From the NCBI GenBank assembly GCA_026393975.1, contig JAPKZD010000005.1:1-64000 (forward strand): a stretch of DNA of 64,000 nucleotides, read 5' to 3'. Made by a program: the position numbers and the translations under genes. Shown in pieces: positions 1 through 64,000 of the stretch. The notes beneath the pieces are model-generated. The model saw only the letters and a list, made by a program, of their open reading frames with translations, was not told the origin of the DNA and made no database searches. The first letter of the stretch is position 1; the number at the start of each line of letters is the position of its first letter. This DNA comes from Candidatus Aminicenantota bacterium (GTDB lineage Bacteria; Acidobacteriota; Aminicenantia; Aminicenantales; Saccharicenantaceae).

Positions 1-673
1 GATCCCGGGAGCTGAACTGCCAGCGGCGATCATCACTCTGGAGACGAATCTGAAGGGTGTCCACCTGGACGAGATCCCCTGGAGCCGTTACCCGGTATCC
101 CTGGGGCTTGCGTATGGCGTAGCGCGGCTTCCGGCGGCGTTTCCGAGCTTCCTTGGCCCGGCGAACGTTGAGCGGTTCCACCAACACTCCCCGGTCCTTA
201 AGCCGCTTCATGACCCGTCCTACGGTGGAGGTCGAGACCCGGATCCCCTCTCTTCTCAAGAGAACCACGAGCTTGTCCTTCCCCCACCGGGGATACTTCG
301 TCCTGAGCTCAAGGATCCGGTCTTCGACCGGGACCGGGGTCAGGGGCTTCCGGACATGGTGGGGCCTTCGGCTGGCCGCTTCCAGGGTGGTTAAGTCATA
401 GGGGTCGAACCGGTTCTTCCAACGGTAGAAGCTGGCCGCTTCCAGGGTGGTTAAGTCATAGGGGTCGAACCGGTTCTTCCAACGGTAGAAGGTCTGAGGT
501 GAGATGCCAAAATGACGGCAAGTCAGCCGGGCACCCTCACATCTTTTGTAATAATCGAACCAGCGCAGGCGCCTGGCAGCTTCCTGGGAGATCGTCCCCT
601 GGCGGACCAGGGACCGGATGAACTCCGACCCCGGGATGACTGACCCGTAAATCGTTGATGACTTCGGATACAT
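1..673 (-). CDS. IS481-like integrase-core transposase, truncated by window edge
   Basis: Reading from ATG at 673 toward position 1 there is one open frame of 224 codons that leaves the window. The N-terminal part has a helix-turn-helix of the kind HFGISPQTFYRWKNRF (about residues 54-69). A second DNA-binding region follows (residues about 115-165, with WGKDKLVVLL). The start of an integrase/DDE core is seen as GDLVQVDT near residue 204. This order is typical of IS481/IS3-type transposases, but the catalytic D-D-E residues lie mostly outside the window. Residues 62-81 are repeated exactly as 82-101 by a 60-bp tandem duplication. Whether the element is active cannot be judged; the duplicated recognition-helix region suggests it may not be. 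Confidence 0.8.
   Translation of the reverse strand, partial: MYPKSSTIYGSVIPGSEFIRSLVRQGTISQEAARRLRWFDYYKRCEGARLTCRHFGISPQTFYRWKNRFDPYDLTTLEAASFYRWKNRFDPYDLTTLEAASRRPHHVRKPLTPVPVEDRILELRTKYPRWGKDKLVVLLRREGIRVSTSTVGRVMKRLKDRGVLVEPLNVRRAKEARKRRRKPRYAIRKPQGYRVTAPGDLVQVDTLQIRLQSDDRRWQFSSRD
371..490. repeat. Perfect 60-bp tandem duplication inside the transposase gene
   Basis: Positions 371-430 and 431-490 are identical. The unit is 60 bp (20 codons), so the transposase frame stays open and residues 62-81 (starting FYRWKNRFDP) are repeated as 82-101. Confidence 0.95.
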
Positions 674-770
674 GGCGACTCCTATCATAGCCCAAGGTGT
701 CACCTATGTATCTGAACGAGAGCAGCCCCGGCGGTGGGGTCCCCCTGCCGGCGCGCCCCGGTTGCCGGGG

Positions 771-790
771 GTCCGGATAGACCTCCGGAC
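771..790 (-). terminator. Hairpin at the 3' end of the TonB receptor gene
   Basis: GTCCGG at 771-776 pairs with CCGGAC at 785-790, directly beyond the receptor stop codon. No long U-tract follows on the minus strand, so this is only a candidate terminator. The rest of 674-791 holds the upstream flank of the transposase gene and no gene. Confidence 0.35.
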
Positions 791-791
791 G

Positions 792-2978
792 TCAGTTGAA
801 GCCGAGCCTCAGGGCGAGCGACCATTCCGCCGTCGCCGCCGGCTGGTACGAATTGCCGTCCGGGTCGGGCTCGGTGAACCCGTAGTAGAGGACGTTGAAG
901 ATGTTGCGGCCCGCGAGGAAGAGCTCCAGGGGCGTGCCGCCGAACTCGAACCTGTAACCGACGCGGACATGGACGAGCGCGTACGGGTCGGTCCGGCCGT
1001 AGCCGTTGGGAAAAATCCCGTTCGTCGCGTCGATATACCAGGCGCTCACGTACTCGAGCGAGGCCCCGGCCGTCAGGGCCCTGGTGAGGCGGTATTCCGC
1101 GTCGGCGTAGAGCTGATGCTGGGGGCAGTTGGGAAGCCAGGTCCCGGTGAGCGTCTCCCCGGTGAGCGTGTCGACGGTGTCGTACTTGAAATGGGAAAAG
1201 GTGTAGGCCAGCCTCACGGCCAAAGGCTCGACGGGATACCACGCCAGGGACGTCTCGACGCCATAGCGGCTGGTCGAGCCGACGTTGCCGTAGAAGGTCT
1301 CGAGGGGCCGCGTGGGCATCCTGTACCGGCCGAAATCGTTCTTCGTGCCGAGGTAAAAAAGGGCGATGTCGTAGCTGATGGACTTGCCGATCGAGCCTCT
1401 CGCCCCGACCTCCTCGCCGCTCGACGTGGCCGCGACGAGCTGGGTGTTATATCCGCCCAGCGCATAGGGGTTGTTGACGAGCTCTTCGGTCCCGGGAGGC
1501 AGAAATCCTGTGCCCCAACTGGCGTAGAGGCCAAAGTCGGAGAGCGGATTCCAGGTCACGCCGACCCGGCCCGTCGCCCTCTTGTAGGCGACGTCGCCGG
1601 ACAGGTCGGCCCCGCCGGCCTGGAGACGGTCGTCGAGCCTGTTGGTGACTTCGTCGTAGCGGGCGCTCGCCGAAAGGCCCCATTGCGGGCCGAGCTCGAG
1701 CCGGTCGAGGACGAAGACGCCCGCGCCGGTCTGGGACATCGTCTGGTCGGCGAGGAAGCCCGGTCCTTCGACGGCGCCGCCGAGGTTGGGGTGCTTCGTC
1801 TCGTCGATCGCCTGCCAGGCGTAGTCCACGCCGGCGCTCAAGTGGTTCTTGACCCGGCCTTCGCCGGCCCGGTGGTTGACCTGGAACGTGAATCCCGGCG
1901 TGTCGAACGCGCGGTGGATGACCGAGGAGGGGACGGCCTCCGTGTACTTGGTATGACGATAATAGGCCGTCACGGCCAGATCCAGGTTCGCTCCGAGGCC
2001 GATCGATCCCGTGACGCCGCTCGTCACGCGCTGGGTCTTCTGGTACTCGTTGAACGTGTAGGAATCAGGGTTGGCCCGGCGGCGTAGGACCTTGGGATCG
2101 GCGCTGAACCAGGCCAGATTGAGGCCTTCGGGGTTCTCGTTGAAGAAATCCGTCCAGCCGAGGATGGCCGTAATCTTCACGGTCGGGCTGAGGGTAAAGG
2201 CGAACTTGCCGCGGGCGTTGTCCGACTTGTAGGCCGACTGGTCGCGGTAGCCGTCGCCGGAAATCATCGAGCCCGTGAGGCTGTAGTTCATGATGCCGGT
2301 CGTGCCGCCCATCTCGGCCAGGCCCTTTTTGAGGCCGTAGGCGCCGCGAACGAGGATGGCGCCGCCCGAGAGGGGGTCGGGACCGCCGTCGCGGGTCAGG
2401 ACATTAATGATCCCGCCCGAGGAGCTGCTGCCGTAGAAGGCCGCGGCGGGTCCGCGCAGGACCTCGATCCTGCGGACCGTGGCCCAGTCGACGTCGTAGA
2501 AATCCGAAACATAACCGGAGGGGTCGTTGAGCGGGATACCGTCGACGAGCGTCTTGATGCCCCGGGTGCCGCGCTCGGTCAGGATGCCCTCGCCCCGGAT
2601 CGAGAGGTGGACGCGCTCGCCGTCGGCCTGGTTATCGACCTTGACGCCGGGGACGAGTTTCATGACCTCGTCGATGCCGATCGTCCGTGGCATCGCCCGG
2701 AGGATGGGGGTTTCGACGACCGTCGTGGCTGCCGGATTTTTCTTGAGCGGGATCTCGACGCGGGGCGCCGTGACGGTGATCTCGACCTTCGTAGCCGTCT
2801 CAGCTTTGGCCGCCTCTTTTTCTTTGGCCTGTTGCCCGGGTTTTTCTTTCGCCGCCGCCTTCGCCGGGTCCGTGTCCTTCGACGCGGGGGAGGAGGCGAA
2901 CGACGGTCCGGCCAGGAACAAGAACGAAATGAGGAGGGCCAGCGTGATTCCCGAGGATTTCGAAATCGATTTAGGCAT
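792..2978 (-). CDS. TonB-dependent outer-membrane receptor
   Basis: A 728-residue protein. The chosen ATG at 2978 has GGAG about 8 nt upstream and leads straight into a signal peptide (MPKSISKSSGITLALLISFL, cleavage near residue 28). An Ala/Lys/Glu-rich linker (about 29-65) precedes a plug domain (about 75-185, with LVPGVKV, LVDGIPLNDP, RIEVLRGPAAAFYGSSSSGGIINV). The rest is a beta-barrel rich in alternating aromatic residues, ending GFN. It should import a siderophore, cobalamin or other large substrate across the outer membrane using TonB energy; the substrate cannot be told. It is divergent from an ECF sigma/anti-sigma pair, an arrangement often seen with regulated TonB receptors. No partner SusD-like gene is present. 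Confidence 0.9.
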   Translation of the reverse strand: MPKSISKSSGITLALLISFLFLAGPSFASSPASKDTDPAKAAAKEKPGQQAKEKEAAKAETATKVEITVTAPRVEIPLKKNPAATTVVETPILRAMPRTIGIDEVMKLVPGVKVDNQADGERVHLSIRGEGILTERGTRGIKTLVDGIPLNDPSGYVSDFYDVDWATVRRIEVLRGPAAAFYGSSSSGGIINVLTRDGGPDPLSGGAILVRGAYGLKKGLAEMGGTTGIMNYSLTGSMISGDGYRDQSAYKSDNARGKFAFTLSPTVKITAILGWTDFFNENPEGLNLAWFSADPKVLRRRANPDSYTFNEYQKTQRVTSGVTGSIGLGANLDLAVTAYYRHTKYTEAVPSSVIHRAFDTPGFTFQVNHRAGEGRVKNHLSAGVDYAWQAIDETKHPNLGGAVEGPGFLADQTMSQTGAGVFVLDRLELGPQWGLSASARYDEVTNRLDDRLQAGGADLSGDVAYKRATGRVGVTWNPLSDFGLYASWGTGFLPPGTEELVNNPYALGGYNTQLVAATSSGEEVGARGSIGKSISYDIALFYLGTKNDFGRYRMPTRPLETFYGNVGSTSRYGVETSLAWYPVEPLAVRLAYTFSHFKYDTVDTLTGETLTGTWLPNCPQHQLYADAEYRLTRALTAGASLEYVSAWYIDATNGIFPNGYGRTDPYALVHVRVGYRFEFGGTPLELFLAGRNIFNVLYYGFTEPDPDGNSYQPAATAEWSLALRLGFN

Positions 2979-3057
2979 AGAAATAACTCCTTTTATAATA
3001 TTAGACACGCGGCCGGGCCTGATTCTTCCATGAGTTCGGCCCTCTCACGGAAAAGCC

Positions 3058-3086
3058 TTGACACCGTTCCCAACCGGGGATAAATT
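3058..3086 (+). promoter_or_regulatory. Consensus sigma-70 promoter of the sigma-factor gene
   Basis: TTGACA (3058-3063), 17-bp spacer, TAAATT (3081-3086). The expected transcription start (about 3092-3093) coincides with the GTG start codon at 3093, so the mRNA is probably leaderless. Confidence 0.75.
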
Positions 3087-3092
3087 GGCGCC

Positions 3093-3689
3093 GTGGCTGC
3101 GGAGTTCTCTTCCCTCCAGACGGTGGCGTTGAGGTGTCTCCCGGCCGATCGGGAGCGGAACATCGTGCTGGCCGCCCGACGCGGCGACGCGGAGGCTTTT
3201 CGGGAACTCTACCACGCCTATCGCGACCGTGTCTGGACCGTGGTCATTTCTTTGGTCGGTGACCCTCTGCAGGCCCAGGATGTCCTCCAGGTCGTTTTTT
3301 TTAAAGCGTTCCGGAGCCTCGGAAGCTTCCGGTTCCAGTCCGGCCTGTTCACCTGGATCTACCGGATCGCGCACAACGAATGCCGGAACCATCTACGGAA
3401 GCGGGACGTCCCGCACATCCCGCTTGAGGCGATCGTCGGAAGCCGCGAAGAGATTGATGGGACGCGCGTTTCCGATCGTGAGGAGATGCGCAAGGCCGCC
3501 CTTCGGAGCGCGGTGAAGCATCTGCCCTTCAAGATGCGCGAGGTCGTCGTCCTCAAGTACCAGGAAGACCTGTCCTACACGGAGATGAGCCGGATCCTCG
3601 GATGTCCGCCGGGAACCGTGGCCTCGAGACTGAACCGGGCCTTGGCGGAACTCGAAATGCGGCTGCGGCCGTTCAAGGGGCCCGTATGA
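3093..3689 (+). CDS. RNA polymerase sigma factor, sigma-70 ECF type
   Basis: 198 residues. Region 2 is seen at about residues 25-95 (ARRGDAEAFRELYHAY, QDVLQVVFFKAFRSLGSF, TWIYRIAHNECRNHLRKR). Region 4 is at about 130-190 (HLPFKMREVVVLKYQEDLSYTEMSRILGCPPGTVASRLNRAL). This two-domain layout is the ECF family. The start is GTG at 3093; no Shine-Dalgarno is present and the promoter places the 5' end at this codon, so the start is inferred from the leaderless context (GTG at 3123 is the alternative). The next gene, 28 bp downstream, is its likely anti-sigma factor. Target promoters are not evident in the window. Confidence 0.88.
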   Translation: MAAEFSSLQTVALRCLPADRERNIVLAARRGDAEAFRELYHAYRDRVWTVVISLVGDPLQAQDVLQVVFFKAFRSLGSFRFQSGLFTWIYRIAHNECRNHLRKRDVPHIPLEAIVGSREEIDGTRVSDREEMRKAALRSAVKHLPFKMREVVVLKYQEDLSYTEMSRILGCPPGTVASRLNRALAELEMRLRPFKGPV

Positions 3690-3717
3690 AGAGATCGGAG
3701 GGCCGGGAGCTTCGGAG

Positions 3718-4446
3718 ATGAGCTATCGATGTTATCTCCTGCGAAGGAGGTTCGTGCGCTACCTCGAGGGCGGGGTCGCGCCGCGGGAAGCGAAGCGGTT
3801 GGAGTGGCACGTGGGGGGCTGTCGGGAATGCGACGAGTTGTTGGCCAGGCTTCGTTCCGGCCACGAAGCCGGGCGGCAGTTCGGCCGGCTCGGGCCCGAA
3901 GCCGGTCATCGGCCGCCGGAGTTCGAGGAGATCTGGGCGGGCATCGGCGCGACGCTCGACCGGCCCGCCCGTCCGGTGCGGACCGGGGGGAAGCTCCTTC
4001 AATCGTTGTCGGCACCGCTCGCCGTCAGGATCCTCATCGCGCTGGTCCTGGCGCAATCCGTCCTCCTCGTCGTGTCTTTCCGGAAAATGCCCTCGTGGGT
4101 GACCGTGGGCGCCGTCCGAACTGAGGGCGGCCCCGTGCTCCAGGGTTATGCGCCCGTCCGCATTGCCGAGTTCTCATCGAACTCCGAATTCCGAGTCGTC
4201 ACGGAGGGGTTCGTGGAAGAGGTGTACTTCGACGAGCACGAGAGGAGCCTGCACATCAGGCTGGTAGAAGCGCCGCATAAGCCGGCGCCGTTCGTGATCT
4301 GCGAGATCAGGGATCTCGGCGGCCTAACCATCCCCCGGCCGGGCAGCCGCGTGCGCGTCTACGGGACGGCCCGATACGATGCCCAGCCAGGCCGCGGTTG
4401 GCACGAAGTCAATCCGGTCCTGGCCATGGCCGTTCTCAAGCGCTGA
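3718..4446 (+). CDS. Anti-sigma factor with zinc-finger (zf-HC2) domain
   Basis: 242 residues. The N-terminus has the HX3CX2C motif (HVGGCREC) within a helical domain of the anti-sigma zf-HC2 type. One transmembrane helix follows in the middle (LAVRILIALVLAQSVLLVV), then an extra-cytoplasmic domain of about 130 residues of unknown fold. It should hold the ECF sigma factor inactive at the membrane. The start ATG at 3718 has GGGAG about 8 nt upstream. The C-terminal domain is presumably the signal-sensing part; its ligand is unknown. Confidence 0.8.
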   Translation: MSYRCYLLRRRFVRYLEGGVAPREAKRLEWHVGGCRECDELLARLRSGHEAGRQFGRLGPEAGHRPPEFEEIWAGIGATLDRPARPVRTGGKLLQSLSAPLAVRILIALVLAQSVLLVVSFRKMPSWVTVGAVRTEGGPVLQGYAPVRIAEFSSNSEFRVVTEGFVEEVYFDEHERSLHIRLVEAPHKPAPFVICEIRDLGGLTIPRPGSRVRVYGTARYDAQPGRGWHEVNPVLAMAVLKR

Positions 4447-4492
4447 ATTTCTCCTCCTCCGCGGCCGTCGGGCGCTGGCGCGATAATTGAAG

Positions 4493-4521
4493 TTGCGCGG
4501 GCCGGGGGCCGGCATTATAAT
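4493..4521 (+). promoter_or_regulatory. Sigma-70-type promoter upstream of the GGCT-like gene
   Basis: TTGCGC (4493-4498), 17-bp spacer, perfect TATAAT (4516-4521). The predicted start near 4528 leaves a leader of about 34 nt containing GAGGAGGTGA before the GTG at 4562. Confidence 0.7.
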
Positions 4522-4561
4522 CAGGGCCGAGGGGACGCCCCGTTAATCGAGGAGGTGAGCT

Positions 4562-4999
4562 GTGCTCTATTTCGCCTACGCTTCGAACATGAACCTGGCC
4601 CAGATGATGAGGCGGTGCCCGGCCGGCCGCTTTTTCAAGACTGTCCTCCTCGAGGGGCACCGCTTCGTCTTTGATGGATACTCTGTGATCCGGGACGGCG
4701 CCGTCGGGAACATCGTCAAGGCCGATGCCGAGGGGGTCTGGGGCGCGCTCTACGAGATCACCGAAAGCGACCGGCTCACCCTGGACGCCTTCGAAGGATA
4801 CCCGAAGACCTATGACCGGAAGGACGTCGAAGTCAAGGATCGGGAAGGGAATGTCTATCAAGCGACGACCTATTTCCGGACCGGCCGGGTCCTGGGCAAG
4901 CCGCACCCCGACTACGAGAAGGTCGTCCTCGACGGCGCCAAGGATTGCCACCTTCCGGAAGAGTACGTGGATCGATACTTGCGGGTCGTCAGGATATGA
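4562..4999 (+). CDS. Gamma-glutamylcyclotransferase-like (AIG2/GGCT fold) protein
   Basis: 145 residues starting at GTG 4562 behind a strong Shine-Dalgarno (GAGGAGGTGA). The N-terminal YFAYASNMN motif matches the substrate-binding loop of the GGCT superfamily. The catalytic glutamate is E78 in DAFEGYP. Family members release 5-oxoproline from gamma-glutamyl peptides or act on gamma-glutamylamines; which substrate is used cannot be told. The protein looks complete and cytosolic. It is transcribed alone. Confidence 0.85.
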   Translation: MLYFAYASNMNLAQMMRRCPAGRFFKTVLLEGHRFVFDGYSVIRDGAVGNIVKADAEGVWGALYEITESDRLTLDAFEGYPKTYDRKDVEVKDREGNVYQATTYFRTGRVLGKPHPDYEKVVLDGAKDCHLPEEYVDRYLRVVRI

Positions 5000-5013
5000 C
5001 GCGGGTCAAGGGA

Positions 5014-5131
5014 CGAGCCTTCGGCTCGCCACTCGCCCGTGGCTTATATCCACGGGCGAGTACTGCGGAAGTGGACCCCCGGGCAAGCCCGGGGCCCCGG
5101 CCGCTGTCGAAGGCGATCCGGCCCCGGGCTT
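5014..5131. repeat. Cluster of three inverted repeats between convergent genes
   Basis: Three stem-loops lie in 118 bp: CGAGC/GCTCG at 5014-5028; an 11-bp stem CTCGCCCGTGG/CCACGGGCGAG at 5032-5060; and a 12-bp stem AAGCCCGGGGCC/GGCCCCGGGCTT at 5085-5131. They separate the converging genes ending at 4999 and 5144 and may act as a bidirectional transcription stop. No T-tract is present. Confidence 0.6.
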
Positions 5132-5143
5132 CCCAGTCCCGGC

Positions 5144-6313
5144 TTAGAACCGATAGCGGATTCCCGTCCGGAAGGCCATGCCCGACAGGTTGATGCCGGC
5201 CCGACGGGAGTCGACGACCCCCGCTTCGACCAGCTTGCTATCCCCGATGAAAAGGTGAGGATAGAGGCGGGTGTCGGCGCCCTCTTTCCGGAAATAGTAG
5301 AGCGTGCCCGTCTCGGTCAGCGTATCGTTGTCCGAGTTCCGGTAGACGTCCCGGCCCGAGAGCCCGCTGAGGCTGGCCATGCGGAACCCCGCTTCGACGA
5401 AGAAGGACGTGTTCGCGCCGACCTTCCAGTCCCCGCCGAACGCCGCCTCGGCGCCAAAGCGACGCCCCGTAGCGGTGCCTTTCCATTCCTGCCAGCTGCC
5501 CTCCTGTTCCAGGCGGTAGAGGTAGCCGGCTTTGACGAAATAGACGCCGAGGCTGCCCCGGATGTAAAAACCTTTTCCCGGATAGAACCGGACGCCGAGC
5601 TTGATTGGGATGGCGCTGACCGAGGGTCTGGTGTCGAGAGTCTCCGAGAAGACCCCGTCCGTGAATCCGACCCGGCCCCGGTTTGCGCTCCAGAAATAGT
5701 CGATGCCCAGGCCCATGGAGAGCCAGGGCGAAACTCTGTAGGAAAGCTCGAGGCCGACGAGAGTCGCCAGGTGCAGAGCATCGACGGGTCCCGAAGCCGG
5801 AATCCCGAGGGAGGCGCCGTGATAATCGGCGAAGCCCTGGGCGCCGTCGTTGAGGTCCCGGGGGGCGGTCCAGCCGGTCCCCGCCGAGACGGAAAACTCC
5901 ACGAGCGAAGTGGGGGCGCTCCGTCCGGACGACTTCACCGTCCCCGTCGCCGCGGCGCGCTGCCTCTGGGGCGTCTCTCTCTCCGTCGTTTTCCTCGCGG
6001 GCTCGGGCGCCGCCCCTTGATCGACGACCTTGACCAGGCTTTCATGGATGTAGCCGCCGATGACTCCGCCGTCCTCCAGGGTGTAGCGGACGAGGAACCA
6101 CTCACCTTCCTTCTTGTCAGCTTCGAGGACCGTGCCTTCCGGGATCTGCTGGACGATGCCGCTTCCGATGTCGGGCTTTTCCCTGAGGTTGGCCTGCTCG
6201 GCCGTGACCTTGACCTTGAAGGTCCGGCCTGCCGTCGCTTGGGCCCGGAGCGAGAGCGCCGCTCCGAGGACAAGAACCACCATTATCGGGAGGAAGGTTC
6301 GTTTCGTGCGCAT
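5144..6313 (-). CDS. SH3b-domain outer-membrane beta-barrel protein
   Basis: 389 residues from ATG 6313 (GGGTGA about 9 nt upstream). A signal peptide (MRTKRTFLPIMVVLVLGAAL) is followed by a bacterial SH3 domain (about residues 30-100: TAEQANLREKPDIGSGIVQQ, LVRYTLEDGGVIGGYIHESL). A charged Arg/Pro/Thr linker (about 103-135) leads to a barrel-like region of alternating hydrophobic strands ending GIRYRF, with the terminal Phe recognised by the BAM machinery. This suggests a periplasmic SH3 module tethered to an outer-membrane barrel, perhaps contacting peptidoglycan. Function is otherwise unknown. Confidence 0.75.
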   Translation of the reverse strand: MRTKRTFLPIMVVLVLGAALSLRAQATAGRTFKVKVTAEQANLREKPDIGSGIVQQIPEGTVLEADKKEGEWFLVRYTLEDGGVIGGYIHESLVKVVDQGAAPEPARKTTERETPQRQRAAATGTVKSSGRSAPTSLVEFSVSAGTGWTAPRDLNDGAQGFADYHGASLGIPASGPVDALHLATLVGLELSYRVSPWLSMGLGIDYFWSANRGRVGFTDGVFSETLDTRPSVSAIPIKLGVRFYPGKGFYIRGSLGVYFVKAGYLYRLEQEGSWQEWKGTATGRRFGAEAAFGGDWKVGANTSFFVEAGFRMASLSGLSGRDVYRNSDNDTLTETGTLYYFRKEGADTRLYPHLFIGDSKLVEAGVVDSRRAGINLSGMAFRTGIRYRF

Positions 6314-6333
6314 GCTGGGTTCACCCTGCAATG

Positions 6334-6362
6334 ATTATAGTCGACTCGCTTCCCCTGGACAA
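6334..6362 (-). promoter_or_regulatory. Sigma-70 promoter for the SH3/beta-barrel gene
   Basis: On the minus strand TTGTCC (6362-6357), 17-bp spacer, TATAAT (6339-6334), about 20 nt before the ATG at 6313. Confidence 0.7.
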
Positions 6363-6440
6363 GTGCCGGCCGGGCGGTCTCAAGATCCGCTGGTCGGACG
6401 CCGTCATCGAAACGGCCCTTGGATTTTCCCGGGATGTGCA

Positions 6441-6489
6441 GGCCACACGCACGGGGGCGCCCAGGGCAGGCGCCCCCGTGCATGTGGCC
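6441..6489 (-). terminator. Long hairpin downstream of the small beta-barrel gene
   Basis: GGCCACA-GCACGGGGGCGC pairs with GCGCCCCCGTGC-TGTGGCC (one mismatch) around an 8-nt loop, 22 bp after the stop codon at 6512 on the minus strand. There is no clear U-run, so it may stabilise the 3' end rather than terminate. Confidence 0.55.
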
Positions 6490-6511
6490 GTCCTGTGGTG
6501 GTCGCGGACGG

Positions 6512-7000
6512 TCAGAACCTGTAGCCGACGCCCAGGCCGATCAAGTTGTACTTGAGGAATTCGTGGGTGTCCGTGAGCAGATAGGCCGTCAAGTTGAAAT
6601 GATTGCCGCGGTAACCGACATTGATCTTGGGGAGAAGGTCCCCGGTGTCCGACTCGCCCTCCCAGAAGACAACGGGAAGCACGACGCCGCCCCCGACGAA
6701 GAAGCCCTTTGAGGTGTAGTTCAGGATCACGCCGGGGTAGAGCATGAACGGGTCGAAGCCGAAGCTGTCGTCCGTGATGACCATGACCTCGGGGCTGATC
6801 ATAAAGGCCGGGGAGATATGGATGTCGACCTGTGGGGTGAACGTGAACAGCACCTCCGAGAACGAGCCTTCGGACGACAGGTCCGTCATGACGCCCAGGT
6901 TCAGGCTGAATTCGACCTTCTTTTCCTGGGCGAACGCCTGCCGGGACCCCAACCCGGCAACCAAACCCACCACCAAAACCACCAAGATGACCTTTTTCAT
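6512..7000 (-). CDS. Small outer-membrane beta-barrel protein
   Basis: 162 residues from ATG 7000, preceded by GGAGGGACCTC. The signal peptide is MKKVILVVLVVGLVAGLG...AFA. The mature part consists of short amphipathic strands (FSLNLGVMTDL, FFVGGGVVLPVVF, INVGYRGNHFNLTAYLL) and ends GLGVGYRF. The size fits an eight-stranded OmpW/OmpA-like barrel. No closer family is recognised. It is a single gene between carB and the SH3/barrel gene. Confidence 0.7.
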   Translation of the reverse strand: MKKVILVVLVVGLVAGLGSRQAFAQEKKVEFSLNLGVMTDLSSEGSFSEVLFTFTPQVDIHISPAFMISPEVMVITDDSFGFDPFMLYPGVILNYTSKGFFVGGGVVLPVVFWEGESDTGDLLPKINVGYRGNHFNLTAYLLTDTHEFLKYNLIGLGVGYRF

Positions 7001-7110
7001 GAGGTCCCTCCTAAAGTGGAATGTTAGCCCGGATTCACCGGGCACGCATAAGATGGCGTCACTGGGGGAGCGAGTTGTCAGGGATTTGTCAAGATGAGGT
7101 CAAGATTTCG

Positions 7111-10100
7111 TCATTCGTACTCGGCCCAATGCTTGACCTTGAGATCGGCGGGCTTTTTCGCGGCCAGGGCCTGGACGAAGAGGTCGGCGGCCTGGAGGTT
7201 GGTCAGGATGGGGATCGAGAAATCGACGGCCATGCGCCTCAGCTTGTAGGCCGAGTTGAACTCGACCCTTTTGGCTGGGTTGGGGACGGAGATGACGAGA
7301 TCGATCTTGCGGCCGGCGATGTAGTCGCGGATATTGGGCCCTCTCCGCTCGTGAACCTTGAACAGGCGCGTGTTGGGGACGCCGTTCTCCTTGAAGTAGG
7401 CCGATGTGCGTTCGGTTGCGAAGATCCTGTAGCCCAGGCCGGCCAGGGTTTGAGCGGCGCCGAGGAAGCGGTGCTTCGATTCCTCGCCGCCGATCGTCAG
7501 GAGGATGTTCTTCTTCGGCAGGGTGAACCCGGTCGAGAGGATGGCCTTGAGATAGGCCTCGTGGACGTCCTCTCCCAGGCAGGCGACCTCTCCGGTCGAG
7601 GCCATCTCAACGCCCAAAACGGGGTCGGCGCCCTTGAGCCGGGAGAAGGAAAACTGGGGGGCCTTGACGCCGACGTAGTTCAGGTCGAGGGTCGACTTCC
7701 GGTTGCGGACGGGCTGGCCCATGATAGCGGCCACGGCCAGCTCGACGAAATTCGTCCGGGCCACCTTGCTGACGAAGGGGAAGGAGCGCGAAGCCCGCAG
7801 GTTGCACTCGATGACCTTGATGGCGTTGTCTTTGGCGATGAACTGGATGTTGAAGGGCCCGGTGATCTCCAGGGCCCGAGCGATCTCGCGACCGATCTCA
7901 CGGATGCGGCGGATCGTCTCGATGTAGAGCTTCTGGGGCGGCAGGACCATGGTCGCGTCGCCGGAGTGGACGCCGGCGTTCTCGACGTGCTCGACGATGG
8001 CCGAGGCGACGACCTCGCCGCGGTCGGCCACGGCGTCGAGCTCGATCTCCTTGGCGTTCATGATGAACTTGGAGATGACGACCGGATACTCGGGCGATAC
8101 CCGGGAGGCCTTCTGGAGGTAGCGGTCGAGGTAATCCTCGTTGAAGACGATGCTCATGGCCGCCCCGCTCAGGACGTAGGACGGCCGGATGAGGACGGGG
8201 TAGCCGATCGTCCGGGCGAAGGCCTTGGCCTCGCGGACGCTGCGGAGCTCGCGCCACGCGGGCTGGTCGACGCCGAGATCGTCGAGGAGTTTCGAGAACT
8301 TGAAGCGGTTCTCGGCCCGGTCGATGCTGGCCGGCGGCGTCCCCAGGACGCGCACTCCGGCCTGGTGGCACCTCAAGGCGATGTTGTTCGGGATCTGCCC
8401 GCCCATCGACAGGAGGACGCCGAGGGGCCGCTCCTTCTCGTAGATGTCGAGGACCCGCTCGAAGCTGAGCTCGTCGAAGTAGAGCCGGTCGCAGATGTCG
8501 TAGTCCGTCGACACCGTTTCCGGGTTGTAGTTGACCATGATCGTCGCGTAGCCGAGCTTCTTGAGGGCCAGGGCGGCGTTGACGCAGCACCAGTCGAACT
8601 CGACCGAGGAGCCGATGCTGTAGGACCCCGAGCCGAGGACCATGACCTTGCCCGGTTTGCCCTTGCCGTTGCGGAAGGAGACGTCGTCCTCGCGGCCGTT
8701 GTAGGTCACATAGAGGTAGTTCGTCTGGGCCGGGTACTCGGCGGCGAGGGTGTCGATCTGCTTCACGGCCGGGACAAGGCCCGTCTCTTTTCGCCTCTTC
8801 CTGACGCGGAGCTCCGATGACCCGGTGAGGAGGGCGATCTGCTTGTCCGAAAAGCCCTTCCGCTTGGCCTCGAGGAGAAGATCCTGCGGCACGGCGCCGA
8901 GCCGGCGGCCCCGGAGCCGGGCCTCGCAGTCGACGACGGACTTGATCTTGTGGAGGAACCAGCGGTCGATCCGGGTCAGCTCGTGGATGCGGTCGACCGT
9001 GAAGCCTTTCTTGAGGGCCTCGGCGATGCCGAAGAGCCGCTCGTCGGTCGGCTGGCGGAGTTCCTTCTCGAGATTGCGGAATGAGTAGTTCTCGTTGGCG
9101 ACGAGGCCGTACACGCCGACCTGGAGCATCCGGGCCGCCTTCTGGATGGCCTCCTCGAAGGACCGGCCGATGGCCATGACCTCGCCCACGGATTTCATCT
9201 CCGAGCCGATCTTCTTCGACACGCGGCCGAATTTCTTGAGGTCCCAGCGCGGGATCTTGACGACGAGGTAGTCGAGGGCCGGCTCGAAGCAGGCCGAGGT
9301 GACCTTGGTGATCGAGTTCGGCAGGTCGGGCAGGAGATGGCCGAGGGCGAGCTTGGCGGCGACGAAGGCCAGCGGGTAGCCCGTGGCCTTGCTGGCCAGG
9401 GCCGAGCTCCGCGACAGACGGGCGTTGACCTCGATGATGCGGTAGTCGCCGTCGCGCGGGTTGAGGGCGTACTGGATGTTGCATTCGCCGACGATGCCCA
9501 GGTGGCGGATGGCCTTGATGGCGATCGCTCGGAGGCGGTGGTACTCCTCGTTGGTCAGCGTCTGGGACGGGGCGATGACGATGCTCTCCCCGGTGTGGAT
9601 GCCCATCGGGTCGAAGTTCTCCATGTTACAGACAGTGATGCAGTTGTCGGCGCGGTCGCGGACGACCTCGTACTCGATCTCCTTCCAGCCGTCGAGGTAC
9701 TCCTCGACGAGGACCTGGGGGGCGGCGGTGAAGGCTTTTTTCAACGACTCGCGGAGCTCGCGCGGCGTGTAGGCGATGCCGCTGCCCATGCCACCGAGGG
9801 CATAGGCGACGCGGGCCATGACCGGATAACCGACGGCCTCGGCCGCCCGCAGACCCGCTTTGACCGTCCGGACGGCGATACCGTGCGGCGTCTTGAGCCC
9901 GATCGCGGCCAGGGCCTGGTTGAAAAGCTTGCGGTCCTCCGTCTTTTCGACCGCTTCCATCGGCGTTCCGAGCACGGGCAGGCCCGCTCTTTCGAGGACG
10001 CCGCTTTTCCAGAGGGCGACGCCGCAGTTGAGGGCCGTCTGGCCGCCGAAGGCGAGGAGGACGCCCTGGGGCTTTTCCCGGGCGATGATCTTCTCGACGA

Positions 10101-10308
10101 AATAGGGCGTGACGGGCAGGAAATAGACCCGGTCGGCCATCCCTTCGGAAGTCTGGATCGTGGCGATGTTGGGGTTGATGAGGACGACCTCGCATCCCTC
10201 TTCTTTGAGGGCCTTGATGGCCTGGCTTCCGGAATAGTCGAACTCGCCGGCCTCGCCGATCTTGAGGGCGCCGCTCCCCAAGATGAGCAGCTTCCTCGGT
10301 TTTTTCAT
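7111..10308 (-). CDS. carB: Carbamoyl-phosphate synthase large subunit
   Basis: 1065 residues, the usual CarB length. The start is ATG 10308 (MKKPRKLLILGSGALKIGEA), overlapping the carA stop as ATGA; the same frame stays open 237 bp further upstream but only as a shadow of carA. The first ATP-grasp half (residues 1 to about 550, EYSGSQAI-like loop, EVNARLSRSSALASKATGYP) makes carboxyphosphate and carbamate. The second half (about 555-930, GSGSYSIGSSVEFDWC, ECNLRASRSFPFVSKV) phosphorylates carbamate. A C-terminal MGS-like allosteric domain (about 940-1065) follows. It works with CarA for pyrimidine and arginine synthesis. Confidence 0.97.
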   Translation of the reverse strand: MKKPRKLLILGSGALKIGEAGEFDYSGSQAIKALKEEGCEVVLINPNIATIQTSEGMADRVYFLPVTPYFVEKIIAREKPQGVLLAFGGQTALNCGVALWKSGVLERAGLPVLGTPMEAVEKTEDRKLFNQALAAIGLKTPHGIAVRTVKAGLRAAEAVGYPVMARVAYALGGMGSGIAYTPRELRESLKKAFTAAPQVLVEEYLDGWKEIEYEVVRDRADNCITVCNMENFDPMGIHTGESIVIAPSQTLTNEEYHRLRAIAIKAIRHLGIVGECNIQYALNPRDGDYRIIEVNARLSRSSALASKATGYPLAFVAAKLALGHLLPDLPNSITKVTSACFEPALDYLVVKIPRWDLKKFGRVSKKIGSEMKSVGEVMAIGRSFEEAIQKAARMLQVGVYGLVANENYSFRNLEKELRQPTDERLFGIAEALKKGFTVDRIHELTRIDRWFLHKIKSVVDCEARLRGRRLGAVPQDLLLEAKRKGFSDKQIALLTGSSELRVRKRRKETGLVPAVKQIDTLAAEYPAQTNYLYVTYNGREDDVSFRNGKGKPGKVMVLGSGSYSIGSSVEFDWCCVNAALALKKLGYATIMVNYNPETVSTDYDICDRLYFDELSFERVLDIYEKERPLGVLLSMGGQIPNNIALRCHQAGVRVLGTPPASIDRAENRFKFSKLLDDLGVDQPAWRELRSVREAKAFARTIGYPVLIRPSYVLSGAAMSIVFNEDYLDRYLQKASRVSPEYPVVISKFIMNAKEIELDAVADRGEVVASAIVEHVENAGVHSGDATMVLPPQKLYIETIRRIREIGREIARALEITGPFNIQFIAKDNAIKVIECNLRASRSFPFVSKVARTNFVELAVAAIMGQPVRNRKSTLDLNYVGVKAPQFSFSRLKGADPVLGVEMASTGEVACLGEDVHEAYLKAILSTGFTLPKKNILLTIGGEESKHRFLGAAQTLAGLGYRIFATERTSAYFKENGVPNTRLFKVHERRGPNIRDYIAGRKIDLVISVPNPAKRVEFNSAYKLRRMAVDFSIPILTNLQAADLFVQALAAKKPADLKVKHWAEYE

Positions 10309-11399
10309 CCGGCGGCCTCGAGAAACGTGTCGAAAAGGAATTCGGTGTCCGTCGGCCCGGGGCAGGCCTCGGGGTGGAACTGGACGCCGAAGACGGGCCG
10401 ACGGCGGTGGCGGATGCCCTCGTTCGTCCCGTCGTTGGCGTTCCGGAACCAGGGCGCCCAGCCGCGGGGCAGGGTCGCCGTGTCGACGGCGAAGCCGTGG
10501 TTCTGGCTGGTGATGTAACAGCGCTTCGTGCCCTCTTCGAGGCAAGGCTGGTTCTGGCTCCGGTGGCCGAACTTGAGCTTGAACGTGTCGCCGCCAGCGG
10601 CCAGGGCGAGGAGCTGGTTCCCCAGGCAGATGCCGAAAAGGGGAACGCCCTCGCGCAGGAGCCTGCGGACGGCGGCGATCGTCGCCACGGCCCGTTTCGG
10701 GTCGCCCGGGCCGTTGGAGATGACGACGCCCCGCGGCGCAAAGGCCAGGATGTGGCCGGCGTCCGTGTCGGCCGGGACGCGGACGACCGAGACGCCCCGC
10801 CGGACGAGGGCCCGGATGATGCCCTGCTTGACGCCGCAGTCGATGAGGACGATCGTCTTCCGGGCCTGCGGATTGGTGATGCGGATCTCCGGGGTCGTGA
10901 CCTCGGCCACGAGGTCGCGGGCGTTGGGGTCGGGCGCGACGCGGGCCTCGCGGCGCAGCCGGGCGATGTTGAGCGGGTTGTCGGCGGCGGCGAGGAGCCC
11001 GGGCATGACGCCGTGGACGCGGAGCTTCTTGGTCAGGGCCCGCGTGTCGATGCCGGAGATCCCCGGGACGCCGTTCTCCCGGAGCCAGTCATCGAGGGTT
11101 TTCACCGATGTCTCGTGGGACGGATAGCCGCAGAGCTCCGAGACGACGTAGCCGGCGATCTGCGGCCTTTCCGACTCGAAGCGGGCCGGGTCGACGCCGT
11201 AATTGCCGATGAGCGGGTAGGTCTGGCACAGGATCTGGCCGTGATAGGAGGGGTCGGTGATACTCTCCGGGTAGCCGACGATCCCCGTATTGAAAACAAC
11301 TTCCCCCCCGATCTTGGCGCTCGCGCCGAAGCCTACGCCCTCGAGGACGGTCCCGTCCGCGAGGGCCAGAACTGCTCTGCGAATGAGGTCAGCCTCCAT
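10305..11399 (-). CDS. carA: Carbamoyl-phosphate synthase small (glutaminase) subunit
   Basis: 364 residues from ATG 11399 (MEADLIRRAVLALADGT). The N-terminal CPSase domain (GEVVFNTGIVGYPESITDPS) is followed by a class I glutamine amidotransferase domain with the nucleophile loop PLFGICLGNQLLALAAGG and the His/Glu of GVQFHPEACPGP. It hydrolyses glutamine and channels ammonia to CarB. The loop has GNQ where most CarA proteins have GHQ, a conservative change next to the nucleophile. The stop overlaps the carB start, giving translational coupling. Confidence 0.96.
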   Translation of the reverse strand: MEADLIRRAVLALADGTVLEGVGFGASAKIGGEVVFNTGIVGYPESITDPSYHGQILCQTYPLIGNYGVDPARFESERPQIAGYVVSELCGYPSHETSVKTLDDWLRENGVPGISGIDTRALTKKLRVHGVMPGLLAAADNPLNIARLRREARVAPDPNARDLVAEVTTPEIRITNPQARKTIVLIDCGVKQGIIRALVRRGVSVVRVPADTDAGHILAFAPRGVVISNGPGDPKRAVATIAAVRRLLREGVPLFGICLGNQLLALAAGGDTFKLKFGHRSQNQPCLEEGTKRCYITSQNHGFAVDTATLPRGWAPWFRNANDGTNEGIRHRRRPVFGVQFHPEACPGPTDTEFLFDTFLEAAG

Positions 11400-11412
11400 T
11401 CCATTTTCGGGC

Positions 11413-11441
11413 AGTATAGCACAAGCCTCCGGGCGGCTCAA
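11413..11441 (-). promoter_or_regulatory. Sigma-70 promoter of carAB with very short leader
   Basis: TTGAGC (11441-11436), 17-bp spacer, TATACT (11418-11413) on the minus strand. The predicted start near 11406 leaves only about 7 nt before the carA ATG at 11399, too short for a normal ribosome-binding site. Confidence 0.6.
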
Positions 11442-11553
11442 TGAGAAGGAACAGGGGAGGCGATATCACCCCTTGAATCATCCATCGGGAGCATGGTATT
11501 TTCATCAGGGAAGAGGATAATAGTCCCCTGTTCCCAACCGACGAGGTGAACCC

Positions 11554-13557
11554 ATGCCCGGAGACGGTGGTGAAACGACGCTCGTGAAGGCAGCCGAGTC
11601 CGCCCCGGCGGCGCCGGACTATTCCGGGCTGTCCGATAAAGACGAGCTCATCCGGTCCATGGCCAGGGCCCTGCGGGTCGCCTTCAAGATGGCGTCGATG
11701 TACAACCCCGACCATCCGGCCTTCAAAAGCAGCGTCAACGAGCTCCTGGCCAAGCTCGAAGCCATCTTCGTCCACATCAGCCCCCTGTCCATCGGGTTCT
11801 CGCCCCACGCCCTACTCATCGACAACCGGTTCTGGGAGGGCGAGCGGACCTACCTGGACCTGGCCCAGCTCTTCCACTTCCGCAAGATCAAGCGCCTCGA
11901 GATCCGGCCGGGCATCCCCCACGCCGAGTTCATGCGCTTCGCTTCCAAGATTATGCTGCCCGTCAAGGCCTTCATCAAGGAGGGCGGCGCCCAGGCCATC
12001 ATCAAGAAAGAAAACATCCTCCATATCTCCCTCGACGTGCTGGACTATTCCCAGGTCCTGCTCGGCGAGGGCGAGGAGATCAAGGACATCTGGCCCTACC
12101 TCCTCATGGAGGCCGTGGAGGAGAGCGACGACGGCAAGCTCGACCAGCTGGCCGGGAGTTTCGAGAAGGTCGTCGGCAAGTTCAACACCGAGGACCTCAT
12201 CCAGAACGAGGAGCTGCACAAGAACTTCGCCAAGTTCTTCCATTACCTCAAGACGACCTCCGAAGAGAAACACCGCACTTGCGCGAAAAAGCTCTTGCGG
12301 ACGGTCGTGGCCGCCCGGAAGACGCCGACGGAGTCTAAATTCGAGAATCTCAAGCTCCTCATCTCCGACCTGAGCGAGGAGGACCTGGCCTCGACGCTCT
12401 GGGAGGAGATCATCGGCAACGACAAGTTCGACTCGCTGGGCTTCAGCATCTTCTCCCGGATCATCGACAAGGAGCGGCACAAGAAGATCTCGACCTCGCT
12501 CCACGCGCTCTTCCACACCGACAACCCCCAGAACCGGAGGGCTGAGACCGAGTCGAAGATCCGCATCCTGCTCTCGGGGGCCTCGTCCCAGCTCCACTCC
12601 GAGATCTACCGCCAGACCCTGTCCAACCTCCTGAACGAAATATCCTTTGACAAGAAGCTCGCCCTCGACCGCCAGCTCCTCCAGAGGAACTACCGCTTCC
12701 TCCTCCTCGTCCTGCTCTCCCAGGAGACCAAGAAGGAGACGGCCGTCGCCCAGCTGGGACGGATCGCCGAGGAATGGGAGAGGATTGTCCAGGAGGGCGA
12801 TTTCGAGTTCCTGCTCGACCTCTTCGACATCCTGGAGAGCCGGGCCGGGGACCTTCTCGGCGAACCGGCCTTCGACCAGGCGAAGAAATCCGTTGCCGAG
12901 CACGTCGAGGGCTGTATCCTGCGCGGCGAGACGAGGCCGGAGCTCGACCTCTTCGTCGGGAAACTCGGGGAGAGCCTCCACGAGTGGGAGGCCTATTTCG
13001 CCACGGTTTTCAAGGACAGGATCGTGACCGCCTCTCTATTGCGGGCCTGTTTCCGGTTCTTCCCCTCCCGCCTCGAGGCGATCCACGCGGGGATCAAGAA
13101 AAAATCCTCCGACAGCGAGCTCCTGGGCAAGTTCGCCGACGGCCTGAAGTCCATCGACACGCCCGTATCCCTCGAAACGCTGAAGAAAGTCTACGAGGCC
13201 GGCGACCAGGCCGTGAAAGTCCGGGCCCTCCAGGCGATGCAGAACCTCAAGGAATTCGACGAGGCCTTCCTTTTCCCCATCCTGGGCAAGAAGAACGAGC
13301 TCATCCAGGCCGAAGCGCTGGTCCTCCTCATGAGGAACGAGCGGACCAAACACGTCGCCTTCACCAAGCTCTTCGGCCTGCCGTCCCCCTACGGCATCCG
13401 GAACGAGTCGCTCCTCCGGAACCTCCGGATCGTCGAGCGCTGCGACCTTCGCGATGCCCTGCCCTACATCGAGCCCCTGTCCGAGCGGAAGGATCTCTGG
13501 AACCGCAAGGTCAGGCAGGAAGCCAAGCTCGTTATGGAGAAATGGCGTGAGGGATAA
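11554..13557 (+). CDS. Large helical HEAT-like repeat protein of unknown function
   Basis: 667 residues, acidic/basic-rich and almost entirely helical, with no signal peptide or membrane segment. The C-terminal third (about 520-660) has HEAT-like helical pairs (VKVRALQAMQNLKEFDEAF, ELIQAEALVLLMRNERT, WNRKVRQEAKLVMEK). The N-terminal 150 residues share features with the next protein (long helix with YNPDHPAF, then a predicted globular segment), as if the pair arose from one scaffold. The gene overlaps the HD-GYP gene by 11 bp and they are surely co-translated. A signalling scaffold or adaptor for the HD-GYP partner is inferred from context only. Confidence 0.7.
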   Translation: MPGDGGETTLVKAAESAPAAPDYSGLSDKDELIRSMARALRVAFKMASMYNPDHPAFKSSVNELLAKLEAIFVHISPLSIGFSPHALLIDNRFWEGERTYLDLAQLFHFRKIKRLEIRPGIPHAEFMRFASKIMLPVKAFIKEGGAQAIIKKENILHISLDVLDYSQVLLGEGEEIKDIWPYLLMEAVEESDDGKLDQLAGSFEKVVGKFNTEDLIQNEELHKNFAKFFHYLKTTSEEKHRTCAKKLLRTVVAARKTPTESKFENLKLLISDLSEEDLASTLWEEIIGNDKFDSLGFSIFSRIIDKERHKKISTSLHALFHTDNPQNRRAETESKIRILLSGASSQLHSEIYRQTLSNLLNEISFDKKLALDRQLLQRNYRFLLLVLLSQETKKETAVAQLGRIAEEWERIVQEGDFEFLLDLFDILESRAGDLLGEPAFDQAKKSVAEHVEGCILRGETRPELDLFVGKLGESLHEWEAYFATVFKDRIVTASLLRACFRFFPSRLEAIHAGIKKKSSDSELLGKFADGLKSIDTPVSLETLKKVYEAGDQAVKVRALQAMQNLKEFDEAFLFPILGKKNELIQAEALVLLMRNERTKHVAFTKLFGLPSPYGIRNESLLRNLRIVERCDLRDALPYIEPLSERKDLWNRKVRQEAKLVMEKWREG

Positions 13558-14938
13558 GGTCAAGATCTGCTTCATCTACCTGATGAACGCCATCCAGGCC
13601 GGCAAGATCTACACCGGCGACCACCCCAAGTTCAGGGAGTACCTCGACCGGCTCCACGGCGTCGTCCAGGAGCTCCTCGAAGACCGCAAGGAGCTCGTCC
13701 TCGGCATCGTCGGCGGCGAGGCAGCCTGGGAGGACGAGATCTTTTTCAACCTGCGCGGCAAGCTCGGCCTGCTCATCGATTTTCTGGAGAAGAACGGCGT
13801 CGAGAGGATCATCTTCCAGCAGGGCTTGCGCTTCGAGGAGCTCCGCGAGTTCATCATCTTCCTGACCCGGGTGAAACGGCAGGAGAAGATCAGCGAGCAG
13901 GAATACTTCAGTTTACACGGAATCCAGAACATCCGGGCCGGCAAGCTGCGGACCACGGTCAAGGGGGAGGAGGAGGCGACGGAGGCTGACGAGACGCGGA
14001 CGAGATACGAAGGCTCCGTGCAGACCGTGTCCAACGCTCTCAACGTCGTCCTCGAGGATGAGGAGGTCGACTACCTCGACCTCCGCTTCAACATCCTGGG
14101 CATCATGGAGGACTTCGTCGGCCGCCACCAGGAGCTCCTCAACCTGGTATCCGTCAAGAGGCGCGACCTAGTGACCTTCGTCCACCTCCTCAACGTCACC
14201 CTGCTCTCGATGTTCTTTGCCTCGAAGCTCCAGTTCTCCAAGGACGACGTCCTCGACCTGGGCATCGCCGCGCTCTACCACGACGTCGGCAAGCTCTACA
14301 TCTCGCTCAAGATCATCCAGAAGACGGACAAGCTGTCCGACGGGGAGTTCGTCAAGGTCCGCAACCACCCGCTCCTCGGCGCCAAGATCCTCGACGGCTA
14401 CAAGGACGCCCTGGGCGTCCTGCCCATCGTCGTGTCCTACGAGCACCATCTCCGCTACGACATGGCCGGCTATCCGAAGTCGCCCTATGCCCGTAAGCCT
14501 CACCCCGCTTCGATGATGGTCTCGATCTGCGACGTCTACGACGCGCTGGCCCTCAAGCGGTCCTACAAGAAGGATTATCCACCCGAGAAAATCCACGAGC
14601 TGATGATGCTCGAGAAGGGCAAGATCTTCGACCCCCAACTCCTGGACAAGTTCTTCCAGTTCATGGGCGCCTGGCCGGTGGGGACGCTCGTCTCCATGAG
14701 TGACGGGCGGGTCGGCGTCGTCCGGGCGACGAACGAGCAGGACATCTTCCGGCCGTCCGTCCAGGTGCTGGCCCCGGAAAACGCCGGCGAGGTCGTCGAC
14801 CTCTCCAAGCTGGATGACGTTCGCATCCTCGAATCCCTGAACCCCCAGGGCGAGGGGGCCAAGTACCTGCCGCTCATCGGCTGTCCGCCGCCGCCGGGCG
14901 CGGACGACGAAGAGGCGGAAGCCTCCGACGACGACTGA
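13547..14938 (+). CDS. HD-GYP-type phosphohydrolase protein
   Basis: 463 residues from GTG 13547, which has GGAG 7 nt upstream and lies inside the 3' end of the preceding gene. The N-terminal half (about 1-190) is a helical region (YTGDHPKFREYLDRL) with no known domain. The HD domain spans about 200-375, with YHDVGKLYI as the metal-binding HD and a GYP-like segment EHHLRYDMAGYP in place of the canonical HHExxDGxGYP. A beta-rich tail (GTLVSMSDGRVGVVRA) and an acidic C-terminus follow. Canonical relatives degrade cyclic di-GMP; the variant motif leaves activity uncertain. Confidence 0.82.
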   Translation: MRDKVKICFIYLMNAIQAGKIYTGDHPKFREYLDRLHGVVQELLEDRKELVLGIVGGEAAWEDEIFFNLRGKLGLLIDFLEKNGVERIIFQQGLRFEELREFIIFLTRVKRQEKISEQEYFSLHGIQNIRAGKLRTTVKGEEEATEADETRTRYEGSVQTVSNALNVVLEDEEVDYLDLRFNILGIMEDFVGRHQELLNLVSVKRRDLVTFVHLLNVTLLSMFFASKLQFSKDDVLDLGIAALYHDVGKLYISLKIIQKTDKLSDGEFVKVRNHPLLGAKILDGYKDALGVLPIVVSYEHHLRYDMAGYPKSPYARKPHPASMMVSICDVYDALALKRSYKKDYPPEKIHELMMLEKGKIFDPQLLDKFFQFMGAWPVGTLVSMSDGRVGVVRATNEQDIFRPSVQVLAPENAGEVVDLSKLDDVRILESLNPQGEGAKYLPLIGCPPPPGADDEEAEASDDD

Positions 14939-14950
14939 AGGAGAAAAACC

Positions 14951-16780
<1,830 letters not shown>

Positions 16781-16782
16781 CC

Positions 16783-16812
16783 TTGCGGAAAATTGAGAAT
16801 ATCCTGTATACA
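16783..16812 (+). promoter_or_regulatory. Candidate promoter for the DUF1573 gene
   Basis: TTGCGG (16783-16788), 18-bp spacer, TATACA (16807-16812), starting 3 bp after the glmS stop codon. Confidence 0.5.
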
Positions 16813-16844
16813 TAGTGTATCCTTTCTTTAATGAGGAGATGCCG

Positions 16845-17633
16845 ATGAGCCAACGTGCTGCGCGGCGCCTGGGCGCCGTCATCGTTCCGGTGGTGGTCCT
16901 TCTCTTCGCCTCCGGCGCCGTGGCCCAGGCGAAGAAGCCCCGGGCCGTCTTCAAGGAAACAGCCCATAATTTCGGCAAGGTCAAACAGGGAGACGTCGTC
17001 AACCACGAATTCGTCTTCAAGAACGAGGGGGACGCCCTCCTCGTCATCGACAAGGTCGAGACGACCTGCGGCTGCACGGCGGCGCTCGTTTCCGAACAGA
17101 AGATCCCCCCGGGCAAGGAGGGCAAGATCAAGACGACCTTCGACACCCGGGGGTATTCGGGGAAGATGACCCGCTATATCTATCTCGTCTCCAACGACGC
17201 CGAGAGCGGGCGCAGGGAACTCAGCCTGACCGCCGACATCGAGGTCCCGCCCTCGGCCAGGATCGATGTCGACAAGTACAACGTCGACATGGGCCTCTCG
17301 CTCGAGGGCGAGACGCCGTTGGCGAAGATCGTCATCAAGAGCATGGGCGAGCGCGAGCTCAAGGTCGAAATGGCCCACGAGAACGTCAAGTTCTTCTCCG
17401 GCGGCCGGCCTCTCGCTTCTCCGTTCTTCCTGCCCTCGGGCGAGTCCCGCGAGATCGAGCTCCGCTTCCCGCCCCAGTCCCGGACGGGCGTCCAGCGCGA
17501 CTACGTCCTCATCAAGTCGAACGACCCTGTCCGCTCGACGCTGTCCGTTTACGTCAGCCGCTACGTCATCACCCGGAAGGAGCTCCAGGAGCTCTTCGAC
17601 AAGTACCGCTCGGTCCTCAAGGACCGGAATTAA
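16845..17633 (+). CDS. DUF1573 domain exported protein
   Basis: 262 residues from ATG 16845, chosen for the GAGGAG 6 nt upstream (ATG 16839 is an alternative). A signal peptide ends near AVAQA. The DUF1573 Ig-like domain (about 30-125) has the diagnostic pattern FGKVKQGDVVNHEFVFKNEG, VETTCGCTAALV and LTADIEV. A second similar beta-sandwich occupies the C-terminal half. Such proteins are common in Bacteroidetes and Acidobacteria-like genomes and act in the periplasm or at the surface; no precise role is known. Confidence 0.82.
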   Translation: MSQRAARRLGAVIVPVVVLLFASGAVAQAKKPRAVFKETAHNFGKVKQGDVVNHEFVFKNEGDALLVIDKVETTCGCTAALVSEQKIPPGKEGKIKTTFDTRGYSGKMTRYIYLVSNDAESGRRELSLTADIEVPPSARIDVDKYNVDMGLSLEGETPLAKIVIKSMGERELKVEMAHENVKFFSGGRPLASPFFLPSGESREIELRFPPQSRTGVQRDYVLIKSNDPVRSTLSVYVSRYVITRKELQELFDKYRSVLKDRN

Positions 17634-17644
17634 GGAAAGACGGA

Positions 17645-17668
17645 CACCGGACGTTAGAACGTCCGGTG
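17645..17668 (+). terminator. Perfect 11-bp hairpin between DUF1573 and DUF167 genes
   Basis: CACCGGACGTT (17645-17655) pairs with AACGTCCGGTG (17658-17668) around a 2-nt apex. It lies 12 bp after the DUF1573 stop and just before the next ribosome-binding site, so it may attenuate transcription or protect the upstream mRNA. There is no U-tract. Confidence 0.5.
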
Positions 17669-17677
17669 CGGAGAGGC

Positions 17678-17905
17678 ATGGCGACGCTCCTCACGGTCAA
17701 GGTCCAGCCGCGCGCGAAGGCGCCCGGCGTCGAGAAGCTCGGCGACGGCGTTTTCCGGGTCCGGGTCGTGGCCGCCCCGGAGAAGGGGCGGGCCAACCGG
17801 GAAGTCGCCGAGCGGCTGGCTGAATACCTGGATGTCCCGCCGTCGCGCCTGACCCTCGTCCGGGGCGCGGCCTCGTCCCATAAAAAGTTCAGGCTCGAGC
17901 CCTGA
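17678..17905 (+). CDS. DUF167 (YggU) family small protein
   Basis: 75 residues. ATG 17678 with GGAG 4 nt upstream is preferred to the in-frame GTG at 17666, which lies in a hairpin. The sequence follows the family pattern: KVQPRAKAPGVEKL, then RVRVVAAPEKGRANREVAERLAEYL, then LVRGAASSHKKFRL. The family has a compact alpha/beta fold and no established function. It is complete. The gene sits upstream of dprA but is separated from it by 125 bp. Confidence 0.85.
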   Translation: MATLLTVKVQPRAKAPGVEKLGDGVFRVRVVAAPEKGRANREVAERLAEYLDVPPSRLTLVRGAASSHKKFRLEP

Positions 17906-18030
17906 GGCGGAGGGCTCCGTGGCCGGAACTTTTTACACCGGGTCCTCCCTCCTCTTCGGGCGCTGACGAAACGGCCCCACGCCTGGGACGATTCGCCGCC
18001 TCCGAGCGTCCTTCTATCTAGGAGTGCGCC

Positions 18031-19134
18031 GTGGACGACCAAAACCTCTGCTGGCTGGCTCTCCACCTCGTCTTTCACGGGCCGAGCGCAGCGGCCCGGA
18101 GGCTCCTTGGGCGTTTCCCTTCGGTCCTCGATGTCTTCCGGGCGCGCCCGGCCGACTTCGAGGGACTCCGCCTGGAAAACGGGACGATCGAGGCGATCGT
18201 CTCCGGCCGGGCCATCGGCCGGGCCGGCGAGGAAGTAGAAAAAATCGGGCGGAAAGCGTATACTCTTTTGACGTTTGAGGATCCCGGGTACCCGGATTAC
18301 CTGAAAGAAATCTACGACCCTCCATTCGTCCTCTATTGCGAGGGCGACGCGGAGACGCTTCGGGAGGCCGCGGTGGCCGTCGTCGGGACGAGAAGGCCGA
18401 CCCCTTACGGGCGGGCCGTGGCCGAGAAGCTGGCCGCCGATCTGGCCTGCCGCGGCTTGGTCGTCACGAGCGGCCTGGCGCTCGGCATCGACGCCTGCGC
18501 CCACCGGGGGGCCCTCAAACAGGGAAGGACGGTCGCCGTGTTAGGTTCTGGTTTGGACGTCCCGTATCCGCGGGAAAACCGCGGCCTCGCCCGGGAGATC
18601 GCCGGGCGGGGCGCCGTCGTTTCGGAGTTCGCCCTGGGAACGCCGCCGCTCGCCGAGCACTTCCCCGTCCGCAACCGGGTCATCAGCGGGCTCGCGCTCG
18701 GGCTCGTCGTCGTCGAGGCCGCCCGGCGCAGCGGGTCGCTCATTTCGGCCCGGCTGGCCCTGTCACAGGACCGGGAGGTCATGGCCGTGCCCGGCAACGT
18801 GACCTCCGCAGAGAGCCGGGGTTCGAACGGCCTCATCCGGGACGGAGCCAAGCTCGTCGAGTCCTGGGAGGACGTGGCCGAGGCCCTGCCGTCGCCGTGG
18901 CGGGAAAATCTCCTTGCGCAGAAAAGCGAGAAAGAGGAGAATAGTCCAGATTCTCTGAGCCGGGAAGAGCGCCGGCTCGTGAGCGAATTGCCCGTCGACG
19001 CGGCGCTTCCCATCGACGAGCTGGCCGAAAAGACGGGCCTTTCCATCTCCGGCCTGCTGGCGCTCCTGCTCGGCCTCGAGCTGAAGGGGGTCGTCGTCCA
19101 ACATCCCGGGAAACAGTTTCAGAGGAGAATGTAA
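18031..19134 (+). CDS. dprA: DNA processing protein DprA
   Basis: 367 residues from GTG 18031 (TAGGAG 7 nt upstream). The N-terminal SAM-like helical region (1 to about 75) precedes the Rossmann core (about 75-290) with VVGTRRPTPYGRAVAEKLA, TSGLALGIDACAHRGAL, VLGSGLDVPYPRENRGL, SEFALGTPPLAEHFPVRNR and VPGNVTSAESRGSNGLIRDGA. A C-terminal winged-helix (LPIDELAEKTGLSISGLLALLL) follows. DprA protects incoming single-stranded DNA and loads RecA in natural transformation. A comF-like gene (50469) and a ComEA-like gene (22578) elsewhere in the window support some competence function. Confidence 0.95.
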   Translation: MDDQNLCWLALHLVFHGPSAAARRLLGRFPSVLDVFRARPADFEGLRLENGTIEAIVSGRAIGRAGEEVEKIGRKAYTLLTFEDPGYPDYLKEIYDPPFVLYCEGDAETLREAAVAVVGTRRPTPYGRAVAEKLAADLACRGLVVTSGLALGIDACAHRGALKQGRTVAVLGSGLDVPYPRENRGLAREIAGRGAVVSEFALGTPPLAEHFPVRNRVISGLALGLVVVEAARRSGSLISARLALSQDREVMAVPGNVTSAESRGSNGLIRDGAKLVESWEDVAEALPSPWRENLLAQKSEKEENSPDSLSREERRLVSELPVDAALPIDELAEKTGLSISGLLALLLGLELKGVVVQHPGKQFQRRM

Positions 19135-21423
19135 TTGGCGAAATCACTCGTCATCGTTGAATCGCCGGCCAAGGCGAAGACGGTCAATCATTATCTGGGT
19201 GAAGATTACATCGTCAAGGCCTCGATGGGACACGTCCGCGACCTGCCGAAAAAACAGCTCGGCGTCGACGTCCAGGCCGATTTCCAGCCGACCTACCAGG
19301 TCATCCCCGAGAAAAAGAAGATCGTCGCCGAGCTCAAGAAGGCGGCCCGGGACTGCGAGCAAGTCATCCTGGCGGCCGACCCCGACCGCGAAGGGGAGGC
19401 CATCTCCTGGCACCTCAGCCAACTCCTCGAAGAGGACAATCCGCGCATCTTCAGGGCCGTCTTCCACGAGATCACCGAGGAGGGCGTCCGAGCCGCCTTC
19501 CGCAACATCGGCCAGATCGACCTCGCCAAGCTCGAGGCCCAACAGACGCGGCGCGTCCTCGACCGCCTCGTCGGCTACCTCATCAGCCCCATCCTCTGGA
19601 AAAAGATCGGCCGGGGCCTTTCCGCCGGCCGGGTCCAGTCCGTGGCCCTGCGGCTCATCTGCGACAGGGAGAAGGAGATCAAGGCCTTCGTCACGGAGGA
19701 GTACTGGACGCTCGCCGCCCGGCTCGAGGCCCAGAATCCGCCCGCCTTCAAGGCCGCGCTGACCAAGATCGACGGGAAAAAGGCCAAGGTCAAAAACGCC
19801 GAGGAGGCCGGGGCGATCGTCGCCGCGTGCGAGCGCGCGTCGTTCGTCCTTGACAAGGTCGCGGTCAAGGAAAAATTCAAGCACCCCGCCCCGCCCTACA
19901 TCACCAGCACCCTCCAGCAGGACGGCTTCCGGCTTCTCCGGTTCCCGGTGAAGAAGACGATGTTCGTCGCCCAGAAGCTCTACGAAGGCATGGCCATCGG
20001 GGAGCTCGGCCAGACAGGGCTCATCACCTACATGCGCACGGATTCGATGCGCGTCTCCGAGTCGGCCCAGGCGGCGGCCCGGGCATACATCGAGCAGAAA
20101 TACTCGCCCGCTTACGTCCCCGCCAAGCCGAACCAGTACAAGAGCAAGAAAAGAACCCAGGACGCCCACGAGGCGATCCGGCCCGCCCACCTCGACCTGC
20201 CCCCGGAGAAGGTCAAGCCCTTCCTCAAGAAAGAGGAGTACGACGTCTACAGGCTAGTCTGGAACAGGTTCCTTGCCTCGCAGATGGCCCCTGCCGTCGT
20301 CGAGGAGACCGCCTTCGACGTCCGGGCCGACCGCTACCTCTTCCAGGTCAAGGGCGAAGTCGTCAAGTTCGACGGCTTCCTGGCCCTGTGGCCGAACGGG
20401 AGCGACGACAAGGAGCTCCTGCCCAAGGCCGCGGCGGGCGAGACCCTCAAGCTGGTGGAGCTCGAGTCCAAGCAGAAATTCACCGAGCCGCCGGCCCGCT
20501 ACACGGAAGGGACGCTGGTCAAGGAGCTCGAGGCCCGCGGCATCGGCCGGCCGAGCACCTACGCGCCGATCCTCGCCACGATCCAGAGCCGCACCTACGT
20601 CGTCATGGACAAGGGCAAGTTCGTCCCCACCGAACTGGGCTTGTACGTCACGGATTTTCTCGTCAAGTACTTCGCCCTACTCATGGAGTACAAGTTCACG
20701 GCCCACATGGAGGAGGAGCTCGACCAGATCTCCGAAGGGACCCGGAAGGGCGTCGACAGCCTCAGGGAATACTACGCGCTCCTCGAGGAGTACCTCAAGG
20801 CCGGCCAGGAGGCCGAAGTGGTCAAGAAGACAGGCATCCCCATCGACGAGAAGTGTCCGAAGTGCGGCGGCCAGGTGGTCATCAAGGACGGCCGCTTCGG
20901 CCGGTTCAAGGCCTGCGCGGGCTATCCCGAGTGCAAGTTCCGCGAAAGCCTGGACAAGAAGGAATCCAAACCCCTGGACGAGAAGTGTCCCCAGTGCGGC
21001 GCCCAGCTCGTCCAGAAGTTCGGGAAATACGGAGCCTTCGTCGCCTGCCCCGATTATCCCAAGTGCAAGTACATCAAGAAGGAGAACGCCGAAACGGGGA
21101 TCGACTGTCCGCTCGCCTGCGGCGGCAAGCTCCTGCGGCGAAAGACGCGCCGGGGGAAGCTCTTCTTCGGCTGCGGCAACTACCCGAAATGTACCTTCGC
21201 CACCTGGGACGAGCCGATAAACCGGCCCTGCCCGCAGTGCGGGGAGAAGGTCCTGCTCAAAAAGAACCTCATCCGCGGCGACCCTTACATCTACTGCCGG
21301 AACGAGAAGTGCGCGTTCAAGGAAGCGGCGCCCCGGGAGAAGATCTGGGAGAAACCCGGGACGTCCGAGGGACCCGGGACACCCGAGGAGCCCGGCGGGC
21401 CCGATGAACAAGGAAATCTCTGA
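19135..21423 (+). CDS. topA: DNA topoisomerase I
   Basis: 762 residues beginning with TTG immediately after the dprA stop codon (GGAG lies in the dprA end). The Toprim domain (SLVIVESPAKAKTV, AADPDREGEAISWHL) and the type IA core are present, with the active-site Tyr299 in LITYMRTDSMRVS. The C-terminus carries four Cys4 zinc-ribbon units (about residues 570-745), beginning CPKCGG, CPQCGA, CPLACGG and CPQCGE. It relaxes negative supercoils. It overlaps the xer gene by 20 bp, so the two are translationally linked. Confidence 0.97.
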   Translation: MAKSLVIVESPAKAKTVNHYLGEDYIVKASMGHVRDLPKKQLGVDVQADFQPTYQVIPEKKKIVAELKKAARDCEQVILAADPDREGEAISWHLSQLLEEDNPRIFRAVFHEITEEGVRAAFRNIGQIDLAKLEAQQTRRVLDRLVGYLISPILWKKIGRGLSAGRVQSVALRLICDREKEIKAFVTEEYWTLAARLEAQNPPAFKAALTKIDGKKAKVKNAEEAGAIVAACERASFVLDKVAVKEKFKHPAPPYITSTLQQDGFRLLRFPVKKTMFVAQKLYEGMAIGELGQTGLITYMRTDSMRVSESAQAAARAYIEQKYSPAYVPAKPNQYKSKKRTQDAHEAIRPAHLDLPPEKVKPFLKKEEYDVYRLVWNRFLASQMAPAVVEETAFDVRADRYLFQVKGEVVKFDGFLALWPNGSDDKELLPKAAAGETLKLVELESKQKFTEPPARYTEGTLVKELEARGIGRPSTYAPILATIQSRTYVVMDKGKFVPTELGLYVTDFLVKYFALLMEYKFTAHMEEELDQISEGTRKGVDSLREYYALLEEYLKAGQEAEVVKKTGIPIDEKCPKCGGQVVIKDGRFGRFKACAGYPECKFRESLDKKESKPLDEKCPQCGAQLVQKFGKYGAFVACPDYPKCKYIKKENAETGIDCPLACGGKLLRRKTRRGKLFFGCGNYPKCTFATWDEPINRPCPQCGEKVLLKKNLIRGDPYIYCRNEKCAFKEAAPREKIWEKPGTSEGPGTPEEPGGPDEQGNL

Positions 21424-22288
21424 GTTCCTGTCTTTCCTCAGGCACGAGAAAAACGCTTCCCCCCATACCCTGGCCGCCTACGAATGCGACCTCCGGCAGG
21501 TCGCGGCCTACCTGAAAGAGCGGGAAGTCCGCTGGGACAAGGCCGGCAACGTTCTGCTGCGCGGCTTCCTGGCCGAGCTCCACGAAAAAAAACGGAAAAA
21601 ATCGACCATCGGCCGCAAGCTCGCCGCCCTGCGCTCCTTCTATGCTTTCTGCGTCCGGAAGAAATGGACCACGGAGAACCCGGCCAAGGTCCTGGCGACG
21701 CCCAAGCAGGAGAAGAAAGTCCCCTCTTTTCTCTCCGAGGACGAGACGACCGCCCTCCTCGACCTGCCGCGGTCGGGGAAGCCCCTGGACCTGCGGGACA
21801 AGGCCATCCTCGAGCTCTTCTACGCCTCGGGCATCCGGGTCAGCGAGCTCGTCGGCATCGAGACGGGCGACCTCCATTTCGGGGAACGCCTGGTCCGCGT
21901 CCGGGGCAAGGGCAAGAAGGAACGGATCGTTCCGTTCGGCCGGAAGGCCCGTGAAGCCCTCGAAGAATACTCCCGGGCGCGGCGGGGGTTGATCGACAAG
22001 GAGGGCGCCGAGCCGGCCTTTTTCCTGAACTACAACGGCGGACGGCTGACGACGAGGTCCGTCCAAAGGATGGTCCGTAAGTACATCCACAGGACGGCCG
22101 TCGTCCGGAAGATCAGCCCCCACTCACTCCGCCATTCCTTCGCCTCCCACCTCCTCGGCCGCGGGGCGGACCTGCGCGTCATCCAGGAGCTCCTCGGGCA
22201 TTCGAGCCTAGCCACGACGCAGAAATACACGCACGTCGATCTCAAGCAGCTTCTCGACGTTTACAAAAAAAGCCATCCCAGGTCCTGA
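21404..22288 (+). CDS. xerC: Tyrosine recombinase XerC/XerD type
   Basis: 294 residues, the usual Xer length. A SAM-like N-terminal core-binding domain (1 to about 90) precedes the catalytic domain with R145 (GIRVSEL), K169 (GKGKKER), H240/R243 (HSLRHSFASHLL), H266 (LLGHSS) and the nucleophile Y275 (TTQKYTH). All catalytic residues are intact. The likely job is chromosome dimer resolution at dif. The topA-xer arrangement is common, and the XerC versus XerD assignment is tentative. Confidence 0.93.
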   Translation: MNKEISEFLSFLRHEKNASPHTLAAYECDLRQVAAYLKEREVRWDKAGNVLLRGFLAELHEKKRKKSTIGRKLAALRSFYAFCVRKKWTTENPAKVLATPKQEKKVPSFLSEDETTALLDLPRSGKPLDLRDKAILELFYASGIRVSELVGIETGDLHFGERLVRVRGKGKKERIVPFGRKAREALEEYSRARRGLIDKEGAEPAFFLNYNGGRLTTRSVQRMVRKYIHRTAVVRKISPHSLRHSFASHLLGRGADLRVIQELLGHSSLATTQKYTHVDLKQLLDVYKKSHPRS

Positions 22289-22335
22289 GCCCAATCTCAA
22301 TCCAACTCTTGGTTTGGTCCACTCATTTTGGTCTT

Positions 22336-22359
22336 GGGACGCTGCCCGGCCAGCGTCCT
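22336..22359 (+). terminator. Hairpin after the xer gene
   Basis: GGACGCTG and CAGCGTCC pair around a short loop about 50 bp past the xer stop codon. The interval 22289-22532 is AT-richer than its surroundings and otherwise holds no recognisable gene; a TTGACA at 22466-22471 has only weak -10 candidates. Confidence 0.4.
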
Positions 22360-22532
22360 CACTCCGATTCTCCCGTTATTTGAGCAGTTTTGGTGAATTT
22401 TGAGGTTCGGCCCAAAGTCCCAGCCAACTGGCGTTTCCAGCGTCGTGCAGCTTTGTCCACGCGGCTTGACATATAGGCGTTCGGCTTTTTTGTAACTAGC
22501 ACAAAATAAAAATGGAATAAGAAATTCCGAGC

Positions 22533-22548
22533 TGGCATTGCGCTTGCA
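22533..22548 (+). promoter_or_regulatory. Sigma-54 (-24/-12) type promoter
   Basis: TGGCATTGCGCTTGCA matches the RpoN consensus (TGGCAC, 5 nt, TTGCA) with GG and GC exactly 12 apart. The expected start at about 22559 falls just before the strong Shine-Dalgarno AAAGGAGGT (22562-22570) of the gene at 22578. Confidence 0.7.
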
Positions 22549-22577
22549 TATGAGGCCGGTGAAAGGAGGTCACACCA

Positions 22578-22889
22578 ATGACCACACAAAGAAACAAGGT
22601 TCTGGCGTTCGGGCTGGTCGCGGCGATCGTCGTCTTCTCCATGGCCTCGGCCTACGCCCAGTCGGCCGCGCCGAAAGCGAAGGTCAACATCAACACGGCC
22701 TCGGCTTCGGAGCTCGAAACCCTGCCTCGGGTCGGTCCCAAGATCGCCCAAAGGATCATCGATTTCCGGACCAAGAACGGGAATTTCAAGAAGGTCGAGG
22801 ACATCATGAAGATCCAGGGGATCGGCGAGAAGGTCTTTGAAAATATCAGGGACCTGATCACGGTGGGCGGAGAAAACGTGCCGAGATAG
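22578..22889 (+). CDS. ComEA-like helix-hairpin-helix secreted protein
   Basis: 103 residues. A signal peptide (VLAFGLVAAIVVFSMASAYA) is followed directly by a single ComEA helix-hairpin-helix domain (VNINTASASELETLPRVGPK, IQGIGEKVFENIRDLI). It lacks the N-terminal membrane anchor plus SLBB domain of Bacillus ComEA and resembles the short ComEA-type proteins of Gram-negative bacteria, which bind incoming DNA in the periplasm. It is monocistronic, driven by a predicted sigma-54 promoter and closed by a terminator lying inside the convergent rdgB gene. Confidence 0.85.
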   Translation: MTTQRNKVLAFGLVAAIVVFSMASAYAQSAAPKAKVNINTASASELETLPRVGPKIAQRIIDFRTKNGNFKKVEDIMKIQGIGEKVFENIRDLITVGGENVPR

Positions 22890-22915
22890 GGGAAACGCCC
22901 CTCTTCTCCCTACTC

Positions 22916-23560
22916 TTATCGCCTGGCCGCGGCCCTGCCCGGAAGCCCTCCGGGCGGGGCCTTTTTTTCGGCTTCGAGGAAGGCGCGAAGCTTGAGGACG
23001 GCCCGGCCGCGGTGGCTGACCGCGTTCTTGACCTCGGGTGGAAGCTCGGCGAAGGTCCGGCGCAGGGGCGGGTAATAGAAAAGCGGGTCGTATCCGAACC
23101 CCGAGGCTCCTTGCGGCGCCAGCCCGATCCTGCCGCGGACCTCGCCGCGGAATTCCCTGACGACGCGCCCCTTCTTGGCGAGGACCATGACGCAGACGAA
23201 GCGGGCCTTCCTCTCTCCCGCCGGAACTTCCCGGAGGAGTCGGAGGACCTTCCGGTTGTTCTTTTCGTCGGACGGTTTTGGGCCCGAGAAGCGCGCCGAG
23301 CGGATCCCCGGCGCCCCGTCCAGGGCCTCGATCTCGAGGCCCGAGTCCTCGGCCAGAGTCAGGCCGCCCCATCTCCGGCTGTAATATAGACTCTTGGCCC
23401 GGGCGTTCGCGGAAAAGGTCTTCCCTCGTTCCCTATGGGAAAGGCCGGGAAGGACATCTTCCAGCCCGATGATCTTGAGGGACTGTCCCCTGAAAGCGCG
23501 GCGGATTTCCCGGACCTTTCCCGGGTTCTGGGTCGCTAGAAGGATGCGGCCGTCAGTCAA
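22916..23560 (-). CDS. rdgB: XTP/dITP diphosphatase (RdgB/HAM1)
   Basis: 214 residues. Motifs are typical: LLATQNPGKVREI at the N-terminus, LAEDSGLEIEALDGAPGIRSARF in the middle and GFGYDPLFYYP, with ELPPEVKNAVSHRGRAVLKL near the end. It hydrolyses non-canonical purine nucleoside triphosphates (ITP, XTP) to keep them out of DNA. The C-terminal tail (about 15 residues, Pro/Gly/Ala/Arg-rich) is longer than needed for the fold and coincides with a terminator on the opposite strand. Its start overlaps the mgtC-like stop by 8 bp. Confidence 0.93.
   Translation of the reverse strand: MTDGRILLATQNPGKVREIRRAFRGQSLKIIGLEDVLPGLSHRERGKTFSANARAKSLYYSRRWGGLTLAEDSGLEIEALDGAPGIRSARFSGPKPSDEKNNRKVLRLLREVPAGERKARFVCVMVLAKKGRVVREFRGEVRGRIGLAPQGASGFGYDPLFYYPPLRRTFAELPPEVKNAVSHRGRAVLKLRAFLEAEKKAPPGGLPGRAAARR
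22931..22968 (+). terminator. Rho-independent terminator of the ComEA-like gene, inside rdgB
   Basis: A 12-bp stem GGCCCTGCCCGG/CCGGGCGGGGCC (one G-U pair), 7-nt loop, then seven T's on the plus strand. It lies within the last codons of rdgB on the opposite strand. Confidence 0.85.
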
Positions 23561-24200
23561 TCTTCAGCTCTTCGATGTCGGCCAGTTCGAGGAGCCCCTG
23601 GTTGAACTCCTGTTCCTTTTCCTCGGAGGCCGAGAACGAGAACGCCAGGAGATAGGACTGTCCCTCCTGTTTCATGGTCAGCCGCTCGAGCCGGACGCCG
23701 TGATGAAGAGCGAGCTTGCGTAGACTGGAGAGGATGTAGGGGCGGGACTTGGCCTTCATGTGATAGTGGAACTGGGACTTGCGGAGATAGGAGTCCTCGA
23801 TCTTGCGGAAGAGAAGCAAGGTCGTGATCGTCAGGGCGGTGAAGATGAGCGCCGGAAGGTAATAGCCGGCGCCGATGACCAGGCCCAGGCCGGCGACGAG
23901 CCAGAGCGTCGAGGCGGTCGTCAGGCCGGCGATCGTCCCCCGGGCTTGGAAGATGGTCCCGGCGCCGAGGAACCCTACGCCGGTGATGACCCCGGCGGCC
24001 ATGCGGACGAGCGTGTCGGTCGTGCCGCCCTTGGCCTGGACGAGGAGCGTGGTCAGGGTCATCATCATGGCCGAGCCGACGCAGACCAGGATGTTCGTCC
24101 GGAAGCCGGCCGGCTTTTGGCTGGCCTCCCGCTCGAGCCCGATCAAGCCTCCTAGAGCGATGGCCAGGACGAGCTTGAGGATGACTTCGATCGTTTCCAT
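23553..24200 (-). CDS. MgtC/SapB family membrane protein
   Basis: 215 residues from ATG 24200 (GGGAG upstream; GTG 24212 is an alternative). The N-terminal membrane domain has about five helices with family signatures GGLIGLEREASQKPAGFRTN, GVGFLGAGTIF and TIAGLTTASTLWLVAGLGLV. The C-terminal cytoplasmic domain (about 145-215) is ACT-like. MgtC proteins in pathogens support growth at low magnesium and restrain ATP synthase; in free-living bacteria the role is less clear. It overlaps rdgB and is transcribed with it. Confidence 0.88.
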   Translation of the reverse strand: METIEVILKLVLAIALGGLIGLEREASQKPAGFRTNILVCVGSAMMMTLTTLLVQAKGGTTDTLVRMAAGVITGVGFLGAGTIFQARGTIAGLTTASTLWLVAGLGLVIGAGYYLPALIFTALTITTLLLFRKIEDSYLRKSQFHYHMKAKSRPYILSSLRKLALHHGVRLERLTMKQEGQSYLLAFSFSASEEKEQEFNQGLLELADIEELKID

Positions 24201-24237
24201 GGAATCTCCCACCCCTTTTTAGCATCGGCGGGGGAGG

Positions 24238-25575
<1,338 letters not shown>

Positions 25576-25583
25576 AAAACCTC

Positions 25584-25612
25584 TTGACAGAGCCTCCCCG
25601 CCCATGTTAATA
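25584..25612 (+). promoter_or_regulatory. Sigma-70 promoter of the Rrf2-pst operon
   Basis: TTGACA (25584-25589), 17-bp spacer, TTAATA (25607-25612). The expected start is at about 25619, inside the palindromic operator. Confidence 0.75.
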
Positions 25613-25636
25613 GACTAAGTCTATTGACTTAGTCAA
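25611..25636. promoter_or_regulatory. Twin-palindrome operator, probable Rrf2 binding site
   Basis: Two perfect 13-bp odd-centred palindromes lie end to end: TAGACTAAGTCTA (25611-25623) and TTGACTTAGTCAA (25624-25636). Together they also form the larger inverted repeat GACTAAGT/ACTTAGTC (25613-25634). The site covers the end of the -10 box and the transcription start, a position expected for autorepression by the Rrf2 protein encoded 17 bp downstream. Confidence 0.75.
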
Positions 25637-25652
25637 CTAACGAGGAGCGACG

Positions 25653-26126
25653 ATGAGGCTATCGACCAAGGGCGAATACGCCAGCCGGGCCATGCTCGAG
25701 CTTTCCCTCCGGTACGCGGATGGCCCCATCCACAGTCGGGAGATCTCCAAGGCCCAGGAGATCCCCCAGGGGTTCCTCGAACAGATCCTCCTCCTCCTGA
25801 AACGGGCAGGGTATCTCAAGAGCCGCAAGGGCCGGAACGGCGGCTACGTCCTGGCCAATCCGCCCGGAGCCATCAACGTGGCCGAGGTCATCCGGGTCAT
25901 GGACGGGCCGCTTGCCCCCATCGACTGCGTCAGTGTCATGGCCCACGAGCCATGCCCCATGGAAAAAACGTGCGGCCTGCGTTGGCTGTGGAAAGAAGTC
26001 CGGGATTCGGTGGCCGGGATCCTGGAACGGACGACCTTCGCCGACCTTGTCGAGAAGAGCGGGCGGCAGAGAACCGGCCCCAGCGCCCGGCCGCAAGACG
26101 ACAGCGCTCCGGGAGGTGAACGATGA
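25653..26126 (+). CDS. Rrf2-family transcriptional regulator with three-cysteine sensor motif
   Basis: 157 residues. The winged-helix Rrf2 domain has MRLSTKGEYASRAMLELSL, IPQGFLEQILLLLKRAGYLKS and RKGRNGGYVLANPP. Cysteines C92, C101 and C107 (CX8CX5C) resemble the [2Fe-2S] ligands of IscR and NsrR, so the regulator may sense an Fe-S cluster state, redox or NO. It heads an operon with a pstS-type transporter (ATGA overlap with the next gene), which is an unexpected pairing. The downstream tail (about 130-157) is disordered and Arg/Pro-rich. Confidence 0.9.
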   Translation: MRLSTKGEYASRAMLELSLRYADGPIHSREISKAQEIPQGFLEQILLLLKRAGYLKSRKGRNGGYVLANPPGAINVAEVIRVMDGPLAPIDCVSVMAHEPCPMEKTCGLRWLWKEVRDSVAGILERTTFADLVEKSGRQRTGPSARPQDDSAPGGER

Positions 26127-27091
26127 AAGACCGTTATTTTTCATGGCTATTCCTTCTCCTTTGTGCGACGTCGTTTCCCTCGAGCGTCGCTTCCCGGCCC
26201 CTCTCAACCCGGGAGAGCCTATCCCTTTCCGGCGCGTGGGCCCTCTATCCCCTGGCCGTCCGCTGGCAGGAGGAATTCCAGAAAACCCATCCCGGGGTGA
26301 ACATCGACGTCCAGGCCGGCGGCGCGGGCAAGGGCATCGTCGACGCTCTGGCCGGCATCGTCGACATCGGCATGGTCTCTCGGGAGATCCTCCCGGCCGA
26401 GGTCGAAAAGGGGGCCGTGGCCCTGGCTGTGGCCAAGGACGCCGTTGTCGCCACCGTCAATCGGAAAAATCCGTTCCTCGCGGAGATCCAGCGGCGCGGT
26501 CTGTGCCGGGATGATTTTCTCGGGATATGGATCAAGAGATCCGCGTCGACCTGGGAGGGAGTCGTCGGCCGGAACGGCCGGACGCCCCTCCACGTCTTCA
26601 CCCGCTCGGACGCCTGCGGCGCCGCCGAGACCTGGGCGGCCTACCTCGGCGGACACCAGGAAGACCTAGCCGGCGTCGGGGTCTACGGTGACCCGGGGCT
26701 GGCCGAGGCCGTCCGGCGCGACCCGCTGGCGATCGGTTTTAACAATGTGAATTTCGCCTACGACGCCAAGACCCTGAAGCCCGTCACCGGACTCGAGATC
26801 TGTCCGATCGACCTCGACGGCAACGGGGCGATCGACCCGGCCGAGCGGATTTACGCGACCCGCGACGAACTCACTCGGGCCATCGCCGCGAACGTCTACC
26901 CCTCGCCCCCGGCGCGCGAGCTTTATTTCGTCATCAAAGGGAAGCCAAGCCGTCCGCTCATCGCGGAATTCCTCGAATGGGTCCTCGTCGACGGCCAGAA
27001 ATTCGTCGTCGAGATGGGCTACGTCGGCCTCGGGCCGGAGCGCATCGCTTCCGGCCTGGCCGTCGTCCGCGGCGCGGCGGATAAAAAATGA
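26123..27091 (+). CDS. pstS: Phosphate-type ABC transporter substrate-binding protein
   Basis: 322 residues with a signal peptide (FSWLFLLLCATSFPSSVAS). The PBP fold is of the PstS-like subgroup with SGAWALYPLAVRWQEEFQ, VQAGGAGKGIVDALAG, DIGMVSREI, TRSDACGAAETWAAYLGG and GVYGDPGLAEAV. This differs from classic E. coli PstS (which has SGT motifs), so the ligand could be phosphate or another oxyanion. The ATG overlaps the stop of the Rrf2 gene. It delivers ligand to the two permeases that follow. Confidence 0.88.
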   Translation: MKDRYFSWLFLLLCATSFPSSVASRPLSTRESLSLSGAWALYPLAVRWQEEFQKTHPGVNIDVQAGGAGKGIVDALAGIVDIGMVSREILPAEVEKGAVALAVAKDAVVATVNRKNPFLAEIQRRGLCRDDFLGIWIKRSASTWEGVVGRNGRTPLHVFTRSDACGAAETWAAYLGGHQEDLAGVGVYGDPGLAEAVRRDPLAIGFNNVNFAYDAKTLKPVTGLEICPIDLDGNGAIDPAERIYATRDELTRAIAANVYPSPPARELYFVIKGKPSRPLIAEFLEWVLVDGQKFVVEMGYVGLGPERIASGLAVVRGAADKK

Positions 27092-27972
27092 GGCTTCTCA
27101 AGGACGCCCTGGCCCAGCGGGCGATGAGCTTCGTCGCCGCCCTGCCGGCCATCCTTGTCCTCCTCATCGTCGTCGGGCTGTTCCTCAAGTCGAAGGCCAT
27201 CCTCGGCGTCGAGCCCTTGTCGCGGCTTCTCTTCTCCTCCGCGTGGCATCCGCTCAAGGGGCAATTCGGGCTCCTGTCCTTCATCACGGGCACGGCCTGG
27301 GTGACCGTAACCGCGCTCGTCCTGGCCGTGCCGGTCTCGATCCTCGCGGCCATCTACCTCTCGGAGTACGCCCCCCGCTGGGTCCGCGAGAGCGCCAAGC
27401 CCGTAATCGACCTCCTGGCCGGCCTGCCCTCCGTCGTCTACGGTGTCTGGGGCGTTATCATGGTCGTGCCCTTCGTCGGCGGCGTCCTCGCCCCTCTCGC
27501 CGGCGTCTATTCCTCCGGCTACAGCATCCTGGCCGGCGGGATCGTCCTGGCCATCATGACCTTCCCGACGATCATCCACGTGACGCTGGAGGTTTTCGCC
27601 TCCGTCCCCCGCTCCCTCCGCGACGCGTCCCTGTCCCTCGGAGCGACGAAATGGGAGACGACACGCCACGTCGTCCTGAGGAAGGGCGCGCAAGGGATCC
27701 TGGCGGCGTCTGTCCTCGGTTTTTCCCGGGCTTTCGGGGAGACCATGGCCGTCCTCATGGTCGTCGGTAACGTCCCGGCCGTGCCCCGGTCGCTCTTCGA
27801 CGCCGGCTACCCCCTGCCGGCGCTCATCGCCAACAACTACGGCGAGATGATGTCCGTCCCCCGTTACGACGCGGCCCTGATGACGGCGGCCCTTGTCCTC
27901 ATGCTCATCGTCCTCTTCTTCAACATCCTCGCCCGGCGGATCTTGGTCCGCGTCGAAAGGAGGGTTCGGTGA
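27088..27972 (+). CDS. pstC: Phosphate-type ABC transporter permease PstC
   Basis: 294 residues with about six membrane helices. The binding-protein-dependent transport signature is present (EVFASVPRSLRDASLSLGATKWETTRHVVLR), as is the PstC-type VIDLLAGLPSVVYGVWG. ATG overlaps the pstS stop as ATGA. Pairs with PstA to form the inner-membrane channel. Confidence 0.93.
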   Translation: MRLLKDALAQRAMSFVAALPAILVLLIVVGLFLKSKAILGVEPLSRLLFSSAWHPLKGQFGLLSFITGTAWVTVTALVLAVPVSILAAIYLSEYAPRWVRESAKPVIDLLAGLPSVVYGVWGVIMVVPFVGGVLAPLAGVYSSGYSILAGGIVLAIMTFPTIIHVTLEVFASVPRSLRDASLSLGATKWETTRHVVLRKGAQGILAASVLGFSRAFGETMAVLMVVGNVPAVPRSLFDAGYPLPALIANNYGEMMSVPRYDAALMTAALVLMLIVLFFNILARRILVRVERRVR

Positions 27973-28844
27973 ACGGGGTCGCCAACGGCCGCCTCGGGAA
28001 GCGCAAGCGGGCCGACCTCTTTTTCCGTGTTCTGGCCACCGCCTCGGCCGCCGTCGTCCTTTTCTCCCTCCTCCTCATCCTCGGGACCATCCTCTGGAAG
28101 TCCGTCCCCGCCTTGAGCCTGTCCATGCTCACGCAAACACCGAAGGGCGGCTTTTACCTGGGCAAGGAGGGCGGCATCCTGAATGCCATCCTGGGCTCCC
28201 TGTACCTCGCCGTCGGGGCCACCGTCCTGGCCTTGCTCTTGAGCCTTCCCCTCGCCCTCTACCTCAACCTCTACAAGGGCCGCGCCTCGAAGACGGCCGT
28301 CTGGACGCGCTTTTTCCTGGACGTCCTCTGGGGCGTGCCGTCCATCGTTTACGGGGCCTTCGGCTTCGTCGTCATGCTGGCCTTGGGCCTGAGGGCCTCG
28401 CTTCTTGCCGGGATGCTGACCGTCGCCCTCCTCGAATTTCCGATCATGTGCCGGGCCATCGACGAGGTCATGCGTCTCGTCCCCCTCGAGCTCAAGGAGG
28501 CCTCCGATTCTCTCGGGGCCACCCGCTTCGAGACGGCCCTCAAGGTCATGGTCCGTCAATGCGCCCCGGGCATCTTGACCGGGGCGCTTCTCGCCTTCGG
28601 CCGGGGCATCGGCGACGCCGCCTCGGTCCTGTTCACGGCCGGGTTCACCGACCGCGTCCCGGCCTCGCTCGCCGACCCGGCGGCGACCCTGCCCTTGGCC
28701 ATCTTCTTCCAGCTGGGGACGCCGTTCCCCGAGGTCCAGCAGAGGGCCTACGCCTCGGCCGCGGTCCTGACCCTGATCATCCTCCTCATCAGCCTGGCCG
28801 GCCGGGCGGTGAGCCGAAAGGTCACCCGACATGTCGTCAGATAA
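27969..28844 (+). CDS. pstA: Phosphate-type ABC transporter permease PstA
   Basis: 291 residues from GTG 27969, overlapping the pstC stop by 4 bp. About six membrane helices. It has the permease signature EVMRLVPLELKEASDSLGATRFETALKVMV and the PstA-type FLDVLWGVPSIVYGAFGF. A short ordered hydrophilic N-terminus (GRLGKRKRADLF) precedes the first helix. Confidence 0.93.
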   Translation: MNGVANGRLGKRKRADLFFRVLATASAAVVLFSLLLILGTILWKSVPALSLSMLTQTPKGGFYLGKEGGILNAILGSLYLAVGATVLALLLSLPLALYLNLYKGRASKTAVWTRFFLDVLWGVPSIVYGAFGFVVMLALGLRASLLAGMLTVALLEFPIMCRAIDEVMRLVPLELKEASDSLGATRFETALKVMVRQCAPGILTGALLAFGRGIGDAASVLFTAGFTDRVPASLADPAATLPLAIFFQLGTPFPEVQQRAYASAAVLTLIILLISLAGRAVSRKVTRHVVR

Positions 28845-28859
28845 CGGACGGACACGCCC

Positions 28860-29621
28860 ATGAACGGACCGGCGCCCATCAGCATCCGGAACCTGAGCGT
28901 CTATTACGGCGACCTCCAGGTCCTCAAGGACGTCAACCTGGACATCCCGGCCAAAAAGATCACAGTCATCATTGGGCCGTCGGGCTGCGGCAAGACGACC
29001 CTCCTCAAGTCGCTCAACCGCCTGCTGGATACGGCCGAGGGGGCGCGCGTCCAGGGTGAGGTCATCCTTGACGGGGAGAATATCTACGCGCCCAGGACCG
29101 AGGTCACCCGGATCAGGAAAAAGATGGGGCTTCTCTCCCAGAAACCCCAGGTCCTGCCCATGTCGATCTACGAGAACGTCGCCTACGGCCCGCGGATCCA
29201 CGGGCTTAGAGCGAAGAAGGACCTCGGCCGCCGGGTCGAACACTACCTTAAGGTGGCCGGCCTCTGGGAGGAAGTGAAGGACAGGCTCCGCGAACCGGCC
29301 TCCGTCCTTTCGGTCGGACAGCAGCAGAGACTGTGCCTGGCCCGGGGCCTCGCGGTCGAGCCGGAAATCATCCTCGGCGACGAGCCGACCTCGGCCCTCG
29401 ACCCCCAGTCAAGCCAGAACGTCGAGCGGCGGCTGATCGAGCTCAAGCAAGAATACACCGTGGTCGTCGTCACCCACATCCTGCGCCAGGCCCGGCGCGT
29501 GGCCGACTACCTGGCTTTTCTCTACCTGGGGGAGCTCGTCGAGCACGGTCCGGCGGCCGAGGTCTTCGCGAATCCCCAAGACCCGCGGACCCGGGCCTAC
29601 CTCACCGGCGAGATCAGCTGA
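28860..29621 (+). CDS. pstB: Phosphate-type ABC transporter ATP-binding protein PstB
   Basis: 253 residues. Walker A GPSGCGKTTLLKSLNRLLD (typical PstB NR motif), Q-loop KMGLLSQKPQVLPMSIYENV, signature LSVGQQQRLCLARGLAVEPEIILGDEPTSALDP and the switch His in VVVVTHILRQARRVADY. Complete. The operon ends here without phoU; the 3' end overlaps the convergent HATPase gene by 8 bp. Confidence 0.95.
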   Translation: MNGPAPISIRNLSVYYGDLQVLKDVNLDIPAKKITVIIGPSGCGKTTLLKSLNRLLDTAEGARVQGEVILDGENIYAPRTEVTRIRKKMGLLSQKPQVLPMSIYENVAYGPRIHGLRAKKDLGRRVEHYLKVAGLWEEVKDRLREPASVLSVGQQQRLCLARGLAVEPEIILGDEPTSALDPQSSQNVERRLIELKQEYTVVVVTHILRQARRVADYLAFLYLGELVEHGPAAEVFANPQDPRTRAYLTGEIS

Positions 29622-30144
29622 CGCCGATTCTTTTCAAACCGGTCCGGAGCAAATCCCGGAGTGCGGCGATCTCGGCGGACGTGGTGGCCCGGCCGGGAAA
29701 GGCGCGGCGTAAATAGCTGAAACGTAATCCATTCCGGGTGTGCCGGTAGCGGAATTCGACCTCGGCGTAGCCGAAGAAGAGCATCATCATCGTCTCGGCC
29801 ATTTTCGTCAGGGGCGGCCTGTCGATGTGACGGAAACGGAACCGGGCCGTGACCCGTGTCCCTTTCCGCGGAACGGATTCGAGGACCACCCTCCCGCCGC
29901 AGACTTCGGCCGTCTGGGCGAGGAGGGGCAGGCCGAGGCCCGTCCTTTTCCGCTTGGTCGTAAAGAACGGGTCGAGGGCCCGTTCTTTCTCCTCCCGCGA
30001 CATGCCCGGGCCGTTGTCCGTCACCCGGAACGACAGGAGGTTCCGTCCCGAGTTCTCGTTGACCGCGATGAGGACCCGCGTCGCGCCGGCCGCGACCGCG
30101 TTTTCGACGATGTCGAGGATGTGGAGAGAGAGATCCTCCATCAT
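29614..30144 (-). CDS. HATPase_c-domain protein of the hydrogenase-linked regulatory operon
   Basis: 176 residues from ATG 30144, overlapping the PHP stop as ATGA. The GHKL ATPase domain (about 1-110) has HILDIVENAVAAGA (N-box), VTDNGPGM (G1) and RTGLGLPLLAQTAEVCGG (G2). There is no dimerisation/phospho-acceptor domain, so it is not a stand-alone histidine kinase. The C-terminal 65 residues have no known domain. It is probably a protein kinase-like signalling partner for the operon. Similar sets of genes accompany [FeFe]-hydrogenase operons in Thermotoga and clostridia (recalled, not searched). Confidence 0.75.
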   Translation of the reverse strand: MMEDLSLHILDIVENAVAAGATRVLIAVNENSGRNLLSFRVTDNGPGMSREEKERALDPFFTTKRKRTGLGLPLLAQTAEVCGGRVVLESVPRKGTRVTARFRFRHIDRPPLTKMAETMMMLFFGYAEVEFRYRHTRNGLRFSYLRRAFPGRATTSAEIAALRDLLRTGLKRIGVS

Positions 30145-30887
30145 GATGGGAAGATCCTCCGGCCGTCCTTTCCGGCCAGGGCCATGCGGATCTCCTCGAG
30201 GTTCGGCGAAGCGACGAGAAAATCGGTCGTGGCGCGGCCGATCTCCTCCGGCCGATGGGCGTCCGAGAAACGGACCACGGGGAGGGGGTCGAACGGGCCG
30301 AGCGCTTCCCGGGCCTCGGCGATAGTCAGGCGCGGCGAGACTTCGACGGCCTCGAGGCGAAGTCCGGGCGGGATGAACCCGAGCTGGGAGATGATGCTGA
30401 ACGACTCCCGGTCGACGTGGCAGGCGATGGCCAGGCCGCCGTGGCCATGGATGAGGTCGACGGCCTCCTGGACGGAAAAAAGCGTCGCCCCGAAGAGACA
30501 GCGTGGGCTGAACCCCGTGACGAAATCCGCGGCGTCGACGATGACCTGGTCCTTGACGAATTTTTTTTTCGAGGGGACATCGGGGAGGTTCCGGTAGACT
30601 GTCGCCTGGAAAGGGCCGAGTTCGGTTCCGGGGTCGAACAGCCCGAGGATGTGGACTTCCTCGGCGGTCGTCATCTCCATCCCGGGCAGGACGGCCAGCT
30701 CCGTGCCCCGGGCGGCCTCGATGACGGCGGCGGCGTTCTCCGTCGTGTTGTGGTCGGTGACGGCTATGAGGTCCAGCCCGGCCGCCCGGGCCCGGTCGAC
30801 GACCGTGCGCGGAGACATCGACAGCTCCCCGCACGGCGACAGGCAGGTGTGGACGTGGAGGTCGGCCCGGAAACGCCGGAGCTCCAT
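30141..30887 (-). CDS. PHP-domain metal-dependent phosphoesterase
   Basis: 248 residues from ATG 30887, overlapping the previous stop (TGATG). PHP motifs are intact: ADLHVHTCLSPCG (HxH), VTDHNT, LPGMEMTTAEEVHILGLF, IACHVDRES and RFSDAH near the C-terminus. Relatives hydrolyse phosphate esters of nucleotides or proteins. Its place between a DRTGG protein and a GHKL ATPase suggests it is the phosphatase of a signalling circuit; that is inference. Confidence 0.85.
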   Translation of the reverse strand: MELRRFRADLHVHTCLSPCGELSMSPRTVVDRARAAGLDLIAVTDHNTTENAAAVIEAARGTELAVLPGMEMTTAEEVHILGLFDPGTELGPFQATVYRNLPDVPSKKKFVKDQVIVDAADFVTGFSPRCLFGATLFSVQEAVDLIHGHGGLAIACHVDRESFSIISQLGFIPPGLRLEAVEVSPRLTIAEAREALGPFDPLPVVRFSDAHRPEEIGRATTDFLVASPNLEEIRMALAGKDGRRIFPS

Positions 30888-31228
30888 CAACTCCCTTTGA
30901 TCCCCAGCCCGTAGAGCCGGCCCGCGAGCTCGAATGCGCCGAGCCGGGTGCCGAGAACGGGCACGCCTTCCTTTTCCGCCTGCTGGAGGGTTTCGGGGGC
31001 TGGCTCCCGGCCGTTGACGAGGACGATCCCGGCGAGCTCCTTGAGGACGGCGACGGCGACGATGTTTGGGTGGATCTGCATCGTGACCCAGAGGTCGTCC
31101 TTGCGGCCGTGGCCGATGACGTCGCTTAGCAGGTCGCTCGCATACCCGCCGAGGACGGGCCGTTCGAGCGGGGTACCCGCCGTATAGACCTTGAGATCGA
31201 GACGTGTCGCCAGGTCCGACAGTTTCAT
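30887..31228 (-). CDS. DRTGG-domain protein (copy 2)
   Basis: 113 residues from ATG 31228, overlapping the [FeFe]-like gene stop by 4 bp. The whole protein is one DRTGG-like domain (YASDLLSDVIGHGRKDDLWV, NIVAVAVLKELAGIVLVNGREP, EGVPVLGTRLGAFELAGRLYGLG). DRTGG domains occur beside CBS domains and in phosphotransacetylases and probably bind a nucleotide. It is a paralogue of the protein at 32929-33282. Confidence 0.82.
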   Translation of the reverse strand: MKLSDLATRLDLKVYTAGTPLERPVLGGYASDLLSDVIGHGRKDDLWVTMQIHPNIVAVAVLKELAGIVLVNGREPAPETLQQAEKEGVPVLGTRLGAFELAGRLYGLGIKGS

Positions 31229-32499
31229 CGCTTCTCCTTCTTGACGAACGGGCAGTCGTCGACATGCGCCAGCCCGCGGACGACGTCGTCGGCCAGCGTC
31301 CAGCAGTCCGGTGCCCCGCAGACCCCGCAGTCCTTGCGCGGCAGGCCGGCGAAGATCTTCTCCCGGCGCTTGGCCTTGCGGATGGCTTTGGCCGGGTCGC
31401 GGTCGAGGGGCCGGGATTCGACGGGCGATACCGGGTGGTCGAAGGACAGGAAATTCTTGTGATAAAGCCGGCTGACGTCCTTGGGATCGACGACCGCACG
31501 CTCCCCGGCGGCGGCGACGAGCTGCAGGATCCGGCTCTTGGCCAGGAAGCGGTTCTCCACTTCGAGCGGCCCGCCGACGCAGCCGTCGGGGCAGACCGTG
31601 CACTCGAGCAGGTCGATGTCCTGGAGGAGGCCGGCCTCGACCTGGTCGAGGACCCGCATGGTGTCCTGGATGCCCGAGACGGCCACGGCCCGGTGGTTTT
31701 TGAGGCCACGGGTCTCCCCGCCGGAAAGGGACCAGCCCATGCCTATGCCGCTGAACTGTGTTTCCGGGAAGAGGTGGCGCATGAGCGCGTCCTCCTGGCT
31801 TTTCCGGAGGGCGTTGAGGATCTGGGGGTAGATGTCCCGGATCGAGATGGCCCCGTCGAGGTAGGATTTGTTCAGGGTCGCCGGGCTGTTGATGGAGACC
31901 ATTTTCGCCGGGCAGGGCGTGATGTGGATGATCCCGATTTTTTCGGGGGCGAGGTTCAGCGCCTTGGGCAGGATCGTTCGGAGGATCTTGGCCGCGATCT
32001 CCCGAGGCGGCTCGATGGGCAGGATCTGGCCGCAGAGCGCGGGATAGCGCCCCTGGATGAGCCGGACGACGACCGGACAGGTCGCGGTGATGAACGGCCG
32101 GGGCCGGGGATGCTCGTTGAGGTACTCCTCGACGGCGGCGCAGTTGAGCTCGCAGATCGAGCTGAGGTCATAAACCTCGTTGAAGCCGCCCCGGCGCAGG
32201 GCGGACAGGATCTCGGTGGGCAGGTTGGCGGCGCCGAACTGTCCGTAAAGCACGGTCGACGGGATGGCTACCTTGTATTCGAAGGCGTCGAGGGCCGCGA
32301 ACGACGTCGTGTGGGAATGGACGGCGTCGTAGGGGCAGACGCGCAGACACTCGCCGCAGTCGATGCACAGCTCATCGATGATCTGCGCCTTGCCGTCCCT
32401 GACCCGGATGGCCCTGGTCGGGCAGGCGGTCAGGCAATGAACACAGCCGATGCACTTGTCCTTGGTGATGTGGATGGAGTGGAAGTTCTTCTCTTTCAT
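31225..32499 (-). CDS. Sensory [FeFe]-hydrogenase-like iron-sulfur protein
   Basis: 424 residues. Two [4Fe-4S] ferredoxin motifs come first (CIGCVHCLTACP and CIDCGECLRVCP, residues 16-55). A [FeFe]-hydrogenase large-subunit-like domain follows with degenerate H-cluster motifs: L1 TATCP (C141; canonical TSCCP), L2 TPCPAK (C196, K199) and L3 CTVCPDGCVGG (C300, C303, C307). The four cubane ligands are kept, but the proton-relay cysteine of L1 is replaced by Thr140. A C-terminal CGVCGAPDCWTLADDVVRG matches the Fe-S domain of CODH/ACS-type proteins. The pattern fits hydrogen- or redox-sensing members (group C/D-like) rather than a catalytic enzyme. Confidence 0.82.
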   Translation of the reverse strand: MKEKNFHSIHITKDKCIGCVHCLTACPTRAIRVRDGKAQIIDELCIDCGECLRVCPYDAVHSHTTSFAALDAFEYKVAIPSTVLYGQFGAANLPTEILSALRRGGFNEVYDLSSICELNCAAVEEYLNEHPRPRPFITATCPVVVRLIQGRYPALCGQILPIEPPREIAAKILRTILPKALNLAPEKIGIIHITPCPAKMVSINSPATLNKSYLDGAISIRDIYPQILNALRKSQEDALMRHLFPETQFSGIGMGWSLSGGETRGLKNHRAVAVSGIQDTMRVLDQVEAGLLQDIDLLECTVCPDGCVGGPLEVENRFLAKSRILQLVAAAGERAVVDPKDVSRLYHKNFLSFDHPVSPVESRPLDRDPAKAIRKAKRREKIFAGLPRKDCGVCGAPDCWTLADDVVRGLAHVDDCPFVKKEKR

Positions 32500-32939
32500 G
32501 GCTTGTATCCGTTCGTCCGGATGATGATCTCCAGGCGGGTCCCTTGGCCCGTCTGGGAATCGACGTGGAAGACGTCGGAGTTCCGCTTGATGTTCGGCAG
32601 GCCCATGCCCGCGCCGAAACCGAGCTCCCGCAGCTCCGGTGTCGCTGTCGAGTACCCTTCGGTCATGGCCAGCTCGATGTCGGCGATGCCCGGGCCCTGG
32701 TCGTCGACCGTGATGCGGACCTCCTGCGGGGAGACGGCCAGGTCCATCCGGCCCTGCCAGGCATACATGATGACGTTCATCTCCGCCTCGTAGGCGGCGA
32801 TGGCCGCCCGGCGTACGGTTTTGACGTCGAGGCCGAGGTCCTTCAGGAGCTCCTTGATCCGGCAGGCGACGGTCCCAGCCTTGGCAAAATCGCCGCCCTT
32901 GACCGGAAACTCCTGGCGGTAGACGTCCTCAGCGGCCAT
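32496..32939 (-). CDS. RsbW/RsbT-like serine-kinase / anti-sigma regulatory protein
   Basis: 147 residues. A compact GHKL ATPase fold: RRAAIAAYEAEMNVIMYAW (N-box region), ITVDDQGPGI (G1), FGAGMGLPNIKRNSD (G2) and GTRLEIII. The size and motifs match the RsbW/RsbT anti-sigma regulatory kinase family. It overlaps both neighbours by a few bases, so it is made in step with the DRTGG and [FeFe]-like proteins. Its partner (an STAS protein or sigma factor) is not in the window. Confidence 0.85.
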   Translation of the reverse strand: MAAEDVYRQEFPVKGGDFAKAGTVACRIKELLKDLGLDVKTVRRAAIAAYEAEMNVIMYAWQGRMDLAVSPQEVRITVDDQGPGIADIELAMTEGYSTATPELRELGFGAGMGLPNIKRNSDVFHVDSQTGQGTRLEIIIRTNGYKP

Positions 32940-33282
32940 GGGGACCGTCCTTGAAGAAGACCGCGAGCCGGGAACACGCTTCGAACATCGGCATTTTCGT
33001 GGCGATGAGGGGCAGGTTTTTCGAACGGGCCTGGTCGACGACCTCGGGGCCCGGCCGTTTCCCCTGGACGAAGACGACCGCCGCCAGGTCGGCGACGGAG
33101 CACGTGCAGACGACGTGGGGATTCGCTAGGCCCGTCAGGAGGAGAGAGCCGGGTTCGGCCGAGGTCAGGACGTCGCTCATGAGGTCGGAAGCGAAGACCT
33201 TCGGAAAGGCGACCTCGAGCGGGCTTCCCGGGGTCAGCAGTTCGCCATCGAGGAGGGCCAGAACGTCCTTGAGCACGATCAT
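32929..33282 (-). CDS. DRTGG-domain protein (copy 1), first gene of the regulatory operon
   Basis: 117 residues from ATG 33282 with GGGAGG 6 nt upstream. One DRTGG-like domain (FASDLMSDVLTSAEPGSLLL, TCSVADLAAVVFVQGKRP, NLPLIATKMPMFEACSRLA). It shares the domain and layout with the copy at 30887-31228. It follows a strong terminator and its own promoter, so the regulatory genes form a separate operon from the hnd/gltB-like genes. Confidence 0.82.
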   Translation of the reverse strand: MIVLKDVLALLDGELLTPGSPLEVAFPKVFASDLMSDVLTSAEPGSLLLTGLANPHVVCTCSVADLAAVVFVQGKRPGPEVVDQARSKNLPLIATKMPMFEACSRLAVFFKDGPHGR

Positions 33283-33321
33283 TGGGACCTCCCGCCGCGT
33301 CGGATTCCGAAGGATGAATCC

Positions 33322-33350
33322 ATTATATAGGGAATGCCGAGTGCGGGCAA
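33322..33350 (-). promoter_or_regulatory. Sigma-70 promoter of the regulatory operon
   Basis: TTGCCC (33350-33345), 17-bp spacer, perfect TATAAT (33327-33322) on the minus strand; leader of about 33 nt before ATG 33282. Confidence 0.75.
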
Positions 33351-33385
33351 GGCCTGCCCATCGGGGGGATGGGAATTCCGGGTTC

Positions 33386-33426
33386 AAAAAAACCGGCGGG
33401 AGAAGGCTCTCGCCTTTCTCCCGCCG
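33386..33426 (-). terminator. Strong Rho-independent terminator after the gltB-like gene
   Basis: On the minus strand a GC-rich stem of about 14 bp (CGGCGGGAGAA... paired with ...TTCTCCCGCCG, one bulge) with a 4-nt loop is followed by seven T's. It ends the hndABC-gltB-like transcript 30 bp after its last stop codon. Confidence 0.9.
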
Positions 33427-33455
33427 ATGGGAGGAATCTCAGCCTGCCGGTGAAC

Positions 33456-35039
33456 CTATTTCGCCTTGAGGATCTTCTGGACTTCTTCCTTGTCGACGTC
33501 GGTGATGAACGGGATGCCGCTGATGTCGGCCGCTTCCTTGGTCAGGGAGGCGATGTCGTCCCGGGTGACATAGTCGAGCGTGAACTTGCGCGCGCCGGCC
33601 ATCATCTGCCGCAGGCCCTGGCTCAGCCGCTTGAAGTAGGTGTAGACGCCGATGGCCCCGGCCGGGAGCTCGTCGAACCGGGCCCCGAACCGCCGCCGCA
33701 GCTCGGGGGCGGTGACGAAGATCTCGTCCTTGCTGTTGCCGAAGCGCTCGATGTAGACCGGGACCTGGCCGTCGTTGATGCGGCCGCCGATGGTCTTTCC
33801 GACCATGGCCGCGGCCAGGGGCGAACGGGCCATGCCGACGGCCTTGACGTAGGGCGCGCCGAGGGACAGGGCCTTGAAGATCTGGTCCTCGAAGGTGATG
33901 CCGCCGGCAAAGGCCAGGTCAGGCACGTACTCACCCTGCTTGGCCAGCTGGTCGGCGAACTTCCAGGTGAGCGACCAGATCTCGACGGTCGGGATGCCCC
34001 ACTCGTTCATCATCCGCCAGGGGCTCATGCCCGTGCCGCCGCCCGCGCCGTCCACGGTCAGGAGGTCGAGCTTGGCCTTGGAGGCGTACTTGACGGCCCG
34101 GGCCAGGTCGGCCGGCCGGTAGGCGCCCGTCTTTAGGAAGACGCGCTTGGCCCCGGCCTTGCGCAGTTCCTCGACCCGCTTCATGAAGGAGTCCTCCTCG
34201 ACCATGCCCATGCGGGAGTGGCGTTCGAACTCTTTGAAGCTGCCCTTCTCGAAGGCGGCGATGACGTTCGGGTCGTCGGGGTCGGGCATGACGATGTAGC
34301 CCTTCTTCTTCAAGGCCTGGGCTTTCTTGACGGTCTTGAGCTTGACCTCGCCGCCAATGTCTTTCGCGCCCTGGCCCCACTTGAGCTCGACGGTCTCGAT
34401 GCCCAGCTTCTCGATGGCGTATTCCTGGGTGCCCAGCCGCGTGTCCTCGACGTTGGACTGGACGACGACCTCGCCGTAGCCGTCCTGCCAGTCGCGGTAG
34501 GACTTGATGCGGAACTCCATGTCCGGCGAACGGAAGACCCGGCCGTTCTTGAGCTCGGTCTCGTCGTCCATGCCGCAGACGTTCTCGCCGATCGTCAGGA
34601 TAGCCCCGGAGATGGCCGCGCCGCCGCCAAGACCAGCCCAGTTCTGCCGGGCGACGTTGGTCGAACCCATGCCGGCGATGATGAACGGCACCTTGAGCTT
34701 GATGTCCTTCTTCTGGCCGATCTTGGTTTCGATGGTGACCTTCTCGAAGGTCGCCTTGTCGCTGTCGGCCGGGACGCCCATGGCCCCCTTGGCCGTGCCC
34801 ATGATGCTGAAGTGGGACAGGTCGACGGGGTAGTCCTTCTCGCACCCGGCCGTAATGATGCCGAACGGCTGGGGATAGAGGACTTCCTGCCCGCGGTAGG
34901 CGGATTTCCCGATTTCGCACATCCCGATGCAGCCGTCGACGCAGGTCACGCACATGCCGCTGAAGGGACTGACCGATCCCTCCGTCCTGTTCTTGGTCAG
35001 GGTGGCGGCGCTTCTGTTGAGTCTCGTGAAACTCGGCAT
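33456..35039 (-). CDS. FMN-binding glutamate-synthase-like protein (GltB2 type)
   Basis: 527 residues from ATG 35039 (GAGGAGG 7 nt upstream). The N-terminus has a cysteine-rich segment (CVTCVDGCIGMCEIGKSAYRG, about 29-49) typical of archaeal-type/FMN-only glutamate synthases. The TIM-barrel FMN domain is clear: VPFIIAGMGSTNVARQNWAG, VELKWGQGAKDIGGEVKL, LLTVDGAGGGTGMSPWRMM, LAFAGGITFEDQIFKALSLGAPYVKAVGMARSPL. No glutaminase domain and no partner amidotransferase gene are present. Sitting last in an NADH-module operon, it is the likely substrate-reducing subunit in place of a hydrogenase; its true substrate is unknown. Confidence 0.88.
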   Translation of the reverse strand: MPSFTRLNRSAATLTKNRTEGSVSPFSGMCVTCVDGCIGMCEIGKSAYRGQEVLYPQPFGIITAGCEKDYPVDLSHFSIMGTAKGAMGVPADSDKATFEKVTIETKIGQKKDIKLKVPFIIAGMGSTNVARQNWAGLGGGAAISGAILTIGENVCGMDDETELKNGRVFRSPDMEFRIKSYRDWQDGYGEVVVQSNVEDTRLGTQEYAIEKLGIETVELKWGQGAKDIGGEVKLKTVKKAQALKKKGYIVMPDPDDPNVIAAFEKGSFKEFERHSRMGMVEEDSFMKRVEELRKAGAKRVFLKTGAYRPADLARAVKYASKAKLDLLTVDGAGGGTGMSPWRMMNEWGIPTVEIWSLTWKFADQLAKQGEYVPDLAFAGGITFEDQIFKALSLGAPYVKAVGMARSPLAAAMVGKTIGGRINDGQVPVYIERFGNSKDEIFVTAPELRRRFGARFDELPAGAIGVYTYFKRLSQGLRQMMAGARKFTLDYVTRDDIASLTKEAADISGIPFITDVDKEEVQKILKAK

Positions 35040-35094
35040 AAAATTACCTCCTCATTATCCTTTTTTATTCTTTGGGTTCATGTTTCAAACCCGA

Positions 35095-35775
35095 TCAGGT
35101 CTTTTCCCGGACGCAGGTGCCGCAGCGGCCCGCGTCGTACATCCAGCACTGGAGGTCGTCGTAGTGGTCCAGGCAGGACGGGTCCATGGTCAGACAGCCG
35201 TTGCAGAGGACCCCCTCCGCGTTCGGCCCCTGGCAGCGGAGCTGGCAGACGGGGCAGATGTACATGCACGCGCCGCATAACCGGCATTCCTCCGAACGCA
35301 TGTCGAACGGCGTCGAGATCTTCCGGTTAAGGCCGCGCTTCTGGAAGCCGATGGCCTTGGCGTCCATCTGCTCCGCGCACATCCGGACGCAGAGGCCGCA
35401 GAGGACGCACTCCTTATTGCGGGACGTAAACCGGACCTGGGTGACCCCGAACCGGGAGGCCATGTCCTGGAGGACCTTGGACCCCGGCGCCATGGCCAGC
35501 ATGAGCTCGATCATCATCCGCCGCGCCGCCCAGACCCTTTTGCTGTCCGTCCGGACGACGAGCCCCTCTTCGGCGGGATAAGTGCAGGACGACACGAGCT
35601 TGGTCTTCAGGCCCTCGCCGATCTCGACGAGGCAGAGCCGGCAGCCGCCGTGCGGGGTCAGCCCCTCGTTGAAGCAGAGGGTCGGGATCTCCAGCCCGTA
35701 GAACTTGGCCGTCTCGAGGACCGACCAGCCCTCTTCGGCCTTGACGTCCAAACCGTTCATGCGAAAGGTGATCAT
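35095..35775 (-). CDS. HydA/NuoG N-terminal-like Fe-S subunit without catalytic domain
   Basis: 226 residues from ATG 35775 (GAGAGGGA upstream). An N-terminal [2Fe-2S] domain (TLCFNEGLTPHGGCRLCLVE, VSSCTYP) is followed by two [4Fe-4S] motifs (ECVLCGLCVRMCAEQ and ECRLCGACMYICPVCQLRC). The His-Cys ligated cluster motif normal in NuoG/HydA is absent. The last 40 residues are an unusual Cys-rich tail (CNGCLTMDPSCLD, LQCWMYDAGRCGTCV). In HydABC complexes the corresponding subunit continues into the H-cluster domain; here it stops, so electrons must pass to another subunit, most simply the glutamate-synthase-like protein downstream. Confidence 0.82.
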   Translation of the reverse strand: MITFRMNGLDVKAEEGWSVLETAKFYGLEIPTLCFNEGLTPHGGCRLCLVEIGEGLKTKLVSSCTYPAEEGLVVRTDSKRVWAARRMMIELMLAMAPGSKVLQDMASRFGVTQVRFTSRNKECVLCGLCVRMCAEQMDAKAIGFQKRGLNRKISTPFDMRSEECRLCGACMYICPVCQLRCQGPNAEGVLCNGCLTMDPSCLDHYDDLQCWMYDAGRCGTCVREKT

Positions 35776-35783
35776 ATTCCCTC

Positions 35784-37601
35784 TCAGATAACCTGGATGG
35801 CCTCGTCCCGCTGGGATTCGATGGCCTCGAACCGGCAGGCCTCCTGGCAGGCGCCGCACTTGATGCACTTCGTCTGGATGATGCTGTGCACTTCCTTGAG
35901 CGACCCGGTGATGGCCTCGGTCGGGCAGGCCTTCTTGCAGGACAGGCAACCGGTGCACTTTTCGGACAGGACGACGTAGCGGATGAGCTTGGTGCAGACT
36001 CCTGCGGGGCACCTCTTGTCGAGAATGTGGGCCTCGAACTCGTGGCGGAAATATTGCAGGGTGGAGAGGATGGGGTTGCCGGCCGTCTGGCCGAGGCCGC
36101 AGAGCGAGGCGTCCTTGCAGACCTGGGCGAGCTCCTCGAGAAGAGGGAGGTCGCTCTCCTTCCCTTTGCCCTCCGTGATGTCCCGGACGATCTCCCACAT
36201 CCTTTGTGTGCCCTCCCGGCAGGAAACGCACTTGCCGCAGGATTCGTCCTGGAGGAAGTTGAGGAAGTACTTGGCGATGTCGACCATGCAGGTCTTGTCG
36301 TCCATGACGATCATACCGCCCGAGCCCATCATGGCCCCGGCCGCGGTCAGACTCTCGTAGTCGATGGGCAGGTCCAGGAGCTTGGCCGGGAGGCAGCCGC
36401 CCGAAGGACCGCCGATTTGGACGGCCTTGAATTCCCGGCCCTTGGGGATGCCGCCGCCGATGCCGAAGACGACGTCCCTGAGGGTGATCCCCATGGGGAC
36501 CTCGACGAGGCCAGTGTTGTTGATCTTGCCGACGAGCGAGAAGATTTTCGTCCCCTTGCTCGATTCGGTTCCCAGCCCCTGGAACCAATCCGCGCCCCGG
36601 CGGATGATGTTGGGGACCGTCGCCCAGGTCTCGACGTTGTTGATGACCGTCGGCAGGCCCCAGAGCCCTTTCTGGGCCGGGAAGGGCGGCCTCTGCCGGG
36701 GCATGGCAATCTTGCCCTCGACGGAGGCGATCAGGGCTGTTTCCTCGCCCGATACGAAGGCGCCGGCGCCCTCGACGATCTCGAGGTCGAAGTTGAAGCC
36801 CGCGCCCAGGATGTCCTCCCCGAGGAGGCCGTTGTCCCTGGCCTGAGCGATGGCGATCTCGACGCGCTTGAGGGCCAGCGGGTACTCATGACGGATATAG
36901 ATGAAGCCCTTCACGGCGCCGATGGCCTTGGCCCCGATGACCATCCCCTCGAGGACGGCGTGGGGGTCGGCTTCGAGGACGGAGCGGTCCATGAATGCGC
37001 CCGGGTCCCCTTCGTCGCCGTTGCAGATGAGATATTTCGGGGTCCGCTTCTCCTTGGCGCAGGCGGCCCATTTCCTGCCCGTTGGGAAGCCGGCGCCGCC
37101 TCGCCCGCGGAGGCCGGAGGCGGAGATCTCGGCGATGATCGTCTCGGGCGTCATCTCCGCCAGGGCCTTGCCCATGGCCTCGTAGCCGTCGAAGGCGATG
37201 TACTCCTCGATCTTCTCCGGGTCGATCCGGCCGCGGTTGCGGAGGACGATAAGCCGCTGGTGCTTGAAAAACTCGATGTCCTTCATCTTGGGGACGGGCT
37301 GCTTCTCGTCCGGCGGGACATACATCAGCTTCTTGACCGGGCGGCCCTTGAGGAGGTGCTCCTCGACGAGAAGGGGGACGTCTTCGACCGTGAGAAGCTG
37401 GTAGAAGATACCGTCCGGCTGGACCAGGACGATCGGGCCCCGTTCACAGAACCCGTTGCAGCCCGTGGCCACGACCTGGACCTCGTCCTGGAGCTTGCGT
37501 TTCTTGATTTCCTTCTCGAGCGCCTCCTTGATCTTGAAGGATCCGCAGGAGACGCAGCCCGTTCCGGCGCAGACCAATAAATGAGCTCGGTAGTGTTTCA
37601 A
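35784..37601 (-). CDS. hndC: NADH-binding flavoprotein subunit HndC/HydB
   Basis: 605 residues. An N-terminal thioredoxin-like [2Fe-2S] domain (CAGTGCVSCG, TGCNGFCERGP) precedes the NuoF-like NADH/FMN domain (GLRGRGGAGFPTGRKW, CNGDEGDPGAFMDRS, GAGAFVSGEETALIASVEGK, NNVETWATVP), the glycine loop AVQIGGPSGGC (about 391-404) and the cluster motif ESCGKCVSCREGTQRM. Two C-terminal [4Fe-4S] motifs complete it (CTGCLSCKKACP, CIKCGACQEAC). This is the layout of HydB/HndC from NAD(P)-linked, often electron-bifurcating complexes. A 64-nt stretch of this gene is duplicated in inverse orientation in the operon leader. Confidence 0.93.
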   Translation of the reverse strand: MKHYRAHLLVCAGTGCVSCGSFKIKEALEKEIKKRKLQDEVQVVATGCNGFCERGPIVLVQPDGIFYQLLTVEDVPLLVEEHLLKGRPVKKLMYVPPDEKQPVPKMKDIEFFKHQRLIVLRNRGRIDPEKIEEYIAFDGYEAMGKALAEMTPETIIAEISASGLRGRGGAGFPTGRKWAACAKEKRTPKYLICNGDEGDPGAFMDRSVLEADPHAVLEGMVIGAKAIGAVKGFIYIRHEYPLALKRVEIAIAQARDNGLLGEDILGAGFNFDLEIVEGAGAFVSGEETALIASVEGKIAMPRQRPPFPAQKGLWGLPTVINNVETWATVPNIIRRGADWFQGLGTESSKGTKIFSLVGKINNTGLVEVPMGITLRDVVFGIGGGIPKGREFKAVQIGGPSGGCLPAKLLDLPIDYESLTAAGAMMGSGGMIVMDDKTCMVDIAKYFLNFLQDESCGKCVSCREGTQRMWEIVRDITEGKGKESDLPLLEELAQVCKDASLCGLGQTAGNPILSTLQYFRHEFEAHILDKRCPAGVCTKLIRYVVLSEKCTGCLSCKKACPTEAITGSLKEVHSIIQTKCIKCGACQEACRFEAIESQRDEAIQVI

Positions 37602-37610
37602 GGGTCCCTC

Positions 37611-38003
37611 TCAGTACACGGTTTCGCTTCCGACGGCCAGCACGAGTTCCGTTACCATCTGGCCGCCCAAGATATGTTGGACGAAGATCTTTTTGATCTT
37701 TTCGGGGGTGAGGTCGCCGTACTTGACGGGCGGCTGGTTCTTGAGCTCGATCGTGGCCATGGGCTCGGCGCTGCACAGCCCGGCGCAGCCGGACGTCGTC
37801 ACGATGATGTCCTGGACCTTGGCCTTGCTGATCTCGTCGAGGAGGGCGTCCATGATGTCGCGGGCGCCGGCGGCGATGCCGCACGTCCCCATGTGGACCG
37901 TCACCCGCGCCCGGCCCTCGCCCTCCCGGATCGTCATCAGCGATTTCGTCTTTTCCCGGATCTTGGCCAGGTCTTGAATGCGGAGTTTTTTCTTTCCGGC
38001 CAT
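37611..38003 (-). CDS. hndB: Thioredoxin-like [2Fe-2S] ferredoxin, HndB-type
   Basis: 130 residues from ATG 38003. A basic N-terminus (MAGKKKLRIQDLAKIREK) precedes a thioredoxin-like ferredoxin domain with GTCGIAAGA and TSGCAGLCSAEP. Only three of the four classical cysteines are seen, as is common in this subfamily with the CGIAAGA loop. The protein matches the second subunit of NADP-reducing hydrogenase operons (HndB). It lies between hndA and hndC with near-zero spacing. Confidence 0.85.
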   Translation of the reverse strand: MAGKKKLRIQDLAKIREKTKSLMTIREGEGRARVTVHMGTCGIAAGARDIMDALLDEISKAKVQDIIVTTSGCAGLCSAEPMATIELKNQPPVKYGDLTPEKIKKIFVQHILGGQMVTELVLAVGSETVY

Positions 38004-38046
38004 CAGATTTCCTCTCTTTCCTTCATGTTCCCGCCGGTGGCCTTCC

Positions 38047-38520
38047 TCACGACGCTTCCGGTTTCTGATACTTGGCGAGGATCGGCCCGATTTTCCGGAT
38101 GGTGGCGTGGCCGTGGTATTCGCCGTCGACGACGACGACGGGCCCGATGGCGCAGCATCCGAGACAGGCGACCGTTTCGAGCGTGAACTGGCCGTCCTTC
38201 GTGTTTTCCCCGGGCGCGACATCGAGCTTCCGCTCGATCTCCTCCAGGATCTTCGGACCGCCCCGGACATGGCAAGCCGTCCCCATGCAGACCAGGCACA
38301 TGTGCTTGCCGCGCGGGGTCAGGCTGAACGCGCGGTAGAACGTGGCCACGCCAAAGATGTCGATGAGGGGCATGTCCAAGGCCTTGGCGACCACGCGGAG
38401 GGATTCCGGAGAAAGATAGTTGAAGTTCTCCTGGATGTCGAGAAGGATGGCGATCAGATTCTTCTTGAGGCCCTGATGGTTGTCGATCAGGGACTGGATT
38501 TTGGTTTTATCGGTGTCCAC
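38047..38520 (-). CDS. hndA: NuoE-like [2Fe-2S] subunit HndA/HydC
   Basis: 157 residues. GTG 38520 is preferred because GGAGG lies 7 nt upstream; ATG 38526 in the same frame directly abuts that Shine-Dalgarno. The N-terminal helical bundle (LLDIQENFNYLSPESLRVVAKAL) is followed by the thioredoxin-like domain with all four cluster cysteines (LVCMGTACHVRG, ACLGCCAIGP). First gene of the hnd operon; it passes electrons to or from HndC. Confidence 0.92.
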   Translation of the reverse strand: MDTDKTKIQSLIDNHQGLKKNLIAILLDIQENFNYLSPESLRVVAKALDMPLIDIFGVATFYRAFSLTPRGKHMCLVCMGTACHVRGGPKILEEIERKLDVAPGENTKDGQFTLETVACLGCCAIGPVVVVDGEYHGHATIRKIGPILAKYQKPEAS

Positions 38521-38589
38521 AGTCATCCCTCCAGTAAGTTAATTCGCTTGGCGGCCAGACAGCCGCGAATGAGTCGCGGGCAGGGCGGA

Positions 38590-38653
38590 GGCGGCATCCC
38601 TAAGGGCCGGCAATTCAAGGCCGTCCAAACCGGTGGCCCTTAGGGCGGCTGCC
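38590..38653 (+). pseudogene. 64-nt relic copy of hndC, inverted relative to the operon
   Basis: On the plus strand this reads GGIPKGRQFKAVQTGGP, stop, GGC, against GGIPKGREFKAVQIGGPSGGC in HndC (minus strand 36455-36392). Nucleotide identity is 58/64. Differences include three silent changes, E to Q, I to T and Ser to stop. Confidence 0.85.
38598..38645. repeat. 11-bp perfect inverted repeat bounding the hndC-like fragment core
   Basis: CCCTAAGGGCC (38598-38608) and GGCCCTTAGGG (38635-38645) with a 26-nt loop. Three of the six differences from hndC fall in these arms and create the perfect pairing. Confidence 0.9.
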
Positions 38654-38745
38654 GGCCTCAGGGGCGGGCGAATATGATCTATAAAAATAAAAATCTCCTT
38701 AACGGCGTTGCCGGGAGAATCAAAAACAAAACAACAAGATGGCAT

Positions 38746-38774
38746 ATATAACAAAACGTTTTTGCCTTTGTCAA
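38746..38774 (-). promoter_or_regulatory. Sigma-70 promoter of the hnd operon
   Basis: TTGACA (38774-38769), 17-bp spacer, TTATAT (38751-38746) on the minus strand (or TATATA with an 18-bp spacer), just downstream of the hypA stop. Confidence 0.8.
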
Positions 38775-38801
38775 GTGGCGGACGGCCCGGGCGGGCGGCG
38801 G

Positions 38802-39155
38802 TCACGCTCCGTCGGTTTCGAGCTCGATTTTCTCGACGACGATCTCGCGCCCCTCGACGATCTCGACCCGCCTCGAGCCGCAGGCGGCGCAGGAGAAATC
38901 GGTGTCTTCGCGGACGCTCGCGCCGCCGCAGTCGGGGCAGCGGAGCTTCACCGGAACGATGACGATCTCCAGACGGGCGCCTTCGGCCAGCGTGCCTTTC
39001 TTGTAGGAGTCGAAGGCCGATTCGAGGAGTTCGGGGACGACCCCGGACATCCGGCCTACGTGGAGGACGACCGCCGTGACCCGCGAAACGCCGTGCTCGC
39101 GGGCCTTCTCTTCGAGGATGTCGAAGACGGAGGCGATGAGGGACAGCTCATGCAC
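38802..39155 (-). CDS. hypA: Hydrogenase nickel-insertion protein HypA
   Basis: 117 residues. The N-terminal MHELSLIASVF contains the nickel-binding MHE. The zinc site is CPDCGG and CAACGS (two CX2C pairs, about residues 73-93). It delivers nickel with HypB to the [NiFe] hydrogenase large subunit. Last gene of the hox operon. Confidence 0.95.
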   Translation of the reverse strand: MHELSLIASVFDILEEKAREHGVSRVTAVVLHVGRMSGVVPELLESAFDSYKKGTLAEGARLEIVIVPVKLRCPDCGGASVREDTDFSCAACGSRRVEIVEGREIVVEKIELETDGA

Positions 39156-39819
39156 GGCCGGACCTCAGCAGGTCGAGGGCCTCGACGAAATATCCGACGA
39201 GAGCGTCCACGCCGTCGCCGCGCAAGGCGGAGATCGTGAAGACGCGGAGCCCGGGCTTGATGGACAGAGCCTCCGCCGCCGCCCGAACCGGGTCGAACGG
39301 CACGTGAGGGATGAGGTCCATCTTGGTCAGAATGAGGCAGTCGGCCGAGAGGAAGGCCTGAGGGTACTTGGCCGGCTTGTCGTCACCCTCCGGTGAGGAC
39401 AGGAGGACGCAGCGGAGGTCCTCGCCCAGGTCGTAGGAAGCGGGGCAGACGAGGTTGCCGACGTTCTCGATGAACAGGAAGTCGATCGCCGCGGGGACCT
39501 CGCCGAGGATCTTGCCGATCATGCGGGCTTCGAGATGGCAGGCGCCCCCGGTCGTGATCTGCCAGGCGGGCACGCCCTTCCTCCGGATGCGCTCGGCGTC
39601 CCGCTCCGTTTCGATGTCGCCTTCGATGACGGCCATCCGGTAACGGCCTTTGAGACGGTCGGCGAGTGTTTCGAGGAGGGTCGTTTTGCCCGAGCCGGGG
39701 GAGCTGAGGAAATTCACGCCGAGGATGCCCTGGGAGCGGAGTTCGCGGCGGATCCCGGCCGCGACTTGCTTGTTCGTGGCCAGAAGGTCCGCCTGGACGC
39801 GGATCGTTTTCGTGCTCAC
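39148..39819 (-). CDS. hypB: Hydrogenase nickel-incorporation GTPase HypB
   Basis: 223 residues from GTG 39819 overlapping the hoxW stop (GTGA). SIMIBI GTPase motifs: LSSPGSGKTTLLETLAD (Walker A), IEGDIETERDAERI, the metal site GGACHLEARMI and TKMDLIP. There is no N-terminal His-rich or CxxCGC nickel-storage stretch. It drives nickel insertion with HypA. hypCDEF are not in the window. Confidence 0.95.
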   Translation of the reverse strand: MSTKTIRVQADLLATNKQVAAGIRRELRSQGILGVNFLSSPGSGKTTLLETLADRLKGRYRMAVIEGDIETERDAERIRRKGVPAWQITTGGACHLEARMIGKILGEVPAAIDFLFIENVGNLVCPASYDLGEDLRCVLLSSPEGDDKPAKYPQAFLSADCLILTKMDLIPHVPFDPVRAAAEALSIKPGLRVFTISALRGDGVDALVGYFVEALDLLRSGRA

Positions 39820-40280
39820 GGACGGGCCTCCTTCAAGAAGCCTTCGAGGAAGTCCAGGGCCAGGGCCAGGTTCGCCTCGGCCTTGGCCGACAAGCCTTCG
39901 CCGAGCGTCCAGCGGTAGCCGCGGATGGCCAGCAGCCGGGCGTCGGGGGTCTTGCCGTAGAGCCCGGCGGCGATGGCCAGGATGGCCTCGGGCCCGAGGG
40001 CGTGGCTCATGGCCGGCATGGAGCCCGCGGCCCTGACTTCGGTGAACGTGAACGGCCGGCGGAGGCCGCGGGCGGCGTCGACAAAGATGACGGTGTCGTG
40101 GCCGGCGCAGGCCAGGGCGTCCTCCACGTTGAGCTGGTAGTTGGCGTCGCAGGCGACACCGCGAAGGCGACGCCGTTTCAAGCGTTCCACGGCTGCGGCG
40201 CCCAGACCGTCATCCCGGCGGCCGGGGTTGCCGATCCCGAGGACGAGTACAGTCTGGGGCTTCGTTTTTCGCGGAATCAG
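39816..40280 (-). CDS. hoxW: [NiFe] hydrogenase maturation endopeptidase (HoxW type), non-canonical start
   Basis: About 154 residues. Family motifs are intact: LGIGNPGRRDDGLGA, FVDAARG and MSHALGPEAIL, which hold the nickel-sensing acidic residues and His. It removes the C-terminal tail of HoxH once nickel is in place. No ATG, GTG or TTG precedes the essential GIGNP motif after the hoxH stop. The best start is CTG 40280 (overlapping the hoxH TGA, AGGAAGG about 5 nt upstream) or ATT 40277. The in-frame ATG at 40373 would add 31 residues translated from hoxH. Confidence 0.85.
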   Translation of the reverse strand: MIPRKTKPQTVLVLGIGNPGRRDDGLGAAAVERLKRRRLRGVACDANYQLNVEDALACAGHDTVIFVDAARGLRRPFTFTEVRAAGSMPAMSHALGPEAILAIAAGLYGKTPDARLLAIRGYRWTLGEGLSAKAEANLALALDFLEGFLKEARP

Positions 40281-41725
40281 CGGACCTTCCTCTGGAGGAC
40301 GTTGCCGCGCGCGTCGACGAGCGTGACCTCGAGCGGCATCCGGCCGACGGCGTGCGTGGCGCAGCTCAGGCATGGGTCGTAGGCCCGGATGGCCACCTCG
40401 ACGCGGTTGAGCATGCCCTCCGTGATCTCGGGCTTCTCCGAGAGGGCGTTCATGGCCACCCAGTGGACGGCCCGGTTCATGGGCTCGTTGTTATTGGTCG
40501 TCGAAACGATCAGGTTGGCCATCGTGATCTGGTCGTCGTCGTTGATACGGTAATGGTGGAAGAGAGTCCCCCGCGGCGCCTCGATGAGGCCCACGCCCTC
40601 GGCGACCTTCTTCCCCTTCTTGACGAGCTTCGCGCCCTGGAGGTCCTTGTCGAGAAGGAGCTCCTTGATGACCTCGGCCGAGTGGAGGAGCTCGATGAGC
40701 CGGGCCCAGTGCGTGTGGAGCGACATGTTGTTGGGCTTGCCGTCGGTGTAGGCCTTGTAGACCTCGAACTCCTTCTGGGCCAGAGGGGAGGGGATGTAGT
40801 CGCAGGTGTTGAGCCGGGCCAGGGGGCCGACCCGGTACCAGCCGTCCGTCTTGCCGAGGGAGCGCAGGTAGGGGAACTTCATGTAGCTCCAGGACCGGGT
40901 CTCCTCGCCGATGACCTCGAGGTAGTTCTGGTAATCGACGTCGTCGAGGACCTTCCGGCCCTCGGCGTCGACGGCCCTGAGGACGCCGTGATAGAAGTCG
41001 AGGGCGCCGTCCTTGCGGACGAGGCTGAGGTGGTTCGACGGGAATTCGGCGAAGCCGTCGACCATATCCTTGTTTTTCCGGTGGTAGTCCTTGAAGAGCT
41101 CGACGGCCGCCCGGGACCATTCGATCATCTGGTCGATGTTGAGCGGCGCGGCGCCCTTGAGGAAGCGGTCGCGCTCCTCCGGGCTGAGGTTCTTGTTGAT
41201 GCCGCCCGGGACGGCGCCCGTGCCGTGGATCTTCTTCCCGGCCGTGGCCAGGATGATCTCCTGGCCGAACTTGCGCAGGAGGACCCCCTGGACGGCCAGG
41301 TCCTTGTTCAGCGCGGCGACGCCGATGATGTTCCGCACGGCCGGATCGGCGTCCATGCCCAGGAGGAAATCGGGCGAGGAAAGATAAAAGAAATGCAGGG
41401 CGTGGGACTGGAGCATCTGGCCGTAGTGCATCAGGCGCCGCATCTTCTCGGCGGTCGCGGTGAGCTTGCCCGGCCCGGCGCCGACGATGACGTCCATGGC
41501 CTTGGCCGCCGCCAGGTGGTGGCTGACGGGGCAGATGCCGCACAGCCGCTGGACGAGCACCGGCGCCTCCCAGTAGGGGCGCCCCTGAACGAACCTTTCG
41601 AAGCCGCGGAATTCGACGACATGGAAACGGGACTGGGTCACCTTCCCGGCGTCGTCCAGACGGATGGTGACCTTGCCGTGGCCTTCGACACGTGTCACGG
41701 GTTCGATGGTGATTTTTCTGCCCAT
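40277..41725 (-). CDS. hoxH: NAD-linked [NiFe] hydrogenase large subunit
   Basis: 482 residues. Active-site ligands: C62 and C65 in RLCGICPVSHH, C452 and C455 in DPCLSCATH. The 24-residue tail after H458 is the cleavage peptide removed by HoxW. The sequence follows group 3 (cofactor-coupled) enzymes, e.g. VEGHGKVTI and APRGTLFHHYRIN. It oxidises or evolves hydrogen. The HoxFUYH gene order supports a group 3d bidirectional enzyme. Confidence 0.95.
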   Translation of the reverse strand: MGRKITIEPVTRVEGHGKVTIRLDDAGKVTQSRFHVVEFRGFERFVQGRPYWEAPVLVQRLCGICPVSHHLAAAKAMDVIVGAGPGKLTATAEKMRRLMHYGQMLQSHALHFFYLSSPDFLLGMDADPAVRNIIGVAALNKDLAVQGVLLRKFGQEIILATAGKKIHGTGAVPGGINKNLSPEERDRFLKGAAPLNIDQMIEWSRAAVELFKDYHRKNKDMVDGFAEFPSNHLSLVRKDGALDFYHGVLRAVDAEGRKVLDDVDYQNYLEVIGEETRSWSYMKFPYLRSLGKTDGWYRVGPLARLNTCDYIPSPLAQKEFEVYKAYTDGKPNNMSLHTHWARLIELLHSAEVIKELLLDKDLQGAKLVKKGKKVAEGVGLIEAPRGTLFHHYRINDDDQITMANLIVSTTNNNEPMNRAVHWVAMNALSEKPEITEGMLNRVEVAIRAYDPCLSCATHAVGRMPLEVTLVDARGNVLQRKVR

Positions 41726-41738
41726 GCGCGTTCACCCT

Positions 41739-42284
41739 TCAATCGAATTTGATCAGGTCGTAGGTCAGCTGGAGTGGCCGGCCCTCGACGAGGGCGGTCA
41801 CGGCCTCCCAGATGAGGTCGGCCGAGGGCGGACAGCCCGGCAGGAAGTGGTCGATCTTGACGACCTCGTGGCAGGGATAGACCTTGTCCAGGATGATCGG
41901 CAGGTCCTCATCGTTGGGGATGAGCCGGTCCTCCGGGTCGACGGTGGGGCTGTTCAGGTAGGCCTCTTCCAGGCATTCCCTGATGGGGATGCCGTTACGC
42001 ATGGCGGGGAGACCGCCCATGATGGCGCACTCGCCGACAGATACGAGGACCTTGCAGTTCTTGCGGAAGGAGCGCAGGACCTCGACGTTCTCGCTGTTGC
42101 AGCAGCCGCCCTCGATGAGCCCGACGTCGACGGGCTTGGTGAAGGTCTTGATGTCGTCGATGGGGGACTTGTTGAACTCGACGAGGTCGATGAGCCCCAG
42201 GATCCGCTCGTCGATGTCGAGAAGGGACATGTGGCAGCCGAAACAGCCGGCAAGGGACGCGGTGGCGATGACGGGCTTGCTCAC
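41739..42284 (-). CDS. hoxY: [NiFe] hydrogenase small subunit
   Basis: 181 residues, short as in HoxY (single proximal [4Fe-4S] cluster). Cysteine ligands are visible in SLAGCFGCHMSLLDID, EGGCC, GECAIMGG and PGCPPSADLIWEAV. No Tat signal, so it is cytoplasmic. It relays electrons from HoxH to HoxU. Confidence 0.94.
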   Translation of the reverse strand: MSKPVIATASLAGCFGCHMSLLDIDERILGLIDLVEFNKSPIDDIKTFTKPVDVGLIEGGCCNSENVEVLRSFRKNCKVLVSVGECAIMGGLPAMRNGIPIRECLEEAYLNSPTVDPEDRLIPNDEDLPIILDKVYPCHEVVKIDHFLPGCPPSADLIWEAVTALVEGRPLQLTYDLIKFD

Positions 42285-42288
42285 GGTT

Positions 42289-42993
42289 CTACCTCCCTGT
42301 CCCTTTTTCGACGTCGCTCCCGATGGGGGCGCGGTCGAACTTACGCCTGCCGATCGGCACGGCGAAGCCGGTCTCCTTCCTCAGGATGGCGCCCACGGGG
42401 CATATGTCCATGGCCCGGCGGGCTTGGTCCTCGGACAGGTGGGCGGCCAGTTTCTTGTCCACTTCAATTTTAACACGGTGGCTGCGGTCGACCGCCGCGA
42501 AGACCTTGCGGCCGTCCTTCGCCCGGCAGGCGCGGACGCAGCGCAGGCACTGGATGCAGCGGTTCCCGTCGAGCATGAGGAGCGGCGCCGAGGCGTCGAT
42601 GTCGCGGCGCGGCCAGAGATAGGGGAAACGGGGAGCCATGAGCTGATAGCGGTAGGCCAGTGCCTGGAGCTCGCAGTTGCCGCTCTTTTCGCAGGAGGGG
42701 CAGAGGTGGTTGCCTTCGACGAAGAGCATTTCGATGAGGGACTTTCTCATGTCCTCGAGGTCGGGGGCCGTATTCTCGACGGCCATCCCCTCGATCAGCG
42801 GCTGGGTGCAGGCGGCCATGAACCGGCCGCCCACGCGGACGGTGCAGATCCGGCAGCTGCCCACGGGCTTGAGCCCCTCGAAATGGCAGAGTACGGGGAT
42901 ATAGACGCCGTTCGCCTTGGCCGCCTCGACGATCGTCTGGCCGGGTTTCCCCAGGCACTCCTTGCCGTCGATCGTGAACCGGATGTCATTCAT
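42289..42993 (-). CDS. hoxU: Hydrogenase diaphorase Fe-S subunit
   Basis: 234 residues. [2Fe-2S] domain (VLCHFEGLKPVGSCRICTV, AACTQP), His-Cys cluster motif (HLCPSCEKSGNCELQ) and a [4Fe-4S] motif (CIQCLRCVRACR), with a further Cys in MDICPVGAI. This is the NuoG N-terminal module as in HoxU. Overlaps hoxF by 8 bp. Confidence 0.94.
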   Translation of the reverse strand: MNDIRFTIDGKECLGKPGQTIVEAAKANGVYIPVLCHFEGLKPVGSCRICTVRVGGRFMAACTQPLIEGMAVENTAPDLEDMRKSLIEMLFVEGNHLCPSCEKSGNCELQALAYRYQLMAPRFPYLWPRRDIDASAPLLMLDGNRCIQCLRCVRACRAKDGRKVFAAVDRSHRVKIEVDKKLAAHLSEDQARRAMDICPVGAILRKETGFAVPIGRRKFDRAPIGSDVEKGTGR

Positions 42994-44794
42994 GATCGGC
43001 CTCCTTGCAAGCGGGCCGGCGGTTGGCGGCCGCGCAGCCGTCCTGGATGGCCGCCGCGAGGTCGAACTCGGGGACGAAGTCCCTGCCCTTCTGGATCCGG
43101 GCCTCGTAGAGCTCCGGAAAATTCTGCATCGTCGTCAGGATCGGATTGGGCGAGGTTTGCCCAAGGCCGCACCGGCTGGTGGCCTTGACCAGCTTGCCCC
43201 AGGCCTCGAGGTCGCGGAGGTCGCCTTCGGTGCCCTTCCCGTGGGCGACTTTCTCGAATTTCTTTTTGAGCAGGACGTTCCCCGCCCGGCAGGGAGTACA
43301 CCAGCCGCAGGACTCCTCGACGAAGAACTCCATGAAATTCTCGACGACTTCGAAGATGTCCCGGTCGGGCCCGAAGACGATGACGGAGCCTCCCGTCGGG
43401 AGGTCGGAAAAGCAGATCTTTCTCTGGTACCCGGCCTTGGAGACGCAGGTCCCCGAAGGGCCGCCGACCTGGACGGCCTTGGCCTCCGGGGCGCCGGCCA
43501 TGTCCAGGAGTTCGGCGATGGAAAGGCCGTACTCGACCTCATAGACGCCGGGCCTGGCGCAGTCCCCGGAGACGCTCAAAAGCTTGGTGCCCGCGGACTT
43601 CGGTGTGCCCATGGCCTTGAACCAGGCCGCGCCCTCGACGACGATCCGGGCCGCCGTGGCCAGCGTCTCCACGTTATTGACGGTCGTCGGCCGGTCGAGG
43701 TAGCCGGCCTGCACGGGGAAGGGCGGCCTATCCCGCGGCTCGCCGCGCTTGCCTTCGGCCGATTCGAGGAGGGCCGACTCTTCGCCGCAGATGTAGGCGC
43801 CGGCGCCCGATTTGATGACGATGTCGAAAGAGAACTTCGGGGAACCGGCGATTCTTTTTCCGAGTATCCCTTCCTTGCGGAGGCCCGCCAGCACGGCTTC
43901 GAGGTGGGCCCGGAGATAAGCGTATTCGGACCTGAGGTAGAGGACTCCCGTGCGTGCGCCGACGGCGTAGCCGGCCACCGCCATCCCCTCGAAGAGAAGC
44001 CCGGGAAGCTCGGTCAGGACCACCCGGTCCTTGAACGTTCCGGGCTCGCCCTCGTCGGCGTTGCAGACGACATAGCGCTCGGGGGCCTTCTCGCGCCGGC
44101 AGAACTCCCACTTGAGCCCGGTCGGGAAGCCGGCCCCTCCGCGGCCCAGCAGCCCGGCTTTCTTGACCTCGTCGATCACCTGCTCGGGTGTCATGGACAC
44201 GGCCTTCCGGACGGCCGCGCCGGGTTCGTGCGGGCCGAAGAGCACGGGCCCACGTTTCCGGATGTTGTTGGAGACCATGGCCCGGACGAGGGACGATTGG
44301 TTCGCGCCGTCCCCGAACTCGGCGACCAGGCCCGAGGCGGGCGTTCCGTCCCGGAGGCCGCGGACGATGGCCCGGGCCTTGTCGGGGGAGAGCTTGGTGA
44401 ATACCACTCCGTCGACGATGGCCGAGGGTTCCTGGTCGTTCATCCCGATGCAGGAGGTCGAGGAAAGGCCGACCCTGCCGTCCGGGGAGACCTCGCCGAA
44501 CCGGCAGTCGGCTTCCTCCTCGAACGCCCTGGCGACGGCCGTCCGTCCGTTCATCCGGGAGGTGATGCTGTCATTGAGATAGACCGTCGAGGCCCCGCGG
44601 GGGGTCAGGGAGAAGAAATGGTAGAACGTTACGGCCCCGCGGACTTCCGCTTCCGAAAGCTTGAGGTGTGCGGCGATGCGCGAGACGGCCTCCTCGGGGA
44701 CGTGCCCGAGCCGGGTCTGGACGTCGCGGATGACGTCCAGGAGCGCCGACGGGTCCTTGGGATGTTGGAGGACGATTTCTTTCTCTTGCGTCAT
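42986..44794 (-). CDS. hoxF: Hydrogenase diaphorase flavoprotein subunit
   Basis: 602 residues from ATG 44794 (GGGGA 8 nt upstream; TTG 44800 is an alternative). The N-terminal NuoE-like domain (1 to about 160) has lost three of four cluster cysteines (LNDSITSRMNG, SCIGMNDQEP), as is usual in HoxF. The NuoF-like domain binds NAD(H) and FMN (GLLGRGGAGFPTGLKW, NADEGEPGTFKDR, GAGAYICGEESALLESAEGK) and one [4Fe-4S] cluster (ESCGWCTPCRAGN). It couples hydrogen turnover to NAD(P). Confidence 0.95.
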   Translation of the reverse strand: MTQEKEIVLQHPKDPSALLDVIRDVQTRLGHVPEEAVSRIAAHLKLSEAEVRGAVTFYHFFSLTPRGASTVYLNDSITSRMNGRTAVARAFEEEADCRFGEVSPDGRVGLSSTSCIGMNDQEPSAIVDGVVFTKLSPDKARAIVRGLRDGTPASGLVAEFGDGANQSSLVRAMVSNNIRKRGPVLFGPHEPGAAVRKAVSMTPEQVIDEVKKAGLLGRGGAGFPTGLKWEFCRREKAPERYVVCNADEGEPGTFKDRVVLTELPGLLFEGMAVAGYAVGARTGVLYLRSEYAYLRAHLEAVLAGLRKEGILGKRIAGSPKFSFDIVIKSGAGAYICGEESALLESAEGKRGEPRDRPPFPVQAGYLDRPTTVNNVETLATAARIVVEGAAWFKAMGTPKSAGTKLLSVSGDCARPGVYEVEYGLSIAELLDMAGAPEAKAVQVGGPSGTCVSKAGYQRKICFSDLPTGGSVIVFGPDRDIFEVVENFMEFFVEESCGWCTPCRAGNVLLKKKFEKVAHGKGTEGDLRDLEAWGKLVKATSRCGLGQTSPNPILTTMQNFPELYEARIQKGRDFVPEFDLAAAIQDGCAAANRRPACKEADHE

Positions 44795-44885
44795 GGTCAA
44801 ATCCCCATAACCGGACTTTTAGCGTTGTAGTGTAGCATAAAAGGAATTCCAGGAAAACCCGCGTTGGCCGGAGGCACAAAAAGGC

Positions 44886-44915
44886 TTGCTTTTTGCCCCG
44901 AAAAAAAGATAGAAT
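44886..44915 (+). promoter_or_regulatory. Promoter of the lipoprotein gene
   Basis: TTGCTT (44886-44891), 18-bp spacer, TAGAAT (44910-44915); leader about 35 nt with AAGGAGGA before ATG 44958. Confidence 0.55.
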
Positions 44916-44957
44916 TCAAAAAGAGTGATTTCGGACGAATCCAGGAAGGAGGAACAA

Positions 44958-45653
44958 ATGAGGAAAAAGACTCTCTTCGTGATCGGTTTTCTGGTCGCGT
45001 TTCTTGTCATCCCGGGATGTAGCCCGCAGCCTGAGAAGGGCCTTCTCGCCAGGTACTTCAACGCCGTCACGCTGAACGACAACGACACGATGTCCAGCAT
45101 GGCCCTCGATCCCTTCCAGCCCGACATGACCTCCTGGAACATCGTCAGCATCGGCCCGGATAAAATCGAGCCGGCCAAGCTGCCCGACCTGAACAAGGCA
45201 GAGATCGAGATGAAGAAAGCCCAGGACGCCCAGATCGGCCCGACGATAGACGCCGACACGCTCCTCAAGGACGCCCAGTACGAGAAGGACACGTCCAGGT
45301 CCTCCGCCGGAAAGGCCGCTGCCCAGAGGAAGATCGACGAGCTCCAGGCCAAGTACAACGCGGAAAACGCCAAGATGCAGGCGCTCAAGAAGGACTATAA
45401 CGTCGCCAAGGCCGCCGCGGCCGCGGAAGAGGAGATGACCATGTTCTCCCTCGACCCCCGGCTCCAGCTCCCGACCGTCCGCGAGCTCACCGGAACTGTC
45501 CATTCCAAGGATGTCGTGGTGGCGATCAAGACCAAAGCTGGGGGCATGAAGAACTACAAGCTCATCATGAAGCAGTACCTGCTCAAGGACGAGGTCAACA
45601 ACGTCCCCCACCGCGGCCGTTGGGTCATCGTCAAGTTCGAGCCCCTCTCCTGA
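44958..45653 (+). CDS. Lipoprotein with central coiled coil, unknown function
   Basis: 231 residues from ATG 44958 with AAGGAGGA upstream. The signal peptide ends in a lipobox (LVIPGC, Cys about residue 21). A NTF2/DUF-like N-terminal part (LLARYFNAVTLNDNDTMSSMAL) is followed by an Ala/Lys-rich coiled coil (about 115-160: AQRKIDELQAKYNAENAKMQ) and a beta-rich C-terminus. No family is recognised. It is monocistronic and faces away from the hox operon. Confidence 0.75.
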   Translation: MRKKTLFVIGFLVAFLVIPGCSPQPEKGLLARYFNAVTLNDNDTMSSMALDPFQPDMTSWNIVSIGPDKIEPAKLPDLNKAEIEMKKAQDAQIGPTIDADTLLKDAQYEKDTSRSSAGKAAAQRKIDELQAKYNAENAKMQALKKDYNVAKAAAAAEEEMTMFSLDPRLQLPTVRELTGTVHSKDVVVAIKTKAGGMKNYKLIMKQYLLKDEVNNVPHRGRWVIVKFEPLS

Positions 45654-45668
45654 GGGGCCCGGGCTTTT
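45641..45668 (+). terminator. Hairpin over the lipoprotein stop codon
   Basis: GCCCCTC (45641-45647) and GAGGGGC (45652-45658) flank the TGA stop; a short T-run follows at 45665-45668. Confidence 0.45.
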
Positions 45669-45679
45669 CGCGGCGGATA

Positions 45680-45707
45680 TTGACTCTTTTCCCCCCATCA
45701 CTATAAT
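45680..45707 (+). promoter_or_regulatory. Promoter of the tRNA-Lys/tRNA-Glu unit
   Basis: TTGACT (45680-45685), 16-bp spacer, perfect TATAAT (45702-45707), 12 bp before tRNA-Lys. Confidence 0.75.
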
Positions 45708-45719
45708 AGTGTTTTTTCT

Positions 45720-45791
45720 GGGCCGTTAGCTCAGAGGGAGAGCACCGGCCTTTTAAGCCGGGTGTCGCTGGTTCGAGTCCAGCACGGCTCA
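45720..45791 (+). tRNA. tRNA-Lys (UUU)
   Basis: Full cloverleaf: acceptor GGGCCGT/ACGGCTC, D-arm GCTC/GAGC with a short loop, anticodon loop CTTTTAA (anticodon TTT), T-arm with GGTTCGAGTCC. CCA is not encoded. Confidence 0.95.
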
Positions 45792-45800
45792 TGTTTTTTT

Positions 45801-45873
45801 GCCCCTGTCGTCTAGAGGCCCAGGACACTGCCCTTTCAAGGCGGCAACACGGGTTCGAATCCCGTCGGGGGCG
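45801..45873 (+). tRNA. tRNA-Glu (UUC)
   Basis: Acceptor GCCCCTG/CGGGGGC, anticodon loop CTTTCAA (anticodon TTC) on stem TGCC/GGCG, T-arm CGGGTTCGAATCCCG. CCA not encoded. It follows tRNA-Lys by 9 bp and shares its promoter. Confidence 0.95.
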
Positions 45874-45880
45874 CTTTCCC
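45832..45880 (+). repeat. tRNA-Glu 3' segment, copy 1 (att-like)
   Basis: The anticodon-to-3' end of tRNA-Glu plus seven flanking bases recur at 46180-46227 with only a few differences, as direct repeats 348 bp apart. Confidence 0.7.
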
Positions 45881-45902
45881 TCATGCCCGGGATCGGCCGC
45901 CT

Positions 45903-46154
45903 TCAGGATCGGTCCGGCCCTTGAGCCTGCTCCTCGGCTTCCCCCCGCTGCTCCGCAGCGGTGCGGCTTTTTCTGTAGAGCCGGAAAACATAGACGGCCG
46001 GAAGCTCGTAGAGCGTGATGATGACCGGGGAGAGGATGAGCCAGTAGATATTGAAATTCCCGGCGAAAAGGAAGACGAACCCGCCGATGCCGGCCAGGCC
46101 GAGGACGACGGCGGCGGCCAGATACAGAGTTGCCCTGGTTTTCGGCTTGGACAT
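45903..46154 (-). CDS. Small membrane protein between tRNA-Glu repeats
   Basis: 83 residues from ATG 46154 (GAGAAGG 7 nt upstream). Two hydrophobic helices (LYLAAAVVLGLAGIGGFVFLF and IYWLILSPVIITLYELPAVYVF) are followed by a basic then acidic/Gln-rich tail. No family recognised. It is the only gene between the tRNA-Glu gene and its duplicated 3' fragment, so it may be cargo of a decayed small integrated element. Confidence 0.6.
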   Translation of the reverse strand: MSKPKTRATLYLAAAVVLGLAGIGGFVFLFAGNFNIYWLILSPVIITLYELPAVYVFRLYRKSRTAAEQRGEAEEQAQGPDRS

Positions 46155-46179
46155 CTTCATTCCTTCTCTGCCAAGCGGT

Positions 46180-46227
46180 CCTTTCAAGGCAGCAACATGG
46201 GTTCGAATCCCGTCGGGAGCGCTTCCC
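46180..46227 (+). pseudogene. Truncated tRNA-Glu 3' fragment, copy 2
   Basis: Matches tRNA-Glu from the anticodon loop through the T-arm and acceptor 3' strand (about 45 of 48), but the 5' half is missing, so it cannot fold as a tRNA. The stretch 46228-46326 after it shows no gene. Confidence 0.8.
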
Positions 46228-46326
46228 CCCGAGAAGAGTGATCTATTAGGATATTTCGCAGAAATACGCCTCCGTGTATGCTCCGGCGCATTTCTGCCTC
46301 CTCCGCTCGCTTCGCGAGCTCCGGGA

Positions 46327-46398
46327 TGGGCGGTGCAGGGCTCGAACCTGCGACCCCCGGTTTGTAAGACCGATACTCTACCGCTGAGCTAACCGCCC
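46327..46398 (-). tRNA. tRNA-Val (UAC)
   Basis: Minus strand: acceptor GGGCGGT/ACCGCCC, D-arm GCTC/GAGT, anticodon loop CTTACAA (anticodon TAC), T-arm with GGTTCGAGCCC. CCA not encoded. Confidence 0.95.
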
Positions 46399-46435
46399 GC
46401 CGCGCCGGCGTTCTTCTGTCCGTCCGGGCGCCCCT

Positions 46436-46464
46436 AGGGTAGAGTAAACCCCCTACCCTGTCAA
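46436..46464 (-). promoter_or_regulatory. Promoter of tRNA-Val
   Basis: TTGACA (46464-46459), 17-bp spacer, TACCCT (46441-46436) on the minus strand, about 38 bp before the tRNA. Confidence 0.6.
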
Positions 46465-46522
46465 GGAGAGCGGGGGCCCCGGGCCCGCCTCTCATTCATT
46501 TGACCCGTTCGCCGGCGCTAAG

Positions 46523-46600
46523 CCCCGCCTTTCAAGGCGGGGATGAGAAGCGAGGCTCAGGGTTAACCCCGAATAAGCCCCGGCCTTGCTAGGACCGGGG
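46523..46600. repeat. Two GC-rich hairpins between tRNA-Val and rplU
   Basis: CCCCGCCTT/AAGGCGGGG near 46523-46544 and CCCCGG/CCGGGG arms near 46578-46600. They separate two divergent promoters; function unknown. Confidence 0.5.
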
Positions 46601-46610
46601 AGTCCTGGGG

Positions 46611-46639
46611 TTGACTTCCGGCGGGTCCTATGCTAAATT
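46611..46639 (+). promoter_or_regulatory. Sigma-70 promoter of rplU-rpmA-obg
   Basis: TTGACT (46611-46616), 17-bp spacer, TAAATT (46634-46639). The leader of about 35 nt contains a small stem TATCC/GGATA (46656-46673). Confidence 0.75.
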
Positions 46640-46680
46640 TAACGTCCAACTTTCTTATCCCGATCGAAGGATAGGCCAAA

Positions 46681-47199
46681 ATGTACGCAGTGATCGTGAC
46701 AGGCGGAAAACAGTATCGCGTCAAGGAAGGGGACGTTCTGTCCGTCGAGAAGCTGAACATCGAGCCGGGCCGAAAGGCCCAGTTCGACCGCGTTCTCCTG
46801 ATCGAGGACGGAGACGACATCCGGGTGGGGACGCCGGTTCTCGATAACGCTATGGTTCTGGCGCTCGTCCTCGAGAATTACAAGGACGAGAAAGTCCTCG
46901 TCTTCAAGAAAAAGAGAAGGAAACAGTACCGTCGGACCCGCGGGCACAGGCAGCCCCTGACCAAGATTCGCATCGTCCGGATCACCGTGGACAGAACCCT
47001 GATCACGGCCGCGGATCTGGCCGAGGAAAAGCTGGCCCCCGTCGAGAAGCCGGTCCAGGCGGCCAAGCCCAAGGCCGCCGCTCCGGCCCCCCAGCCCAAA
47101 AAAGCCCCGGCCAAGGCGCCCAAGAAAAAAGAGGTCGTCAAGCCGAAAACCGTCAAGAAGCCGGCCGCCCACAAAACGAAGAAAGCGACCAAGGAGTAA
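46681..47199 (+). CDS. rplU: 50S ribosomal protein L21 with long basic tail
   Basis: 172 residues against about 103 for typical L21. The first 105 residues are standard (MYAVIVTGGKQYRVKEGD, LVFKKKRRKQYRRTRGHRQPLTKIRI). Residues about 106-172 are a low-complexity Ala/Lys/Pro extension (QAAKPKAAAPAPQPKKAPAK and similar), probably disordered and RNA-contacting. First gene of the rplU-rpmA-obg-nadD-rsfS run. Confidence 0.96.
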   Translation: MYAVIVTGGKQYRVKEGDVLSVEKLNIEPGRKAQFDRVLLIEDGDDIRVGTPVLDNAMVLALVLENYKDEKVLVFKKKRRKQYRRTRGHRQPLTKIRIVRITVDRTLITAADLAEEKLAPVEKPVQAAKPKAAAPAPQPKKAPAKAPKKKEVVKPKTVKKPAAHKTKKATKE

Positions 47200-47202
47200 G
47201 CC

Positions 47203-48498
<1,296 letters not shown>

Positions 48499-48499
<1 letters not shown>

Positions 48500-49155
48500 T
48501 GGAGATGATCGGCCTTTTCGGCGGGACGTTCGATCCGATCCATTTCGGGCATCTGAGGGCCGCGGCGGAAGTCCGCCGGCGGGCCCGGCTCGACCGCGTC
48601 CTGTTCATCCCGTCCTATCTCCCGCCGCATAAAAAATCCGGGGCGGTCGCCTCGGCGGCCGACCGTCTCCGCATGGTCGAGCTCGCCTGCCGCTGGCGCA
48701 AGGGGTTCGAGGCCTCGCCCGTCGAAGTGGAGGCCGGCGAAAAGTCCTACTCCATCCTGACCCTGCGGAAGATCCGGGCCCTCTCGCCCGACGCCCGCCT
48801 TTTTTTCATCCTAGGCGTCGACGCCTTCCTGGATATCGGGACATGGCGGGAATACCATCGGGTCCTCGAAGAATGTTTTTTTATCGTCATGGGGCGGCCG
48901 GGCTTCGAGCTCGACCGGGCCCGGGATGTCCTCGACGGTAAGCTTCGGGATTCGATCGGCCCGCTCGTGACCGGCGAAGGCGCCACCGGGCCCCTCCCGC
49001 CGCGGACCAGGATCTTCCTCCTGCCGATCCGTGCCTTGGACATCTCCTCGACGGCGATCAGGGAAAGAGTCCGCCGCGGCGAAACTCTCGACGGGCTCGT
49101 CCCCGGAGCCGTCGACGCCTATATTCGGGAACACCAACTCTACCGAGGTCGATAG
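48499..49155 (+). CDS. nadD: Nicotinate-nucleotide adenylyltransferase
   Basis: 218 residues from ATG 48499, overlapping the obg stop (TGATG). Nucleotidyltransferase motifs GLFGGTFDPIHFGHL, PSYLPPHKK, FFILGVDAFLDIGTWREY and ISSTAIRERVRRG. It converts NaMN to NaAD in NAD synthesis; nadE is 3 kb away. Confidence 0.95.
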
Positions 49156-49160
49156 GAGCC

Positions 49161-49532
49161 ATGGCAGAAGAAAAGAAAAAAAAGCTCACCAAAAGGGGCC
49201 TGCCCGCGTCGGTCCGGCTGGCCGTCGAGACGGCGCTCGCCAAGAAGGCCGAGAACCTCTGCGTCCTCGACCTGCGGGAGCTCTGCTCGTTCACCGACTT
49301 TTTCCTGGTCATGAACGGGAACTCGTCCCGGCAGAACGCTGCCGTCGCTGAGGCGGTCGAGGCGGCGCTTAGGCCGGCCGGCCTCCGTCCGTTGAGCGTC
49401 GAGGGCCGGGAGTCGGCGGAATGGGTCCTGCTCGACTACGGCTCGCTCGTCGTCCACGTCTTCTCGCTGACTGCGCGGGACCGCTACTCCCTCGAAAAGC
49501 TGTGGGGCGACGCCCCCCGGCTGGACTTCTAG
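49161..49532 (+). CDS. rsfS: Ribosomal silencing factor RsfS
   Basis: 123 residues; family core with VLDLRELCSFTDFFLVMNGNS, RQNAAVAEAVEAAL, EWVLLDYGSLVVHVF and RYSLEKLWGDA. A Lys-rich start (MAEEKKKKLTKRG) precedes it. It binds L14 to block subunit joining. nadD-rsfS linkage is conserved. Confidence 0.95.
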   Translation: MAEEKKKKLTKRGLPASVRLAVETALAKKAENLCVLDLRELCSFTDFFLVMNGNSSRQNAAVAEAVEAALRPAGLRPLSVEGRESAEWVLLDYGSLVVHVFSLTARDRYSLEKLWGDAPRLDF

Positions 49533-49573
49533 GCGTTCCCGTCCATCCGCCCGTCCCGGCCGGGAAAAAGGGG

Positions 49574-49602
49574 TTGACAAGCCGGGGTCGAATCGTTATT
49601 GT
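49574..49602 (+). promoter_or_regulatory. Sigma-70 promoter of rlmH with very short leader
   Basis: TTGACA (49574-49579), 17-bp spacer, TATTGT (49597-49602). Predicted start near 49609, only about 9-12 nt before the start codons; no Shine-Dalgarno. Confidence 0.6.
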
Positions 49603-49617
49603 TTTAGGGCGTTTTCG

Positions 49618-50088
49618 GTGATGCGCCTGATATTCCTTTGGCCCGGAAAAACGAAAAGTCCCGAGTTGCGGGACCTGGAGGATTTTTTCGCGGCGCGCAT
49701 CCGGGGCTTTGCGACGTGCGACATTATCGCCACCCGCGAGGCCCGGGGGCTCGAAGAAAAATTCGCCGATAAGATCAAGGACCTCGAAGCGCGGGGCCTT
49801 GAAAAACACCTCGCCGGGGCCTACGTGATCTCGCTCGAGGACAGGGGAAAAGAGATGACGTCTCATGAATTCGCGTGCTTCCTCCGCGGCCGGGAGAGAG
49901 ATTCGGGAAAACCTCTGGCCTTTGTCGTAGGCGGTTTTCTCGGACTCGCGGACCGGATCGTGGAGAAGGCCGACATGAGGCTGTCGCTGTCGCGCATGAC
50001 GTTCTCGCACGAACTCGCCCGCATACTCCTGCTCGAGCAGGTCTACCGGGCCCTGACCATCATCGGGGGCCGGCAATACGCCAAATGA
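49618..50088 (+). CDS. rlmH: 23S rRNA (pseudouridine-1915-N3) methyltransferase
   Basis: 156 residues from GTG 49618 (or ATG 49621). SPOUT fold with the late knot motif FVVGGFLGLADRIVEKADMRLSLSRMTFSHELARILLLEQVYRA and ending GGRQYAK; the usual family ending is HPYHK-like, so the C-terminus is slightly divergent. It methylates Psi1915 of 23S rRNA. Confidence 0.93.
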   Translation: MMRLIFLWPGKTKSPELRDLEDFFAARIRGFATCDIIATREARGLEEKFADKIKDLEARGLEKHLAGAYVISLEDRGKEMTSHEFACFLRGRERDSGKPLAFVVGGFLGLADRIVEKADMRLSLSRMTFSHELARILLLEQVYRALTIIGGRQYAK

Positions 50089-50100
50089 GAGGGTTTTCCC

Positions 50101-50472
50101 ATGGTCAAGAAAATGAACAAGAAAGAAAAAGACGAATTCCGGAAGATGCTCGCCGCAAAAAAAGAGAGCATCATCAGGAAGCTTAGCGAAACGATCGCCG
50201 AGAGCAAGGAGATGGAGTCCAACGTCGCCCAGGACCTTGTCGACAAGGCGGAAACATCCTACACGAAGGAATTCCTCCTGAGCCTGACGGACACCGAGCG
50301 GCGGCAGCTCCTGCTCATCGACGAGGCTCTCAAGCGGCTCGAGCATGGCGAATTCGGCGTCTGCCAACTCTGCCACAAGGACGTCGGCGGAAAGCGGCTC
50401 GAAGCCATCCCTTGGACGCCCTACTGCATCGACTGCCAGGAGAAGGCCGAGGAAGAGCTGAAAGCCCAGTGA
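50101..50472 (+). CDS. DksA/TraR-family zinc-finger protein
   Basis: 123 residues. An N-terminal coiled coil (about 1-75) is followed by a DksA/TraR C4 zinc finger (CQLCHKDVGGKRLEAIPWTPYCIDC). The coiled-coil tip lacks an obvious DxxDxA motif, so it may not act exactly like DksA on RNA polymerase. Overlaps comF by 4 bp. Confidence 0.85.
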   Translation: MVKKMNKKEKDEFRKMLAAKKESIIRKLSETIAESKEMESNVAQDLVDKAETSYTKEFLLSLTDTERRQLLLIDEALKRLEHGEFGVCQLCHKDVGGKRLEAIPWTPYCIDCQEKAEEELKAQ

Positions 50473-51212
50473 CCGGCACTTTTCGGGCCCGGGCGGCGTC
50501 CCTGGCCAAGCTCGTCGAGCTCCTCCTTTACCCGTCCTTCTGCCGCCTCTGCGCGGAACCCCTCGACGAGCCCGGCGAGAAGGTCGTCTGCCGCACCTGC
50601 CTGGCCAAGCTCTCTCCCCGCGGCGGGCCGTCGTGCCCGCTTTGCGGACGGTTCCATGAAGGGGAGGGGGAGGACCACATCTGTTCGAGGTGCCTGGAGC
50701 GGGCGCCGGCGTTCTCCCTCCACCGCTCTTGCGGGGCTTACAGCGGGACACTCAAAGACGTCATCCTGCTCTTCAAGTACCGGAAGTACGCGCCGCTCAG
50801 CCGGCCCCTTGCCGAATTCGCCGAACGATGCCTGGCCTCCGACCCGAAGTTGTGGGCGGGGGTGGACTTCCTCATACCCGTCCCGCTCCACCCCGCCAGG
50901 AAACGGGAAAGAGGCTTCAACCAATCCCGCCTCCTCGCCCGCGACCTGGGCCGGCTCCGGGGACTGACGGTGCTCGAGGGGTGCCTGGTCAAAGCGAAGA
51001 ACGTCCCGCCGCAGGCCGGTCTCCGCGCGGCCGAACGCGAGGACAACGTCAAGAAGGCCTATACCGTGAGACGCCGGCAGAAGGTCCGGGGAAAAACGCT
51101 CATCCTCATGGACGACGTCACGACGACCGGGGCGACCCTCCGCGAGTGCGCCCGGGTCCTCGTCAAAGCCGGCGCGCGGGATGTGCGGGCCGTCACGCTG
51201 GCGCGGGCCTGA
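50469..51212 (+). CDS. comF: ComF-family phosphoribosyltransferase-like protein
   Basis: 247 residues from GTG 50469, overlapping the preceding stop (GTGA). Zinc-ribbon-like N-terminus (CRLCAEPL, CRTCLAKL, CPLCGRF, CSRCLER) precedes the PRTase domain (IPVPLHPARKRERGFNQSRLLA, LILMDDVTTTGATLRECA). ComF proteins support DNA uptake during transformation. It fits with dprA and the ComEA-like gene. Confidence 0.92.
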   Translation: MTGTFRARAASLAKLVELLLYPSFCRLCAEPLDEPGEKVVCRTCLAKLSPRGGPSCPLCGRFHEGEGEDHICSRCLERAPAFSLHRSCGAYSGTLKDVILLFKYRKYAPLSRPLAEFAERCLASDPKLWAGVDFLIPVPLHPARKRERGFNQSRLLARDLGRLRGLTVLEGCLVKAKNVPPQAGLRAAEREDNVKKAYTVRRRQKVRGKTLILMDDVTTTGATLRECARVLVKAGARDVRAVTLARA

Positions 51213-51217
51213 GCGGC

Positions 51218-51694
51218 TTACTTCTTGGATTTTTCGGCCCGGGCCGGGAGGGGCTTCAGGATCTTGACCTTGCGGGGCTTGAGCTCGGCCCGCTTGGGCA
51301 TCCTGATCTTGAGAACGCCGTTCTCGTGTTCGGCTTCGATGTGGTCCTGGTCGATGTAGCTCGGCAGGGCGAACGAGCGGAAGAACGAGCCGTAAGATCG
51401 CTCGATGCGGTGGTAGTTCTCCTCTTTGGTCTCCTTCTCGAATTTCCGTTCGCCGCGAAGGGTCAGGGTGTTGTCTTCGACCTTGATCTCGACGTCTTTT
51501 TCGTCGACGCCGGGGATCTCGGCGGCCAGGACGACCTCGTTCTCGTTCTCATAAATGTCCACGGGCGGGGCCCACGCGCCGGCCATGATGTCCTTTTCCT
51601 CGGACTTAGGGCCGGACATGTCCTCGAAAAGCCGGTTCATCCTGTCCCTGAGGGCGACGATATCCCTGGTGGGATCCCATTTGATGATCGCCAT
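51218..51694 (-). CDS. Hsp20/alpha-crystallin small heat shock protein
   Basis: 158 residues. N-terminal WDPTRDIVALRDRMNRLFEDM, alpha-crystallin domain (about 42-135: APPVDIYENENEVVLAAEIPG, LTLRGERKFE, FFRSFALPSYID, AEHENGVLKIRMPK). A basic tail follows. Downstream of rsmI (25 bp) on the same strand. No CIRCE element is seen in the short gap. Confidence 0.95.
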   Translation of the reverse strand: MAIIKWDPTRDIVALRDRMNRLFEDMSGPKSEEKDIMAGAWAPPVDIYENENEVVLAAEIPGVDEKDVEIKVEDNTLTLRGERKFEKETKEENYHRIERSYGSFFRSFALPSYIDQDHIEAEHENGVLKIRMPKRAELKPRKVKILKPLPARAEKSKK

Positions 51695-51719
51695 TTGTTA
51701 CCTCTGATTATTCAATAAG

Positions 51720-52418
51720 TTAGCAACCTTCTACGAGGACTGTTGCTTCGCCCTTGAGGATTTTATGGCCCAACTTCCAGGCCAATTCCCCGGCCTTTCC
51801 CCGGATGAACTCTTCGTGAACTTTGGTCAGCTCTCTGGCGATGACCACCCGCCTGTCCCCGAGGAGCTCGCGGACGGCCTCCAGGAATTCCGGGATCCTC
51901 CTCGTCGGCAGGAAGAAAACCAGAGTGGCCTTTTCGTCCCGGAGGGCCTCGAGGAACTTCCGAAGGCCTGTCTTCTTGGGCGGTGGGAAACCGACGAAAA
52001 GGAAACGGTGAGTCGGCAGGCCCGCGGCCGAAAGGGCCGTCGTCACGGCCGAGGGGCCGGGAATGGGGACGACGGGAATCGCCCCCTTGAGGGCTTCGCG
52101 GATGAGCGGGAAGCCGGGGTCCGAAATGCCCGGCGTCCCGGCGTCGGAGACGAGAGCTACGTCGCGGCCCGCTTTGAGCAGCCCGATGATCTCCGGGATG
52201 CGCCGCCCCTCCCTCGGCTGGAAATAACTGATGAGCGGCTTTTTCAGCCCGAACCTGTTCAGGATCTTGACGGTCTGGCGGGTGTCCTCGCAGGCGATGG
52301 CCTCGACCTCCCCGAGGATGCGCAGGGCCCGGAGCGTGATGTCCTCGAGGTTGCCGACAGGCGTCCCGACGATAAAGAGCCGGCCCGGCGGCCGGTCCGC
52401 GCGCGGCTCGGCGGTCAC
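51720..52418 (-). CDS. rsmI: 16S rRNA (cytidine-1402-2'-O)-methyltransferase
   Basis: 232 residues. Tetrapyrrole-methylase fold: LFIVGTPVGNLEDITLRAL, EDTRQT, LVSDAGTPGISDPGFPLIR, PIPGPSAVTTALSAAGLPTHRFLFVGFPP. It ends soon after the core, lacking the ~50-residue C-terminal extension of the E. coli protein; short forms are known. Between nadE and hsp20. Confidence 0.95.
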   Translation of the reverse strand: MTAEPRADRPPGRLFIVGTPVGNLEDITLRALRILGEVEAIACEDTRQTVKILNRFGLKKPLISYFQPREGRRIPEIIGLLKAGRDVALVSDAGTPGISDPGFPLIREALKGAIPVVPIPGPSAVTTALSAAGLPTHRFLFVGFPPPKKTGLRKFLEALRDEKATLVFFLPTRRIPEFLEAVRELLGDRRVVIARELTKVHEEFIRGKAGELAWKLGHKILKGEATVLVEGC

Positions 52419-52421
52419 GGC

Positions 52422-53240
52422 CTATTTTCCCCAGTCGTAGGGATAGAGGAAGTCGTGGCCGACGGAGCGGGGCGAGAGCTTGGCGATCAGCGGGAGCTTG
52501 CGCTTGAACTCAGAATTCCGGATCATCCGGACGACCCGGTCGACCACCGCCGGCCGATGCCCCGCTTCGATGATCTCCTTGCGGCGCTTCCGCTCCTCCA
52601 CGAGGCCGTAGAGGATGTCGTCGAGCTCCTCGTAGGCGAGCCCGATCTCCGCCTCGTCGGTCTGGCCGGGCCAGAGTCCGGCCGTCGGGGACTTCCTGCG
52701 GATCGCGGCCGGCACGCGGAGGTGCGCGGCGAGCTCGCGGACCTGCGTCTTGTACAGGTCTCCCATGGGATTGACGGCGCAGGCCATGTCGCCGTGGATC
52801 GTGCCGTAGCCGATGAGGAGCTCGGTCTTGTTGCTTGTCCCCAGGACGAAGCTCCCCTCCCGGGCCGAGTGATCGTAGAGGATGGACATCCGCTCGCGGG
52901 CCATCTTGTTCCCCCGCTGGACGCGGCTCGTCGTCGGATGGGCGGCGAAGTAGAGATCGACCTGGGGGGCGATGTCGATCGTCTCGTGCCGGATGCCAAG
53001 GCGCCGGGCCAGGTTCCCGGCGTCACGGACATCCTCCGGAAAAGCCCTTCCGTAGGGCATGATCAGGCCTGTGACATTCTGCGGCCCCAGGGCCCGGGCG
53101 GCGAGCGCGGCGCAGACGGCCGAATCGAGGCCGCCGGAAAGTCCGAGGATGCCCTTCTTGCAGCCGCACTTGCCGAGCTTATCCCGGATGAAGCGGACGA
53201 GGACCTTCTCGACGAACGGAGCGTTAATCTTCGGCGGCAC
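52422..53240 (-). CDS. nadE: NAD synthetase (ammonia-ligase domain)
   Basis: 272 residues from GTG 53240. ATP pyrophosphatase loop GLSGGLDSAVCAALAARAL; SILYDHSAREGSFVLGTSNKTELLIGYGTIHGD; NPMGDLYKTQVRELAAHL. It lacks its own glutaminase domain, but the gene overlaps a nitrilase-type glutaminase gene by 17 bp, giving a two-subunit glutamine-dependent enzyme. Confidence 0.94.
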   Translation of the reverse strand: MPPKINAPFVEKVLVRFIRDKLGKCGCKKGILGLSGGLDSAVCAALAARALGPQNVTGLIMPYGRAFPEDVRDAGNLARRLGIRHETIDIAPQVDLYFAAHPTTSRVQRGNKMARERMSILYDHSAREGSFVLGTSNKTELLIGYGTIHGDMACAVNPMGDLYKTQVRELAAHLRVPAAIRRKSPTAGLWPGQTDEAEIGLAYEELDDILYGLVEERKRRKEIIEAGHRPAVVDRVVRMIRNSEFKRKLPLIAKLSPRSVGHDFLYPYDWGK

Positions 53241-54078
53241 GGACGGCCCTTTCGAGGGATCTCAGGATGACCTCGGGCTTCTCGTCCCTCTTGAAAAGCC
53301 ATTTTTTCCGGGCCTCCCGGACGGCGGCGAGGTCGACCTGGCGGACGAGAAGCTCCGGGTCGAGATAGGCGGCCCGGCCGGCGAGCCGGCCGCCGGGGGC
53401 GAAGACGAAGGACCCGCCGGCGAAGGTCACGCCGTCCTCGATGCCGACGCGGTTCGCGTAGAGGACGAACGCGGTCGAAAAATAGGACATAGCCTCGCCC
53501 ATGAGCTCCCACATCCGGCTGGTTTCGAAGGCGTCGCCGCCGCCAACCCCCCGGCCCGGCGCCGCGGAGATGCAGATGATCATGTCGGCCCCGGAGGAAT
53601 AGTGGACGTAGCTCGCCCCGTAGTGGAGGAAGTCGCGGCAGATGAGCAGGCCGACGCGGCCGACGGGCGTCTCGAACGTCCGGAAATCGCGTCCCTGGGC
53701 GAAGAACTTGGCCTCTTCGAACATCCCGTTCGTCGGAAGGTAGACCTTGCGATGGACATGGAGGAGACGGCCGTCGGCGATGAAGGCGGCCGAGTTGTAG
53801 AAGAGGCCTTTTTCCGACGGCCTCTCCTCGACGAACCCGACGACGGCCGCAAGGCCTCGCGTGCGGGCCGTGATCTTTCTGAAGAGCGGGTCCGAATCCG
53901 GGTCGAGGGCGACCTCCTCGACGAGGTCCTTCAGCGTGTAACCCGTGAGGCCCAGCTCGGGGAAAACGACCAGGTCGGCCTTCCCCCGGCGCGCCTTTTC
54001 GAGGACGTCCAGGTGGAGTTCGACGTTGGCCTTGACGTCCCCGAGCCGCGGCGAAACCTGGGCGAGAGCGACTTTCAT
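53224..54078 (-). CDS. Nitrilase-type glutaminase partner of NadE
   Basis: 284 residues from ATG 54078 (MKVALAQVSPRLGDV). Catalytic triad E41 (FPELGLTGY), K111 (HRKVYLPT), C147 (LLICRDFLHYG). Sequence is closest in style to the glutaminase half of NadE (GDVKANVELHLDVLEKA). It should supply ammonia from glutamine to the adjacent NAD synthetase. Confidence 0.88.
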   Translation of the reverse strand: MKVALAQVSPRLGDVKANVELHLDVLEKARRGKADLVVFPELGLTGYTLKDLVEEVALDPDSDPLFRKITARTRGLAAVVGFVEERPSEKGLFYNSAAFIADGRLLHVHRKVYLPTNGMFEEAKFFAQGRDFRTFETPVGRVGLLICRDFLHYGASYVHYSSGADMIICISAAPGRGVGGGDAFETSRMWELMGEAMSYFSTAFVLYANRVGIEDGVTFAGGSFVFAPGGRLAGRAAYLDPELLVRQVDLAAVREARKKWLFKRDEKPEVILRSLERAVRAAED

Positions 54079-54126
54079 GGCCCATAAGTAGCACAAACCG
54101 GGGGCGATTTTCAAATGCGGAACGGA

Positions 54127-54155
54127 TTGAAAAAAACCTCGGATTCCATTATAGT
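54127..54155 (+). promoter_or_regulatory. Sigma-70 promoter of the DUF4388/J-domain gene
   Basis: TTGAAA (54127-54132), 17-bp spacer, TATAGT (54150-54155), about 28 bp before ATG 54183. Confidence 0.7.
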
Positions 54156-54182
54156 TAACCTTTCAAAAGGGTCCGAGCCAAA

Positions 54183-55643
54183 ATGAACCACATCGCCAGC
54201 CACTTGAGGGACATTTTCTTAAACAAGAAGACCGGCCGCCTGGTCTACCGCCGGGGGGATATCCTCAAGTACTTTTTCTTCCAGAAAGGCGCCATCATCC
54301 AGGTCAAGACGAACCAGCCCGACGAACGCCTGGGCGAAGTCCTGTACAAGCTCGAGCGCATCCCCAAGGAGGCCCACGCCAAGTTAGACGCTTACATCGA
54401 GCCCAACATGAGCCTCGGGGAGGTTCTTAAGAGCCGCGGCGTCATTTCCGAGGACGACCTGGCCGAGGCGCTGGCCCATCAGATCCGGGAGACCGTTCTC
54501 AACGCCTTCCCCTTCTTCGACGCCGAGATCGATTTTCAGGAGCACGAGGGTTTCAGCGGCGAAGTCGACGATCCCCGGGTCAGCGTTCCCCTGCTCATCG
54601 AATACGGCATCCGGCGCATGCCGGGGAATCCCCTCCTGCAGGCGTTCTTGGCCCGGAGGACCCCCGTCCCCGGCCGGATGACCTTCGCCTACCTCCTCAC
54701 CGCGGTCGAGAAGGATATCCTGGAGAAGATCAACGGCACGGACGCGGCCGAAGCCATCCTGCGGACGCTGACCATGCCGCCCGACCAATTCTGGAAAAGC
54801 CTCTACTTGTTCTATTGCCTCGGTATCGTCGAGTTCGAGGGCGGGGCCCGGCAGGACGCTCCGGCGGAAAAAGAGGTTCGCAAGCCGACGCCCGCCACCT
54901 CGCGGACGGATGCCCCGCCTCAGGTCGCCGCCATCCTCGCCTTCCGGGACACCCTGCCGTCGATGACGTTCTACCAGATCCTCGACATCCCCAGGACGGC
55001 TGCGGAAGAGGATGTCAAGAAGGCCTATTTCAAGATGGCGCGCCGGTTCCACCCCGATCACTTCGAACGTAAGCTCGTGGCCGAGTACAAGGACCAGATC
55101 GATGTGGTCTTCGACGCCATCACCAACGCCTACCGGATCCTGAGCAACAAGGACGCCCGGCGGATCTACGATGCCAAGGGCGGGTCGGCGGCGACCCAGG
55201 AAGACGTCCAGGACTCTTTCCGCAAGGCCGAGATCAAGTTCCGCCAGGGAAAGACCCTCCATGGCCAAGGGCGCTTCAACGAGGCCATCACCTACCTCGA
55301 AGAGGCCATCCGGGTCCGGAAAGACAAGGGCGATTACTTTCTTCTTCTCGCCATGGTCGAGTCCAAAGTGCCTACCTACGTCAAGAAGGCCGAGCAGGAT
55401 TTCCTGAAAGCCATCCAGCTCGAGCCCTGGAACCCCGAAGGCTACGTCGGCCTCGGCCTGCTCTACAAGGCCGAGGGTCTCCATACCAAGGCCATCAAGC
55501 AGTTCGAAAAGGCCCTCGAGATTGAGCCCGGCCACCCCACCGCCAGCGAAGCTCTCGAAGAACTGACGGGGAAATCTAAAAAGAAGGCGGCCAGGGGCCT
55601 GTTCGGGATCGACTTCTTCGGTTCGAAAAAAAAGAAGAAGTAG
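54183..55643 (+). CDS. DUF4388-J-domain-TPR fusion protein
   Basis: 486 residues. N-terminal DUF4388/PATAN-like domain (1 to about 55: HLRDIFLNKKTGRLVYRRGD, KGAIIQVKTN), then a helical region (about 60-245). A J domain at about 265-330 has the HPD motif at 290-292 (RRFHPDHF). TPR repeats cover about 345-465 (AEIKFRQGKTLHGQGRFNEAITYLEEAI, YKAEGLHTKAIKQFEKALEIEPG). It ends in a Lys-rich tail. It likely recruits DnaK to a signalling or assembly complex; partners unknown. Confidence 0.82.
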   Translation: MNHIASHLRDIFLNKKTGRLVYRRGDILKYFFFQKGAIIQVKTNQPDERLGEVLYKLERIPKEAHAKLDAYIEPNMSLGEVLKSRGVISEDDLAEALAHQIRETVLNAFPFFDAEIDFQEHEGFSGEVDDPRVSVPLLIEYGIRRMPGNPLLQAFLARRTPVPGRMTFAYLLTAVEKDILEKINGTDAAEAILRTLTMPPDQFWKSLYLFYCLGIVEFEGGARQDAPAEKEVRKPTPATSRTDAPPQVAAILAFRDTLPSMTFYQILDIPRTAAEEDVKKAYFKMARRFHPDHFERKLVAEYKDQIDVVFDAITNAYRILSNKDARRIYDAKGGSAATQEDVQDSFRKAEIKFRQGKTLHGQGRFNEAITYLEEAIRVRKDKGDYFLLLAMVESKVPTYVKKAEQDFLKAIQLEPWNPEGYVGLGLLYKAEGLHTKAIKQFEKALEIEPGHPTASEALEELTGKSKKKAARGLFGIDFFGSKKKKK

Positions 55644-58893
<3,250 letters not shown>

Positions 58894-58920
58894 GCCTAAC
58901 CTCTCTTGAAAATTTCAGGA

Positions 58921-58949
58921 ATGATAGCCCGCATCCTGATATTTGTCAA
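58921..58949 (-). promoter_or_regulatory. Sigma-70 promoter of the TPR gene
   Basis: TTGACA (58949-58944), 17-bp spacer, TATCAT (58926-58921) on the minus strand. Confidence 0.7.
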
Positions 58950-59015
58950 TATCCGCTCACTCCGGATTAAATTAGAGCAATTATTATGCCAAGATGCAGA
59001 CCGGCGGCCGGAGCT

Positions 59016-59044
59016 TTGCTTCCCCGCCCCGGTTTCACTATAAT
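59016..59044 (+). promoter_or_regulatory. Sigma-70 promoter of murB, leaderless
   Basis: TTGCTT (59016-59021), 17-bp spacer, perfect TATAAT (59039-59044). Only 7 nt separate the -10 box from the murB ATG at 59052, so the mRNA should begin at or next to the start codon. Confidence 0.75.
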
Positions 59045-59051
59045 ACCGGCC

Positions 59052-59993
59052 ATGGACCGGAAAACGCTGTTCCGGGAAGCGTTCCTCGAGAAGATCGGAA
59101 CTTCGCCCTCTGAGAACGTGCCCCTTTCGGCCCTATCCAGCTTCGGCATCGGCGGGCCCGCCGACCTCTTCTTCGAGGCCCGCACGGAGGGGGAGCTCGA
59201 GAAGGCCGTCGCCCTCGCGGTCGAGGAAAAATACCCTTTTTACGTCATCGGCGGCGGGAACAACGTTCTTTTCGACGATGCCGGCTATCGGGGGCTTCTT
59301 ATCCGCAACCGCCTCGAGGGGATTGTCGGGGAAGAAGGCCGGATCCGCGTTCTCTCGGGAACGGGCCTTCCCGCCATCCTGCGGGAAGCCCTCTCGGCGG
59401 GGCTTTCCGGCCTCGAATTCCTGGCGGGGATACCGGGGACCGTCGGCGGGGCCGTTTACGGCAACGCCGGGGCCTACGGCTGGAGCATCGGGGATGTCCT
59501 CGAAACGGCGACTCTTCTCTGCCCGGGCGGGGAGCGTCGGACCATGACCCGGGAGGCCCTGCGCTTCGGCTACCGGGATTCGGCCCTCAAACAGGGGGGG
59601 GGCGGCATCGTTCTGGATACCGTCCTCTCGTGCTCTCCAGGGGACACCCAGACTTCTGAGGCCAAGATCCACGACATCCTCGAGAAGCGGCGGACCAAAC
59701 ATCCTCCCCTGGGCACGGCCTGCGCCGGGAGCTACTTCAAGAATTCCTGTTCCGCGACCGGGGAGAGGATCATGGCGGGCCAACTGCTCGAACAGGCGGG
59801 GGCCCGGGGCCTCGCGGTCGGCGACGCGGCCGTTTACGAGAAACACTGCAATTTCATCATCAACAAGGGCAGCGCCGGCTCGCGCGACGTCCTCCTCCTG
59901 GCCGAAGAGCTCAAGGAAAGGGTCTATCGGAAGTTCGGCGTGCGTCTCGAAGAGGAAGTCATCCACCTTCGAGCAGACGCTTCAGGGCCGTGA
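59052..59993 (+). CDS. murB: UDP-N-acetylmuramate dehydrogenase (UDP-N-acetylenolpyruvoylglucosamine reductase)
   Basis: 313 residues from ATG 59052. FAD-binding motifs LSSFGIGGPADLFFEART, VIGGGNNVLFDDAGYRGL, LEFLAGIPGTVGGAVYGNAGAYG and FGYRDSALKQ. C-terminal CAGSYFKNS has the catalytic Ser region (type II-like) and the late Glu region EEEVIHL. Second committed step of peptidoglycan synthesis. 3' end overlaps the convergent DUF2520 gene by 35 bp. Confidence 0.95.
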   Translation: MDRKTLFREAFLEKIGTSPSENVPLSALSSFGIGGPADLFFEARTEGELEKAVALAVEEKYPFYVIGGGNNVLFDDAGYRGLLIRNRLEGIVGEEGRIRVLSGTGLPAILREALSAGLSGLEFLAGIPGTVGGAVYGNAGAYGWSIGDVLETATLLCPGGERRTMTREALRFGYRDSALKQGGGGIVLDTVLSCSPGDTQTSEAKIHDILEKRRTKHPPLGTACAGSYFKNSCSATGERIMAGQLLEQAGARGLAVGDAAVYEKHCNFIINKGSAGSRDVLLLAEELKERVYRKFGVRLEEEVIHLRADASGP

Positions 59994-60849
59994 CCCGGCC
60001 CGCCGGCAATCCGCTTTTTTCGGCCAGCCGAAGGATTTGTTTCCCCATGACCAGGTAAACTCCTCTCGCATGGGGGTCGTCCCGGAGGGCTTCCAGATGC
60101 TTCCGGACGGCGGCGACATCCCCCCGGAGGATCGGCCCTGTCAGGGCCTTTTCCAGGCCAAGATTATTTACGTTCTGTAAAGTTCCTTGCACGAGGGGGA
60201 ACAGCATGCCGGCGGCGGCCTTCTCCCCGATCCCGGCCGCCCCGAGCATGACGGACGCCGTCCATTCCAGGGCGATCATGGCGTTCGAAGCCAGGCTGCA
60301 CGCGGCGTGGTAGAGCGGCTTGTCCTTTTCCGAAAGAAGAAGGACGTTCCCCCGGAGACTACGGACCATTTCTTCGGCGGCCGCGACGGCGGCCGGGTCC
60401 CCTTCGACGCCCCAGGTTATGCCTCTGAAGATCGATGCCGGCGCGTCCTTCCGGGGAAAGGACTGGACGGGATGGACCGAGGCGATGCGCGCTCCCCGTT
60501 TCCGGAGGGGCTCGAGGACGCGGGCGGGGAGGAGACCGCTCGTGTGGAAGACGAACCGTCCGGCCCACGACAAGCCGGCCCTCGCCAACCCGGCGGCGAC
60601 GCGGCCGACCGCGTCGTCGGGCACGGCGATGATGATGACGTCGCCCAGCCCTACCGTACCGTCCCGTCCTTCCGGGGAAAGGCCTGGACGGTACGGTAGG
60701 ACTTTTCCCTGGCCGATGATGCGGCGGCTCTCCCGGGCCGCTAGGGCGTCCTTGTCGACGATGGCCGCGGCCGTCCAGCCCCGCCGGACGAGCGCAGCCC
60801 CTAGCACGGTCCCGAGCCGTCCGGCGCCGACGATGGAGAAGCTCTTCAT
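59959..60849 (-). CDS. DUF2520/Rossmann-like oxidoreductase-family protein
   Basis: 296 residues. NAD(P)-binding N-terminus (FSIVGAGRLGTVLGAALVRRGW; VIIIAVPDDAVGRVA), conserved HPVQSFPRKDAP, and a helical C-terminal DUF2520 domain (HAACSLASNAMIALEWTASVMLG, GPILRGDVAAVRKHL). Probably a 6-phosphogluconate-dehydrogenase-fold reductase of unknown substrate. Residues about 50-67 are an extra segment encoded by a perfect 15-bp inverted repeat containing a copy of the HPVQSFPRKD-coding DNA in another frame. Overlaps the NYN gene as ATGA. Confidence 0.85.
   Translation of the reverse strand: MKSFSIVGAGRLGTVLGAALVRRGWTAAAIVDKDALAARESRRIIGQGKVLPYRPGLSPEGRDGTVGLGDVIIIAVPDDAVGRVAAGLARAGLSWAGRFVFHTSGLLPARVLEPLRKRGARIASVHPVQSFPRKDAPASIFRGITWGVEGDPAAVAAAEEMVRSLRGNVLLLSEKDKPLYHAACSLASNAMIALEWTASVMLGAAGIGEKAAAGMLFPLVQGTLQNVNNLGLEKALTGPILRGDVAAVRKHLEALRDDPHARGVYLVMGKQILRLAEKSGLPAGRVTALKRLLEGG
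60650..60700. repeat. Intragenic inverted repeat with captured 27-bp copy
   Basis: Arms CCTACCGTACCGTCC (60650-60664) and GGACGGTACGGTAGG (60686-60700) are perfectly complementary. The DNA at 60665-60691 matches 60444-60470 at 26 of 27 positions. Confidence 0.9.
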
Positions 60850-61322
60850 GGCTTGGACTTGAAGACCTCGTCCCAGAGATCGACCTCGAGCGGGGAAGGG
60901 ATTTCCGTCCTCTTCTCCAGCTCCCGCCGTTTCTTCCCTTCTTTGATGGCTGCTTTGAGCTCGGCGGCGAAGGCCTCGGATTTGACGGGCTCGAGGCCGC
61001 TTTTCTTGGCCAGCTCCCGGATGGCCCGGTCCGAGCTGACGACGAAGAAGCGGCGGCGGTCGGTCTGCCGGCCGATCATGTCGCGGATGACGTCGTCGGC
61101 GCTCTGGCCTTCGCCGGGAAAGTGGATGGTGAACTTGGGATTGACGGCGAAATCCGTCGGCGTCGGTTCGGGGTTGCCGTCGAAGACGAGGTGGATCCGG
61201 GCGCGGGTCACGCGCTGGTAGGCGAGGAGCCTGACCACGAGACCTTCCCGTCCCGACCTCTCCCGCAGTTCGTGGGGAGCGATACGGCCGAGGAGGTTGT
61301 TGCCGTCGATGAGGTAGGCCAT
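60846..61322 (-). CDS. NYN-domain (YacP-like) nuclease
   Basis: 158 residues. PIN-like NYN fold: MAYLIDGNNLLGRI, RARIHLVFDGNPEPTP, QSADDVIRDMIGRQTDRRRFFVVSSDRAIRELAKK. The acidic metal ligands (D6, D48, D75 region, D97 region) are present. YacP/Rae1 relatives cut RNA on the ribosome. In a chain with the HIT and DUF2520 genes. Confidence 0.88.
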   Translation of the reverse strand: MAYLIDGNNLLGRIAPHELRERSGREGLVVRLLAYQRVTRARIHLVFDGNPEPTPTDFAVNPKFTIHFPGEGQSADDVIRDMIGRQTDRRRFFVVSSDRAIRELAKKSGLEPVKSEAFAAELKAAIKEGKKRRELEKRTEIPSPLEVDLWDEVFKSKP

Positions 61323-61350
61323 GTCGCGCCGCCTTCGGGGCGTCTCCCGC

Positions 61351-61710
61351 TCAGCCCGGCGGCCAGGCCAGCCGCCGGCCGCCGAGGATGTGGAAGTGAA
61401 TGTGGAAAACGTCCTGGCCGGAGTCCCGGGCCGTGTTGAGGACGATCCTGTAGCCGCTCTCTCCGATCCCCTTTTCCCGGGCGATCTCCCGGGCCCGGAG
61501 AAGGATCTCCCCGAGCAGGGCTTCCGCTCCGTCGGGGGCGTCGTTGAGGGAGGCGAAGTGGTCCTTGGGGATGACCAGGACGTGGACCGGCGCCTTGGGC
61601 CGGATGTCCTCGAAGGCGAGGACGCGCTCGTTCTCGAAGAGGATTTTCGCCGGGAGCTCTTTGCGGACGATGCGGCAGAAAAGGCAGTCCCCGGCGGGCG
61701 GAGAAGTCAC
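61351..61710 (-). CDS. HIT-family nucleotide-binding protein
   Basis: 119 residues from GTG 61710, overlapping the murA stop (GTGA). Zinc/nucleotide motifs CLFCRIV, HFASLND and the histidine triad DVFHIHFHILGGRRL. It is the HinT-like branch (purine nucleotide phosphoramidase); complete. Confidence 0.94.
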   Translation of the reverse strand: MTSPPAGDCLFCRIVRKELPAKILFENERVLAFEDIRPKAPVHVLVIPKDHFASLNDAPDGAEALLGEILLRAREIAREKGIGESGYRIVLNTARDSGQDVFHIHFHILGGRRLAWPPG

Positions 61711-62969
61711 GTCTTGACCCTTTCGATCGAGGCCCCGAGTCCGCGGAGCTTTTCCTCGATCCTCTCGTAGCCACGGTCGAGATGCTCGATCTCGTTGATC
61801 GTCGTCTCGCCGGCGGCGACGAGGCCGGCCAGGACGAGGGCGGCCGAAGCCCGGAGGTCGGTGGCGATGACCTCGGCGCCGGAAAGGAGCGTCTTCCCCT
61901 TGACGACCGCCTTGTCGCCTTGGACCTCGATCGACGCGCCCAGCCGGACGAGCTCGTTGACGTGGGAGAAGCGCCGGTCGAAGATCGTCTCCGTGACGAT
62001 GGACGTGCCGGCGGCCTGGGTCAACAGGACCATGAACTGGGCCTGCATGTCGGTGGGGAAGCCGGGATAGGGCGAGGTCGTGATGTCCTGAGCCTTGACC
62101 TCCCGGCTGCCGGCGACGCGGAGAGCGTTTTCGCCTTCGGTTTCGACGATGGCGCCCGAAGCGCGGAGTTTCTCGATGACGGTAGCCGTGTGCTCGGGAC
62201 AGACGTTGCGGAGGAGAAAATCGCCGGCCGTCAAGGCCCCGGCGACGAGGAAGGTGCCGGTCTCGATCCGGTCCGGGATGATGTCGTGGGCCGCACCGCC
62301 GAGCTCGCGCACACCGCGGACGCGGGCCGTGTCGGCGTCGAGCCACTCGATCTTGGCGCCCATCTTGTTGAGGAGCACGGCCAGGTCGACGACTTCCGGC
62401 TCCTGGGCGCAGTTCTTGAGGATGGTCTCGCCCTTGGCCAGCGCGGCGGCCATGAGCAGGTTCTCTGTCCCGGTGACCGTCTTCTTCTCGAATTCGACGA
62501 CCGCGCCGCGAAGGCGGTCGGCCTGGGCCTGGATGTAGCCGTGCTCGAGGGAGATCGTCGCCCCGAGCTTCTGCAGGCCGGCGATATGGAGGTCGATGGG
62601 CCGGGAACCGATGGCGCAGCCGCCGGGCAGGGCGACGACGGCCTTGCCGAACCTGGCCACGAGCGGACCGAGGACGAGGATCGAGGCGCGCATGGCCCGG
62701 ACGAGCTCGTAGGACGCCTCGTCCGAACGGATCTTCGGGACGCGCAGAGACACCGTGTCCCCGTCGACCTTGTAGGCCCCGCCGAGCTCGGCGATGAGCG
62801 TCAGGATGGTCTCGACGTCCTTCACCCGGGGGATGTTGGAGAGACGGACCTCCTCGCTCGTCAGCAGGGAGGCGGCGATGGCCGGCAGGACGGCGTTCTT
62901 GGCGCCGCTCATACGGACTTCGCCGCACAAGCGCAGGTCGCGGTCGCCCCGGATAACCAGCTTTTCCAT
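61707..62969 (-). CDS. murA: UDP-N-acetylglucosamine 1-carboxyvinyltransferase
   Basis: 420 residues from ATG 62969, overlapping the AOR stop. MSGAKNAVLPAIAASLLT, active-site C118 in LPGGCAIGSRPIDLH (the fosfomycin-sensitive form), PYPGFPTDMQAQFM and HVNELVRLGA. First committed step of peptidoglycan synthesis; murB is 2 kb away. Confidence 0.97.
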   Translation of the reverse strand: MEKLVIRGDRDLRLCGEVRMSGAKNAVLPAIAASLLTSEEVRLSNIPRVKDVETILTLIAELGGAYKVDGDTVSLRVPKIRSDEASYELVRAMRASILVLGPLVARFGKAVVALPGGCAIGSRPIDLHIAGLQKLGATISLEHGYIQAQADRLRGAVVEFEKKTVTGTENLLMAAALAKGETILKNCAQEPEVVDLAVLLNKMGAKIEWLDADTARVRGVRELGGAAHDIIPDRIETGTFLVAGALTAGDFLLRNVCPEHTATVIEKLRASGAIVETEGENALRVAGSREVKAQDITTSPYPGFPTDMQAQFMVLLTQAAGTSIVTETIFDRRFSHVNELVRLGASIEVQGDKAVVKGKTLLSGAEVIATDLRASAALVLAGLVAAGETTINEIEHLDRGYERIEEKLRGLGASIERVKT

Positions 62970-64000
62970 CAAAGGACGATCCCCTTCTTCGACCAGCCCC
63001 AGGCGTCGTAGTAAGCGTCGAGGACGGAGTTGTAGAAGGCCTCGTCGACGGCCCGGCCCGAGTGGGCGCCGCGGCCGAGCGGGACCTTGAGCTTGGCGGG
63101 GACGAAGGCGTCGTAAGTCCTGTCGCGGCCCTGGAGGTTGTTCATCCGGCGCTCGAGCGCGTAGATCCGGCGTCCGCATTCCTTCAGCGATTCCGGCGTA
63201 TAGCCGATCCCGGTCAGGGTCCGGTAGAGCGAGAGGAACGGCTCGGCCGTGATGTCGCCGGTGAAGAAGTCGCAGAGCCCCAGCGAGTCGACGAGGGCCT
63301 TGCCGGCCTGCCCCTCCGCGACGTAAGCGGCCAGGTCCCGCGCGTCCTTGAGCCCTCCCTCCTCGGCCTGGATCGTCCAGGCGTAGGTGTGGTCGCCGCG
63401 CCCCCGGTTCGACGTGCCGTAGGCCGTGAACATGCCCGGGAAGGCCTTGGGGCTGATCCCGGCGTAGCCCAGCCCGCCGTAGGCCGTCGTCAGGCAGTAG
63501 GCGATCTCGGGGAGGGCGGCCGGCGCTGCGCCCGCCGCGACCTCGGCGATGACCCGGTCGGAATGGCTGCCGAGGAGCCGGCCGAGGTCGTTCGATCGGT
63601 AGGCGATGTCCTTGAGCGTCCGGACCATGCCGGCCGCGTCCCCGAAGCCCGGGGCGTCCCCATGCTTGGCGAGGAAGCCCTTTTCGCCGAGCTCCATGGC
63701 CCCGGCCATGACGCTGCCGAAGGTCATGGTATCGACGCCGAGCTCGTTGCAGAGAGCGTTCAGGTGGAAGATGGCGTCGCGGTCGAGGATGCAACAGTTG
63801 ATCCACAAGGCGATCGTCTCGAACTCGGGCCGGACGCCTTCGCCCGCGTAGGGGCCCGACTCGACCCTGGCCGAGCGGGTGCAGAAGACGTGCCGGCACT
63901 TGTTGCAGACATTATGCTTTCCGGAAATGGCCAGGAACGCGTCCGTGGACACCCTGTCGTAGTCCGCGGGGTCGAAGGCTCCCTCGTCGAAGTTGTGCCA
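62969..64000 (-). CDS. Aldehyde:ferredoxin oxidoreductase family, C-terminal part (runs off window)
   Basis: The frame is open from the window edge (WHNFDEGAFDPADYDRV) to the stop at 62969; 343 codons are visible. This covers AOR domains 2 and 3, with Fe-S cysteines in CNKCRHVFC (CX2CX4C), LNALCNELGVDTMTFGSVMA and SLGLCDFFTG. Many AORs have CX2CX3C in the first group. The tungsten/molybdenum pterin N-terminal domain lies outside the window. Such enzymes oxidise aldehydes to acids with ferredoxin. Substrate unknown. Confidence 0.88.
   Translation of the reverse strand, partial: WHNFDEGAFDPADYDRVSTDAFLAISGKHNVCNKCRHVFCTRSARVESGPYAGEGVRPEFETIALWINCCILDRDAIFHLNALCNELGVDTMTFGSVMAGAMELGEKGFLAKHGDAPGFGDAAGMVRTLKDIAYRSNDLGRLLGSHSDRVIAEVAAGAAPAALPEIAYCLTTAYGGLGYAGISPKAFPGMFTAYGTSNRGRGDHTYAWTIQAEEGGLKDARDLAAYVAEGQAGKALVDSLGLCDFFTGDITAEPFLSLYRTLTGIGYTPESLKECGRRIYALERRMNNLQGRDRTYDAFVPAKLKVPLGRGAHSGRAVDEAFYNSVLDAYYDAWGWSKKGIVL

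Follow-up and report, generated by a model that had tools for sequence, protein, structure and literature searches.

How does a piece of a protein-coding gene come to stand twice within that gene, the second time in another reading frame and partly inside the arm of a hairpin? The case lies near the end of the 64,000-nucleotide stretch of Candidatus Aminicenantota DNA analysed here (the window), in a gene whose 296-residue product has a Rossmann-like domain and a DUF2520 domain. Two relatives of this genome, G004 and G010, carry the same tract. The features are as follows.

59959–60849, minus strand: host gene, DUF2520/Rossmann-like NAD(P)-binding protein, 296 aa; Pfam PF10728 (116 bits) and PF10727 (45.4 bits)
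60444–60470, minus strand: source piece, encoding most of HPVQSFPRKD; a near-palindrome, GTCCTT(T)CC..GGAAGGAC, conserved in frame across the genus
60665–60691, minus strand: copy of that piece, read in a different frame and reaching 6 nt into the right arm; present only in this genome, G004 and G010
60650–60664, no strand assigned: inverted-repeat arm, 15 bp, perfect with 60686–60700; 14/15 paired in G010, 13/15 in G004
60686–60700, no strand assigned: inverted-repeat arm, 15 bp, perfect with 60650–60664
60647–60703, minus strand: whole imperfect hairpin, 57 nt, with a 21-nt loop between the perfect 15-bp arms

The repeat and the hairpin

The copy lies upstream of the source within the gene, about 220 nt away, and matches it at 26 of 27 bases, with a lone mismatch at 60683; the match can be extended to 60438–60475 and 60659–60696, where 33 of 38 bases agree. 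An earlier note on this DNA had described a gene fragment copied within its own gene between the arms of a perfect 15-bp inverted repeat. The copy and its change of frame hold up, although the identity is not exact; the inverted repeat is precisely as described, but the arms do not fully enclose the copy, whose last six bases overlap the right one. The source is read as GTC CAG TCC TTT CCC CGG AAG GAC and the copy as CGT CCA GGC CTT TCC CCG GAA GGA, and with the two in different frames their likeness has no protein-level cause.

The mRNA strand of the 71-nt stretch 60640–60710 folds at −44 kcal/mol (z −5.9), and the hairpin folded as DNA has a z of −6.0. The source piece also folds on itself as a near-hairpin, with GTCCTT(T)CC pairing with GGAAGGAC, which is the setting in which template-switch mutations occur. 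Both the repeat and the hairpin exceed chance expectation: shuffling the gene 30 times gave no 27-nt direct match better than 21 bases, and 100 shuffles gave no perfect arm longer than 13 bp.

Distribution, direction and size of the gain

The genus sample comprised 13 genomes including this one, in 12 of which the host gene was matched. Three of these 12 carry the tract: this genome, G004 (JADBLN010000121.1, 96% protein identity) and G010 (MEXZ01000033.1, Candidatus Aminicenantes bacterium RBG_13_64_14, 90%); it is absent from the other nine. A DNA search of all 13 genomes returned the tract in the same three only, together with an additional 26-nt match in G003 that proved to be the source position within its DUF2520 gene. 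The earlier note took the segment for an insertion rather than a part of the protein conserved across distant homologues, and comparison with relatives bears this out: all 29 of the other aligned homologues have the short form and lack the tract (7 of the 37 genomes with a gene match, for which no locus was fetched, were left out of the alignment, and G007 had no match).

The interval between two conserved landmarks measures the gain. It spans 25 residues in the three tract-bearing genomes and, among the 29 other homologues, 17 residues in 26, 16 in two and 18 in one. Since about nine original residues were replaced by about 17, with the frame kept, the net gain over the usual 17 is eight residues (24 nt) and not the 18 or so first estimated. 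With 25 residues in three genomes against 16–18 in 29 others, the sequences place a single gain in the common ancestor of the three species, before their split. Conservation of HPVQSFPRKD, the source motif, across the whole genus shows that copying ran from source to target. The nearest insertion-free relative has only 75% protein identity to the host protein and the original junction bases are unrecoverable at that distance; consequently one step and several are not distinguishable, and the junctions and any microhomology are unreadable.

Among the tract-bearing relatives dN/dS is about 0.2–0.3 (dN 0.022 and dS 0.106 for one pair; dN 0.049 and dS 0.178 for this genome and G010), and purifying selection thus acts on the gene. 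Its nearest solved structures, by sequence and fold, are 2i76 (TM1727) and 3d1l (BF3122, a putative NADP oxidoreductase). An AF2 model, built from a thin alignment of five sequences, has a mean pLDDT of 86. Residues 53–70 have no regular secondary structure in this model and lie between strands 49–52 and 71–74; the two 10-residue blocks there have pLDDT values of 73 and 64. The insert is therefore predicted to sit in a surface loop joining two strands.

Later history of the arms

The perfect pairing of the arms is probably a derived feature of this genome rather than a birth mark of the event, as judged from the less complete pairing in both relatives. If G010 is taken as the outgroup of the three, on the basis of protein identities, the variable arm codon was probably GGG in the ancestor; a later synonymous change to GGT would have perfected the arm in this genome, and GCG in G004 breaks the pair. 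This codon history indicates that the hairpin has not been strictly kept. Of the tract's 18 codons, that one alone differs between the three species; in the rest of the gene 74 of 278 do. This low variation does not show constraint on the tract, because the gene has 279 stretches of equal length and 18 of them vary no more.

Gene conversion was considered as a means of holding source and copy alike and is not supported: G004 and G010 have source changes that the copy does not share.

Origin of the tract

The account that best explains the tract, and one that we consider probable, is a replication template switch combined with hairpin-templated copying (quasipalindrome mutation), the product being tolerated in the predicted loop. 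While replicating the Rossmann half of the DUF2520 gene in the ancestor shared by the three species, all of one Aminicenantes genus, a DNA polymerase would have left its template, copied about 27–38 nt of the near-palindromic piece some 220 nt away in the same gene, and then returned. Following this direct switch, or together with it, the new hairpin-prone segment may have templated its own complement by nascent-strand fold-back, giving arms with 14–15 paired bases. About nine codons would thereby have become about 17, in frame, lengthening the predicted loop by eight residues. That the insert was tolerated is suggested by the continued purifying selection on the protein. We infer the polymerase mechanism, the order of its steps and the neutrality of the insert from these patterns, whereas the copy, its arms, the phylogenetic distribution, the direction of copying and the single copy number are established by the sequences. 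The insert is genuine and old, is confined to one lineage and belongs to a known kind.

Two expectations of a local template switch could be examined directly. (i) A template lies nearby: the 26/27 source has nothing comparable elsewhere in the genome. (ii) The inverted repeat is improved. Source and copy differ at five of 38 positions, and the two differences in the left arm (60662 and 60664) both restore pairing, so that the inner arm goes from 4/6 paired in the source to 6/6 in the copy; likewise the arms here pair more fully than those of either relative, although all these numbers are small. The earlier note's proposal of a local, palindrome-generating template switch is thus retained as the best account of the DUF2520 tract. 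A point against it is that one switch would not yield both a direct and an inverted copy, for which at least two are required.

Other origins have to be weighed against this one. In Rickettsia, in-frame palindromic insertions are known, and the present genome contains REP-type palindromes and a REP-associated tyrosine transposase, so that a small mobile palindromic element (REP, MITE or Rickettsia-palindromic-element type) could have inserted in frame. Such elements are dispersed, however, and the tract is single in the 2.95-Mb genome, where it otherwise matches the source alone, 0.2 kb off; this excludes a dispersed palindromic element. The tract is likewise single in G004 and G010, and the other 10 genomes of the genus are without a copy, bar the G003 match to the source. 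Its sequence is unlike both REP families, the loop derives from the host gene, and inspection by eye reveals no target duplication at the flanks. Nor is the tract among the listed places of the genome's two palindrome families, the motif of the first of which is absent from the window. We regard a mobile origin as very improbable. Chance resemblance or misassembly is hardly credible: the contigs are of MAG type and GC-rich sequence favours chance repeats, but the tract occurs in three separately assembled genomes and the shuffled genes reached at most a 21/27 match and 13-bp arms, which together refute both.

A different question is whether selection has maintained the hairpin, whatever its origin, for a structural role in mRNA or DNA, for example as a regulatory stem-loop in the coding region. 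The very stable fold (z about −6) and the near-invariance of the tract codons speak for such a role. The invariance is shared by the 18 gene stretches noted above, however; the sole variable codon of the tract breaks pairing in G004, and the other members of the genus have nothing similar to the hairpin. A known structured RNA is rejected, as Rfam reported tRNAs only over 38000–61300. Selection for structure therefore appears unlikely, and the tract illustrates how mutation can leave hairpins in coding sequences as by-products, without any regulatory role being required.

The hnd leader and other repeats

The template-switch reading raises the further question of whether the event was an isolated one. 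The earlier note had linked it to a second local copy in the window, a fragment of hndC in the hnd leader, and proposed a process shared by the two.

36392–36459, minus strand: source piece in hndC (comparison case)
38586–38653, minus strand: the hndC piece copied in inverted orientation into the hnd leader, 61/68 bases; 11-bp perfect arms at 38598–38608 and 38635–38645

By its sequence the leader copy resembles the DUF2520 tract in being a local copy of a quasi-palindromic source with more complementary arms: the inner arms pair at 9 of 11 positions in the hndC source and at 11 of 11 in the leader. The copy is absent from the leaders of G011, G012 and G001, which have orthologous hndA genes (85–89% identical); by eye, these leaders and the hndC source have GGCAGCCG in common at one edge and TGCC at the opposite edge. 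The loci taken from G004 and G010 for this comparison contain a paralogue at 51% identity and are uninformative on the insertion. The leader transcript is antisense to hndC over 38586–38653/36392–36459, and an effect at the RNA level is possible.

The common signature thus stands, but a process special to this genome is unsupported: no third case was found in 800 kb outside the window. A scan for further local copies with inverted-repeat flanks, as the earlier note had suggested, gave 35 short local repeat pairs, none of them a gene-fragment copy with new arms. Counting as palindromic those pairs with arms of 10 or more, the first 400 kb gave 17 pairs, of which one was palindromic and looked by eye like an array of small hairpins, and the second 18 with six, all of the REP-type family; the seven in 800 kb are hence six REP-type repeat ends and one hairpin array. 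In a 400-kb sample of G003, two of 21 pairs had arms of exactly 10 and none had longer ones. The two window cases were picked by eye and so give no measure of rate. A special genome-wide process is accordingly not supported; generic template switching at near-palindromes explains both the DUF2520 and the hnd cases, and the DUF2520 tract establishes no new process. A recurrent process specific to this lineage, copying short near-palindromic gene pieces nearby and perfecting their ends into hairpins at a rate too low for the 0.86-Mb sample, strikes us as quite improbable. If real, it would account for the new protein loop in the DUF2520 gene as well as for the 68-nt antisense segment of the hnd leader.

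Several other repeats were noticed. A REP-associated tyrosine transposase gene (L120:15618–16761) lies between near-perfect palindromes with arms of up to 28 bp, and the flanking palindrome has 24 match rows in the genome, on both strands. Another palindromic repeat, about 60 nt long and also dispersed (L075:6048–6112), has 27 match rows in the genome, several as facing pairs about 80 bp apart, and a weak copy at window positions 46251–46298. Close by, 46180–46228 repeats, at 92% identity, the 3′ part of a tRNA gene about 350 bp off (45801–45873); it looks like a tRNA 3′-end fragment, perhaps an integration scar. Window positions 371–490 are a perfect 60-bp tandem duplication, two identical copies whose length is a multiple of three. 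A cluster of small related hairpins at L072:13340–13480 includes two 39-nt copies of 87% identity, 77 bp apart.

Relation to known systems

The DUF2520 tract offers a clean bacterial case of a template switch lengthening a protein in frame, for which source, target, direction and phylogenetic placement can all be given, and the eight residues were added in a segment that otherwise hardly varies in length. Our literature search found nothing on inverted repeats in Aminicenantes, and we claim absence of this exact tract from print no further than that. Like REP sequences (PMC3733652) and the Rickettsia palindromic elements, the tract is a short palindrome, of which some lie inside genes; unlike these many-copy families, as they are described, it is single-copy.

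The likeness to template switching is closer. In Escherichia coli, as outlined in PMC7202029, imperfect inverted repeats are made more perfect by nascent-strand copying at quasipalindromes, seen with lacZ reporters and at a thyA hotspot. Here too the arms became more complementary from the near-palindromic source to the tract, but the tract includes a direct copy of 27–38 nt from about 220 nt away and is an evolutionary relic rather than an observed mutation. Insertions that create hairpins in RNA genes have likewise been ascribed to template switching (PMC8794818), and share with the present case a new hairpin formed through insertion and reverse-complement copying; those described there concern RNA genes, whereas this one lies in a bacterial protein-coding gene with a net gain of 24 nt. 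Homogenization of inverted-repeat arms inside protein-coding genes is reported, with the same attribution, in yeast (PMC8604942). The events described there are substitutions in existing arms and inversions of spacers, whereas in the DUF2520 gene a segment was gained.
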